Shown here: piece by piece, positions 1-36,903 of the stretch
Numbering within the stretch: the stretch's first letter is position 1
Layout: each line of letters opens with the position of its first letter
Virus record (IMG/VR): IMGVR_UViG_3300036820_000053
Span: 1-36,903 of that record
Direction: 5' to 3' (one strand)
DNA length: 36,903 nucleotides
DNA from: a virus
The notes under the pieces: model-generated
Told to the model about the DNA's origin: nothing
Seen by the model: the letters and a program-made list of their open reading frames with translations, nothing else
Database searches by the model: none
Made by a program: the position numbers and the translations under genes

Positions 1-127
1 CCAAATCTAGGATCAATTTTAGAAAGACCTTTAATCGCCAAATCTTTTGGAATGTATTTACTCAAAAATGGAGCTACTTTCCCTAAAGCTATTCCTCCAA
101 GCCGCGCGCCTGCGCTTGCTAATCCAC
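1..127. repeat. terminal direct repeat, left copy (contig closure)
   Basis: These 127 bases are identical to the last 127 bases of the window (36777-36903). 127 is the largest k-mer of a widely used short-read assembler, so this is most likely the overlap of a circular or circularly permuted assembly rather than a biological terminal repeat. An open reading frame continues correctly across the join, which supports a circular map of 36,776 bp. Confidence 0.97.
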
Positions 128-230
128 CACCTGCAAAAGCTAATCCGGCTCCTGCGGCGCCCTGCAACAATTGTCCTGGAGATTCTGCCCGCGACCTTAA
201 AGCTTGAGATGCGGCTTGATATGGTTGCAT
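1..230 (-). CDS. virion-associated protein, N-terminal part (continues across the contig junction)
   Basis: This is the true start of a 224-residue protein whose remainder is at 36332-36903. The start ATG (228-230) shares one base with the TAA stop of the 455-residue gene (TAATG), so translation is probably coupled. The first 55 residues are Ala/Gly-rich, with the segment GAAGAGLAFAGGGLASAGAR around residues 24-43, a low-complexity, mildly hydrophobic region like that of internal or DNA-ejection virion proteins. It sits at the 3' end of the structural operon. The function is not recognised; an ejection or internal virion role is inferred from composition and position. Confidence 0.85.
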   Translation of the reverse strand, partial: MQPYQAASQALRSRAESPGQLLQGAAGAGLAFAGGGLASAGARLGGIALGKVAPFLSKYIPKDLAIKGLSKIDPRF

Positions 231-1597
231 TATTTTTTCTCCTTATCTAATCCTGACCATGTTTTAAAAAATAAGTCATTTAAGAAAACTCGTGGATTCG
301 TGACAGGATTAAAATTCCTTTCCACGCCAAGCTGTTCAATTTGCTGAGCAGATAAATCTAGATCAATCTGATTATCTACTAAATATTTCATCATCACATC
401 AGCATCATAGCCTAATTTATCTAGTTCATAAGCCATTGCTAATGGGCTTCCACCTTTTTTTATGACTTCTGCTAACTTAGGGGCTATTTCAGACGTTTTC
501 TCTTCAGGAGTTCCTTCTAACTGAAAACCTAAGCTTCTCACAAAACTTCTAGCAGGCTTTGCAAGTATTTGATTATCTGCCCTCGGTAATTTACCCATGA
601 ATGAATTTAATTCAGGATAATCTTTAATTGGATCTGCGAGCGAATATGAAAGCATCGGAGAATAATTATTCTTATGGATCATCGTTTGAGCTAGATTTCT
701 GACGTCTCCTCTTTTTTTAAATCCCTTTTGTATAGACTCCCAGTTGGATAGAACGGCTTCTGGCGATTTATCCGTAAATGACCAACCACCAATAGCATTT
801 ACATTCCCATATTCTCTAGAAACATCTTCCATTTCTTTTGATGCCTCTTGAGCGGCTTGAATTTCTGTTTTACCTGGGGTTCCATCTTCTTTAGGTCTAA
901 TAGAATCTAAGGCCTTCTGCTCTATTTTTTTGTATATGTCCGCAGGAATAGCAGTCCCGCTTGCTTGTGCTCCTTCTCCTAATAGCCCTCTCGATTTAGC
1001 TTCATCTTCCAGACGTTTTACTAATGATTTTTCTATTCCTGTTTGCTTTTCCACTCTAGCTTCATGCGCTAAATTAATTTTCTCTTCATTTGCATACTTA
1101 TTATCGATTTCATTTATAGCGTTATTGATATCATTTCCGTAATATGCAGGATTTGAATTAAAAGCATTTATTGTCTCTTGTCTTTTCTGATCGGTTGTGG
1201 GGGGAATAAACCCTTTTTGCGCCTGAGCATATGATTCTGGGTTTACAACAGATGGAGAACCACCTTGATTATTTCCCGTTTGCGGAGATGGAAAAGATGG
1301 GAATGGTTGTTGCTGTTGTTGTTGATTCGGATTGAGGAATTTATTAGCAGCAGTATTACGCGCTTCGCGTTCAAGCAATTGACCACCCGTTTGAATGCCT
1401 TGTGGTGTTATTCCTGGAGTTGAAAGCAATCCTGCGTAACGTTGAAAAGGTGTAAGATCTTTTTGTTCGGAAAGAGCATTCAAATGGCTTCGCATACGAT
1501 TCCGTTCGATCTCTTTAGGTATTTGTTCAGCTAATCCTTGTCCTAATCCTGTGCCTATACGTCCAAAAATACTACCTTGTTTGATTTCCTGAGCCAT
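230..1597 (-). CDS. putative internal virion / DNA-ejection protein (455 aa)
   Basis: A 455-residue, mostly helical, charged protein. Near residues 90-130 there is a Gln/Pro/Gly-rich linker with a run of six Gln. The N-terminus has an amphipathic Gly-rich stretch (SIFGRIGTGLGQGL). It lies after the tail genes and between two Gly/Ala-rich proteins, where P22-like phages carry their ejection proteins (gp7/gp20/gp16 region). The start is chosen because GGAGGT lies six bases before the ATG, and the ATG overlaps the upstream TAA (TAATG). I cannot see sequence homology to a named ejection protein, so the role rests on position and composition. Confidence 0.8.
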   Translation of the reverse strand: MAQEIKQGSIFGRIGTGLGQGLAEQIPKEIERNRMRSHLNALSEQKDLTPFQRYAGLLSTPGITPQGIQTGGQLLEREARNTAANKFLNPNQQQQQQPFPSFPSPQTGNNQGGSPSVVNPESYAQAQKGFIPPTTDQKRQETINAFNSNPAYYGNDINNAINEIDNKYANEEKINLAHEARVEKQTGIEKSLVKRLEDEAKSRGLLGEGAQASGTAIPADIYKKIEQKALDSIRPKEDGTPGKTEIQAAQEASKEMEDVSREYGNVNAIGGWSFTDKSPEAVLSNWESIQKGFKKRGDVRNLAQTMIHKNNYSPMLSYSLADPIKDYPELNSFMGKLPRADNQILAKPARSFVRSLGFQLEGTPEEKTSEIAPKLAEVIKKGGSPLAMAYELDKLGYDADVMMKYLVDNQIDLDLSAQQIEQLGVERNFNPVTNPRVFLNDLFFKTWSGLDKEKK

Positions 1598-2316
1598 TAA
1601 CGACCTCCTTGAGGACTAGCTGGGAAATTCCCACCTCTTGATTGATAAGGGCCCGATTGCTGCCCCACATTATTTCCCCCTAGCGAGTTACTAAGGGCTG
1701 CGCCAGCCTGATAGCCAGCAGCGCCACCACCAGGGCCCCCAAAATAAGCGCCAATGGCAGTACCTGCGGCTGGAGCTAGTTGTGATAAAAATCCTGGAGT
1801 CCCTTGAGTCGTTGCCATATTTTGGCTGTAGTTTCCCAATCCGATTTGTCCAATACCTTGTAATCCTTGTGCACTTTGCTGTCTTAAATTGGCTCGGATA
1901 GCTCCTAATCGCTCCGACAAGTCTGTCGCCCCCTGTACTTGTGCATTGCGAAAACCAGAGCTACTAAGCCCTCCTGATCCCATACCAGCAAACTGCTCAG
2001 ATAATCCGGGGACTATGTCCTCGTTATATTGGCGTAGTTGTGGAGCCGCGAAAGCATTAAAATCTGTTGGATTATTGCTAAGATTACCTCGATAGTAATC
2101 TGCAACCGTACCAAACGCTCCACCAGCACCCTCTCCCATACCAGCATTGACAGCTTGATTATATAAACCTTCCTGTTCGGGACGCAAAGTTGATACATTT
2201 TCGCGTATTTCTGGCGTCCCCGTAAAAAAATCACTAATTCCCTGTCGCACGTTTTTCTTTCCAAGAAGAGAAAGACCTCCCGTAAAAGGAGCTAAATAAT
2301 CGTAAGCTGAAGGCAT
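1597..2316 (-). CDS. putative Gly/Ala-rich internal virion protein (239 aa)
   Basis: A 239-residue protein. Residues about 95-160 are helical and Gln/Ser/Gly-rich, followed by an Ala/Gly-rich hydrophobic stretch (AAGTAIGAYFGGPGGGAAGY, about 180-205) and a Gly/Gln-rich tail. This layout is common in podovirus DNA-ejection proteins, which must be flexible and insert in membrane. One base separates it from the upstream gene stop, and its TAA overlaps the next ATG. Role inferred from composition and position. Confidence 0.8.
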   Translation of the reverse strand: MPSAYDYLAPFTGGLSLLGKKNVRQGISDFFTGTPEIRENVSTLRPEQEGLYNQAVNAGMGEGAGGAFGTVADYYRGNLSNNPTDFNAFAAPQLRQYNEDIVPGLSEQFAGMGSGGLSSSGFRNAQVQGATDLSERLGAIRANLRQQSAQGLQGIGQIGLGNYSQNMATTQGTPGFLSQLAPAAGTAIGAYFGGPGGGAAGYQAGAALSNSLGGNNVGQQSGPYQSRGGNFPASPQGGR

Positions 2317-2317
2317 T

Positions 2318-2803
2318 TTAAAGCTCCTGTATGTACTCTATGACAGCATAAGCCCGCGTATAGGCTGCTGAAGAGTTTATTATAATGCTAGTTGATGTGT
2401 AACTGATCGTATCAACCCCGTTGGGTATAGGCTCTCCCATCAGGGCAATCGCATTTGTTGCGGCCCCAAAGAGTTGTATAAGTGTAAAATTGGCATCGAT
2501 AAAGATGCCGTGTAACTGTGTATTTGGCCCCACTACAAGTCCCGGGAATACGATCACTTTACGCAAGATTGTGCGAAATTGCTGAGAAGAGCCACCGTCT
2601 AAGACTTGATTCGACCCCGGAATAAACGCCTTCCCAGTTAAAAGTTCCTCATCCAAGTAGAAACCTATCTCGCGCGCGTTAATCGCCGTAGCGAGCTTTT
2701 TAAGCTGCTCCACGAAGAAAGCGCGAGCCTCCTCCCATTTTTCAGGCGCCACATCGTAAACTGGGACGTAACTTTCAAGTATTTGGCTATCTGAGGGTGT
2801 CAT
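2318..2803 (-). CDS. putative tail or tail-fibre-associated structural protein (161 aa)
   Basis: A 161-residue protein. The N-terminal third is helical and the rest is predominantly beta, with conserved-looking segments such as REIGFYLDEELLTGKAFIPG and an Ala/Thr-rich end. It directly follows the 202-residue putative fibre protein (TAAATG, no spacer) within the tail block. The family is not recognised; a virion role is inferred from its place between fibre-like and ejection-like genes. Confidence 0.75.
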   Translation of the reverse strand: MTPSDSQILESYVPVYDVAPEKWEEARAFFVEQLKKLATAINAREIGFYLDEELLTGKAFIPGSNQVLDGGSSQQFRTILRKVIVFPGLVVGPNTQLHGIFIDANFTLIQLFGAATNAIALMGEPIPNGVDTISYTSTSIIINSSAAYTRAYAVIEYIQEL

Positions 2804-3412
2804 TTAGTTACCTATTGCCAACCAATACATTTTCACGTAGCTGTCGGTCCCAGTATAGCTATAATTAAATCCAGTCTTAGTAACAGTACCATCAATCGGA
2901 GCGATAGTATTAGCAGATCCTGTCCCGCCAACTTTAGCAATAAGAGTGCACGAAACATTAAAGCAATTATTTGGGAAATCTATATTAGATGTTGCAAATA
3001 CTATAGCTCCTGTTGAAGATGCTGGAGGAATTTTTACTGGGAAAATTCCCCACTGTAAAAGAAAACCTCCAGGAAGAAACGTGTATCCGTTAGTAGCTTT
3101 TTTTGGTACGACATTACTAGTGAGTTGCAATAATTTATTTCCTGTTCCTGTTAAAAAATAAAGTATTTGATCTGTATCAAATCCATCGTTAACAGTATCA
3201 TTAAAAAGCTGCCCAAAACCTGGAGTCGCCACAGAAAGCGCATTAGGGACTAGGTGGATATTTTTGTGATAGCCATTATTCAACGCAACCGAATATTTGA
3301 CATGGTCAACCCCATAAGTGGTGTCGAGCTGATCAAAATTGTTCTGTATATTCTGATAGTCTACATTAAGAGGAACTTGCCCTGTAGGTATTCCCGGTTG
3401 ATAAGCTGTCAT
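2804..3412 (-). CDS. putative short tail fibre / receptor-binding protein (202 aa)
   Basis: A 202-residue protein. Its C-terminal 100 residues have a pattern often seen at phage fibre ends: GYTFLPGGFLLQWG, then FPNNCFNVSC, a TGFNYSY segment and a closing YWLAIGN. The N-terminus (QPGIPTGQVPLNVDYQNIQNNFDQL) resembles virion-attachment segments that begin with short Asp/Asn helical repeats. An AGGA ribosome site lies five bases before the ATG. It follows the tail protein by seven bases. The fibre assignment comes from motif resemblance, not a verified match. Confidence 0.75.
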   Translation of the reverse strand: MTAYQPGIPTGQVPLNVDYQNIQNNFDQLDTTYGVDHVKYSVALNNGYHKNIHLVPNALSVATPGFGQLFNDTVNDGFDTDQILYFLTGTGNKLLQLTSNVVPKKATNGYTFLPGGFLLQWGIFPVKIPPASSTGAIVFATSNIDFPNNCFNVSCTLIAKVGGTGSANTIAPIDGTVTKTGFNYSYTGTDSYVKMYWLAIGN

Positions 3413-3419
3413 AAAAATC

Positions 3420-5744
3420 CTATAATTGAGTCATACGGCCAGCTTTGCGAATCCACAAAACTTGAGCGTCAATTTGTACATCTTTTGTTTGTTCTTCCCC
3501 TGCCATCTGCGCATTGTTAAGCGTATATTCGAGAGTCAAAAAGTTAGCCCTAGTAGCGCAGAAAACACGTTGCCAAAACTTTGTTCCCTCCCTTGCAACA
3601 GCTAAATTAGAGGGGGAAGTTGGAATAATTGAGTTAAAAAATGAGTCAGCAGTTGCTGGGGAAACTCCATCAATTTCATTTTTCGGAAGTGTATTGGAGG
3701 CGTTCACATCGTCATAGTCTAAATAAACGTTTAAGGCTATGGCTCCGGGATTGTCAGGGCCTTGAGATTCCATTAAAACATCTAAATATCCCATCTGAAT
3801 ACTCTGGCCTTCATCCAGAAAGTTAAACTTTTTACTAGTGATATTGAAGTTCTCACGGATATTGATAAGGCCGCCACCTGTGTACATCCCAGAGGGTGTT
3901 GCGACAACGACATCGTCAAAGGCGTTTAAAGCGCTATTGTAAGTAAAAAGCTCAAACTTATTAGCGTCTATGACGACTATCCCAAAAATACCCCCATTAA
4001 GGCTTGAGTAAGGCGTATTTGCAGGTATTCCGCTTATTCCGATCACAAAATCGGTCTGCATATTGTGATTAGGACTAGTCACGGTTACAGTAGTTCCTTG
4101 AGTCAAATCCGAAATAAAAAGGCTCACATCATTGACGGTGAGCTGGTTTAGCTGCTCCACAAATCCTTGGTGATTGCCCCCGAGTATGAGCGGAGCCCCT
4201 TCAGGCTGTGAAATCCAATTGAAGGGAATATTTATCCACGCAATGGGTGTATTAAGCCATGTACGATATGCTTGAGCTTGATAGTTTCCCAAGGCCGTTA
4301 AAGAGTCGTTAAAGAGGGCCCAGCTGTCATTTTCGTAGTTATAGACTAGACGCTGATTAGGAAATATCCAGTCGTTAGGGTCTGTTGTTGCGTTGTAAGA
4401 AGCAGCTAGAGGGATTGTCCAGTACGCCAATCGATTTGGAAAGTCCCTAATACCTTGTACGCGAGAGACCCCATTATTAAGATCGTTAAATTGAAAAACA
4501 AAATCTGGAATCTTGATGTCAATACGATTTGATTTATAGCTGTCGCACTCTACAATCCCCTTGTCGCCTATCCCCACAAGCGATGTATCAAATTGTACAG
4601 CAGAAAACGTACTCTCCGCACCAAGTTCCGAATTAACTTTCTCAATTTGGAAGGGCGCAATGCTGCGCCCCGTATATCTAAGCTGCCAAGTAGACCGCTC
4701 ACAGTAGATAACAAGATTATCGCGAACAAAACCAACAGCAATAATATCTTCGCTAGTAGGTATATCAAGAAAGCCTCCCTGACCTCTTATGTCGTCACGC
4801 CAAGAGCCTCTTGCTGGCGGCCCTGCGGAATATGCTATAAATGGATTGCCAATGGTTGCCCAACGGATACGATTAGAATAATGTAGACTTGCGGCAGCTG
4901 TAGGGCCTTCCCAAGTATTAAATGTGACCATACGCCCACGGAATGGCAACATCGCGAGCCAATTAGTCAAGAAGTTAGTCGCATCAATCTGAGACCAAGC
5001 CGAAGGAAAGAAATCAACCCAGGTTGCCCCATCAGTTATACGTGGAGGATCTGCATTGCCTGCAAATTGGCCTGTGTTATTTGTTACCCAAAAAAGTTTA
5101 ACATTCGTGGAACCAAAGCCTGCTGCGATCGAACTCACCCAATAATTTGTTGAGAAAAAGAAGTCTGTCGCCGCAACAGATCCACCATGTTTGTTCCATG
5201 TGGTCATTGTAGCAGGTAAAAACTCCTCAAATTGCATTGTCGATTGATTAAAAATGTAAGCGTAGTCTTGATCAAAAAAAATAGTCCTATCCGCGGAACT
5301 GTTTTGAAGCTCTTGCAAGCGGATACCCATCACAGGAAGCCCTGGGAAGTACTGTATTGCTGTTGTTGTTTTTGATCCTGTGACGGTTAAGGCCCCAGTC
5401 GAACGATTAAGTGTGGCAGAACCTAGGCTATTTGTGCGTAACGTTACAGGGCTTGCTCCTCCCCAGTCTTGAAATACATCTGTACCGATTACAAAGGAAG
5501 CAATGCCTGACTGAATAGGCAGAGGCAAAATGTTAATTACAGCATTTCCAGCCCCATCTGTAATGCCTATATTTCGTTGGAGGCGGCCTAGCAGTTGAAA
5601 TCCTTTCTTGCGTTTAATACGCTCACGCCATACATAAGCGTTTTGTAAAACGGGATAAGCGTCATCTGGCAGTAAAAAATTTTCACGCTCCTGAACGAGC
5701 CCTGAACTCATTCCCGTGATTTTAAGAGGCGAATATCCTGCCAT
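3420..5744 (-). CDS. tail tube / head-tail connector protein, T7 gp12- or P22 gp10-like (774 aa)
   Basis: A 774-residue, beta-rich protein starting MAGYSPLKITG, with many Trp/Tyr/Asn residues and repeated strand-turn units such as EDIIAVGFVRDNLVIYCERSTWQLRYTG, typical of beta-propeller tail-tube or stopper proteins. Length and place right after the adaptor gene match T7 gp12 (about 790 residues). Residues about 560-630 carry a TVTSPNHNMQTDFVIGISG segment resembling domains in the 350- and 127-residue proteins. The start is the ATG that overlaps the TGA of the upstream gene (TGATG) with AGCAGG before it; a longer in-frame start 24 bases upstream would have no ribosome site. Confidence 0.85.
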   Translation of the reverse strand: MAGYSPLKITGMSSGLVQERENFLLPDDAYPVLQNAYVWRERIKRKKGFQLLGRLQRNIGITDGAGNAVINILPLPIQSGIASFVIGTDVFQDWGGASPVTLRTNSLGSATLNRSTGALTVTGSKTTTAIQYFPGLPVMGIRLQELQNSSADRTIFFDQDYAYIFNQSTMQFEEFLPATMTTWNKHGGSVAATDFFFSTNYWVSSIAAGFGSTNVKLFWVTNNTGQFAGNADPPRITDGATWVDFFPSAWSQIDATNFLTNWLAMLPFRGRMVTFNTWEGPTAAASLHYSNRIRWATIGNPFIAYSAGPPARGSWRDDIRGQGGFLDIPTSEDIIAVGFVRDNLVIYCERSTWQLRYTGRSIAPFQIEKVNSELGAESTFSAVQFDTSLVGIGDKGIVECDSYKSNRIDIKIPDFVFQFNDLNNGVSRVQGIRDFPNRLAYWTIPLAASYNATTDPNDWIFPNQRLVYNYENDSWALFNDSLTALGNYQAQAYRTWLNTPIAWINIPFNWISQPEGAPLILGGNHQGFVEQLNQLTVNDVSLFISDLTQGTTVTVTSPNHNMQTDFVIGISGIPANTPYSSLNGGIFGIVVIDANKFELFTYNSALNAFDDVVVATPSGMYTGGGLINIRENFNITSKKFNFLDEGQSIQMGYLDVLMESQGPDNPGAIALNVYLDYDDVNASNTLPKNEIDGVSPATADSFFNSIIPTSPSNLAVAREGTKFWQRVFCATRANFLTLEYTLNNAQMAGEEQTKDVQIDAQVLWIRKAGRMTQL

Positions 5745-6919
5745 CAGAAACCTGCTCCAATACCCCAAGCACCACCAACTCCATATCCTGTTTGAGTACC
5801 ATTGAACAATGTGATGTTGGGTTGAAAAAGCTCTTCAACAGCCTGCCGCTCTAAAACAAGCGCCTCCTGACGCTTAAATCCTTCTTGTAGATTCTGTACC
5901 CCTTCCATGTCTTGGCGGTCTCTAAGGATCTCACAAGCAGCGCCATAGGCTATATACTGGGCCCATTGGTTTAAAATTGGATTTTCATTCGTCATCATGA
6001 ATTGAGCAGGTGTCTGATACGCCTCTACCTCGCATAAATACACATTGTCAGGCACTGGACGGATTGTAAACTCATTATTCCAAAATAGTAGGTTGTAAGG
6101 ACGTCCAACTTGGTAGGTTGCGGCCCAAACATTGATCATTGTTCCAGCTGCTGGAGCCACGGGAAATGTGATATTTATTTGTGTCGTGACGTAGTTGACC
6201 GTGCCGATGTACTGGGTAGTCAAGGGAGATGGTGGATACGTATAGTTTGGGGGATAATTTGAGTTCTGCTGGCCTCCCAAGGGAGACAAAGCAGGGAGTG
6301 CGAGCTTCTGAGTTGTCCCATTAAGATAAACATTATTGCCGACAGCATTTTGCTCGATAAAGACTAGCTGTCCCGTAGTCGTGTTGCTCCCAATTCCAGA
6401 AGAAGTAACAACAGCACCACCGTCATCAATAACTCGAATGGGGTTTCCGTTTACATCTATGCCCCCGATGACAACTTGAGTGCTTAAAATGCCAAAATTC
6501 GGCTGAGGAAATGGGTTAACATTGTTCCCAAAAAGGCTAAAAGAGAACACTGTTTGAACCCCATTTCCGCTTGCAGGTTGGAATTGGGTAGGATAACGTG
6601 GATAAAGGTTATAAAGCTGATCCCGATTCTTGAAGAAGTTGCCAATAATACCTTCAAAGTACACAGGAGCCCTAAACCCTTGTAATCCGTTGACATCTAC
6701 AGGATAGCGGTCAACGTTCGGGATTGTAAGAAATTTATACACAGACCGCTGTTGGTCTATCTTGATGGCGTATGGAAAATCATTATTATAAAAAAGATTT
6801 ACTGCCTGCTGGATATCCGCACTCGACAAAGAGGCTTCACTTGCGGAAGCCGTGAGCCTACGCACCTTCTTCTCGATATACGAGTATGTGGTATCCGTTT
6901 GCAGTACTGGAGAAGACAT
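5744..6919 (-). CDS. head-to-tail adaptor, T7 gp11 / P22 gp4-like (391 aa)
   Basis: The N-terminal 90 residues are helical (KKVRRLTASASEASLSSADI). The C-terminal part has the helical pattern of adaptor proteins: IRPVPDNVYLCEVEAYQTP, then PILNQWAQYIAYGAACEIL and a long Gln/Glu/Arg helix. The middle, about residues 110-270, is an Asn/Gly/Thr-rich beta insert absent from classical adaptors of about 200 residues, which explains the length of 391. It sits between head proteins and the tail-tube-like gene, with TAATG and TGATG overlaps on its two sides. The family is inferred from pattern and gene order. Confidence 0.82.
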   Translation of the reverse strand: MSSPVLQTDTTYSYIEKKVRRLTASASEASLSSADIQQAVNLFYNNDFPYAIKIDQQRSVYKFLTIPNVDRYPVDVNGLQGFRAPVYFEGIIGNFFKNRDQLYNLYPRYPTQFQPASGNGVQTVFSFSLFGNNVNPFPQPNFGILSTQVVIGGIDVNGNPIRVIDDGGAVVTSSGIGSNTTTGQLVFIEQNAVGNNVYLNGTTQKLALPALSPLGGQQNSNYPPNYTYPPSPLTTQYIGTVNYVTTQINITFPVAPAAGTMINVWAATYQVGRPYNLLFWNNEFTIRPVPDNVYLCEVEAYQTPAQFMMTNENPILNQWAQYIAYGAACEILRDRQDMEGVQNLQEGFKRQEALVLERQAVEELFQPNITLFNGTQTGYGVGGAWGIGAGF

Positions 6920-7350
6920 TAGAAGCCCACAGCGCTAAATTTATGAAGCCAATCACCTTCCTCATCCCTATCTAAAGGCGATTCATCTTTTTTAATCGCA
7001 TTTCCATCAATGCTAACAAGACCACTACGTTTTGGTAATACTTTATTTTTATCGTTGACCTCTTTGACTAATCCCAGAGGCACATCATATACGCGCCCCG
7101 GAATGAAATTCCATATTTGTATTGGGTCTCCAGCGTACTTGCAATAAGGTTTAGTAAGCCTTTCATGTCGTCCTCTTGAGTTAAGATATTCCGCTTTAAC
7201 GATGCGAGCGTCTTCTTTTTTCTGAGCTTCTAGCTCTTTCTTGTGCTCAGGCTTCATATTTTTAAAATCATCGAAGGGCACGCTATTTGTCAGCACGTTT
7301 ATGAGCCCATGTTGCTCACCAGATCCTGTTACCATTACTGCTTGAACCAT
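6919..7350 (-). CDS. hypothetical virion-operon protein (143 aa)
   Basis: A 143-residue charged protein with a Lys/Glu-rich helical segment (EHKKELEAQKKEDARIVKAE, about residues 35-54) followed by RHERLTKPYCKYAGDPIQIWNFIPGRVYDVPLGLVKEVND, a small beta domain. It lies between capsid-decoration-type genes and the adaptor, with TAATG overlap into the adaptor, so it may be a head completion or accessory head protein. Function not recognised. Confidence 0.8.
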   Translation of the reverse strand: MVQAVMVTGSGEQHGLINVLTNSVPFDDFKNMKPEHKKELEAQKKEDARIVKAEYLNSRGRHERLTKPYCKYAGDPIQIWNFIPGRVYDVPLGLVKEVNDKNKVLPKRSGLVSIDGNAIKKDESPLDRDEEGDWLHKFSAVGF

Positions 7351-7351
7351 G

Positions 7352-7735
7352 TTAGTTACCTATATTGTTTAAAGACTGGAACGGTACGTCCCTCGTCGTA
7401 TTGTCATATTCTAAATTTTGCGATCCTGCTGGCGATAAACTGGCAGGAGTCTCGCTTGTTGCTGAGCCATCCACAAACACATCAAATCGGGTTGAATCGA
7501 TGTTGAGTGTCATTGTCAATGCTCCTATTTGTATAATCTTTCCGGTAAGCCCATTCGCTTGATACATTCCCCATGTGCGAGGGACGACTAAGCGCACAAG
7601 TTGGCCCATCTGATACGTATTCGCCCCCGTAGATGGCACCGTGAAGGTGATCACCATCGGGGACGAGTTCGTAATATTATTTATTAGCAGCGTGCTTGGG
7701 ATCTGTATAACCCCTGGCAGGTAGTAGTTAGGCAT
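7352..7735 (-). CDS. small beta-domain virion protein, paralogous to part of the 350-aa protein
   Basis: A 127-residue protein made largely of one beta domain: VITFTVPSTGANTYQMGQLV, then PRTWGMYQANGLTGKIIQI and TMTLNIDSTRFDVF. The same order (gate residue, G-M/N, I..I, TFTIN/TLNI-D-T-.F..F) occurs in the 350-residue neighbour at about 200-265. From memory, similar phage domains are matched to the FCCH domain model of ubiquitin-activating enzymes; that link is unverified. The role is probably capsid or tail decoration. Confidence 0.78.
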   Translation of the reverse strand: MPNYYLPGVIQIPSTLLINNITNSSPMVITFTVPSTGANTYQMGQLVRLVVPRTWGMYQANGLTGKIIQIGALTMTLNIDSTRFDVFVDGSATSETPASLSPAGSQNLEYDNTTRDVPFQSLNNIGN

Positions 7736-7744
7736 TATGCCTCT

Positions 7745-8797
7745 TTAACTAGGTACGGGCGCGTTTATGGTTCCCGTCTCCATTTTATAGGCTTGCCATA
7801 CAATCACATCGTTAGCAGCGCCACCAGGCGATTGAGCCCCAGCTGGTAGATACATGTATGGTACAAATATCCCCGAGTGGAATGGCACATACTGGAAATT
7901 ATAACCAGTCTGCACACCTGTAATTGGGTTGAACTGCGTGCTCTGTCCCGCTGGCGCAACTGTTGCAAATAGCTGTGCCGTAGGAGACAAGGCTGTTGCA
8001 GGGAACGCAAAAGCCGTGAAGTTGGTAGTGTTAACATTAATAGTAAACGTGTAAGCGGTGACGGCTGTAATGACCACAGGCTTGCTTTGAGGCAAGTAAT
8101 AGTTGTTAAGCTGAACCATTCCAAATGAACCAGGAATTGTAAACTCTATCTTTTGGCCGACAACGTAGTTGTGAGCTTGAGATACCGTAACAACTCCCTG
8201 TGTTGCCTGTGTGATGCCTGTGACATACAAAAACCTGGGCTCGACAAGACCAAATTTAGATACTCGTCGGACTTGAAATGCTGTTGCTGCTGATCCTGGG
8301 GTATTTAAACCCAATAGCGTAAACCCTGAACCTGATACTGATGAGATTGTAAAAGTCATCCCAGAATACATTTCAGCGCCAACGCTATTATAAATAACAA
8401 CTGCGTCACCTTCGCTATATGTATTAGTCACAGTTGCAACTGCTGGAGTTGCGTTAGTGATTGTAGTGCCTGTTAAAGCTGCCTCAGGCTGAGGAGGAGC
8501 ACTAACGTAGGTGAAACCATTTGACGTTGAATTTGGAGAAACATTATTGGCAAAAGTATCGATCTGAGTACCAAATGGAGTTGTCCCATTTTTCTTCCAT
8601 CGAATACCATCATTTATCGCTGTTAGCCCTCCTCCAAACCACTCACCTCGTATAACTACCCCTGTCGCTGGCTGTAAAGCCATCTGTGTCAGATTAGTTG
8701 TAACAAAATAATCTGCACTACTTGGCAGGGGGATTATTTGGCTTACAGCCGTTGCTGGCTGAGTAAAAGTTCCCTGTGTAACTATTGTAAACGGCAT
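7745..8797 (-). CDS. putative capsid decoration / head fibre protein (350 aa)
   Basis: A 350-residue Thr/Ala/Val-rich beta protein encoded directly after the major capsid gene. Two similar domains are visible: about residues 110-165 (TNATPAVATVTNTYSEGDAVVIYNS..) and about 195-265 (VVTVSQAHNYVVGQKIEF, PGSFGMVQLNNYYL, TFTINVNTTNFTAF). The second has a clear paralogue in the 127-residue protein. A strong AAGGGGG ribosome site lies just before the ATG, consistent with high expression beside the capsid. The decoration role is inferred from position, composition and duplication. Confidence 0.8.
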   Translation of the reverse strand: MPFTIVTQGTFTQPATAVSQIIPLPSSADYFVTTNLTQMALQPATGVVIRGEWFGGGLTAINDGIRWKKNGTTPFGTQIDTFANNVSPNSTSNGFTYVSAPPQPEAALTGTTITNATPAVATVTNTYSEGDAVVIYNSVGAEMYSGMTFTISSVSGSGFTLLGLNTPGSAATAFQVRRVSKFGLVEPRFLYVTGITQATQGVVTVSQAHNYVVGQKIEFTIPGSFGMVQLNNYYLPQSKPVVITAVTAYTFTINVNTTNFTAFAFPATALSPTAQLFATVAPAGQSTQFNPITGVQTGYNFQYVPFHSGIFVPYMYLPAGAQSPGGAANDVIVWQAYKMETGTINAPVPS

Positions 8798-8806
8798 ATA
8801 TCCCCC

Positions 8807-9775
8807 TTAGGATGGCAAGAATGTTGTGCAATTCAATCCGGAAATCCAATTTTGGTTTGTAATCGCACGGGCAATCGCAAACTTGGCATACAGTTGACTG
8901 TTTTGGGCAACTGAGGAGACTACCCAAGGAGGGCGATATCCGATGATTGCGGTATAGTTGTTCTGCTCAATTTTCGCAGCGGCTTCAAGTCCGTACATTG
9001 GGATTGTGTAGACTGTATTCCCTTTGAGGGAGATTCCAGGGATACGAGCTGCTTTGGATGAGACAAAGAAACGGAATCGACTGATAGAGCAATACTCCTC
9101 AGGTCTGATTCCTTCTTGCGTTGGATAGGAGGACTTGAGCAGAACGCCTTGTACTTTCTGGAAGTCTGCGCAAAGATTAGTATTCGCAAGCGCAATAAAC
9201 GCATCACGAACTCCAGCAGTTCCGAATTTGAGAGTTGCCTCTAATTCAGTTAACATACTACGAGCATCATTACCCAGTAGAATGTTTTCTATGTTGTTAA
9301 TATCATTTAATGATATATTACTAGGCTGATCGCCATTTAAACCCCCAGTACAGTTTATGTAACTAACTGAACTAGAAAATAGATCTCGCATTAAAAGATC
9401 TTCTTTCTCCCTTAACCATTGTCCTAATAGGGCGGTAAACTTAGTAAGAGTTTTGCTGTTTTCGTACAAGACTACTTGCTCGTTAGTAACGATAGATTTA
9501 GCGTAGATTTCCATCGTTGCGTCGATATCTGTACGTACTGGAACTTCTGACGCTGGATCGATACCGGAGCCATCCAGCTGTCCTCCGTCAGTGGACAAAC
9601 GCTCAAAACGCGACATCCTAGTCGTTTTACCGATGTAGCTTTCAGCGTGGTGTTGATCCACTCCAAACGAGTGAATCAAGTTAAACATAGGTGTAGAGAG
9701 AAGATCTTCCGATGCCTGTACGGGCAATTCGGGAGCCATGTTGTTGATATTTGTAATACCAGTAGAAAAGGACAT
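8807..9775 (-). CDS. major capsid protein, N4-gp56-like
   Basis: A 322-residue protein. The segment TRMSRFERLSTDGGQLDGSG at about residues 52-71, then PVRTDIDATMEIYAKSIVTN and a helical ENSKTLTKFTALLGQWLREKEDLLMRDL region, are characteristic of the N4 gp56-type HK97-fold capsid family. It follows the putative scaffold gene by a small gene. Its start has GAGG seven bases upstream, and the 5' leader contains a conserved structured element shared with the long fibre gene. Six-base complements to the ribosome site (CCTCGT versus ACGAGG) lie in the leader, so translation may be modulated. Confidence 0.85.
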   Translation of the reverse strand: MSFSTGITNINNMAPELPVQASEDLLSTPMFNLIHSFGVDQHHAESYIGKTTRMSRFERLSTDGGQLDGSGIDPASEVPVRTDIDATMEIYAKSIVTNEQVVLYENSKTLTKFTALLGQWLREKEDLLMRDLFSSSVSYINCTGGLNGDQPSNISLNDINNIENILLGNDARSMLTELEATLKFGTAGVRDAFIALANTNLCADFQKVQGVLLKSSYPTQEGIRPEEYCSISRFRFFVSSKAARIPGISLKGNTVYTIPMYGLEAAAKIEQNNYTAIIGYRPPWVVSSVAQNSQLYAKFAIARAITNQNWISGLNCTTFLPS

Positions 9776-9850
9776 AAAAAAGCCTCGTATACGATTGATG
9801 ATTTATTCCGTGCGAGGGAACTAATTTCAGCCGTACTGACGAGGTACTTT

Positions 9851-9912
9851 CAGTCTATAGATGGGTTGCGATGCCCTATGGCGCTAGACTTAGGTTATCA
9901 ATTTAAATATTT
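9851..9912 (-). promoter_or_regulatory. conserved leader element, copy A (upstream of major capsid gene)
   Basis: On the minus strand this block reads AAATATTTAAATTGATAA, CTAA, AGCGC, GGCATCGCA, CCCA and TATAGACTG in order. The same words in the same order occur at 34396-34456 in front of the long fibre gene. Words are conserved while spacers differ. A short hairpin GGG(CATCGCAA)CCC in this copy corresponds to TGG(CATCGCAC)CCA in the other, so the stem changes while pairing is kept and the loop is nearly constant, which favours RNA structure. The upstream AT-rich part may be the promoter. It starts at the stop of the preceding gene. Confidence 0.65.
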
Positions 9913-10129
9913 AATGTCTAAGAATTGATTGAATGTCATCCAATCTTTTCGAAGATAAAATATTTTCCTGACATCTTTCAGCGTGATAATGAAAAATTGA
10001 ATGTAGGCATCCAAGCATAAATACCGCGCTTGCTGTATCTCCAGAATGTATGTCTTCTGCAATTTTCTTTATTTTAACCCTAAGCAATTCGAACTCCTTC
10101 TCAAGTTCTTCATCAGTCCAAGTTTTCAT
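9911..10129 (-). CDS. small helical protein between scaffold and capsid (72 aa)
   Basis: A 72-residue, mostly alpha-helical acidic protein (MKTWTDEELEKEFELLRVK at the start). The ATG shares a base with the TAA of the scaffold gene (TAATG), so this start is preferred over an in-frame one 36 bases upstream. Function unknown. Its place suggests a head-assembly accessory protein or simply a coupled small gene. Confidence 0.75.
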   Translation of the reverse strand: MKTWTDEELEKEFELLRVKIKKIAEDIHSGDTASAVFMLGCLHSIFHYHAERCQENILSSKRLDDIQSILRH

Positions 10130-10917
10130 TATATTTTCCCAATTTCTTTTTTCATTCTCTCCCAATTCGCGGCCCTTTTTTCTTCTGTGATCCTATACGA
10201 ATTTGTACCTGCTCCAGGCTGCGTAACGCTCGTTCCTGACATAGATTTAGGTTTCAAAAGATTATTGTTAGCTCGGTTGGAGTCTCTATTTGCTTCAGCT
10301 CCATTTGGCACAAACTTCTTAACAGCCTTATAGATACAATTCCATTTCTCGAAACCTTCAGGCAACATTGACAGAGGCCCTGAGACTTCGGGATAGTGGT
10401 AGTCAAGATAGTCCAAATTTTCATTTGCAATAGTCTGATTAAAGTCTGCATAGGTTTTCTGTAGACGCTGAGGATACTCTTGCTGCTCTCTCTGTGCCTG
10501 CTCTTGCCGATAAGCCTGCTCACGCTGCGCCATGGCGGCTTCTACTTTCTTTTGTATCCGTTCGTCTTCTGTCTCTTGGCTATCATTTTGATAATAGTTT
10601 TGATAGGCATTTTTACCTACTGATTGTCTACTATTATCTACTGAATTAGTAGGTTGTCTTGCAAAGGCTGCTTCCATAGCCGCTTTTAAAGCCTCTGCCT
10701 CGGCCTCTTTCTCAGTAGCCCTTTTCTTAGCGGCTTCTAAAGCAATGCGATCCTGTTTGCGCGCCTCTCGAAAAGCTTTCCAATTCGGGTCTTCTGGCTT
10801 GTCTTCTGTTTGTTGTTGTTGTGCTGTATTTGTGTCAGGTTTTTGTTGTGATAATGTAGCGTCAGTTTTTTCTTGAATCTGTACTGGTTCTGCTGTATTT
10901 TCAGTGTTTACAGTCAT
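10129..10917 (-). CDS. putative scaffolding protein (262 aa)
   Basis: A 262-residue, highly charged protein rich in Gln, Glu, Ala and Lys. There is a predicted long coiled coil over about residues 45-160 (AREARKQ.. EAAKKRATEKEAEAEALKAA) and a basic C-terminus, the usual look of a podovirus scaffolding protein, located just before the capsid gene. The ATG at 10915-10917 is chosen over an upstream in-frame start because AAGGAG lies eight bases before it; that site is one half of a palindrome shared with the divergent plus-strand gene. Confidence 0.78.
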   Translation of the reverse strand: MTVNTENTAEPVQIQEKTDATLSQQKPDTNTAQQQQTEDKPEDPNWKAFREARKQDRIALEAAKKRATEKEAEAEALKAAMEAAFARQPTNSVDNSRQSVGKNAYQNYYQNDSQETEDERIQKKVEAAMAQREQAYRQEQAQREQQEYPQRLQKTYADFNQTIANENLDYLDYHYPEVSGPLSMLPEGFEKWNCIYKAVKKFVPNGAEANRDSNRANNNLLKPKSMSGTSVTQPGAGTNSYRITEEKRAANWERMKKEIGKI

Positions 10918-10918
10918 T

Positions 10919-10931
10919 AAGGAGGCTCCTT
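10919..10931. promoter_or_regulatory. palindromic ribosome-binding site serving two divergent genes
   Basis: AAGGAGGCTCCTT reads nearly the same on both strands (six-base arms around one base). On the minus strand AAGGAG precedes the scaffold ATG by eight bases. On the plus strand AAGGAGG precedes a TTG start by four. The two genes therefore share one Shine-Dalgarno duplex, and their mRNAs would be complementary at their 5' ends. Confidence 0.6.
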
Positions 10932-11250
10932 GGATACACATGATACCGAAGCAGTTGCAAGCGCAAATGCTATCAACTCTAATATTGAATATGATATGCA
11001 ATTAAAAAAAATAAGAGAAGAGGTATTAAAAAAATTTGATGACTATCGACAAATAATCGGAATGATGGCGGCAGATGCCCCGCTTGGGATTTTGTGTTTA
11101 CCGAAGAAGTTGGAGGGGATTTTATTAGACAACGGCCTGAACCGTGTCTATGATCTTTTCAACTGCGATTTTGCTGAAATCAAAGGGCTCAACGATACTA
11201 GCATCGGGAAGCTTACAGCCAGCTTGGAGCAGTTCACTACGATGCTTTAG
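10930..11250 (+). CDS. RNA polymerase alpha C-terminal-domain-like protein (106 aa)
   Basis: The only plus-strand gene inside the late minus-strand operon. Residues about 55-105 (LCLPKKLEGILLDNGLNRVY, DLFNCDFAEIKGLNDTSIGK, then LTASLEQF) follow the alpha-CTD helix-hairpin pattern of RNA polymerase: L.L....... L...G...V.DL....... I.G....SI..L. The first 40 residues are an acidic helix. If real, it could bind host polymerase or DNA upstream of promoters. The start is TTG, directly downstream of AAGGAGG; an internal ATG at 10996 is the alternative. It overlaps the 3' end of the convergent 212-residue gene by 126 bases. The family call is by eye from a short domain. Confidence 0.6.
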   Translation: MDTHDTEAVASANAINSNIEYDMQLKKIREEVLKKFDDYRQIIGMMAADAPLGILCLPKKLEGILLDNGLNRVYDLFNCDFAEIKGLNDTSIGKLTASLEQFTTML

Positions 11251-11763
11251 GAAATATTCGTGCTCTGATAGCATGTCTATGCTTTGATCTTTTCTTACAT
11301 AATCCCAAAAATAGAACGGATCAGTATTGACGAATTTTCCTTTTATTAATTTCCATCCCTTATAAAAAGCGTCTGACCATGCCTTCATAGTTTGATAGCG
11401 TGACGCTACATATCTTAAATCATGCAATTCGGCCATTGCCGCATCACATGGAAGAACCCAGAGACGATTTGTTATCCTATCTAATCTTTTATTATACAAA
11501 AAAACAGCCTGGTTAGGTCGTGGTTTAGGAAGATAAGGCCAGCAATAAAACTTGCGCCTCATAAGATTCTTGATCAATGGATCTTTTGCGATCACCATGA
11601 CCACACAGAACTCATCCTCATCAATGATATTACGGTGCTTCTCTATAGACTCGCGTAGATGCACTCCTATGTCGTCAGCGAGGGCATGGCCTACTTCTAG
11701 AGCTTGATAATTTGTCGTATCACTTAACGCTTTCTGCGCTAACTCTCCGGCTGTAATCCTCAA
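11125..11763 (-). CDS. hypothetical late-operon protein (212 aa)
   Basis: A 212-residue protein with coherent composition, rich in aromatics and helix formers (RNIIDEDEFCVVMVIAKDPL, RRKFYCWPYLPKPRPNQAVF, RITNRLWVLPCDAAMAELHD). The only in-frame start near the 5' end is a TTG inside the 3' end of the upstream gene (44-base overlap), with AGAGA about seven bases before it; frameshifting from the upstream gene is an alternative. The 3' 126 bases are antisense to the alpha-CTD-like gene. Function unknown. Confidence 0.75.
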   Translation of the reverse strand: MRITAGELAQKALSDTTNYQALEVGHALADDIGVHLRESIEKHRNIIDEDEFCVVMVIAKDPLIKNLMRRKFYCWPYLPKPRPNQAVFLYNKRLDRITNRLWVLPCDAAMAELHDLRYVASRYQTMKAWSDAFYKGWKLIKGKFVNTDPFYFWDYVRKDQSIDMLSEHEYFLKHRSELLQAGCKLPDASIVEPFDFSKIAVEKIIDTVQAVV

Positions 11764-12004
11764 AATATTTCTCTGTGAAAAGTTCTTTTACTAGTTCTTG
11801 ATATTCCAATGGCCAAAGAGTCAAAAATGTATGCATCAAATAATCAAATGGCCATCCGAAATCCATTCTCTCTTCAAAGAATTCTGACACGGTTTTTTCT
11901 GGATCCATTCCGATGGCTTTATGCCCAAAAATATACTCTGAAACTTCTTTGACGCCTTTAAAAGAACGTTTTTTTGTTTTGGGTGGTTGTAATCGAATAC
12001 TCAA
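11720..12004 (-). CDS. hypothetical late-operon protein (94 aa)
   Basis: A 94-residue protein with a basic N-terminus (RLQPPKTKKRSFKGVKE) and an acidic, aromatic middle (FFEERMDFGWPFDYLMHTF). It overlaps the upstream gene by four bases (ATGA) and the downstream 212-residue frame by 44. No known family recognised. Confidence 0.75.
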   Translation of the reverse strand: MSIRLQPPKTKKRSFKGVKEVSEYIFGHKAIGMDPEKTVSEFFEERMDFGWPFDYLMHTFLTLWPLEYQELVKELFTEKYFEDYSRRVSAESVK

Positions 12005-12213
12005 TGATCACACTCATTAGTTTTGACGTGTGTGCAGGGCCTATCCTTACCAGCGCGAGGTAAAAAAGCACCTTTACCCGTACTAGATCCAGCAGGGGTT
12101 AAGTCCATATTCTTTTCCCATTGCTTATTTGGGACGGCTGGGCCGCTGCCATGTTTGATTACGTCAGCGGTTTTGTCTTTAGCATAGTCTGGGGCGTGGT
12201 GAGTCTTTTTCAT
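12001..12213 (-). CDS. hypothetical small basic protein (70 aa)
   Basis: A 70-residue hydrophilic protein (MKKTHHAPDYAKDKTADVIK..) with a Gly/Pro-rich, probably unstructured middle and two Cys near the C-terminus (RPCTHVKTNECDH). It is one of several His/Lys-rich small proteins in this phage. GATCCTC before the ATG gives only a weak ribosome site. It overlaps the next gene by ATGA. Confidence 0.7.
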   Translation of the reverse strand: MKKTHHAPDYAKDKTADVIKHGSGPAVPNKQWEKNMDLTPAGSSTGKGAFLPRAGKDRPCTHVKTNECDH

Positions 12214-12219
12214 GAGGAT

Positions 12220-12441
12220 CTATAGCCCATATTTTTTGTGATCGGATTCGACTTCTTCCATGATCCACAAAATAAGAGCATTGTTGGATTCTTTAGTTAC
12301 AGAAAATTTTATATCCACAACGGCGCCTGCATATATTTCTCCATCTTTGAAAAGACATTGCTGATCTGAAATAACCTGCAAAGCATTATTCACTTTCTCT
12401 TCGAAAGTTTTATCATTTCCAGTCACAAAAGTAGCTTTCAT
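12220..12441 (-). CDS. hypothetical small protein (73 aa)
   Basis: A 73-residue protein with alternating beta and helix (KATFVTGNDKTFEEKVNNAL, then AGAVVDIKFSVTKESNNALI). GAGG lies four bases before the ATG. It is transcribed right after the two tRNA-like sequences. No family recognised. Confidence 0.75.
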   Translation of the reverse strand: MKATFVTGNDKTFEEKVNNALQVISDQQCLFKDGEIYAGAVVDIKFSVTKESNNALILWIMEEVESDHKKYGL

Positions 12442-12458
12442 ATTTCCTCAAAATTAAA

Positions 12459-12533
12459 GGCACGTGTTGGATTTGCGCCAACGACCTCTTAGTGATCGAT
12501 CCTAAGCGCTCTAATATACTGAGCTAACATGCC
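12459..12533 (-). tRNA. tRNA-like sequence with a 9-base anticodon loop
   Basis: The minus strand folds as a 75-base cloverleaf: acceptor GGCATGT/ACGTGCC (7 bp, one G-U), TA, D stem GCTC/GAGC, anticodon stem CTTAG/CTAAG, variable AGGTC, T stem GTTGG/CCAAC. Abnormal points: the anticodon loop is nine bases (GATCGATCA), or seven (ATCGATC) if a G-A pair extends the stem; the D loop lacks GG; and the T loop is CGCAAAT instead of TTCAAAT. No CCA is encoded. It may be a degenerate or specialised tRNA, and the isotype cannot be assigned safely. Confidence 0.6.
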
Positions 12534-12537
12534 ACAA

Positions 12538-12607
12538 GATGCGTGTAGGTACTGCCCCTACTCTAACAGTCTAGACTGTCGTGGCTACTTTTACACACTA
12601 ACGCACC
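12538..12607 (-). tRNA. second tRNA-like sequence, possible CUA anticodon
   Basis: Four bases upstream of the first tRNA-like element on the same strand. A 70-base fold is possible: acceptor GGTGCGT/ACGCATC (7 bp, one G-U), TA, a weak D stem GTG/CAC, anticodon stem GACAG/CTGTT (one G-U) with six-base loop TCTAGA, variable AGA, T stem GTAGG/CCTAC with loop GGCAGTA. If U33 is the first loop base, the anticodon would be CUA (amber). D and T loops lack canonical bases, so this could be a decayed tRNA or chance folding. Confidence 0.35.
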
Positions 12608-12613
12608 ACTCAA

Positions 12614-12886
12614 TTAATACTTCATCTTATGTTTTTTTGCATAGGCCGCAAGCGCATCAACGTCATGTTTGTACTCTTCAGCTTGATTCATCTCGCTGGA
12701 GTATTTTCCGTCTGCCGTGCTTACATCAGTCATTTTCTTCTCCCAGTGCCCTTCGTGGAACTGAGGTATGGCAGCCATGTGGTCATGTGGGTGATGACCG
12801 TGCTTCTTGTGGCCGTGGTGAGCGTGGTGGTGCTCTTTGCTATGATGTTCTTTATGATGTTCTTTATGGTGCTCTTTGTGGTGCAT
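12614..12886 (-). CDS. histidine-rich small protein (90 aa)
   Basis: A 90-residue protein. Residues 1-37 consist of tandem HHKEH units and further HH/HGH clusters (about half His), followed by an ordinary helical C-terminus (NQAEEYKHDVDALAAYAKKH). GGAG sits five bases before the ATG. Metal binding (Ni/Zn/Cu) is plausible from the His clusters but not shown. The HHKEH units derive from a short DNA tandem repeat of about 12 bases near 12845-12885. Confidence 0.75.
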   Translation of the reverse strand: MHHKEHHKEHHKEHHSKEHHHAHHGHKKHGHHPHDHMAAIPQFHEGHWEKKMTDVSTADGKYSSEMNQAEEYKHDVDALAAYAKKHKMKY

Positions 12887-12907
12887 ATATGCTCCTATGC
12901 ATTTCTT

Positions 12908-13057
12908 TTATTGTGTCTTCTTTTTCAAATTATTTCTATCAATTTCTATACAGTAGGTTGAGTCGCATTCTGGGCATATATAGTGCGGTGGGGAATAAGG
13001 TTCATCTCCTGCACTTTCTTCTAGCGCTGCGCCACAGCGACAATGTGGTTTATCCAT
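12908..13057 (-). CDS. 49-residue zinc-ribbon protein
   Basis: A short reading frame whose ATG lies inside the 3' end of the portal gene (8-base overlap). Residues CRCG at about 6-9 and CPECDSTYC at about 30-38 form a two-knuckle zinc-ribbon pattern, followed by a basic tail. The tight overlap with the portal gene and the motif support it as real. Function unknown. Confidence 0.65.
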   Translation of the reverse strand: MDKPHCRCGAALEESAGDEPYSPPHYICPECDSTYCIEIDRNNLKKKTQ

Positions 13058-15080
13058 TTACTGCCATCGCAGGTTGTTGTGGCTGTTGTTGTTCAGGGGA
13101 GTTTTGACCCTTGATCGCCATTGCAATCTCGTATGAGCGGTGTATCATCTCTAAGTCCATACTCTCTAGCTCTAGCATTGACTTAACAAGGTCAAATTCC
13201 GTTTGTGCTTTTTTATGCTCAGCACTAGCTTCCAGCTCGTCAGCCTTCGCTTTGGATTCATTGACTTTAGCCATATCCAATTGGGCTTTAGCCATCCCTT
13301 GAGCGATCTTAGACTGGTCTAATTGCTGTTGTTGTTGGGCTTGCTGTTGAGCTTGTTGTTGTTGCTGTTGATTTTGCTCTTCCATATCAGCAATAACTTG
13401 TCTCTTATTTGTAATAAAGGCAGCCCTGAGGATGCTTTTGTCTGCGATACCCATACCAAGCTCCTTGAAGTGCAAGAGCTGTTGCAGTTCCATTTGCCGT
13501 TGAGATGTACTGTAATTCCCTTCCTCGACAGCAACGCCATATTTTTGGCTGTGAGAGGTGAAGAAACGCTGATCTGCATCATGGCCGAGAATGTTGCGTA
13601 TTTTGCCTTTAGAGAAGTTTTTACGAATGGCTTGAAGGCGTATCTTCCCGTATAATCTTTGCGTATAGTCGAGTTTATCAAAGATAGTTTGCAATGTTGT
13701 AAGTCCTGCCCCTTGCCTAAGCATTGATAGTATTCCAGATTTGTCATCTGTTGCTGATCCGAGGAGCTCTTCATTTACACCCGAAATCTTTGTTATGTCT
13801 TCTGCTAGGCTGTTAGATAGCTCAAGAAGCGACTGAGGTATACTTACAGGCTCAATACGTTGTATCTCATTTGGCAAATGTCCTGTTTTAAGGGGCACTA
13901 AGAATCCATCTCCGCCGCTCGACTGCCTAAAGCATTTAGGGTCTGGCACCACATCTACAGGGTATATCCAGCCTGCATTTAAAGAACTTTGTAATAGCTG
14001 GAGTTCAATAACTTTGCGCATATTGTAAAGAAATTGAGCGTCCCGAAGGTTACGAATAACACCCTGCTTCCTCCATGCATACGCCTGAACGTCTTGTTCT
14101 ATGTAACATTGTGTAGGGATAAAAGGGTATTGATCAATGCCAAGTAGATTTTTACCGTGATAGACTATTTCGCCACTTAGAGCTATCACAAGCTTGACTG
14201 TGGGTATATCGACTTTGTGGACTTTTAGCCAAGGCTGCTCTGCAAGAACCCTTTCCATCATGCCTTCTTCTTCGGCTTCGTCGTCTTCCCACTCTGTGGC
14301 TTCTCCGGACTGAGGGTCGAGAATAATTTTCCCAGGTCGCGTGGTGCGGTAGTAAAATTCGTCATAGGTAAACAAGTTATTGATCGCGACGTTTTGGAGC
14401 TCCGCTTGAAGAGGGAATCTGCCATCTTTCATGCCTCCGGGCTTCATCTTGTCTATTTCTTTGCTATATCCGGGCAATAGGAGCTTAGCGCACACCTTAG
14501 ATGTCCACCTACGCCTCCAGATACCATTGCAGTCGCTTAAGTCCTGTTTGCGCGTGTACTGGTCTGTTAAGTAATTATTATACTCAACGCAATCAGTAAA
14601 GAGATCACCAGAGATAGGATCGTAAGTATAATCTGGGTATAGATGTAAGAGTGTTTCTCCGGTATCACAGGCGCCTTCAAATGCTTGGGATTGATATTCT
14701 TGATAGCCATCGCGGTCGTCACACCATCGCAGGCATTTGTTATAATCGTCTGCGACAGGGTCGTCAGAGTCCCCAATCGGTATTGTAATCGTAGACTTAC
14801 GGTTCTTGCGCTGATAACCGCATATCATATTTATATGACGGCGAATCAAATTGAAAAAGAATTTTTGAACGTTCTGCGAATTGCTGCCGTAGACTTGGTT
14901 GTATAAGTTTTGGTCGCCAACCTTAAAACGCTTGTCTATAGCCCCTTGAAGCCAGTGAACACTCGCACAAGTATAATTTGTGGTATAGAACCAATCCATC
15001 ATCTGTTTCAAATCTTTGTTTGAAACATCTGTCGGATCTACGTAACCGAGGCTGTACTGACCACTCTCATATGACGGCAT
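13050..15080 (-). CDS. portal protein, P22 gp1-like (676 aa)
   Basis: A 676-residue protein, close to P22 portal (725). The N-terminal part has the family pattern: FFFNLIRRHINMICGYQRKN, then PIGDSDDPVADDYNKCLRWC and AFEGACDTGETLLHLYPDY. A long Gln/Ala/Lys coiled coil follows at about 565-660 (polyQ tract at about 570-590), as in portal barrels. It forms the dodecameric DNA channel at the capsid vertex and docks terminase. The start is the ATG with GGAA before it; a TTG directly upstream is an alternative. A hairpin lies just 5' of it. Confidence 0.9.
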   Translation of the reverse strand: MPSYESGQYSLGYVDPTDVSNKDLKQMMDWFYTTNYTCASVHWLQGAIDKRFKVGDQNLYNQVYGSNSQNVQKFFFNLIRRHINMICGYQRKNRKSTITIPIGDSDDPVADDYNKCLRWCDDRDGYQEYQSQAFEGACDTGETLLHLYPDYTYDPISGDLFTDCVEYNNYLTDQYTRKQDLSDCNGIWRRRWTSKVCAKLLLPGYSKEIDKMKPGGMKDGRFPLQAELQNVAINNLFTYDEFYYRTTRPGKIILDPQSGEATEWEDDEAEEEGMMERVLAEQPWLKVHKVDIPTVKLVIALSGEIVYHGKNLLGIDQYPFIPTQCYIEQDVQAYAWRKQGVIRNLRDAQFLYNMRKVIELQLLQSSLNAGWIYPVDVVPDPKCFRQSSGGDGFLVPLKTGHLPNEIQRIEPVSIPQSLLELSNSLAEDITKISGVNEELLGSATDDKSGILSMLRQGAGLTTLQTIFDKLDYTQRLYGKIRLQAIRKNFSKGKIRNILGHDADQRFFTSHSQKYGVAVEEGNYSTSQRQMELQQLLHFKELGMGIADKSILRAAFITNKRQVIADMEEQNQQQQQQAQQQAQQQQQLDQSKIAQGMAKAQLDMAKVNESKAKADELEASAEHKKAQTEFDLVKSMLELESMDLEMIHRSYEIAMAIKGQNSPEQQQPQQPAMAVNG

Positions 15081-15091
15081 CAAATTCCATA

Positions 15092-15114
15092 TGTAAACTT
15101 TATTTTAGTTTACA
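15092..15114. promoter_or_regulatory. inverted repeat in the leader of the portal gene
   Basis: TGTAAACT-ttatttt-AGTTTACA is an 8-bp perfect inverted repeat with a seven-base loop, in the 43-base gap between the 86-residue gene and the portal ATG. This is the longest gap in an otherwise overlapping stretch. No U-tract follows on the minus strand, so a processing or translational hairpin, or a protein-binding site, is more likely than a terminator. Confidence 0.5.
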
Positions 15115-15123
15115 CTATAGGAA

Positions 15124-15384
15124 TTATCTCATCCACATACAATCGTGACATCTCGCTACATAAGATTCATTGCCCATGATCACCGCTTGAGCAGGATTTC
15201 CGCATTTACAGAGCATCTCTTCGCCTTCTGAATTACATAAACGTGGACGACGAAACGTTAATGTTTTGCTCACCTCAGGGATAAAACGCTTGACTACGAG
15301 ACATTGCATAGTGGTTTCAAATATGTTGTCACAGCACTTGCAGTCTAATGTATGCTCTCCGCATTTGTCACATTCACCGCTCAT
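15124..15384 (-). CDS. cysteine-rich zinc-binding small protein (86 aa)
   Basis: An 86-residue protein with clustered cysteines: CDKCGEH..CKCC at residues 5-18, CKCG near 59 and CHDC near 80, consistent with two treble-clef or zinc-ribbon sites. It overlaps the upstream gene by ATGA. It is one of several small zinc proteins in the genome. Function unknown. Confidence 0.8.
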   Translation of the reverse strand: MSGECDKCGEHTLDCKCCDNIFETTMQCLVVKRFIPEVSKTLTFRRPRLCNSEGEEMLCKCGNPAQAVIMGNESYVARCHDCMWMR

Positions 15385-15593
15385 TTCCTTTCCAACTCTT
15401 TAATACGTTTATCCATATCTATGATCACATTGCAGAACATCTCTAAGGTGTGTTTTATCTCCAGTTTTTCAACGCATGTGTGAAGCATGGAAAATACATT
15501 ATTTTTTACAGATTCGTCGAGAGCTTCCCACTCCTCTCGTTTCTTTTCATCCATAAAAATGATAGGGGCTGAGCCGTATTTTTCATGAGCCAT
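15381..15593 (-). CDS. hypothetical small helical protein (70 aa)
   Basis: A 70-residue acidic, helical protein (KKREEWEALDESVKNNVFSM) ending in a coiled-coil-like MDKRIKELERK. Start and stop overlap its neighbours (TAATG with terL, ATGA downstream), showing translational coupling between terminase and portal genes. No family recognised. Confidence 0.78.
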   Translation of the reverse strand: MAHEKYGSAPIIFMDEKKREEWEALDESVKNNVFSMLHTCVEKLEIKHTLEMFCNVIIDMDKRIKELERK

Positions 15594-16960
15594 TAAAATC
15601 TAATCTCCGAGTTAAAATCACTGTACATATCATTTTCGTGGAAAACCTTACGCATAAGTTGATCGTGCGAAAGGAACTCATCTGGGTTACTAAACTCCCC
15701 TGTCTTCATAAATGGCGTCATAGCATACCTGAGGGCATCACAAATGTGGTCGTTCTTTTTGACCGGTTTATCTTCACCTCTATCGGCGGCCTTGCTATCC
15801 CATGCGTAGGATTGGATTTGCTCGCGCAGGACTGTGCAGCCTTTCTGAATGACTATGTTTTTGCCGCCGATAAACTTAGAACAGATCTTAATGCCAAGTA
15901 AGACATCGTTGTTCGCGTCAAGTACGGGAAGTTCCACTTGTCGCAATGCAATTTTAAGAGACGCTGCGGCAGGATCCACGTAAATTGCAGAGACGTTTTT
16001 ATATCCGATAAAATCCTTGATATCTCGCACGAGTTCTTGATCTGTTTTAGATCTTCCCTTCTTAGCTGAATCGTAGTAATATTCCGCCTCCACTCGTATT
16101 TGAGGCCATTTATTAGGGTTGACAGCACACAGCACCGCCGCCGTGGCGTTAGTAGTGCCGTAGTCAACTCCAACCACATAGTATAAAGGTGTAGGAAAGG
16201 GATTTTCATACTCGTTGTCTTTATCGTAGTTGTCATAAATTGCTCCATGCGCGAGGGCCCATTCTCCAAGTATGTAGCGATTGTACCACATTCCTGTGTA
16301 AGAGGCTTTAAGCTGTTGCTTGTATTTGTCATCGAGTGTCGGATTATCCTCCAGACAAAAGTTCCAATGGACTAAATCGAGCGCCGGATTATCGATATAG
16401 TCTTTCTTGAGCCAGTGTGCGGGGCCTTCAGGGTTGCACGTAGCTAACAGCTTCGCATTCGGGACACGTAAACGAGATTCTAACATCTTCCAGAATGGCT
16501 CCGGCAAGTTCGTGGCCTCGTCCACATAAGCTAATGCCAATGTAGATCCTTGGATCGTAGCCACAGCGCTGACATCGGGCGCCCCCACGAACCAAACATC
16601 TCTTCCATATATCCGGTTCATCTGCGCTTTCTCTGTCGGGCATGGGAACCCTAGCCTCCTGTATAAGTGTGTGAGGATATTACGTTGTATGGATGTGCGG
16701 TTAACTCCTATAATCATAGCATCGCCACCACCCTCGCTATTGCGTGGGCCGTTCTTAAGATCGTAAATAAAGCGCTCTATGCTAGCATATGTTTTACCAG
16801 ACGAAACAGCTCCTACCCATATGTTAAAGCGCTGGCAGGCCTCTGAAAAACTCTGGTTTTGTTTGGGGCTTGTGACGTTTGTTCGGCCCTTGAAGTCGGT
16901 GTGCATCGTGTTATTGCCAAGAGGGATTGGATTACGAAGGCTATCATCAAGCTCTAGCAT
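15593..16960 (-). CDS. terL: terminase large subunit (ATPase-nuclease)
   Basis: A 455-residue motor that packages DNA into the prohead. Walker A GAVSSGKT at residues 50-57, Walker B LALAYVDEA with the Asp/Glu pair at 147-148, and coupling motif LLATCNPEGP at 171-180 mark the ATPase. The nuclease domain has Asp266 in VGVDYGTT, Asp329 in YVDPAA and Asp404/Asp408 in DHICDAL, which would bind two metals. The length and motifs fit the PBSX/Terminase_3-like group. The ATG is two bases after the upstream stop. Confidence 0.95.
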   Translation of the reverse strand: MLELDDSLRNPIPLGNNTMHTDFKGRTNVTSPKQNQSFSEACQRFNIWVGAVSSGKTYASIERFIYDLKNGPRNSEGGGDAMIIGVNRTSIQRNILTHLYRRLGFPCPTEKAQMNRIYGRDVWFVGAPDVSAVATIQGSTLALAYVDEATNLPEPFWKMLESRLRVPNAKLLATCNPEGPAHWLKKDYIDNPALDLVHWNFCLEDNPTLDDKYKQQLKASYTGMWYNRYILGEWALAHGAIYDNYDKDNEYENPFPTPLYYVVGVDYGTTNATAAVLCAVNPNKWPQIRVEAEYYYDSAKKGRSKTDQELVRDIKDFIGYKNVSAIYVDPAAASLKIALRQVELPVLDANNDVLLGIKICSKFIGGKNIVIQKGCTVLREQIQSYAWDSKAADRGEDKPVKKNDHICDALRYAMTPFMKTGEFSNPDEFLSHDQLMRKVFHENDMYSDFNSEIRF

Positions 16961-16962
16961 TT

Positions 16963-17229
16963 TTATCTCACAGGAAATATTAAAGTCATCCTATAACCTA
17001 TTTCTTTGTGCCACCTAGAGATGATTTCCCCCATTTCTTGATACGATTCCAAATCGGAATTTGAATCTGACTCTAAAATTTCTAATCGCAAGCCTTCCAA
17101 GATAGTACACCACGCCAACAAATCGACTACACACCTATCCTGAGCGCCGATATAATGAAATGCGTCGCTATTATCCTGTGCTGGATTCGTTAATTTTTCA
17201 ACTTCTTCGATTTCATCATCTGTCAGCAT
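16963..17229 (-). CDS. hypothetical protein between terminase subunits (88 aa)
   Basis: An acidic 88-residue helical protein (MLTDDEIEEVEKLTNPAQDN). The ATG at 17227-17229 with AGAGG before it is preferred over an upstream in-frame TTG. It overlaps terS by 14 bases. Its place suggests a packaging accessory role, but no family is recognised. Confidence 0.75.
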   Translation of the reverse strand: MLTDDEIEEVEKLTNPAQDNSDAFHYIGAQDRCVVDLLAWCTILEGLRLEILESDSNSDLESYQEMGEIISRWHKEIGYRMTLIFPVR

Positions 17230-17617
17230 TTTTAGCCTCTGCAACTGCAAGCTTGTGTTCTAGCTCTATAATTCGATGTGATTCATCTATCTTTTCTTGA
17301 TTCGGGGCTAATGTATGAACTATATCAGGTTCTTTGAAACCTAACTTACACTTTGCAATAAAAGTTAGTAGGTTAGAGTTTCCGGGGGCTTTGTTATTGA
17401 TCGCTTTAGCATATATCATGAGGCGTATATCTGATAATACGTTCTCGTGTACTCGGCTAGCATAACTCTCAAAACCTTCTCCGAAATGTTCTTTAAATTT
17501 TGTATAAAAGTTATTGATATATATATCGAACTTTCCTGCTATCTCTTTAGCTGGACATCCGCATTCAATATATTTATGTACCATATCCCAATTAATCGGT
17601 TTAACAGGTCTTGCCAT
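17216..17617 (-). CDS. terS: terminase small subunit (putative)
   Basis: A 133-residue protein starting MARPVKPINWDMVHKYIECG. Residues about 10-40 form a helix-turn-helix (CPAKEIAGKFDIYINNFYTK), as in small terminases that recognise pac or cos DNA. The middle (IYAKAINNKAPGNSNLLTFI, then KCKLGFKEPD) is the alanine/asparagine oligomerisation pattern of the family, and the end is a charged coiled coil. It lies two genes upstream of terL. An in-frame start 24 bases upstream is possible but less typical. Confidence 0.8.
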   Translation of the reverse strand: MARPVKPINWDMVHKYIECGCPAKEIAGKFDIYINNFYTKFKEHFGEGFESYASRVHENVLSDIRLMIYAKAINNKAPGNSNLLTFIAKCKLGFKEPDIVHTLAPNQEKIDESHRIIELEHKLAVAEAKNADR

Positions 17618-17641
17618 ACTCTCACACCGGGTTAAAACCAT

Positions 17642-17671
17642 ATGCTAATCGACAAGATATATTTTTGACAA
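17642..17671 (-). promoter_or_regulatory. possible late promoter in front of terS
   Basis: On the minus strand TTGTCA (-35) is followed 18 bases later by TAGCAT (-10), within the short gap between a strong terminator and terS. The match is moderate, but the position, directly after a terminator and at the head of the packaging operon, makes a promoter here likely. Confidence 0.4.
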
Positions 17672-17673
17672 AT

Positions 17674-17702
17674 AAAAAACCTCTAGCACTTTGCTAGAGG
17701 CC
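17674..17702 (-). terminator. rho-independent terminator, minus strand
   Basis: A 9-bp perfect stem CCTCTAGCA/TGCTAGAGG with a three-base loop, followed on the minus strand by six Ts. It separates the accessory operon (last gene 17731-17973) from the packaging operon. Confidence 0.85.
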
Positions 17703-17730
17703 AGCATCGCATGTGATTAGTGCGCATACT

Positions 17731-17973
17731 TCAAAAATGGAATATTACACCTTCGTCTGTATGTTCTATTACAATGTTATCTTCACATTGGTTCATTAAA
17801 TTATTATTTTGATCATATTCGGCTTTTAAATCTATTGCATCATCTGAATATGGGTAGTGCTCGTCACAGTATGACGGCGAAGCTGCGTCTTGCGATATCC
17901 ACTTAGCCTTTCTGTCACATCTAGAGCACTTATCGAACATCTTCAAAAATTGTTCAAGTGTCAGCCAAACCAT
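17731..17973 (-). CDS. small zinc-finger-like protein (80 aa)
   Basis: An 80-residue protein with CSRCDRKAKW at about residues 16-25 and a downstream CDEHYPYSD, giving a C-x2-C...C-x2-H zinc pattern, then an acidic C-terminal half. The ATG with AGGTGA seven bases before it is preferred over a GTG nine bases upstream. It is the last gene before the terminator. Function unknown. Confidence 0.75.
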   Translation of the reverse strand: MVWLTLEQFLKMFDKCSRCDRKAKWISQDAASPSYCDEHYPYSDDAIDLKAEYDQNNNLMNQCEDNIVIEHTDEGVIFHF

Positions 17974-18006
17974 TTTTATCACCTAAATGCAATGAAATAT
18001 TTTTAA

Positions 18007-18147
18007 TCAAATTAATTCCATCATAGCCATGAGCATAAATACTATTACAATAACGTTAACCCAAATCGCTATTGAGGGGAATCCCAGTACCATGCACGCG
18101 CAGCTGAAAGCGATGCAGAGGGAAATATATCTACTGATTTGTTTCAT
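18007..18147 (-). CDS. small membrane protein, holin candidate (46 aa)
   Basis: A 46-residue frame that starts inside the 3' end of the resolvase gene (17-base overlap). Residues about 5-22 (SRYISLCIAFSCACMVLG) and 25-44 (SIAIWVNVIVIVFMLMAMME) are two hydrophobic segments separated by a short turn, so a hairpin membrane topology is likely. Small class II holins have this shape, but no endolysin is adjacent. Codon continuity and tight overlap support it; the holin role is only a suggestion. Confidence 0.5.
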   Translation of the reverse strand: MKQISRYISLCIAFSCACMVLGFPSIAIWVNVIVIVFMLMAMMELI

Positions 18148-18718
18148 GCTGTTGTTGTTGCTGTTCGATGCGTTTAAGATAGTCATAGAGAGTTGGCAAG
18201 CTAATATTTAGATCCATCGCGATCTTGCTCTTTGTGTCACGAGTTTGCATAGCTGTCTTTATTTTTTCAACAATTTCGGGCGTGTATTTTGAATGCCCCC
18301 CTAGATACTTGCCCTGCTTCTTGGCTATGAGTATGCCTTCCATCTGCCGCTCTTTTATGAGGGAGTGCTCGAACTCGGCTATCGCACCCATTATCATGAG
18401 CATGAGATTAGACATGGGGGACTGCTTGCCGTCAAACGTCAGGTTCTGCTGTACGATTTTCAGGCTTGCGCGCTTAGACACTATGATGTCTACAAGCTTC
18501 AGCAAGTCCCTTGTATTGCGTGCCATCCTGTCCATTGCGTGCACATATACAACGTCATCGTCGCGTATGTAGTCTAGCATTGCTTGCAGCTGGGGTCGCT
18601 TTATCGTCGTGCCTGATGCGTACTCGATAAATTTCTTGTCTAGCTGTATACCTTCGAGCTGCCGCTCGGGGTTTTGGTCTACGGTGCTTACTCTTATGTA
18701 GCCGATGCGCTTACTCAT
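18131..18718 (-). CDS. serine recombinase, resolvase/invertase family (195 aa)
   Basis: A 195-residue protein of usual resolvase/invertase size. The N-terminal catalytic domain has YIRVSTVDQN with nucleophile Ser11, conserved Arg64 and Arg67 in MDRMARN, and the helix E region GAIAEFEHSLIKERQMEGI. The C-terminal Hin-type helix-turn-helix is KSKIAMDLNISLPTLYDYLK (about 163-182), ending in polyGln. It would cut and rejoin DNA at short crossover sites, as in multimer resolution or segment inversion. I found no paired crossover sites flanking an obvious invertible segment. Confidence 0.9.
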   Translation of the reverse strand: MSKRIGYIRVSTVDQNPERQLEGIQLDKKFIEYASGTTIKRPQLQAMLDYIRDDDVVYVHAMDRMARNTRDLLKLVDIIVSKRASLKIVQQNLTFDGKQSPMSNLMLMIMGAIAEFEHSLIKERQMEGILIAKKQGKYLGGHSKYTPEIVEKIKTAMQTRDTKSKIAMDLNISLPTLYDYLKRIEQQQQQHETNQ

Positions 18719-18773
18719 TCTGATGTACCATTAAAATAAATATTCCCACGAAAACAATAAAATATACTGCCAT
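18711..18773 (-). CDS. possible 20-residue hydrophobic peptide ahead of the resolvase
   Basis: A short frame of 20 residues (MAVYFIVFVGIFILMVHQNE), nearly all hydrophobic, whose stop overlaps the resolvase start by eight bases. It could be a leader peptide coupling translation or a tiny membrane peptide. Evidence is limited to composition and overlap. Confidence 0.3.
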   Translation of the reverse strand: MAVYFIVFVGIFILMVHQNE

Positions 18774-18779
18774 TGATTC

Positions 18780-18959
18780 CTACCTTTTGTAACTCTCTAT
18801 GTCTTTTTCTATTTCTTCAACTCTTTTCTTTAATTCAACAAGCTGCAACTCTGCTTCAAGTAAATGTTTATCTCTCATCTCTTTTAAAATACTTTCTTGC
18901 ATTTTATGATTTTTTGCTCTGTTCTTGCTCTTGTAGTATTTGCGCAGGTATTCTTCCAT
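18780..18959 (-). CDS. small coiled-coil protein (59 aa)
   Basis: A 59-residue, highly charged helical protein: a basic start (EEYLRKYYKSKNRAKNHK) then heptad-like LLEAELQLVELKKRVEEIEK. It lies between the structured RNA and the resolvase. No family recognised; codon use and length are consistent with a real phage gene. Confidence 0.6.
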   Translation of the reverse strand: MEEYLRKYYKSKNRAKNHKMQESILKEMRDKHLLEAELQLVELKKRVEEIEKDIESYKR

Positions 18960-18970
18960 GATCGCCTTAT

Positions 18971-19084
18971 AAAAAAAACACTAGCCATCAACCTGAGTTT
19001 ATACGAATTGCCATCGGGACATCGTCCCATTAGGTCAGGACTGCTTTTTATCGTCAAAAGCAATTAGAAAACGCAGCTAGTGTT
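18971..19084 (-). ncRNA. candidate structured RNA ending in a U-tract
   Basis: On the minus strand AACACTAGC (19076-19084) pairs over nine bases with GCTAGTGTT (18977-18985), which is followed by a T-run. Inside lie hairpins TGCTTTT/AAAAGCA (19042-19062) and GGGAC-GAT-GTCCC (19016-19028), plus two crossing pairings: CCTGA (19035-19039) with TCAGG (18992-18996), and AATTGC (19060-19065) with GCAATT (19006-19011). These would form a pseudoknot. It fills the 165-base gap after the 75-residue gene. It may be a stand-alone RNA or an elaborate terminator. Confidence 0.6.
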
Positions 19085-19124
19085 AAAGTCAAATCATAGA
19101 CGATATCTTATATTTCGTCAAGCG

Positions 19125-19352
19125 TTATCGTTCGGCCCTGATTTTACACTTGATTTTTTGAGGCTGATTTTTGAGGGGGAGTACCCTATTTTTACTCAAG
19201 AAGTTCTCTGTGAATTCTTTCACTTGTCGATGAAATTCCATTGAGCAATTTCGGCATATGTTTACTTCGATAAATTCAACGTTCAAATAAGGGACAAGAT
19301 AGAGTTTCTCGTATTCTTCTTCGCATCTGTAGCATTTTTCCCATTTTTTCAT
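19125..19352 (-). CDS. small zinc-motif protein (75 aa)
   Basis: A 75-residue protein with CYRC at about residues 7-10 and CRNC at about 34-37, a two-knuckle zinc-binding layout, then a basic tail. The start at MKKWEK is chosen because AGGATG lies nine bases upstream; an in-frame ATG 12 bases earlier is possible. Its stop precedes the structured RNA. Function unknown. Confidence 0.7.
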   Translation of the reverse strand: MKKWEKCYRCEEEYEKLYLVPYLNVEFIEVNICRNCSMEFHRQVKEFTENFLSKNRVLPLKNQPQKIKCKIRAER

Positions 19353-19371
19353 TTTTGTTAGCATCCTGTTT

Positions 19372-19650
19372 TCATATCAGGAAGATTCTGGGAACGACAA
19401 AGTTTCGTTTCTGCATTTGTCCTCTAAGTTGATTTGCCCTTTTCATGTAAGCATTCATGTCTTTACGCGGTATTTTTGGATAAGTGACGGGATCTTTCGC
19501 CCAGTGCGTGACATTATGTAGATTCCTGTCCCACCAATACCATTTTTTTCGGTAATATTTGGCTTCTACTATTCTCTTTCCATTTTTGACATATACAGTG
19601 AACTCTGGGATTGGGAGTTCATCGTCTACGCTTATCCAATCAAGTTGCAT
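19372..19650 (-). CDS. DUF551-like protein (92 aa)
   Basis: A 92-residue protein beginning MQLDWISVDDELPIPEFTVY, then a G-K-R..AKYYRKKWYWWD stretch and VTHWAKDP. The W-I-S-V-x-D-x-L-P start and the later V-T-H-W are the signature of the DUF551 family, common in phages and of unknown function. The ATG is preferred over a GTG six bases upstream. Confidence 0.72.
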   Translation of the reverse strand: MQLDWISVDDELPIPEFTVYVKNGKRIVEAKYYRKKWYWWDRNLHNVTHWAKDPVTYPKIPRKDMNAYMKRANQLRGQMQKRNFVVPRIFLI

Positions 19651-19665
19651 TAACACATCCTATTT

Positions 19666-19887
19666 TTATAGCTGTTTGTCATTAGAGTCCGCAATAATGA
19701 CGGCAACTTTCGGATTAAGAATGCCAAACCACGCTTGCACTTTGTCTTTCTGTCCCCAGCAGCGCCAATAGTGTTCCGAATTCTTACGCCACCAATAACA
19801 GGGAATAATGATATCAAAATATTTATAGAAAGGCCATATACCTTTTCTGATGCAATATAGGCCTTTCTCGTTAGTCATTACTTTCAT
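19666..19887 (-). CDS. hypothetical aromatic-rich small protein (73 aa)
   Basis: A 73-residue protein with many Trp/Tyr/Phe (GIWPFYKYFDIIIPCYWWRK), possibly peripheral to membrane or a compact beta fold. It overlaps the upstream gene by about 17 bases. The ATG at 19887 is preferred because GGGGGA lies at proper distance; 19893 is the alternative. No family recognised. Confidence 0.65.
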   Translation of the reverse strand: MKVMTNEKGLYCIRKGIWPFYKYFDIIIPCYWWRKNSEHYWRCWGQKDKVQAWFGILNPKVAVIIADSNDKQL

Positions 19888-20143
19888 TGTCATCTTCCCC
19901 CATACAGACGCATGCGACTTTTTCGTTGGAGCAAGTTTGGCATACTTCTATATGTATTGGAGTTTCTGTGACGATTATTCGAGCGCGGAGTTTATAGGGT
20001 CTTTGAGTTGGCCACGGGAAGCGGTCAAACGTCATATCAAAAGTGGAGCCGTTAAAATTGTCTTCGAACTCGGAATCTTTGATACCCATGTCAATCTGTC
20101 GGGAGATACCCTTCAGAATCTGTGCGACTTCTTCTCTGTCCAT
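19871..20143 (-). CDS. hypothetical protein with C-terminal Cys cluster (90 aa)
   Basis: A 90-residue protein starting MDREEVAQILKGISRQIDMG, with a beta-rich middle (PYKLRARIIVTETPIHIEV) and CQTCSNEKVACVC near the end, a likely zinc knuckle, then an acidic tail. GGAG lies six bases before the ATG and overlaps the upstream stop. Function unknown. Confidence 0.72.
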   Translation of the reverse strand: MDREEVAQILKGISRQIDMGIKDSEFEDNFNGSTFDMTFDRFPWPTQRPYKLRARIIVTETPIHIEVCQTCSNEKVACVCMGEDDNESND

Positions 20144-20145
20144 GA

Positions 20146-20373
20146 TTAGCTCCAATCGTGAGCAATACCGCTCATCGCACGATGTATCAAATTCATTAAT
20201 GATGCATCTTTCTTTTGTTTGTCCGACAATGGTTTAGGATGGCATTTTGGGCAAAGTTGGACACCTTCAAACGAGTGAAGAACTTCGCATTCATTGAAAT
20301 TGTAAAAGCATTTTGAACAAAAATATTCGTTCACTTTTTCTTTGCAGTAAGGACACTGGCAATCTTCTCTCAT
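20146..20373 (-). CDS. zinc-ribbon protein (75 aa)
   Basis: A 75-residue protein with CPYC at about 7-10, CSKC at about 19-22 and CPKC at about 41-44: three CxxC pairs, with another Cys near 29, so one or two zinc sites. It lies between the frameshifted gene and the next small gene. Function unknown. Confidence 0.78.
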   Translation of the reverse strand: MREDCQCPYCKEKVNEYFCSKCFYNFNECEVLHSFEGVQLCPKCHPKPLSDKQKKDASLMNLIHRAMSGIAHDWS

Positions 20374-20378
20374 TTATT

Positions 20379-20571
20379 TTACCATCTCCCATGTGGAAGT
20401 TCAGAAAGTGCTTGGGCAAGAATGGGTACGTTCCGGTTCATGCGTCTCAGGATCTCTGCACAAATCGGGCCGAATCTGACCATATCAAAGTGTTCATTGT
20501 GATCCAGAAGCTCTATCAATTCAGCATTTGAATACTCTTTTCAGCGACTTTATCTTTTCGTTTCCGTGCAT
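20379..20571 (-). pseudogene. small gene broken by a frameshift at an AAAA run
   Basis: A strong GGAGGT ribosome site leads to MHGNEKIKSLKR, but this frame stops after 16 codons. One frame over, after a CTGAAAAGAG stretch, an open frame of 52 codons continues with clear coding character (EYSNAELIELLDHNEHFDMV, then PICAEILRRMNRNVPILAQA). Removing one A from AAAA joins the two into one 63-residue protein. It may be a real mutation, programmed frameshifting, or a consensus error. Confidence 0.55.
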
Positions 20572-20618
20572 CTTACCTCCAAAAAAGCATACCATACTTA
20601 ATTTGTGAAAATAAGACC

Positions 20619-20643
20619 AGCTATCCGGAATTTCCGGATAGCT
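20619..20643. repeat. 25-base near-perfect palindrome
   Basis: AGCTATCCGGAA-T-TTCCGGATAGCT has 12-base arms around one base. It lies between the 59-residue gene (stop at 20653) and the frameshifted gene on the minus strand. The minus-strand sequence after it (GGTCTTATTTTC) is a poor U-tract, so it may be a weak terminator, an operator or a processing site. Confidence 0.6.
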
Positions 20644-20652
20644 GTGATTGAC

Positions 20653-20832
20653 TTAGAAATCGTATATCGACATGCCTAGACAATCCATGCATCGCCCGCA
20701 CTCTCGGCAATGTGTTCCATAAATATTTTCGGAGTCTATGTCTGGATATTCAATCTCATCGCAAGGATAGTTTTCTATTTCGTCTGCATAAATTGTGTAG
20801 CTTATCTCTTGAGCTCTTTCCATGATGTTCAT
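20653..20832 (-). CDS. acidic small protein with a Cys cluster (59 aa)
   Basis: A 59-residue acidic protein (NYPCDEIEYPDIDSENIYGT in the middle) ending with HCRECGRCMDC, a dense CxxCxxCxxC cluster that could bind zinc or an iron-sulphur centre. AGGTG lies five bases before the ATG, with a CAA-rich leader upstream. It is the first gene of the accessory minus-strand operon. Confidence 0.65.
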   Translation of the reverse strand: MNIMERAQEISYTIYADEIENYPCDEIEYPDIDSENIYGTHCRECGRCMDCLGMSIYDF

Positions 20833-20872
20833 ATTGCACCTGTTTGTTGTTGTTGCTGTTGTTAAAGGCAGG

Positions 20873-20885
20873 GGACAAATTGTCC
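20873..20885. promoter_or_regulatory. palindromic operator-like site 1
   Basis: GGACAA-A-TTGTCC is a perfect 13-base palindrome in the divergent region between the minus-strand accessory operon and the plus-strand 51-residue gene. It lies downstream of the predicted minus promoter, where a repressor would block transcription. Confidence 0.4.
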
Positions 20886-20914
20886 ACTTGCTTAATTTTT
20901 ACTGGACGCTATTT

Positions 20915-20954
20915 GTTATGCTTTAATCATAACTTATTGCTTATTTATACACAA
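20915..20954 (-). promoter_or_regulatory. minus-strand promoter overlapping an inverted repeat
   Basis: On the minus strand TTGTGT and TATGAT are separated by 17 bases (20949-20954 and 20926-20931). The -10 hexamer is embedded in GTTATG-cattaaag-CATAAC-type dyad symmetry at 20915-20933, so a dimeric repressor could cover it. It would drive the accessory operon starting at 20832. Confidence 0.5.
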
Positions 20955-21014
20955 CCCCTTAATCAAAAATAATCGCATTTCTCTAAAAATTCAGGAAGTG
21001 TTAAAAATAACATT

Positions 21015-21170
21015 ATGGGTAAAAAATACAGAGATCACCCTGACGAAAGGGCTAAAAGATCAAATGCAAATTGGCTGAAGGACAAGCCGAAGCAGAAGCC
21101 TGCGAATGATCATCCGTGGAAGGGGCCATGTATACGTAAGAGAGACACGACTTTTGAGTGTTTGGAATAA
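21015..21170 (+). CDS. small basic protein (51 aa), plus strand
   Basis: A 51-residue basic protein (MGKKYRDHPDERAKRSNANW, then LKDKPKQKPANDHPWKGPCI). Composition is clearly coding-like. The ribosome site is weak (AGGA about 17 bases upstream). Its last 119 bases are antisense to the 3' end of the homing-endonuclease-like gene, which suggests that gene ran into it after insertion or lost its own stop. Function unknown. Confidence 0.55.
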   Translation: MGKKYRDHPDERAKRSNANWLKDKPKQKPANDHPWKGPCIRKRDTTFECLE

Positions 21171-22236
21171 ATTTACAGCTAAAACACCTCTTTTGTCTTG
21201 AACTCACGGGAATATATTGTTGATTGCAGATCAAACAATTTTTTAAAGAATATTTTCGCCTCTTGCATCCATGATCAATTTCGACTCCCATTTTTTTTAA
21301 TCGCTTAGAAATTGTCTCATAAGTGGCTCCAGCGTGCTTTGCAATATCAGCTAAGGTTAATCCAGATTCGTAAAGGTTTTTTATTTCATCTTCAGGCAAC
21401 TTTTTTTTCCCAGAATCTCTATGTTTTTTTCTGAAAACAGATTCCTCATCTCCCCATCCCTTTTTAAGCCTGTCTAATATCGTATGATGAGAAGTTCCAG
21501 AAATTTCGCTCCACTCAAAAACATTTTTAGTTTCTCCTTTTATTGTAATTTTTTTTGCTAGCATCCTTCTTTGGTGTTCTTTGTGAGCAATAGCCTCACA
21601 ATTTTCTGGAGAAAATACAGTACACCCATCTTTTAAATAAATGATTCTATTTGATGAAACATTATTTTTTATACACCAATCATAAAAGTCTTTTGCTCCA
21701 TTTCTCCATAAATCACATACAATTACCCCTCTTCCTCCATATCTATGATAAGTTGGGTGTTCTGGATTGTAACAAGCCTGTAGTATCGTAGATCTCATGA
21801 TGTATATGCGAGTTTCAGAAGTCCCATGCATAGGCGGATAAAGTGTGGTATTAGCCCTGATTGACTTTTCTTTGCGACCCAAACACCCACAACTTAATGA
21901 TCTTCCTCTTCTGCCAAGAGCATACGTGGAGACTAACCCTTCATTCCCGCATTCACAAACGACTCTCCAAACTGTTTTACCGAGAGAATTTATACATCTT
22001 CCCAAGACAGACCAGCGTCCAAATTTTTTACCTGTTAAGTCAATACCCCGACGTCTCTCCAAAACGCATTCTTTGCATTCAAACGTGTCGCCTCTTTTAA
22101 AAGAGGCGTTTTGGCAAATAAACCTTCTTCCACAATCGCAGAGGCATTCCCATTTTGCCACTGGTTTTCTTTGGACAGAACGAAGAACGTTAATGCGTCC
22201 TATGCGCTTGCCAGTATAATCTGTATATTTTGCCAT
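21052..22236 (-). CDS. putative homing endonuclease-like protein with YGGRGI motif (394 aa)
   Basis: Residues about 5-55 and 65-125 are two similar modules: a TGK+.GR..VL start and paired C-x-C-G cysteines (CLCDCGRRF, CECGNEG, SCGC). Residues about 140-190 carry HGTSETRIYIMRSTILQACY and YHRYGGRGVIVCDLW, the core of a phage homing-type nuclease family. Next come a NUMOD-like segment (VFEWSEISGTSHHTILDRLK), a helix-turn-helix (LTLADIAKHAGATYETISKR) and a Cys finger. The last 28 residues look unlike the rest and are antisense to the 51-residue gene. It overlaps the upstream gene by TAATG. Confidence 0.75.
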   Translation of the reverse strand: MAKYTDYTGKRIGRINVLRSVQRKPVAKWECLCDCGRRFICQNASFKRGDTFECKECVLERRRGIDLTGKKFGRWSVLGRCINSLGKTVWRVVCECGNEGLVSTYALGRRGRSLSCGCLGRKEKSIRANTTLYPPMHGTSETRIYIMRSTILQACYNPEHPTYHRYGGRGVIVCDLWRNGAKDFYDWCIKNNVSSNRIIYLKDGCTVFSPENCEAIAHKEHQRRMLAKKITIKGETKNVFEWSEISGTSHHTILDRLKKGWGDEESVFRKKHRDSGKKKLPEDEIKNLYESGLTLADIAKHAGATYETISKRLKKMGVEIDHGCKRRKYSLKNCLICNQQYIPVSSRQKRCFSCKFIPNTQKSCLSYVYMAPSTDDHSQASASACPSANLHLIF

Positions 22237-22448
22237 TATTTTTTAGGTTTACCCGCCTCTGATAGACCTATCGCAATCGCCTGTTTCTTGTTCTTGGCTC
22301 TATGTCCAGAGCCACTATTAAGTGTTCCGCGGTTATATTCCTTCATCACGGCCTTTACTCTGTCTTTCGGCGGTAGAGCTTTACGTTTCTTAGCACCTGC
22401 GCCTAGTTTATCAGGGTGTTGCATGGCTTTCTTTATTGCGTTTGACAT
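22236..22448 (-). CDS. DUF6496-like small basic protein (70 aa)
   Basis: A 70-residue Lys-rich protein. The C-terminal half shows the family pattern: VKAVMKEYNRGTLNSGSGHR, then KNKKQAIAIGLSEAGK. Members are frequent in phages and plasmids and have no known function. GAGGACCC precedes the ATG. It lies between the ParB-like gene and the homing-endonuclease-like gene. Confidence 0.72.
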   Translation of the reverse strand: MSNAIKKAMQHPDKLGAGAKKRKALPPKDRVKAVMKEYNRGTLNSGSGHRAKNKKQAIAIGLSEAGKPKK

Positions 22449-22454
22449 GGGTCC

Positions 22455-22931
22455 TCAAAATTCATGTCCGCAGGATGGACAGGTTTTCATGTTTTTGATT
22501 TTTTCAGGTTCTTCTGCAGGTTCCTTTTCGCCTTCTTGACATATACCTAATAGTTGTTGCTCCGTAAATCCATACGACAAAAGATTTACCGCATCGAAAC
22601 TATTCGCGAGGCAATCCCAGTCCCATTCTCCTGTATTTAGATTGCTCCTGATCAAATATTCCTGAAATTCTTCGTCTGTCAATTTTCTTGATGGAACTCG
22701 AACGTCTATCATCTCTGATTGTCTTTTCAACTTCTTCAAGGCTTTAACACGCATATGACCAGCAATAATTGTATTATCGAGATCAATAGCGACAATCTCA
22801 ACATAATCAAATTTTTCCATTGACTTCAGCAGATGCTGAAACTGTTCTTTATCTATCTGACGAGGATTTTTAGAATATTCTTTTAGTTGGGAAACCTTTC
22901 TTTTTTCTGTGCTCCAAGTGAGTTTTTCCAT
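22455..22931 (-). CDS. ParB/Sulfiredoxin-fold nuclease-like protein (158 aa)
   Basis: The ParB N-terminal fold is recognisable: VSQLKEYSKNPRQIDKEQ at residues 13-30 and IIAGHMRVKALKKLKR at 55-70, which contain the nucleotide/DNA-contact motifs (NPR, GHMR). A helical middle follows (EEFQEYLIRSNLNTGEWDWD) and a C-terminal CPSCGHEF zinc knuckle half-site (Cys151, Cys154). Phage ParB-like proteins act as DNA-binding or nuclease/CTPase modules. Its 5' end has a divergent homologue, the truncated frame at 23451-23573, on the other side of the HNH gene. Confidence 0.8.
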   Translation of the reverse strand: MEKLTWSTEKRKVSQLKEYSKNPRQIDKEQFQHLLKSMEKFDYVEIVAIDLDNTIIAGHMRVKALKKLKRQSEMIDVRVPSRKLTDEEFQEYLIRSNLNTGEWDWDCLANSFDAVNLLSYGFTEQQLLGICQEGEKEPAEEPEKIKNMKTCPSCGHEF

Positions 22932-22960
22932 TGTCTTATTTAACCGTCTAGTGTATATTT
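22932..22960 (+). promoter_or_regulatory. promoter of the HNH endonuclease gene
   Basis: TTGTCT and TATATT are separated by exactly 17 bases, 26 bases ahead of the HNH start codon, in the 54-base divergent gap. Confidence 0.55.
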
Positions 22961-22985
22961 AAGATAACACAAACAAGGATTTCTT

Positions 22986-23489
22986 ATGGCCAAACCTGCC
23001 ACATTTATCAAATGTAAACTATGTCAAGAATTGTTTAAAAGGAAACGTTTAAGGGATAAATTTTGTTCTCAAAAATGTATGTGGAAAGGCCGACCAAAAC
23101 AAAAAGGGCGAGAGCCTATCAAGGTGCTAGTCCCATGCGATTTTTGCGGAAAACAAGTCACAAAATGCCCATGTCACATCAAAAAATCAGTAAATAAGAA
23201 ACATTATTGCAATACAGAATGCCGAAAATTTGCTATGAGAGATTCCAAAACGGTTTATGGATTTAAAAAAACTACAGGATCACCTTTAAACCCATATCGC
23301 CGATGTACAAAAGACGGAAAATTTGTTTACGAACATAGATGGGTCATGGAACAGGAAATTGGAAGGAAGCTAAAGAGGAGTGAACACGTACACCATATAA
23401 ATGGAGACCAAAAAGACAATAGGATTGATAATCTTCAACTCCTCTCTAGCTCAGAACACGCAAAAGCTCACCGTTTCAAGATGCTGTAG
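22986..23489 (+). CDS. HNH homing endonuclease (167 aa)
   Basis: The N-terminal half has two zinc-finger-like modules (CKLCQELF..FCSQKC and CDFCGKQV..YCNTEC, residues 10-80). The catalytic HNH domain is C-terminal: EHRWVMEQEIGRKL at 116-129, HHINGDQKDNRIDNLQ at 136-151 and EHAKAH at 157-162. It cuts DNA using one metal; such free-standing genes spread by homing. AAGGA lies six bases before the ATG. Its final codons and stop overlap an orphan ParB-like gene start on the other strand, so its insertion site was probably within a ParB-like gene. Confidence 0.9.
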   Translation: MAKPATFIKCKLCQELFKRKRLRDKFCSQKCMWKGRPKQKGREPIKVLVPCDFCGKQVTKCPCHIKKSVNKKHYCNTECRKFAMRDSKTVYGFKKTTGSPLNPYRRCTKDGKFVYEHRWVMEQEIGRKLKRSEHVHHINGDQKDNRIDNLQLLSSSEHAKAHRFKML

Positions 23490-23573
23490 CTGCTGTTTGT
23501 CTATTTGTCGGGGGTTTTTTGGGTGGTCTTTGAGCACTTTAAGGGGGAGGACTTCGAGATGCCAGTTGATCAT
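23451..23573 (-). pseudogene. truncated 5' end of a ParB-like gene
   Basis: A 40-codon frame with a good ribosome site (AGGT, five bases before the ATG). Residues 1-32 (MINWHLEVLPLKVLKDHPKN, PRQIDKQQLQHL) match residues about 3-34 of the intact ParB-like protein at 22455-22931: KNPRQIDK is identical, and QLQHL aligns with QFQHL. After CAGCATCT the homology stops and the frame runs into the antisense of the HNH gene. It reads as a gene cut at that point by arrival of the HNH module. Confidence 0.75.
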
Positions 23574-23669
23574 TTTTTACCTGTTAAATGAACTTTTTAT
23601 ATCACATAAAGGTTTTTATTTAGTGGTCTTTTTTGTTGTTGTTGTTGAAAATATTAGTGGAGGTGTCCG

Positions 23670-23951
23670 ATGGAGATACAGTTAGAGTTGCCAATGGCGC
23701 AGAGCCAAGGGCCAATGGCCGAAATGCAAGTGCAAATTGACGCGATGGCGGAGAGCATGGGAAAAGTACGCAGGAAGTTGTTCGCTAAAATGAGTGAGCT
23801 AGAACGTGCGTATTTGAGCATCGAGGCCGAAAATCATGATCTTAAGTGCGCTATTAGGGACATTAGAGGGGATAAAATGGAATGGCTGTATTGTCAAAAC
23901 GGATCACTGTTTGAAGAACCTCAAAAGTCAATCTCAATGAGGAGTGCGTAA
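23670..23951 (+). CDS. hypothetical coiled-coil protein (93 aa)
   Basis: A 93-residue protein rich in Met, Glu and Gln, with heptad-like helix over about residues 15-65 (MQVQIDAMAESMGKVRRKLF). GGAGGTG lies four bases before the ATG, and a (GTT)n microsatellite lies upstream of that. The stop overlaps the next start (TAATG). No family recognised. Confidence 0.72.
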   Translation: MEIQLELPMAQSQGPMAEMQVQIDAMAESMGKVRRKLFAKMSELERAYLSIEAENHDLKCAIRDIRGDKMEWLYCQNGSLFEEPQKSISMRSA

Positions 23952-24193
23952 TGGAAATAGATCTGACCAATAAAGAAAAGTATGAATTAAGCATACCAAA
24001 GCCATGCAATACAATCATTTTTTGCTTAAATGACACATGGATTATGCAAATCAAAGACGGAGAAGGAATCAAGTTCAACCGTGAAGAATTTCCAAATTAT
24101 GATATCCATGATTTCGCGAATGACGTTATCGAAATTTTAGAAAAAAAATTTACTGTGAAGTTTGATAAAAAAACACCGCCTTATGATCTTTAA
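23951..24193 (+). CDS. hypothetical protein (80 aa)
   Basis: An 80-residue alpha/beta protein (KPCNTIIFCLNDTWIMQIKD). GAGGAG lies about six bases before the ATG and the start overlaps the upstream stop, so the two form an operon. It converges tail to tail on the RusA-like gene with a four-base overlap. No family recognised. Confidence 0.72.
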   Translation: MEIDLTNKEKYELSIPKPCNTIIFCLNDTWIMQIKDGEGIKFNREEFPNYDIHDFANDVIEILEKKFTVKFDKKTPPYDL

Positions 24194-24571
24194 AAATCAA
24201 TCTCGATTCGCACGGCATAAATCGGGCTCTTTTCCTGCATGTAGACCCACGTAATCCTAGGATCTGCGTCCGCGCGACCTTTTAAAGTTCGCATTTTCCC
24301 TTTTGAGTCTATATAGGTCTTTTTGAGATCAGGAAGCATAAGCTCACTAATTTCATCCCTCAAAAATTTCATTGACATTACTAAATTGTCCGAGTCGAGT
24401 AGACGAGGAGATAATCGCGTAAAAGTGACTTGGCATGGGAATTCTAAACTGGTGATGTATTTCGCATAAGACAACCTTAAGAAGTGCTGCTGTTGCTTAT
24501 GTCTTTGCGATTTTACAGTCCAGTGCTCAGAACTATTTGCTTCGCTGACCGTTTTGATGTGTAGTATCCAT
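24190..24571 (-). pseudogene. RusA-like Holliday-junction resolvase gene with a 5' frameshift
   Basis: The long frame encodes SYAKYITSLEFPCQVTFTRL, SPRLLDSDNLVMSMKFLRDE and ADADPRITWVYMQEKSPIYA, the order and D-x-D-N motif of phage RusA-like proteins. It has no start codon except a late TTG (24474), yet homology-like sequence (VSEANSSEHWTVKSQRHK) continues upstream. GGAG seven bases before ATG at 24571 opens MDTTHQ in another frame. Deleting one A from the AAAA in CATCAAAACGG joins them to about 126 residues. Either the gene is broken, or slippage restores it, or only a short product from TTG is made. Confidence 0.6.
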
Positions 24572-24589
24572 GAGACTACTCCATATAAG

Positions 24590-24841
24590 TCACCTACCTT
24601 CCTTCATACCATAAACCTCTTCCATTGGTGCCGGGGTGAAGTACGCCCATTGATCAAAAGGGTGAGTAGTCGCTTTTCTGCCTTGATTTGACCGCCAAAA
24701 ATCAATCTTTGGAGCGATTTTTCGCTTACATTTTTCCGCGCAAGCCAATTCGGCTACTATATAACTCTGGCTGATATATCGCCAGACGACTACAAGCGCT
24801 CCATACTTAGGAGTTTCTTCTTGTAATATGTGATATGTCAT
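24590..24841 (-). CDS. hypothetical protein (83 aa)
   Basis: An 83-residue protein (MTYHILQEETPKYGALVVVW, RYISQSYIVAELACAEKCKR) with a helical AELACAEKCK stretch. The ATG overlaps the TGA of the initiator gene (ATGA), so it is coupled to it. Function unknown; position suggests a replication accessory role. Confidence 0.72.
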   Translation of the reverse strand: MTYHILQEETPKYGALVVVWRYISQSYIVAELACAEKCKRKIAPKIDFWRSNQGRKATTHPFDQWAYFTPAPMEEVYGMKEGR

Positions 24842-25872
24842 ATCCCTCGTTTGTCGATATAGAGCCGTAGCCTGTTTATACAATCTATGTCCCCCAGAGC
24901 AAGTGGTTGTCCTCCATTTTTCTTAATCAGCCAAATTCTGTCACTATAAACTTCAAAACAGTAAGGAATTAGATTGTCATGCGAAGGGTCGGACTTGTTA
25001 GGCCGCACGAAGTTTTTATGTTCCTGGGCATGAAGGCGCTCGGCCTCGGCTTTATGCTCTTGGATTCGTTCTACTATCGCCTCTTTGGCTTCTTCATTCG
25101 GCTTTGATTTAGAGGATGGCATTTCCTCGCGTTTCCAGCCCCCTACAATCGCGTTACGCAACGCGCCTATAGGATTAGACAGTGGCGTTCCTTTTTGCGC
25201 CTGGTGGGCCCTGTATTTTTCGAAAGCCAAAATGGCGTCCTTCAGGTGCGGGAGTGAGTACTTTAGGACTTCATCGAGCAGCTGCGGTGATAAATCGTAA
25301 CTCTTGAGGAGCTCGACCTTGAGAGAGGCATCTTCTGCAACAGCAGCAACAACAGCAGGGGCAGGCGTTGCGCTGTTGTTGTTGTATTGGGTATTTCCCT
25401 GGTCTTCTATTGTATTAGAGATTCCGCCGTTTGACGTATTGGATTCCGCCATTTGACGTAATCCATTCCGCTGTACAGCGGATTCCATTCCGTCATTTTG
25501 CGGAATGCGCGACATTTTTTTAATTCCATTGAAAGGCTTGATGATTTCTTGATCAAACACAGTATACCAAGTCGTACGGTCAAAAGCGTTTTTATTGAAA
25601 TTCCCCTTTATTAGTATTCCTAACTCAACTAGCTTCTTTAAAGCTTTTTGAACTGTATCTTCACTTAAATACCCCAAAAAATCAGCGATCTGCTTTTGAG
25701 TTTCATACATCCAATACTTGCCTTCTATCATCTCCGCATCCTTCTTTGAGGCATTGATTTGAAGCCAATAAATAATGTGAGAAAGGACGGCTGCGCAGTC
25801 TAATCCTAGATGGCGAGCGATACCTTGATTGATGGAGTGGGAGTGCTTAGAAAATAGGTCGTGTGGATTCAT
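24838..25872 (-). CDS. replication initiator protein with winged-helix N-terminus (344 aa)
   Basis: Residues about 1-110 form a winged helix typical of phage replication/DnaD-like initiators: SINQGIARHLGLDCAAVLSH, IIYWLQIN, then GKYWMYETQKQIADFLGYLS and KALKKLVELGIL. Next is a low-complexity Asn/Ser/Ala linker (about 125-185), within whose coding DNA lie four 22-bp iterons. The C-terminal part has LSNPIGALRNAIVGGWKREE, seen in initiators, and a basic charged region. It would bind the iterons and recruit host helicase, as lambda O does. The ATG with AGAGGA upstream is preferred to a TTG 27 bases earlier. Confidence 0.8.
   Translation of the reverse strand: MNPHDLFSKHSHSINQGIARHLGLDCAAVLSHIIYWLQINASKKDAEMIEGKYWMYETQKQIADFLGYLSEDTVQKALKKLVELGILIKGNFNKNAFDRTTWYTVFDQEIIKPFNGIKKMSRIPQNDGMESAVQRNGLRQMAESNTSNGGISNTIEDQGNTQYNNNSATPAPAVVAAVAEDASLKVELLKSYDLSPQLLDEVLKYSLPHLKDAILAFEKYRAHQAQKGTPLSNPIGALRNAIVGGWKREEMPSSKSKPNEEAKEAIVERIQEHKAEAERLHAQEHKNFVRPNKSDPSHDNLIPYCFEVYSDRIWLIKKNGGQPLALGDIDCINRLRLYIDKRGI
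25418..25505. repeat. four 22-bp iterons, candidate replication origin inside the initiator gene
   Basis: Four direct units of exactly 22 bp (25418-25439, 25440-25461, 25462-25483, 25484-25505) share an ATTCCG core and a second half such as TTTGACGTA. The third contains an 18-bp perfect palindrome ATCCGCTGTACAGCGGAT. Because 22 is not a multiple of three, the repeat shifts reading frame unit to unit, so selection acts on DNA. An A/T-rich run (ATTTTTTTAATT) follows at about 25515. This parallels the lambda ori in gene O. Confidence 0.75.
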
Positions 25873-25914
25873 AGTGCCATATCCTCTTGTGTTAAACAAT
25901 TAGTTTATCCAGCA

Positions 25915-26054
25915 AAAGGATTGAATGAAAATCGGCGCTTATGATAATCTGACATTATCTGAACGTGATTCAAGTGAATGAAAGGACTTCTCAGGGTGCG
26001 CTTTCATTCAATCCTTTAAGCCCCACATAGACTTAGGTCGTTGTGGGGCTTTTT
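25915..26054 (+). ncRNA. candidate antisense RNA opposite the initiator leader
   Basis: The plus strand has a 16-bp perfect inverted repeat, AAAGGATTGAATGAAA (25915-25930) with its complement at 26002-26017. It encloses a smaller hairpin GATAAT-CTGAC-ATTATC, and the repeat is followed at once by a strong intrinsic terminator. Both neighbouring genes are on the minus strand, so the terminator has no coding partner. The transcript would be complementary to the leader of the initiator mRNA. No clear promoter is seen upstream, so its existence is inferred from structure. Confidence 0.55.
26019..26054 (+). terminator. intrinsic terminator, plus strand
   Basis: AGCCCCACA pairs with TGTGGGGCT (9 bp, 14-base loop) and runs into TTTTT. 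On the minus strand an A-run precedes the stem but no good T-run follows, so it acts mainly on plus-strand transcripts. It abuts the stop of the 75-residue gene. Confidence 0.8.
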
Positions 26055-26281
26055 CATTTTAACCTTCTAAGCTCATTGTATGCAACTTCTTCCAAGTATC
26101 CGATCTTTTTGAGCTCGTCAACAACGCTTTCAGGAAGATAATTGATATCTTGGGCTCCAGCTTCTAACGCTGCGTAATAACCCAGAGCCTCAACAGATAG
26201 CCTGTAGTCTAGAACAATATTCCTGTCTAGAACTACAACATCTAGATCTGTCATAGGGCCTTTGTGCGTTATCATTAGCAT
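26054..26281 (-). CDS. winged-helix-like small protein (75 aa)
   Basis: A 75-residue protein: VVVLDRNIVLDYRLSVEALG, YYAALEAGAQ, then SVVDELKKIGYLEEVAYNEL. The R-LS-x-x-A-x-G-x-Y helix followed by a second helix resembles winged-helix modules of phage replication regulators. AGAG precedes the ATG. It lies upstream of the initiator gene in the same direction. Role inferred. Confidence 0.68.
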   Translation of the reverse strand: MLMITHKGPMTDLDVVVLDRNIVLDYRLSVEALGYYAALEAGAQDINYLPESVVDELKKIGYLEEVAYNELRRLK

Positions 26282-26376
26282 TTGATCTCTTGCGGTAAAT
26301 TGCAGGTATGAGCTAAGCTAAAACTATTCCCTCTATGTTCAAAGAATGAAGTCATTCCTACCTCATTCCATCTCTT

Positions 26377-26408
26377 ACCCGCACTGCTTCGGTAGTGTGG
26401 GTTTTTTT
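26377..26408 (+). terminator. second plus-strand intrinsic terminator in the minus-strand block
   Basis: ACCCGCACT-gcttcggt-AGTGTGGGT is a 9-bp stem with one G-U pair, followed by seven Ts on the plus strand. No plus-strand gene lies upstream. The 95 bases 5' of it contain short repeats (GAATGA, CATTCC) and could be a small RNA. Confidence 0.75.
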
Positions 26409-26411
26409 CTT

Positions 26412-26684
26412 TTAGTCATCCAGATCTCCCCAAGCCGTGAGCTCCACAGCCACTTCTGTTTCCGTTTCCTCGTAGCTCAGCAACCCGAGATCTAGCAACT
26501 TTCTCAAACTCGTGCGGAAGTTATTTTTGTGATAGTACCGCCCAAGTGCTTTGTAGTCAAGGACTACGCGATAATTAATGTCCCTTCTTTCCCATAGGAA
26601 TATATAGACCTTAGCTACCTTGTCCATCAGTTGAAGCAAAAAATGCTTCGGGGGGAGACTTTGAAACACGTCTAAAACCGTCAT
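26412..26684 (-). CDS. winged-helix-like regulatory or replication protein (90 aa)
   Basis: A 90-residue protein: MTVLDVFQSLPPKHFLLQLM at the start, then DINYRVVLDYKALGRYYHKN and FRTSLRKLLDLGLLSYEETE, a helix-turn-helix with a beta wing. The start is set by GGAGGG nine bases before this ATG; a longer frame begins 57 bases upstream without a ribosome site. It probably belongs to the replication control group. Confidence 0.68.
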   Translation of the reverse strand: MTVLDVFQSLPPKHFLLQLMDKVAKVYIFLWERRDINYRVVLDYKALGRYYHKNNFRTSLRKLLDLGLLSYEETETEVAVELTAWGDLDD

Positions 26685-26835
26685 GATTGGTATCCCTCCT
26701 GGCACAGCATATATGTACCTTGTCTTGTAAAAAGTTTTCAAGTAATTTTAAAATTAAAAACTTTACTTTGCAAGTATTATGCGTGACTATACTGAAGAAC
26801 CTATCTATCTTTTCAATACGCAAAGCCCCTCTCCG

Positions 26836-27102
26836 TTAAACTGGAGTAGGGTCTTGCTTATTGCCGCAATCCTTGTTTGGCTGTATTTCCGGCACTTTGT
26901 CTAACACTCCATCTTTATAGCGCTTGATGTCTGACATCTTTATTTTACCTCCAGATGCATTCTCAATCACTTTTGCCAAGTGCGTTCCGGCTTTTGTATG
27001 CCCGTTAGCGATGCGTGAGAAGTACTCCGGAGAGCAATCTACCATCCTAGCAAATTCGCGCATTGTCATACGGTTCTCAAATAGATACGTCCTGATGTCC
27101 AT
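26836..27102 (-). CDS. Cro/XRE-family repressor-like protein (88 aa)
   Basis: An 88-residue protein with a Cro/CI-type helix-turn-helix at residues about 12-45: MTMREFARMVDCSPEYFSRI then ANGHTKAGTHLAKVIENASG. The following GGKIKMSDIKRYKD resembles the IE.ASGG.V...DI wing of Cro-like proteins. It is divergent from the Bet gene, the classic place for a switch regulator, and would bind operators in the 325-base gap. Confidence 0.82.
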   Translation of the reverse strand: MDIRTYLFENRMTMREFARMVDCSPEYFSRIANGHTKAGTHLAKVIENASGGKIKMSDIKRYKDGVLDKVPEIQPNKDCGNKQDPTPV

Positions 27103-27427
27103 CTTTTTCTTCCTTTTTTGTTTTTTCTAAATGCAAGAAATTTTGTGTTATAGACTGAATCATACCCTCAAATATCTTTGGATCGTTATCAAGGCATTGA
27201 CACAAAAAGCTCGACGTCACAGTTGCGAGCGCACAGAGCCATTGCAGGTTACACATCTCGTCTATGTAATCATCTTAACGATCTCTGTATTTTTTCGCAA
27301 TAGCTTGCATGTAAATACGCAATCTTGTAATATATAGTCATGCCAGCAAAAGAGATGATGGCATAAACAGATAGCCTGAATAACGCAGGCTGAATAAGAT
27401 AAATTCTTTGAAACAAACGGAACAAGG
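27103..27427. promoter_or_regulatory. divergent regulatory region between Cro-like and Bet genes
   Basis: A 325-base stretch with no convincing gene. A good plus-strand promoter is TTGCAT (27305-27310), 17 bases, TAATAT (27328-27333), pointing to Bet. The Bet leader then has two potential hairpins: ATGCCA..TGGCAT (about 27340-27365) and AGCCTG-AATAACG-CAGGCT (about 27372-27390). A polypyrimidine block lies next to the Cro-like start. I could not find a clear repeated operator or a confident minus promoter. Confidence 0.6.
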
Positions 27428-28306
27428 ATGGCTAAGATTATGGCTCTATCATCATTCGTACAAGCTCCAGTAGCTAATCAACATAAACACTTTAATCCAA
27501 AACAGTTGGAAATATTAAAGAATTCAATTTGTAGAGGTTCTACAAACGAAGAATTTGAAATGTTTTTGATGGCTTGTACGAAGACACAGCTCGATCCATT
27601 TATGCGTCAGATCTACGCTGTCAAACGTCGAGCGAAAAAGCCCGATGGATCGTGGGGCGAAGTAATGTCTATACAAACAGGCATAGACGGTTACAGACTT
27701 ATTGCAGAACGTACTGGGCACTATGCGCCGGGTCCTGAACCTACATACACTTACGATCCTCAAGGAAAGCTTTTATCAGCTACGGCATACATCAAAAAAC
27801 AGACACGTGACGGGACTTGGCATACTATTTCTGCAAGTGCTTACATAGATGAATATTGCCAAAAGACTCGTGAAGGGTCTCCTATGGGGATGTGGGCAAC
27901 TATGCCACGCACTATGCTATCTAAGTGCGCTGAGAGCCAAGCGTTGCGTAAAGCCTTTCCCGCTGAGATGTCAGGGGTCTACACTAAAGAAGAGATGGCG
28001 CAAGCAGATGTCATAGAGTGTCATACAGCAAAAAGTCCAGAAGTTGCTGATGAAAAAATGAACGACTTGCAAGCTTCAGAGTTGTCAATGATACTTGGGG
28101 ACTGCTCAGACGCGTACAGGATGGAAGTCTATAAGTGGATAAAGGCCACATGCGGATCAGAAAGTCTAATGGAGGTCCCCGTAAAATACTTTGAGCGCAT
28201 GAAAGCCAAGGCGACTCAAAAGATGGAAGAATATAGGGCATCGCAAATCTCAGAAAGCCAACCTGCTGAGAAAAGCGAACCTGATTTTTTTGAGGACGTG
28301 CAATGA
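27428..28306 (+). CDS. bet: phage recombination protein Bet (single-strand annealing protein)
   Basis: A 292-residue Red-beta/RecT-superfamily protein. Family signatures: TNEEFEMFLMACTKTQLDPF at about 39-58, IYAVKRRA, MSIQTGIDGYRLIAERTGHY at about 79-98, MWATMPRTMLSKCAESQALR at about 154-173 and FPAEMSGVYTKEEM. It anneals complementary single strands in recombination and replication. It is first in a plus operon with a YqaJ nuclease, and overlaps the next gene by ATGA. Starts at 27428 and 27440 are both plausible (AAGGA lies between them). Confidence 0.92.
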   Translation: MAKIMALSSFVQAPVANQHKHFNPKQLEILKNSICRGSTNEEFEMFLMACTKTQLDPFMRQIYAVKRRAKKPDGSWGEVMSIQTGIDGYRLIAERTGHYAPGPEPTYTYDPQGKLLSATAYIKKQTRDGTWHTISASAYIDEYCQKTREGSPMGMWATMPRTMLSKCAESQALRKAFPAEMSGVYTKEEMAQADVIECHTAKSPEVADEKMNDLQASELSMILGDCSDAYRMEVYKWIKATCGSESLMEVPVKYFERMKAKATQKMEEYRASQISESQPAEKSEPDFFEDVQ

Positions 28307-28485
28307 CTCCAGCGGAAATTATTGCAGAAGTGGAAAAAGACGCCTCGGAGTGGCTGGAAATGAGCGACAACCCTGCAACAATAGTTGCAGGGATACTGGC
28401 GAAAAGAATCGTTAGCCTTAATTTTTATATCGAATACTTAGAAGCAAGGATTGCAGAACATGATGCAAACAAATATTGGCCCTGA
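28303..28485 (+). CDS. small protein between Bet and YqaJ (60 aa)
   Basis: A 60-residue acidic helical protein (MTPAEIIAEVEKDASEWLEM). It overlaps Bet by four bases and the exonuclease gene by about 26. Function unknown; tight packing suggests co-translation with the recombination pair. Confidence 0.75.
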   Translation: MTPAEIIAEVEKDASEWLEMSDNPATIVAGILAKRIVSLNFYIEYLEARIAEHDANKYWP

Positions 28486-29308
28486 ATATGTGCAGGGGAC
28501 AGCCGAATGGTTGTCTCTTCGAAAGACAAAAATTACTGCTACGGATGCTAGCGTTATTTTAGGGGTGAATAAATGGAAGACTCCTATGCAGCTCTACATC
28601 GAAAAGACGACAGATTATGAGCAAGAGACGCCTACAGAGCGCATGCAGCGAGGCATTGATCTAGAGCCTGTTGCACGCTACGCCTTTAGCCTTGAAACAG
28701 GTATAGACGTGTATCCTGATGTGGTTATAATGGACTTTCACATGGCCTCTCTAGATGGTATTAGTCCGTGTCGTCGCCATGTACTTGAGATAAAATGCCC
28801 CGGACCTGCTGACCATGCAATAGCTCTAAGCGGCAAAGTACCTGACCACTACTATGCACAACTACAGCATCAAATGTATGTCTGTGACGTCCCTCAAATG
28901 TACTATTACAGCTTTGATGGACGAGAGGGTGTTGTTGTTGTTGTAAAAAGAGATGATGAATATATTGAAACAATGCTTGAAAAAGAGCAGGAATTTTACA
29001 ATTGCATGATCAATAAAACGCCTCCACGAATATTTGAGGAAAGGAATGATGAAGCATGGCAGAATTTAGCTACAAAGTGGATATCCGTCACGTCTCAAAT
29101 GAAAGAGCTCGAAAAACAGGAAGCACAGCTAAGAGAACAAATTATTTGGCTGGCTGGACAATCAAGCGCGAAGGGGAGCGGTATTTCCTTGTCGATGATC
29201 GAGCGGAAAGGCAACGTCGATTACTCGCAGATACCGGAAATAAAAGGACTTGATCTGGAGCCATATCGAAAGCCGGCGATTAAGTCGTGGAGACTGACAG
29301 CCGATTAA
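28460..29308 (+). CDS. YqaJ-family viral recombinase exonuclease (282 aa)
   Basis: A lambda-exonuclease-fold nuclease, partner of Bet. Motifs in order: TAEWLSLRKTKITATDASVI (N-terminal, incl. the R-x-x-x-I-T-A-S/T-D pattern), RMQRGIDLEPVARYAF, MASLDGI (catalytic Asp), VLEIKCPG (Glu-x-Lys) and HYYAQLQHQMYVC (Gln pair). It would resect 5' strands to give single strands for Bet. GVVVVVK near 160 is encoded by a (GTT)n tract. AAGGA lies nine bases before the ATG. Confidence 0.9.
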   Translation: MMQTNIGPEYVQGTAEWLSLRKTKITATDASVILGVNKWKTPMQLYIEKTTDYEQETPTERMQRGIDLEPVARYAFSLETGIDVYPDVVIMDFHMASLDGISPCRRHVLEIKCPGPADHAIALSGKVPDHYYAQLQHQMYVCDVPQMYYYSFDGREGVVVVVKRDDEYIETMLEKEQEFYNCMINKTPPRIFEERNDEAWQNLATKWISVTSQMKELEKQEAQLREQIIWLAGQSSAKGSGISLSMIERKGNVDYSQIPEIKGLDLEPYRKPAIKSWRLTAD

Positions 29309-29345
29309 AATAAAACAGAGAGTAGGGCCGAAACCTTACTCTCTG
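29304..29345 (-). terminator. intrinsic terminator, minus strand
   Basis: CAGAGAGTAGGG pairs with CCTTACTCTCTG (12 bp, one G-U). On the minus strand it is followed by TTTTATTTTA. It ends the fibre operon (last gene stop at 29391), and on the plus side the stem follows the YqaJ stop. Confidence 0.75.
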
Positions 29346-29390
29346 AAACCACAACAACTGGAGAGGCATATGAAATGCTTCAAATTTATC

Positions 29391-29570
29391 TTAATATTCG
29401 TGGGCTTTCTTCGCACGATGTTTTAAATCTTTCGACGCACTTTTTGCTTCGTGTTCTTCGACTTTATCGTGTTTCTTCTTGATGCCTTTATCATGTTTCG
29501 CGTCATGAGCATAATGCTTGGCATCCTTGTTTAGCTCTTCGGCGCATTTCTTCATAATTTTTTTGTGCAT
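29391..29570 (-). CDS. Lys/His-rich small protein (59 aa) overlapping the previous gene
   Basis: A 59-residue basic protein (MHKKIMKKCAEELNKDAKHY, AHDAKHDKGI, then KKKHDKVEEHEAK) in another frame from the 77-residue gene, with which it shares 68 bases. The periodic AKH/DKH/KK pattern is coding-like. Similar His/Lys-rich small proteins occur elsewhere in the genome. Function unknown. Confidence 0.55.
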   Translation of the reverse strand: MHKKIMKKCAEELNKDAKHYAHDAKHDKGIKKKHDKVEEHEAKSASKDLKHRAKKAHEY

Positions 29571-29736
29571 TCTTTTCTTTTTCCTTCATAATTTTTGAGT
29601 CGATGATGTTTAGATTTAGCATCACTTGGGATATTTCTTCTCTGTCAAGAATGCCATCTTTAGCCTTTTGTAAGACTGTTTCCCAGTTTTTTGCATAAAA
29701 CTCGCGTTCTTCGTCCAAAGTTAAGCGCTTGTTCAT
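29503..29736 (-). CDS. hypothetical helical protein (77 aa)
   Basis: A 77-residue charged helical protein (MNKRLTLDEEREFYAKNWET, then MKEKEKNAQKNYEEMRRRAK). It overlaps the upstream 48-residue gene by four bases (ATGA). Function unknown. Confidence 0.68.
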   Translation of the reverse strand: MNKRLTLDEEREFYAKNWETVLQKAKDGILDREEISQVMLNLNIIDSKIMKEKEKNAQKNYEEMRRRAKQGCQALCS

Positions 29737-29879
29737 TTTTTCCGCGGAATTTTTGCTCCTGATTTACGCGCTTCATTGAGAGCCGCTGCGACCGCTTGAC
29801 TCTTTTTATGCCCGCTAGCCTCCATCTCAGCTATATTAGAACCAATAGTTTTTTTGCTTGTACCTTTAGCTAAAGGCAT
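29733..29879 (-). CDS. small phage protein of the SKKTIGSNI type (48 aa)
   Basis: A 48-residue basic protein: MPLAKGTSKKTIGSNIAEME then GHKKSQAVAAALNEARKSG. The G-x-S-K-K-T-I-x-x-N-I and the Q-A-V-A-x-A-L-x-x-A-R pattern is a recurrent family in phages and plasmids, related in flavour to the DUF6496-like protein at 22236-22448 (KQAIAIGLSEAGK). It overlaps both neighbours. Function unknown. Confidence 0.68.
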   Translation of the reverse strand: MPLAKGTSKKTIGSNIAEMEASGHKKSQAVAAALNEARKSGAKIPRKK

Positions 29880-29971
29880 AGAAATCTCCATGCAAGGATT
29901 GATATAAGTGTTATCATGCTACACAAAAAGAGGGCATCTTCAAAAGTTACTTTGCTAAAATCTCGTTCCAT
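29870..29971 (-). CDS. 33-residue single-membrane-span protein
   Basis: A short frame seven bases after the 348-residue fibre gene: MERDFSKVTFEDALFLCSMI then TLISILAWRFLCL. One membrane span (about residues 14-30) follows a charged N-terminus. GGGA lies before the ATG. It is in frame with the fibre gene, so amber read-through would fuse it to the fibre C-terminus. It could be a lysis or membrane-anchor peptide; unproven. Confidence 0.45.
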   Translation of the reverse strand: MERDFSKVTFEDALFLCSMITLISILAWRFLCL

Positions 29972-29977
29972 AAATCC

Positions 29978-31024
29978 CTATAAATAATATCCGAAGACAT
30001 TGACTTGTTGAATATCGTTTGTAGCTGTACCATCAGCTGTAGTAACGCTTACATAAAAATCTGTAGAAGCTGGCACGACTGGAAGTGGCAGCGCTGGACT
30101 ATAAGAGGGGCTATCAAAATAAACAACACCATCATTAGCATTTGCAGGTATTTGAAACACGTTCAGGCCTGTTAAATCTGCATAATTAGGGGCTGTCCAT
30201 CCTAAGTTGACTACTGGACTTCCGGCAATCCCTGTAATATTTATGCCTAGAAAGCTGACGCCGACAACGTTAAACTTTCTGATCCCGGTCGTAAATAATT
30301 TTGTTGCTCCTAAGGCTGTGAAATCAATATTAACTCCGGGAATGACAATAAATTGCCCCTGCCATGTCGGACTAACTCCAGATCCGTTACTTGTTAACGA
30401 TTGTCCATATGCGCCGAACCCTAGATCACTCAATTGCCCATCAGATTTGACCGCCACAGGAGATCCAATAGCAGTAACCCCTGTTATAGCTGCAACAAAA
30501 ATGGCATTTTGTTGGCCTCCACCACTGCCAGCATCCCCGATTCTTATTTTATTGCTTTCACCTAGGACACCTTTATTTTTTATCAAAATATTAGATGACT
30601 CATTTCCTGCATAGTTTCCGCCAGACGATGATCCGATTACTGTATTGTTAGAGCCGCCCGTAAGTCCCGCTAAACATTGATCGCCGAAAGCGCTGTTTGT
30701 ACTTCCGTTTGTTAATGCAATGAGCGTGCCTGTCCCATATGAATTATTTGAACTCCCTGAGGTAAGAGAAGATAATGAGCCTGCTCCGTAAGAAACATTT
30801 CGAACCCCACTTGTCGAGAATTTCGACCCCAGCGCCAAATTGGACAACCCAAAATCTAAAGTTTCAGTTGCAGCAGATCCTTTAAATTGTGGAGTGGCAT
30901 TAGCTGTGACAATGTTAAAGTTATGATTAACCGCAGCTTCCGGAACATTATCGTTACCTGTGATCGTTTCTAGAACCGTTGGAGGAAGATTGCCAGCTTC
31001 GGCTGATGTGAAAAACTGGCTCAT
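29978..31024 (-). CDS. tail fibre / adhesin-like protein (348 aa)
   Basis: Residues about 60-150 contain Ser/Gly/Asn repeats (NNSYGTGTL, NSAFGDQCL, NNTVIG), then ILIKNKGVLGESNKIRIGDA at about 148-167 and FVAAITGVTAIGSPVAVKSDGQL. This is the stalk pattern of trimeric fibre proteins that usually precedes an S74 chaperone domain; none is present here. The C-terminal 130 residues form a beta domain, a possible receptor-binding knob. It overlaps the upstream gene by ATGA. Confidence 0.8.
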   Translation of the reverse strand: MSQFFTSAEAGNLPPTVLETITGNDNVPEAAVNHNFNIVTANATPQFKGSAATETLDFGLSNLALGSKFSTSGVRNVSYGAGSLSSLTSGSSNNSYGTGTLIALTNGSTNSAFGDQCLAGLTGGSNNTVIGSSSGGNYAGNESSNILIKNKGVLGESNKIRIGDAGSGGGQQNAIFVAAITGVTAIGSPVAVKSDGQLSDLGFGAYGQSLTSNGSGVSPTWQGQFIVIPGVNIDFTALGATKLFTTGIRKFNVVGVSFLGINITGIAGSPVVNLGWTAPNYADLTGLNVFQIPANANDGVVYFDSPSYSPALPLPVVPASTDFYVSVTTADGTATNDIQQVNVFGYYL

Positions 31025-31365
31025 CTAAAGCCCCCTATAGTGATCCATGTAGGATGAACGGAAGTTCTTACCCATACATTTTGACCAGCGCGGCCATTTA
31101 ACGTGCCCGATCCGTATGGGGGATTCCCACTATGGTTTGTTTGCAGATCCACAATAAGAGTTGCCCCAGCAGGCCAAACGGAGTTCAAATTTACTCCGTC
31201 ATAGCTTACGTCCACTGCAACAGATCCCCCATTATAGATTTCCATGATTTTGATATTATCCGGAAATCCATTCGGAAAAATAGGCTGAAAAGTACCTGAC
31301 AATCCTCCTGGATCAAATTGCGAAGCCGTGATAGCTTGAAACCAATCGTATTGTGGATCTGACAT
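31021..31365 (-). CDS. fibre-operon structural protein (114 aa)
   Basis: A 114-residue beta protein (NIKIMEIYNGGSVAVDVSYD, GVNLNSVWPAGATLIVDLQT, NVWVRTSVHPTWITIGG), with the look of a small jelly-roll or a fibre accessory domain. It is encoded between two fibre genes and overlaps the downstream one by four bases. Role inferred from position. Confidence 0.75.
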   Translation of the reverse strand: MSDPQYDWFQAITASQFDPGGLSGTFQPIFPNGFPDNIKIMEIYNGGSVAVDVSYDGVNLNSVWPAGATLIVDLQTNHSGNPPYGSGTLNGRAGQNVWVRTSVHPTWITIGGFR

Positions 31366-31367
31366 AC

Positions 31368-31610
31368 TTACTCCGCTGGAGTTGGGGTTTTTCCTACTGC
31401 ATGATCTTCTTCTGCGAGCGTCGAGGGTTCTATTTGGGGGCGCTCTTGCTGTGCTTTTCTTGCTTCAGATTCATTGATTTTTTGAACCGTAAAAGCCTGC
31501 ACAGCACATGCAAAGTCAAATAGCTGTCCCAGAGGGCAATCAGCATCGAGCAATAGAGAGCACTTGTCGCACTTTTCGAGTGTTACACTAATTTTATTTG
31601 AAAGATTCAT
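31368..31610 (-). CDS. hypothetical Cys-containing small protein (80 aa)
   Basis: An 80-residue protein starting MNLSNKISVTLEKCDKCSLL with CDKC and further Cys (DADCPLG, DFACAVQ), then a helical charged C-terminus. The ATG with GAGG before it is chosen over a longer frame beginning inside the fibre gene. No family recognised. Confidence 0.7.
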   Translation of the reverse strand: MNLSNKISVTLEKCDKCSLLLDADCPLGQLFDFACAVQAFTVQKINESEARKAQQERPQIEPSTLAEEDHAVGKTPTPAE

Positions 31611-31626
31611 TTTTCCTCTTTGTTGT

Positions 31627-34344
31627 TTATGTAACTTTCTGGCCATTCCAGATCGTCCCATTAAAATAAAGTGTCATTGATGCATAAGCCGTTGTAAGAG
31701 TTTTTGACGCTGCACTTGTTCCGGCGGAAGAAATATTATTGCCGTTACCGTCTATGGTAATTGTGTTTGCAGCTGATTGTCCAGTGGCATCATAAATCAC
31801 ATATGTTTGCCCTGTGGTTGGCGCTGCTGGCAATGTTATGGTCACGACTCCAGCTGTGGGGTCAACGGCTAAAAAGTAATCGCTTCCCAGTGCTGCATAT
31901 GCTGAGGCTGCATGATTCACAGTAGTGATTTTAGTGATCTGACCACTATTAAGCTTGATGGAGCCCGTTCCAGCCGCGATTACAGTTATTGCTGCTGAGT
32001 TGGTTGTTCCTAGAGTCAATGTATGCGCTGCTGCCCCTGTAGCTATATTTACAACTCCAGCCCTAGTAGCTCCAGATGCCAATATATTAACCGTTTGAGT
32101 TCCCGCAGAGGCCGCGCCATTCATGATAGATAGGGTGGTGTTAGCCCCGGGAGTCGTTCCGTTTAAAATATTAACGGTTTGAGCAGCTGTAGATGAAGTC
32201 CCAGAGGCTATATTTAAAGTCTGAGCAGTTCCAGCAACACCATTCATAAGGTCAACAGCCGCTAAACCACCAGTAGAGTTAGCAATGCTAATTTTTGCGG
32301 TTTGAGTAGCTGCTCCGATAGTTATTGTTGCTCCTGCCGCTCCTTGGATGTTCATCGCTGACCCAGAGGCGACCGTGACGATCCCTGCCGCGGTGTTACC
32401 GATGGATACTACGTGAGCGGCTGCTCCGGTACCTATATTTACAGTCCCTGCGGTGGTTGCCGCTGTGGCGCCGAAAATATTCACAGCTAAAGTACCGCCA
32501 GAAGCGTTTCCATTGAATAAATTGTATGTGCATGTACCGGAGGCTATGACCCCACTGAACATGCTAATCGTATCTGTCGCACCAGCGATTGCACCGTTAA
32601 AGAGCTGAAAGTTTTGGCTGCCTGTAGTGTTAGCCCCACCGAGGATTTGAACGGATTGAGTACCAGCGGAGGCAATGCCAGCCATTATAGCAAGAGTTTG
32701 ATTGCCCCCAGGAGTTGCACCGTCTAATATATTTACAGCACTTGCTTGCGTAGCCGATGCACCAGAAGCAATAGAAATGGTTTGCGATGTGGTATTAGTT
32801 CCATTTCCAATTGTTATTTGGTTACCTGATACACCATCACCGATCGAAATAGTCTTTGCTCCTGCCCCAGTACCGCCAAGATTGATGGCAATAGGCTGAG
32901 AACCCGTCCCCAAATTGAAGACGGATGTTCCCGTGGCAGCAGCTCCAGTCATGATATTGACGGTCTGAGCTACCGCTGCACTTGTAACGCCTGTCATCAC
33001 GTTGATTGTTTGAGCAGACCCAGGAGTAGCTCCAGCAAGTAAGTTAAATGTACAGGCGGCGGTAGACGATGAAGCATTAAGCACACTAACAGTATCTGTG
33101 TGCCCTGGTGAGTTAGTTTGACAAGCGCCAATATAAATATTTCTATTAGCAGATGGATTAGCATTTCCTAAATCAATTTCTGTGATTCTAGGGCTATCTC
33201 CTAAGAGTAAAGTGCTTGTTCCTGCCGTTTCAGCGCCTGAGAGTATATTTACAGTACTTCCTCCACTTCCTGTGCCGTTAGCAATGTTTACGGTCTGTAG
33301 AGATGTATTGATACCACTAGCGATCGTGACAGTATCTCCACCCGTCCCATTAGACAAGTTAAGCGTATTAGCTGTCGTACCACCTAAGATAGCGACTGTA
33401 TTTCCGCCATTGCCCGTTGCTATATTGACAGCGTTAGCGGTTCCACTACCTGTAGCAATGTTTGTCGTGTTGACTCCATTGCCAATCCCGATATCAACAA
33501 TATTTGTGGTACTAGAATTACCCAGCTGTATGTGTCCAGTTGATTGTGCTGTACCGCCAATCCTTAGAGTTCCTGTGGTTAGTCCAGCACCGATATTTAT
33601 GTTTGTTGCTGTTGTACCATTTATTGTCAGGGTTGTGTGGGCTAGTAACTCTGTATTTGTAGCCGATCCTGTACTTCCGATTATAATCGTCCTGGATCCT
33701 GCCGTGCCGATGTTAATACCATCTGATGCGGCATCCGAACCGATATTAATTGTGGTACCATTTGAGTTCCACGTTCCGCCAGCGCTACCCGCTAAAGTCG
33801 CAAAATTAAGCGTTGTAAATGTGGCTATACCTGCGGCCGTGCCTCCAATAGTAGGAGGGGAGGCAAACATAGTCGTAATTTGGTTGACAGGGATAACAGT
33901 ATTAGGCCCGTGAAGAGGTGTGTATGGGGTTACAACAGCTGTTGCGTCTGCAAGATATACATAGCCCTGAAGAGCTGTAGTAGCTGGATTTCCAGCTCCT
34001 ACAACGATGGCCGCTAGAGCAGTCGCAACGTCATTAGCTGATGATACATAGGCCGAACTGGGTGCACCTCCCGACTCTGTTTGTGCTAAGGTGGCTAAGA
34101 AAACGATCCCTGGGGTCGTTGTAGTTGCAAGGGCTCCTCCAGCCTGATTCCAAACTCCTGCACCTGTGGTTTCATAGATCATAGCGGGATTAACGGAATT
34201 GTCTTGCCATCGTGTTCCCGGATTATAAATATCGTGTGTAGTCGGTGCGCGCTGAGCGTAGCCAAGAAATTGCGGATACACAAACGCATCCACACCCGTA
34301 GCAAAAGGAGTTCCGCCTGCATTGTTATTTAGAGCAGCTGTCAT
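31627..34344 (-). CDS. long repetitive tail fibre (905 aa)
   Basis: The N-terminal 160 residues are the probable virion attachment (MTAALNNNAGGTPFATGVDA, VYPQFLGYAQRAPTTHDIYN, YVSSANDVATALAA). Residues about 190-800 are tandem short beta units such as TVNILNGTTPG, QTLAIMAG and AVNIATGNGG of roughly 10-25 residues, consistent with a trimeric beta-helical shaft. The C-terminal 105 residues (DPTAGVVTITLPAAPTTGQT, then ITIDGNGNNI) form a tip domain. No chaperone or enzymatic motif seen. The 5' leader has copy B of the conserved element. Confidence 0.88.
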   Translation of the reverse strand: MTAALNNNAGGTPFATGVDAFVYPQFLGYAQRAPTTHDIYNPGTRWQDNSVNPAMIYETTGAGVWNQAGGALATTTTPGIVFLATLAQTESGGAPSSAYVSSANDVATALAAIVVGAGNPATTALQGYVYLADATAVVTPYTPLHGPNTVIPVNQITTMFASPPTIGGTAAGIATFTTLNFATLAGSAGGTWNSNGTTINIGSDAASDGINIGTAGSRTIIIGSTGSATNTELLAHTTLTINGTTATNINIGAGLTTGTLRIGGTAQSTGHIQLGNSSTTNIVDIGIGNGVNTTNIATGSGTANAVNIATGNGGNTVAILGGTTANTLNLSNGTGGDTVTIASGINTSLQTVNIANGTGSGGSTVNILSGAETAGTSTLLLGDSPRITEIDLGNANPSANRNIYIGACQTNSPGHTDTVSVLNASSSTAACTFNLLAGATPGSAQTINVMTGVTSAAVAQTVNIMTGAAATGTSVFNLGTGSQPIAINLGGTGAGAKTISIGDGVSGNQITIGNGTNTTSQTISIASGASATQASAVNILDGATPGGNQTLAIMAGIASAGTQSVQILGGANTTGSQNFQLFNGAIAGATDTISMFSGVIASGTCTYNLFNGNASGGTLAVNIFGATAATTAGTVNIGTGAAAHVVSIGNTAAGIVTVASGSAMNIQGAAGATITIGAATQTAKISIANSTGGLAAVDLMNGVAGTAQTLNIASGTSSTAAQTVNILNGTTPGANTTLSIMNGAASAGTQTVNILASGATRAGVVNIATGAAAHTLTLGTTNSAAITVIAAGTGSIKLNSGQITKITTVNHAASAYAALGSDYFLAVDPTAGVVTITLPAAPTTGQTYVIYDATGQSAANTITIDGNGNNISSAGTSAASKTLTTAYASMTLYFNGTIWNGQKVT

Positions 34345-34395
34345 GACAAACCTATAGTTTTATTTTAATAAGACTACGGAGGCGAGTCGTAAATA

Positions 34396-34456
34396 CAGCC
34401 TATAACGTGGGTGCGATGCCACAAGCGCTGTTGTTAGCTTATCAATTAAAATATTT
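34396..34456 (-). promoter_or_regulatory. conserved leader element, copy B (upstream of long fibre gene)
   Basis: Minus strand order AAATATTTTAATTGATAA, CTAA, AGCGC, GGCATCGCA, CCCA, TATAGGCTG: the same words as copy A at 9851-9912, with different linkers. ACAGC can pair with GCTGT around a TGG(CATCGCAC)CCA hairpin. It ends 52 bases before the fibre ATG. Confidence 0.65.
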
Positions 34457-34488
34457 TTTCTCTACCCAAATAAAAGAAATGTCTTGCG

Positions 34489-34517
34489 TTGAAGACGAAA
34501 AAAAGATGTGCTAAAAT
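34489..34517 (+). promoter_or_regulatory. plus-strand promoter for the four-gene cluster
   Basis: TTGAAG and TAAAAT are separated by exactly 17 bases, 20 bases before the start of the 62-residue gene, whose ribosome site AAGGAGGTG is near perfect. The promoter diverges from the fibre leader. Confidence 0.62.
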
Positions 34518-34537
34518 AGCGGAAAAGGAGGTGCACA

Positions 34538-34726
34538 ATGGATTGGGCACAATTCGCAACATTTTTAGTAGTAAATACAATGTTTACACTAACGCTTTGG
34601 CTGTGGAGTAGGGCTGAATCCCGAAGTGATAACAGAGCTATTGTTGATTTAATTTTTCAAGTTCAAAATGAAATGAAAGATTTCCATGGCAGACTTTGCG
34701 CAATTGAAGAAAGAAACAAAAAATAA
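34538..34726 (+). CDS. small membrane protein with coiled-coil tail (62 aa)
   Basis: Residues about 6-24 (FATFLVVNTMFTLTLWLW) form one membrane span. The rest is a charged helix ending VQNEMKDFHGRLCAIEERNK. Proteins of this shape are common near phage lysis genes and resemble haemolysin XhlA-type or spanin-type anchors. AAGGAGGTG four bases before the ATG suggests strong translation. A lysis role is possible but not shown. Confidence 0.7.
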   Translation: MDWAQFATFLVVNTMFTLTLWLWSRAESRSDNRAIVDLIFQVQNEMKDFHGRLCAIEERNKK

Positions 34727-34735
34727 GGGGGAAGT

Positions 34736-35038
34736 ATGTACAAAGGTTTATTCATTGTATATCTATCAACGTTCGTCGCATGTATCATGATGCTTTTTGC
34801 CTGCGCTCATGCATGTGAATCGGATTACGAAAATACCGCATCTGTCTATTCTATAAATGGCCCTGCAAAATATTTTAACGAGGAAACATGGGCCAATCGC
34901 TGGACTTGTCCCTATTGTAAAATGGAATGGCCGGAAGGCTATATGTGCCATAATCCCCGCTGTCCTTCTAAATATGGTCACAGGCTAACACCTTCAGAGC
35001 TATCACAGGCTAAAAGTTTACAGGTTTGGCAAGATTAA
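34736..35038 (+). CDS. secreted or membrane-anchored zinc-ribbon protein (100 aa)
   Basis: The N-terminus has a signal-peptide-like segment (MYKGLFIVYLSTFVACIMML, FACAHAC). The mature part has CPYCKMEWPEGYMC and HNPRC, a zinc ribbon, then a polar tail. The cleavage or anchor type is uncertain; LFAC is only a poor lipobox. The stop overlaps the next start (TAATG). Function unknown. Confidence 0.7.
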   Translation: MYKGLFIVYLSTFVACIMMLFACAHACESDYENTASVYSINGPAKYFNEETWANRWTCPYCKMEWPEGYMCHNPRCPSKYGHRLTPSELSQAKSLQVWQD

Positions 35039-35295
35039 TGAAAAAGATCCCCCTGTCTAAAGAACAGCACATCGCATTATCGGATGATTTAGATAAAGCA
35101 CAAGAAATATTAGAACCATGGATGGATGTTTTTTGTGCGGCATACGCTTTTAAGTCAAGAGAATGCAAGACTCTTCTTAGGATTCTTAAATTAATTACTT
35201 CTGATATGCGCATACAGCAATTTAATCATTGGCATGAAATTGATGAAAATAATGGAAAGTCTCCATATTGTGGCGATGGAAAAAGTTTTTGGTAG
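35038..35295 (+). CDS. hypothetical protein (85 aa)
   Basis: An 85-residue helical protein (MKKIPLSKEQHIALSDDLDK, WMDVFCAAYAFKSREC) ending NGKSPYCGDGKSFW. The ATG that overlaps the upstream TAA is preferred to a TTG 12 bases earlier. No family recognised. Confidence 0.7.
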   Translation: MKKIPLSKEQHIALSDDLDKAQEILEPWMDVFCAAYAFKSRECKTLLRILKLITSDMRIQQFNHWHEIDENNGKSPYCGDGKSFW

Positions 35296-35315
35296 GTTAA
35301 AGAGAGGATTAAGTG

Positions 35316-35822
35316 ATGGATAGAGAAGAAGAAATCTCAAATATGAAGATGGCCCTTGAGCGATATATATCAGAAAATATCCCTGGTTACGAGGTGCATC
35401 TTTTTGAAAGCGACAAGCAAGAAAAAAGAAAGAAAGCTTTAGAAATAAGACTTCCTCCGACCGACCCTTCATCTCGTATAAAAAAGTCTAACGCTTGGAT
35501 AGTTTGGATTTGTGATGAGAATTCATATATAATTGATCTGCAAGTATATGATTTAAGACTAGATGTATGCCCATACAAAAGAGAACAGATTGTTAACTTT
35601 ATAGAGGCATGGTCAAAAAATCAAAAACCAATAATTTCATATAGTGACTGTGGTTGTTTAACTAAAGGCTGGGATGAATGGAAGTTACAGGATATTTATT
35701 TCAAATTTGGAATTCAATATGGATTTATAAACAGAAATATAATGATTCAATCTCTCAAAAGATTTTCGTGTATTGAGGAATTTGGAGAAAATATCAAGCA
35801 ACACTTAGACTTTTTAGAGTGA
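35316..35822 (+). CDS. hypothetical protein (168 aa)
   Basis: A 168-residue alpha/beta protein: a helical start (MDREEEISNMKMALERYISE), then beta strands (NAWIVWICDENSYIIDLQVY) and a C-terminal helical part. AGAGAGG lies eight bases before the ATG; a GTG directly upstream could also be used. Last gene of the plus cluster, abutting the convergent KTSC-like gene. No family recognised. Confidence 0.7.
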   Translation: MDREEEISNMKMALERYISENIPGYEVHLFESDKQEKRKKALEIRLPPTDPSSRIKKSNAWIVWICDENSYIIDLQVYDLRLDVCPYKREQIVNFIEAWSKNQKPIISYSDCGCLTKGWDEWKLQDIYFKFGIQYGFINRNIMIQSLKRFSCIEEFGENIKQHLDFLE

Positions 35823-36335
35823 TTAAGACAAACGCTGGTAAGGATATCCACCATTACGAATCAAGGCGTACAGAGACGCTCCAAGACTAGGCGTAACGCC
35901 TCTAATCCATCTATGATATTGATTTTGTCCAGACGTTTTGGGGGCTACCCTACCGCGACTAAATACATCATATATATTGCGAGGAACACCTTGATAACTA
36001 TATACAGGGCCGGTATCAGCGGAATCTTTTCCATGGAATTTAACAAATAGCTCGCCTGTGTCGGGGTTGTATTTAAAGGAATTTACATTACTCGAAGGGA
36101 AAGGCCCTTGATCGAGTTGCGGAACATTTGGAGGTGGTGGAGCATTCTGTAAGTTCTCTACTGGATTTTGTGAGCGCAGTTCATCAAGTCGCGAAGTAAC
36201 AGATTCTAGCTCGCGTGCAAGTAGTCCCTGGAACTCATCTGTTAAGATTTCCCCCGACTGCAAGACTTCTTGTATCCCCGATAAGAGCTCCTGTAAAAGT
36301 TGTTCTAACAGAGCTATTTCTTGCTGTGGGTTCAC
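35823..36335 (-). CDS. KTSC-domain-like protein (170 aa)
   Basis: Residues 1-55 are an acidic coiled coil (LEQLLQELLSGIQEVLQSGE), and a Pro-rich linker follows. Residues about 105-165 match the KTSC pattern: FKYNPDTGELFVKFHGKDSA, then VYSYQGVPRNIYDVFSRG and YHRWIRG. KTSC proteins are small and of uncertain function, often in phages. The start is GTG, overlapping the upstream TGA (GTGA). Last gene of the structural operon. Confidence 0.78.
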   Translation of the reverse strand: MNPQQEIALLEQLLQELLSGIQEVLQSGEILTDEFQGLLARELESVTSRLDELRSQNPVENLQNAPPPPNVPQLDQGPFPSSNVNSFKYNPDTGELFVKFHGKDSADTGPVYSYQGVPRNIYDVFSRGRVAPKTSGQNQYHRWIRGVTPSLGASLYALIRNGGYPYQRLS

Positions 36336-36903
36336 TGTCCGCCTCTAGTCTGTTGTATCTTTTGCAAGATAGCCATGAGTGCAGCTTGTCCCTGTCCGCC
36401 CTGTTGTGGCTGTCCTTGCTGTTGTTGCTGTATGCCTTCTTGAGGTTGTTGTGAGGCTGCTTCTTGTCCTCCATAAACGCTTTGTAGGATCGCCGAAAAT
36501 GGCGATTTATGGTCTTGCTCAAGCTTTTTAATCACAGATTTAAAGCTTTTCCCTCCTTTCCGATCTAAAGAGGCTAGGGCTCCAGCTTCTAAGGGTGAGC
36601 GTCCGCTTTGAATCTGTTCATTGATAAAAGCGTGTAGCTCGGGGGAATACTGCTCTATAACGTTTCTATTTTCTTGAGCCTTAGCTTTGGGTTGTCCTTC
36701 TTCAGCCTTTTCACCAATAAAATCTTTTATCTCATCAAATTCCATTCCCTCTTCTAGAGCCGATTCTATGAATTTGCCAAATCTAGGATCAATTTTAGAA
36801 AGACCTTTAATCGCCAAATCTTTTGGAATGTATTTACTCAAAAATGGAGCTACTTTCCCTAAAGCTATTCCTCCAAGCCGCGCGCCTGCGCTTGCTAATC
36901 CAC
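36332..36903 (-). CDS. virion-associated protein, C-terminal part (starts at 230 across the junction)
   Basis: The remainder of the 224-residue protein whose start is at 228-230. The linear window makes it look as if it starts at a TTG (36841), but the frame is open to the window end and continues to the ATG. This part has KDLAIKGLSKIDPRFGKFIE, an acidic helical EEGMEFDEIKDFIGEKAEEG, and a Gln/Gly-rich tail with polyQ (about residues 188-210). A virion or ejection-related role is inferred from the operon. Confidence 0.85.
   Translation of the reverse strand, partial: GLASAGARLGGIALGKVAPFLSKYIPKDLAIKGLSKIDPRFGKFIESALEEGMEFDEIKDFIGEKAEEGQPKAKAQENRNVIEQYSPELHAFINEQIQSGRSPLEAGALASLDRKGGKSFKSVIKKLEQDHKSPFSAILQSVYGGQEAASQQPQEGIQQQQQGQPQQGGQGQAALMAILQKIQQTRGGQ
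36777..36903. repeat. terminal direct repeat, right copy (contig closure)
   Basis: Identical to 1-127. See the left copy. Removing one copy gives the 36,776-bp circular map. Confidence 0.97.

Follow-up and report, generated by a model that had tools for sequence, protein, structure and literature searches.

The leaders of two structural genes of an uncultured podovirus-like phage, a presumed capsid gene and a tail-fibre-like gene, were found to be homologous, and each of them very likely represents a conserved structured RNA rather than only a promoter. From 5′ to 3′ the leader is composed of a sigma70-like promoter, a row of two or three H-type pseudoknots, and a helix in which the Shine-Dalgarno (SD) sequence is paired with the loop of pseudoknot 2. 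On balance, the evidence tips toward a cis-acting regulator, i.e., a translational switch on two late structural-gene mRNAs, for which no transcript, translation or binding data are available.

The window, which is the whole stretch of DNA that was analysed, is the 36.9-kb record of this phage. Its minus strand carries the structural genes, i.e., terminase, portal, a scaffold-like gene, the presumed capsid gene and tail genes. The first three were placed in a gene-order survey, the presumed capsid gene by gene order only, and the tail-fibre-like gene by its PHROG 972 match:

16960-15593, minus strand: terminase gene
15083-13050, minus strand: portal gene
11001-10129, minus strand: scaffold-like gene
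8807-9775, minus strand: presumed major capsid protein gene (322 aa), 3′ of leader copy A
31627-34344, minus strand: tail-fibre-like gene (905 aa, repetitive), 3′ of leader copy B

That the 322-aa protein is the major capsid protein is presumed and was inferred from the gene order alone. It had no match in PHROG, Pfam or PDB, and a structure prediction, the input of which had too little sequence diversity, reached a pLDDT of 30. Residues 818-902 of the 905-aa protein matched PHROG 972, the tail fibre proximal subunit (E 1.3e-11), and its N-terminus is kept in relatives. If the record is circular, the fibre-like gene might join the run of structural genes across the record ends. The capsid had no match among 50,697 phage records, and thus close named relatives are lacking. 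DNA and protein searches of named phages and plasmids retrieved neither a capsid nor a leader relative, and the best matches of the portal among named phages were only 20-26% identical. The window also contains a tRNA-Ser (CGA) gene on the minus strand (12458-12533), which separates the portal gene from the capsid region, and a serine resolvase/invertase gene at 18131-18718 (Pfam Resolvase, PHROG DNA invertase).

The original prediction, which had been made from the sequence alone, placed two copies of a structured leader in the window, copy A at 9851-9912 and copy B at 34396-34456, and listed short words that they share. Both copies were verified at these places, both on the minus strand, and every listed word was found in the same order in both. 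Copies A and B are homologous: a local blastn within the window gave 71% identity over 77 nt (9844-9920 and 34389-34464, E 3e-8), and the words AATTGATAA and GGCATCGCA have no other occurrence on the minus strand of the window. The covariance model R2, which was built from other phages only and contains no window sequence, matched 34342-34440 (28 bits, E 8e-6) as well as 9773-9890 (25 bits, E 7e-5); beyond copies A and B it had no match in the whole 36.9 kb. The predicted stem change around the loop (GGG/CCC versus TGG/CCA) and the ribosome site ACGAGG (9788-9783) with its leader complement CCTCGT (9844-9839) were also confirmed. A conserved structured leader with a possible late promoter at its AT-rich start was supported, as was its location in the 5′ leaders of virion-protein genes, with the capsid identity resting on gene order only. 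Other parts of the prediction had to be changed. The extent of copy A was too short, because the element runs from the promoter (−35 box at 9920) to the start codon at 9773. The loop that had been regarded as constant is a pseudoknot strand, in which GCG (9884-9882) pairs with CGC (9870-9868). Two further modules in copy A and one further module in copy B had been missed, as had the pseudoknots and the competition between SD pairing and pseudoknot 2.

Module 1 of copy A (GGCATCGCA; 9863-9912) is closer to the fibre copy of the window (34407-34464) than to the capsid orthologues of the same class (GAATTCGYC). This resemblance suggests an exchange between both leaders in the window phage.

The presumed capsid protein had 261 relatives in uncultured viral contigs. 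A total of 86 distinct capsid leaders were read, and the element was present in nearly all of them. The aligned relative capsids were 84-95% identical to the window capsid. Their leaders were strongly divergent in sequence, and were thus good material for a covariation test. A strict DNA pattern of the shared words yielded zero matches in viral contigs, and it is the structure that is conserved, while the shared words are not. Three models (R1-R3) were built from three classes of capsid leaders, and 26 near-complete relatives were examined with them. In many of these, R2 or R3 detected a further copy, which is located about 11 kb 3′ of the copy at the capsid gene. Twelve second-copy places were fetched, 10 of which directly precede a gene that is similar to the window fibre, nearly always in the N-terminus. 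At one place the match ends before the fibre start is reached; helix and ATG follow further on, and the protein was not compared. The second-copy match G004:12527 (16 bits) was rejected as a false positive, with no fibre start downstream. The pair of capsid copy and fibre copy was thus found in 10, probably 11, of the 26 genomes. The fibre leaders of the relatives have kept modules 1 and 2 and the SD helix, while their 3′ sequence is different from that of the capsid leaders. The exact class II/III motif TACGCCTCNNNAACGTAAG was present in 38 contigs of the viral collection, in 35 of them before the capsid gene; the remaining three lack a capsid relative and appear to be chance matches.

Two additional observations were made with relatives. 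In L083 (7780-7925), a more distant relative on a contig of a Nitrospiraceae MAG with a capsid that is about 75% identical, three pseudoknot-like modules appear by eye to be kept, with loops of the TTGGCC type in place of TTCGCC. The int-alpA RNA (RF02996) scored above the gathering score in two relatives (L089:174-237 and L071:3349-3412).

The 5′ end of the leader is formed by the promoter, which was predicted at the following positions:

9892-9920, minus strand: predicted promoter of copy A, −35 TAGACA (9920-9915), 17-bp AT-rich spacer, −10 TAACCT (9897-9892)
34436-34464, minus strand: putative promoter of copy B, TAGAGA (34464-34459), N17, TAAGCT (34441-34436), from the alignment with copy A

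The −35 box of copy B is weak, and an unbiased scan favoured another site. The consensus of 85 position-matched leaders was −35 TTGNNN and −10 TANNNT, separated by an AT-rich spacer that mostly has 17 bp. In 54 of the 85, the end of the −10 box and the aligned structure start were exactly 2 nt apart, and a sigma70-type promoter is thus found 5′ of the structure with a constant spacing. It is predicted from these sequences that a sigma70-like promoter opens each leader; a measured transcription start does not exist.

Downstream of the promoter all modules follow the same plan. A short strand S1 (GGC, GAC, AGC, TGC, and others) is followed by a linker, which often starts with UGA, and by the hairpin S2. 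The loop strand of the hairpin (GCC, GUC, GCU, GCA) is complementary to S1 of the same module, resulting in an H-type pseudoknot. Most class I and class II capsid leaders have three modules, while class III leaders mostly have two. The modules of the window are the following:

9863-9884, minus strand: copy A pseudoknot 1, S1 GCG (9884-9882) with CGC (9870-9868), S2 GGG (9876-9874) with CCC (9865-9863)
9833-9855, minus strand: copy A pseudoknot 2, S1 GAC (9855-9853) with GUC (9840-9838), S2 GUAC (9847-9844) with GUAC (9836-9833)
9806-9831, minus strand: copy A module 3, hairpin UUCC (9820-9817) with GGAA (9809-9806), S1 of only 2 bp, GC (9831-9830) with GC (9813-9812)
34407-34428, minus strand: copy B pseudoknot 1, S1 GCG (34428-34426) with CGC (34415-34413), S2 GUGG (34422-34419) with CCAC (34410-34407)
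34375-34400, minus strand: copy B pseudoknot 2, S1 GGC (34400-34398) with GCC (34383-34381), S2 UACG (34391-34388) with CGUA (34378-34375)

Pseudoknot 1 of copy B is homologous to that of copy A and to the AGCG..UCGC modules of the fibre leaders of relatives. A lack of covariation in homologous phages had been named as a result that would refute the RNA structure; covariation was found to be strong, in several independent helices. For pseudoknot 1 in relatives, the pairing between loop and upstream strand exceeded that of permuted partners, and 0 of 5000 permutations were as high when copy B was pooled with classes I and Ib; the same test gave no signal inside class Ib or class II, both of which are near-uniform. 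In S1 of pseudoknot 2, 98.1% of the cells were paired, versus 89.6% with shuffled partners, and 24 double changes occurred. Its middle pair was G-C in 30, A-U in 23 and a mismatch in one of 54 rows, and controls with a slid register had at most 66% paired. On the capsid-gene tree the two sides of this stem had undergone 15 and 16 changes, and in all of the 9 independent pairs that were supported, one side had switched along with the other (p 0.004), with the caveat that this number of independent switches could be too high if phages have exchanged whole leaders. The two copies of the window differ in the same stem by a compensatory change, GAC:GUC in copy A versus GGC:GCC in copy B, and this module of copy B is matched by R2. 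The hairpin of module 3 reached a covariation score of 0.807 versus 0.220 after shuffling. In relatives, the respective values for the pairing of S1 of module 3 were 77.8% versus 66.0%, and a shift of the class I rows by one column led to a lower value. For class II hairpins they were 92.6% versus 83.1%. S1 of class III hardly varies, having only two double changes, and half of its first pair is unpaired. A scan with a generic pseudoknot descriptor, which revealed only a moderate enrichment (218 versus about 132 in shuffles), was too permissive and was dropped as stand-alone evidence. The shuffle controls make no correction for relatedness, and therefore the weight rests on the agreement of many helices and many pair types.

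The 3′ part of the leader can form a helix in which the SD sequence is paired with the loop of module 2, i.e., of pseudoknot 2:

9783-9844, minus strand: copy A SD helix, CCUCGU (9844-9839) with ACGAGG (9788-9783), extended by GUACGG.. with ..CGUAU
34351-34382, minus strand: copy B SD stem, CCU (34382-34380) with AGG (34353-34351) and GUAGU with ACUAU, a predicted fold

The cognate pairing of loop and SD sequence in capsid leaders was higher than after permutation, with 0 of 5000 permutations as high both in class III and in classes I and II together; in fibre leaders it was likewise higher, with 95 of 5000 permutations as high. The helix is retained with very different sequences, e.g., CCUCUGUAA/UUACAGAGG in L032, CUCUCAAA/UUUGAGAG in L049, UCUCACCUA/UAGGUGAGA in L093, GCACCUCGC/GCGAGGUGC in L081, and GCCUCCGUAG/CUAUGGAGGC in the fibre leader of L161; it has up to 10 bp in the fibre leaders of relatives. 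When the whole leader was searched for the best SD complement, 72 of 83 leaders had it in module 2, while some leaders have an SD helix of only 5 bp or a better SD complement elsewhere. The predicted probability that the SD sequence is unpaired was 0.13 versus 0.31 in shuffles, and 71 of 84 leaders had a value below that of their shuffles (p 4e-11); for copy A it was 0.017 in the native sequence versus 0.36 in the shuffled one. With a pseudoknot-free energy model, the cost of freeing the ribosome binding site was 14.0 kcal/mol for copy A and 7.8 kcal/mol for copy B.

Because the stems of pseudoknots and hairpins and the SD helix covary, the leader must be regarded as a transcribed RNA under selection. 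A promoter or DNA operator alone, without any RNA element, is therefore all but excluded: the conserved promoter does exist, but the double compensatory changes lie 3′ of it in several helices and refute this explanation in the main. An RNA thermometer, in which temperature would melt the SD helix, would be in accord with the sealed SD sequence, and phage thermometers are known (PMC11182007). However, the barrier of 14 kcal/mol is high and a thermometer would not need tandem pseudoknots, which makes this a remote possibility. The same holds true for a transcription attenuator, with the SD helix and a T run as intrinsic terminator and the pseudoknots as antiterminator. In its favour, 16 of 32 class I leaders and 6 of 23 class III leaders have a run of at least five T after the helix. 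Against it, such a run is present in 0 of 23 class II and 0 of 5 class IV leaders and is absent in most fibre leaders. Copy A has a T6 run (9776-9783) right after the SD helix and just before the start codon, so that the helix could also act as a terminator at this place.

The SD helix overlapped S1′ or S2 of pseudoknot 2 in 78 of 78 leaders counted; the search was performed within module 2 only, and thus the overlap is partly built in. As the helix and pseudoknot 2 use overlapping bases, the two folds compete. Two unrelated genes have a strong covarying helix at their ribosome sites. This points to translation, the control of which is the likely function, with the translational output being inferred. 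The competition suggests a switch. Whether there are indeed two states remains evenly balanced, and the switch as well as an acting factor are inferred. The basis of this model is shown, namely the homology, the covarying stems and SD helix, the position, the two copies in many genomes and the predicted occlusion of the ribosome binding site. In the model, the sigma70-like promoter would start the transcript a few bases 5′ of pseudoknot 1, and modules 1 and 2, in the capsid leader also module 3, would form tandem H-type pseudoknots. The 3′ part would then build the long helix that hides the SD sequence with the aid of loop and stem bases of pseudoknot 2. In the ON state the pseudoknots would be formed and the ribosome site free, in the OFF state the ribosome site would be sealed, and the output would be the timing or limiting of virion protein translation. 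Either the knotted nascent leader may be translated ahead of the closure of the SD helix, or a phage factor, i.e., a virion protein or a regulator, may bind to the knots and set the ON/OFF balance. As a counterpoint, it is conceivable that a shared structured leader serves RNA stability or transcription.

Three further explanations compete with the translational switch. The most serious one is an antiterminator like put, because HK022 also has two copies downstream of promoters; the nascent 5′ RNA would bind to the host RNA polymerase and allow read-through of pauses and terminators in long structural operons. The presence of two copies per genome, each just 3′ of a promoter and with a shared part of about 70 nt, is like putL and putR of HK022 (PMC9378689). 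However, put consists of two stem-loops for early operons, while the leaders described here have pseudoknots before structural genes, the conserved SD pairing is not needed for put, and no strong intrinsic terminator was seen between the capsid and fibre genes on that strand, so that this explanation is unlikely. A 5′ stabiliser, i.e., a pseudoknot at the extreme 5′ end that guards abundant late mRNAs against 5′-end-dependent decay, is also doubtful. Pseudoknot 1 starts within a few nucleotides of the predicted start site, and the products are presumably abundant virion proteins, but the covarying SD helix and the retention of modules 2 and 3 would be left unexplained. Lastly, the leader could be a decoy or antitoxin mimic, with tandem pseudoknots like ToxI neutralising a ribonuclease toxin of the host. 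Phages can evade ToxIN through RNA mimicry (PMC3475682), and a phage RNA that has a good promoter and carries small pseudoknots in tandem would fit. The absence of an Rfam match, the fixed position before two genes and the conserved SD pairing make this explanation very improbable.

A comparison with Rfam 15 (4227 covariance models) yielded no match at the gathering score in the window, and no match up to E 1 in the capsid and fibre leaders of 21 related loci; a sub-threshold snoRNA match in L159 is outside of its fibre leader. This includes ToxI, as no sequence or structure match to a known family was found in the window and the 21 related loci. ToxI repeats of type III toxin-antitoxin systems likewise are tandem small RNA pseudoknots, but they are a non-coding antitoxin that is processed by its own toxin, whereas the modules described here are inside mRNA leaders and paired with the SD sequence. 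The put RNAs share with the leaders that they are structured RNAs of about 70 nt just 3′ of promoters, two per genome (PMC9378689); they differ in having two stem-loops without pseudoknots, in belonging to early operons and in acting on RNA polymerase, with binding to its β′ zinc-binding domain and read-through, without any role of the SD sequence. The nearest system in function is the gene 32 operator of T4, T2 and RB69, which also has an H-type pseudoknot in a phage mRNA 5′ leader upstream of the ribosome site and controls translation (PMC3014915). This feature is met by the leaders described here, based on the S1/S2 covariation of modules 1-3. In contrast to two or three tandem pseudoknots, the gene 32 operator has only one, 67 nt upstream, and its ribosome binding site is unstructured, A+U-rich and coated by gp32, while here the site is not of this type and is predicted to be sequestered in a strong helix, with which pseudoknot 2 competes. 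The encoded protein is different, and no binding protein is known for the leaders described here. Autoregulated leaders of ribosomal proteins and SD-sequestering riboswitches use alternative folds that hide or free the SD sequence. The leaders share the conserved covarying SD helix with such translational leaders (0 of 5000 permutations), but no known aptamer or ribosomal protein site is present in them, and they were found only before phage structural genes. A description of such leaders was not found in the open papers that were searched, a coverage that excluded most subscription papers and all bioRxiv preprints.

Only rarely do phage mRNAs have pseudoknot operators, and according to a review from 2010 T4 gene 32 was possibly the sole viral pseudoknot in translational autoregulation (PMC3014915). 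Here, a tandem-pseudoknot leader has been kept before a presumed capsid gene across a large group of uncultured phages, and before a fibre gene in many members, with a structure that is retained while the leader sequence changes fast. The leader family could join RNA libraries. It is tempting to speculate, as a bolder reading that is merely possible, that the leaders are a new class of phage riboregulators and that a single phage factor reads both far-apart leaders and toggles the access to the SD sequence; this factor might be the capsid protein or an intermediate of assembly. If true, the synthesis of capsid and fibre would be tied to each other or to assembly. Taken together, the leaders offer a directly testable model of how a tailed phage may control, at a step after transcription, when its structural proteins are made or in what amount.

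Follow-up and report, generated by a model that had tools for sequence, protein, structure and literature searches.

The DNA analyzed here (the window) is a 36,903-base virus record that carries a P22-type portal gene. At positions 22455–23573 it contains, consecutively, an intact ParB-like gene (minus strand), an HNH_3 endonuclease gene (plus strand), and, again on the minus strand, a short frame that resembles the start of a ParB gene and is called the stump below (Table 1). These three pieces had been recognized in an initial sequence-only reading, and their positions were confirmed in the window. The next gene, gene X, diverges from the ParB promoter region.

Table 1. Features of the HNH–ParB locus in the window.
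Feature	Coordinates	Strand	Remarks
HNH_3 endonuclease gene, 167 aa	22986..23489	+	HNH motif EHVHHINGDQKDNRIDNLQLLSSSEHAKAH; L006 gene in the same place 63% identical
Leader between the divergent HNH and ParB starts, 54 bases	22932..22985	.	homologous to the 53-base L006 leader
Foreign "type A" ParB N-domain, residues 1–102 of the intact gene	22626..22931	-	
Native "type B" tail, residues 103–158, CPSCGHEF end	22455..22625	-	
Stump (33 codons, MINWHLEVLPLKVLKDHPKNPRQIDKQQLQHLE) from the 5′ end of the resident type B ParB gene	23475..23573	-	
Native ParB promoter region, now feeding the stump only	23574..23669	-	motif ACTAAATAAA at 23615–23624
Gene X, coiled-coil-like	23670..23951	+	syntenic anchor for finding empty-site relatives

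The HNH gene matches the Pfam HNH_3 profile (E = 3e-13) and many PHROG HNH families. It is encoded on the strand opposite to its host gene ParB and lies outside any intron or intein. An Rfam scan over positions 21000–25000 gave no match at E ≤ 1; thus, there is no sign of an intron, and a group I intron or other RNA element at this locus was rejected. Most probably, this is a free-standing homing-type endonuclease gene, with a putative ability to cut an HNH-free allele and to be copied into it.

Three collinear phage contigs are informative for the history of the locus: the window, G004 (37.8 kb, locus L006), and G001 (22.5 kb, locus L002). In L006, an HNH gene with the same HNH motif occupies the same place in the same orientation, and the ParB proteins are 72% identical. 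This phage also has a hybrid type A/B ParB gene and a native promoter region behind HNH, with the HNH stop abutting the native ribosome-binding region, and no stump is observed. In L002, a hybrid ParB gene of the same kind is found under the native promoter, its upstream region is unlike that of the window, and HNH is absent from the whole record.

Further relatives were obtained by an alignment search with gene X, which yielded four additional phages, and then by using their ParB genes as queries, which yielded many more. An empty site was defined by a gene X match with E < 1e-9 opposite a type B ParB gene. In 15 contigs gene X is found opposite one type B ParB gene, and HNH was not found in the available flanks of these relatives. 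Hence, HNH is optional at the site, being present in L006 and absent from L002 and the 15 type B relatives, and the HNH unit was found in only two phages, the window and L006. The sequence-only reading had predicted that HNH-free relatives start like the stump, and all 15 gene X-linked relatives do so, with 48–76% similarity to it. An HNH-free relative with both ParB starts, which would speak against that reading, was sought among the relatives and not found. At the DNA level, the locus had no match in 50,697 phage records, and scans of genome contigs produced no HNH match and one distant ParB, in Spirosoma.

The intact ParB-like gene (22455–22931) matches the ParB N-domain profile phrog_620 (E = 9e-26) and no Pfam family at 0.01. 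As judged by sequence comparison, it is a mosaic, with a foreign type A front and a native type B tail joined in frame. Its N-domain shows 87% similarity to that of L006, 84% to that of L002, and about 40% to resident type B. Among the three hybrids, the N-domains are 81–87% alike, the tails 50–67%, and gene X 32–45%, whereas in type B pairs the similarities of the N-domain and the tail are about equal. The higher similarity of the type A N-domain could in part be due to stronger constraint.

The tails are too short for trees to be resolved, and the comparison was therefore based on bit scores, over 46 type A loci and 54 loci that are mostly type B. The tails of all three hybrids find their best matches among type B tails (75–97 bits versus 28–37 bits for type A), and the N-domain medians are reversed. 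The window tail scores highest (75 bits) against type B genes of related phages and no more than 37 bits against type A genes. The A-to-B breakpoint maps to residue 103 in the window, 100 in L006, and 102 in L002 (permutation p = 0.0014, 0.0002, and 0.0004, respectively). Synonymous sites are saturated, and therefore the transfer cannot be dated. The sequence-only reading took the intact gene for a hybrid whose new 5′ end came with HNH. Its hybrid nature and native rear part were borne out, and HNH and the new start have a common leader that recurs in L006; the foreign part, however, spans residues 1 to approximately 102, and not approximately 32. Most of what was considered the body of the gene is therefore foreign, and the expectation that an empty-site gene continues like this body holds for the tail only.

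The architecture of ParB genes varies among the relatives. Some of them (L068, 3610–4887; L069, 2751–4019) carry the type B ParB domain as a fusion with a DNA methyltransferase; in others, as in the window gene at 22455–22931, it stands alone with a CPxCGHxF tail. In L002, the methyltransferase frame after ParB appears to be split into several reading frames. Locus L126 (179–640) likewise combines a type A ParB domain with a type B-like tail (53% to type A; 47% to the window tail over 59 aa); it is without a known HNH gene, and its upstream sequence leaves the contig.

The upstream regions distinguish the old ParB start from the new one. The 54-base leader of the window aligns with the 53-base leader of L006 with a score of 52, the maximum in 1000 dinucleotide shuffles being 37; it does not resemble the native promoter region of ParB in L002. 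An HNH-leader-type A unit is common to the window and L006. The motif (T)CAACTAAA(T/G)AAA precedes type B starts in L074 (L068 contig), L079 (L070 contig), L082, L083, and L085; in its strict form it is missing in several other type B relatives. The same motif is found upstream of the L002 ParB start, directly behind the L006 HNH stop, and, as CCACTAAATAAA, upstream of the stump, whereas neither the window nor L006 has it ahead of the intact ParB start. Similarity of the stump upstream region to that of L002 beats 1000 of 1000 dinucleotide shuffles, and that of the upstream region of the intact gene does not. The motif and the upstream similarity together indicate that in both HNH phages the native promoter region was stranded behind HNH, and ParB starts behind a new leader.

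The resemblance between the stump and the intact N-terminus, noticed in the sequence-only reading, is well beyond chance: the first 32 residues align with a BLOSUM62 score of 89, the maximum in 5000 shuffles being 46. A search of the phage's own record recovers the same stump at E = 3e-6. Comparison with type B relatives (...KHLE in L068) extends the homology to codon 33 (GAA, 23475). Hence, the HNH stop and the last four HNH codons (F-K-M-L-stop) lie inside the stump, on the opposite strand, and the border is at about 23474/23475, approximately 14 bases within the HNH gene, rather than exactly at its stop codon as initially proposed. The shared CAGCATCT merely represents conserved codons Q-H-L.

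The stump is identical to the L068 type B start MINWKLESIPIKELKDHPKNPRQINKEQLKHLE at 25 of 33 positions and to the intact start of the window at 16 of 33; because it is the type B starts that match, we consider it the old start of the resident type B gene. By codon position, the differences between the stump and L068 number 10/2/18, the same pattern as in functional type B pairs, suggesting that the stump was cut off recently relative to the divergence of the phages. Two other origins were considered and rejected. Neutral drift of an old start of the same gene disagrees with the placement of its changes at third codon positions, a pattern shared with type B genes that still work. A foreign stump with a native intact start, an idea based on L002 alone, was abandoned when the type B relatives turned up. 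In GenBank, tblastn with the 32-aa stump gave weak ParB matches in lactococcal phages only. A strict PKNPRQIDK pattern, used at the DNA level for stump-like starts, had no match; it is too strict, since the relatives read QINK or QIGK.

A natural explanation, which we regard as reasonably probable, is that the HNH gene together with a replacement front part invaded a type B ParB gene, yielding the hybrid and the stump. According to this scenario, a free-standing homing-type HNH gene would have entered the resident gene, bringing along a new start codon behind a divergent leader and about 100 type A ParB codons. One end would have been joined in the stretch W/F-D-x-D-x-L-A-N, which types A and B have in common, at codons 100–103, producing a full-length hybrid read from the new leader. 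The other end would have been joined to the resident gene at codon 33, where there is little homology, leaving behind the native promoter region and the 33-codon stump, so that the last four HNH codons and the stop would be read from the other strand of the stump. Comparative sequence evidence documents the mosaic, the empty sites, the origin of the stump, the stranded native promoter, and the occurrence of the HNH-leader-type A unit in two phages. Cleavage of the type B gene by HNH presumably drove the transfer, the hybrid ParB is likely to be expressed and functional, and the divergent type A sequence may no longer be an HNH target, providing putative self-protection.

A more specific version is that HNH, the leader, and approximately 100 codons travel as a single mobile package; on invading a type B ParB gene, it would restart the cut gene from the leader of the package as a hybrid and remove the target sequence. 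We put this at somewhat less than an even chance. The hybrid of L002, without HNH and under the native promoter, demonstrates that the domain swap can exist apart from HNH. Hence, HNH is not needed to keep the hybrid and may not always have delivered it. The series L002, L006, window can be read as successive steps: a domain swap, entry of HNH at the ParB start, and transfer of the unit into a B-type phage. Alternatively, it can be read as one package, with HNH later lost in L002 and the stump later lost in L006. The differing tails and joins favor more than one event.

These observations also bear on a scenario in which mosaicism came first: a nuclease-free homologous exchange of A for B, as in L002, was followed by entry of HNH and the leader at the start, as in L006, and the window arose by general recombination with HNH as a passenger. 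The native promoter and the lack of HNH in L002 agree with it, as does the L006 HNH stop abutting the native ribosome-binding region, which a simple insertion at the start would give; L126 demonstrates that such swaps recur. General recombination, however, disfavors a join such as that at codon 33 of the window, inside type B coding sequence with little homology, and both HNH phages have the new start, while HNH occurs in none of the 15 type B phages. We consider this scenario rather unlikely, though it is the most serious competitor of invasion by HNH with a replacement front part.

Other explanations concern the window alone. The stump–HNH junction is observed in this single record, apparently an IMG/VR-type virus contig, and could in principle reflect a chimeric assembly of two related phages. 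This is highly improbable, as L006 independently contains HNH, the leader, and the hybrid, with the native promoter region behind HNH, and the two sides of the junction have no more than about 5 bases (TTGAA) in common, which would not suffice for an assembler to join them falsely. By inspection, the same TTGAA is also present in the L006 HNH end; it may have helped the join, but could be a chance coincidence. Nor is the stump likely to be a retained working short peptide or leader instead of debris, an option to which we assign very little weight. Its frame is open for 40 codons behind a native promoter region, and type B conserved positions are unviolated except for one conserved Glu, yet it has been lost entirely in L006 and its 33 residues cover only part of the ParB domain.

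The closest analogy to the favored invasion scenario is provided by mobile ORFs of fungal mitochondria that carry gene ends, described for atp6 of Allomyces macrogynus and for atp6, atp9, cox2, and nad3 of Glomus sp. (PMC3630166). These ORFs introduce a carboxy-terminus of foreign origin, and the native one stays behind (PMC3630166). Similarly, at the phage locus an endonuclease ORF is accompanied by a foreign gene part in frame with the native remainder, and the displaced native end lies beyond the endonuclease gene. The locus thus works like the fungal end-replacing elements but differs from them by type: the latter replace the carboxy-terminus and encode LAGLIDADG or GIY-YIG endonucleases in mitochondria (PMC3630166), whereas here the 5′ end, and hence the amino-terminus, is replaced, HNH_3 is on the opposite strand, and the new start has its own leader. 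In the open-access literature, we found no phage case of end replacement and no 5′ case with HNH. If the package reading is true, the locus is a 5′-end phage counterpart of the fungal elements. The locus exemplifies how a homing-type gene could interrupt a gene that is useful to the phage and yet not destroy it, and how genes of this sort can drive domain swapping in phages. Since the empty, half-way, and full states all exist in sequenced relatives, both the target and the immunity are directly testable.

Among phage systems, the seg and mob genes of T4-like phages are free-standing homing endonucleases, and it is documented that the flanks of phage homing endonucleases are co-converted on transfer (PMC2988022). 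Like them, the window carries an intron-free HNH gene adjoining its probable target gene. The seg and mob genes, however, are intergenic, and that account describes none that left a truncated gene start next to a replaced one (PMC2988022). In lactococcal Skunavirus phages, which are tailed, variable HNH genes are inserted in the early region, as in the window, and are thought to move flanking DNA; in the part of that account considered here, the remnants described are those of HNH genes, not of an entered host gene (PMC12724721).

The early region may attract HNH-type genes, since the window contains a second gene of HNH-type families on the minus strand at 21052–22236 (394 aa; phrog_374, E = 1e-42; phrog_3377, E = 2e-33), two genes past the hybrid ParB gene. 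Another HNH gene adjoining a ParB start is found in L016 (311–2084); it is a different HNH gene, 214 aa long, and overlaps on the same strand the start of a gene for a type A ParB-methyltransferase. In L006, a short HNH-like frame (4701–4934, 77 aa) immediately 3′ of the ParB gene is possibly a remnant of a further endonuclease gene.
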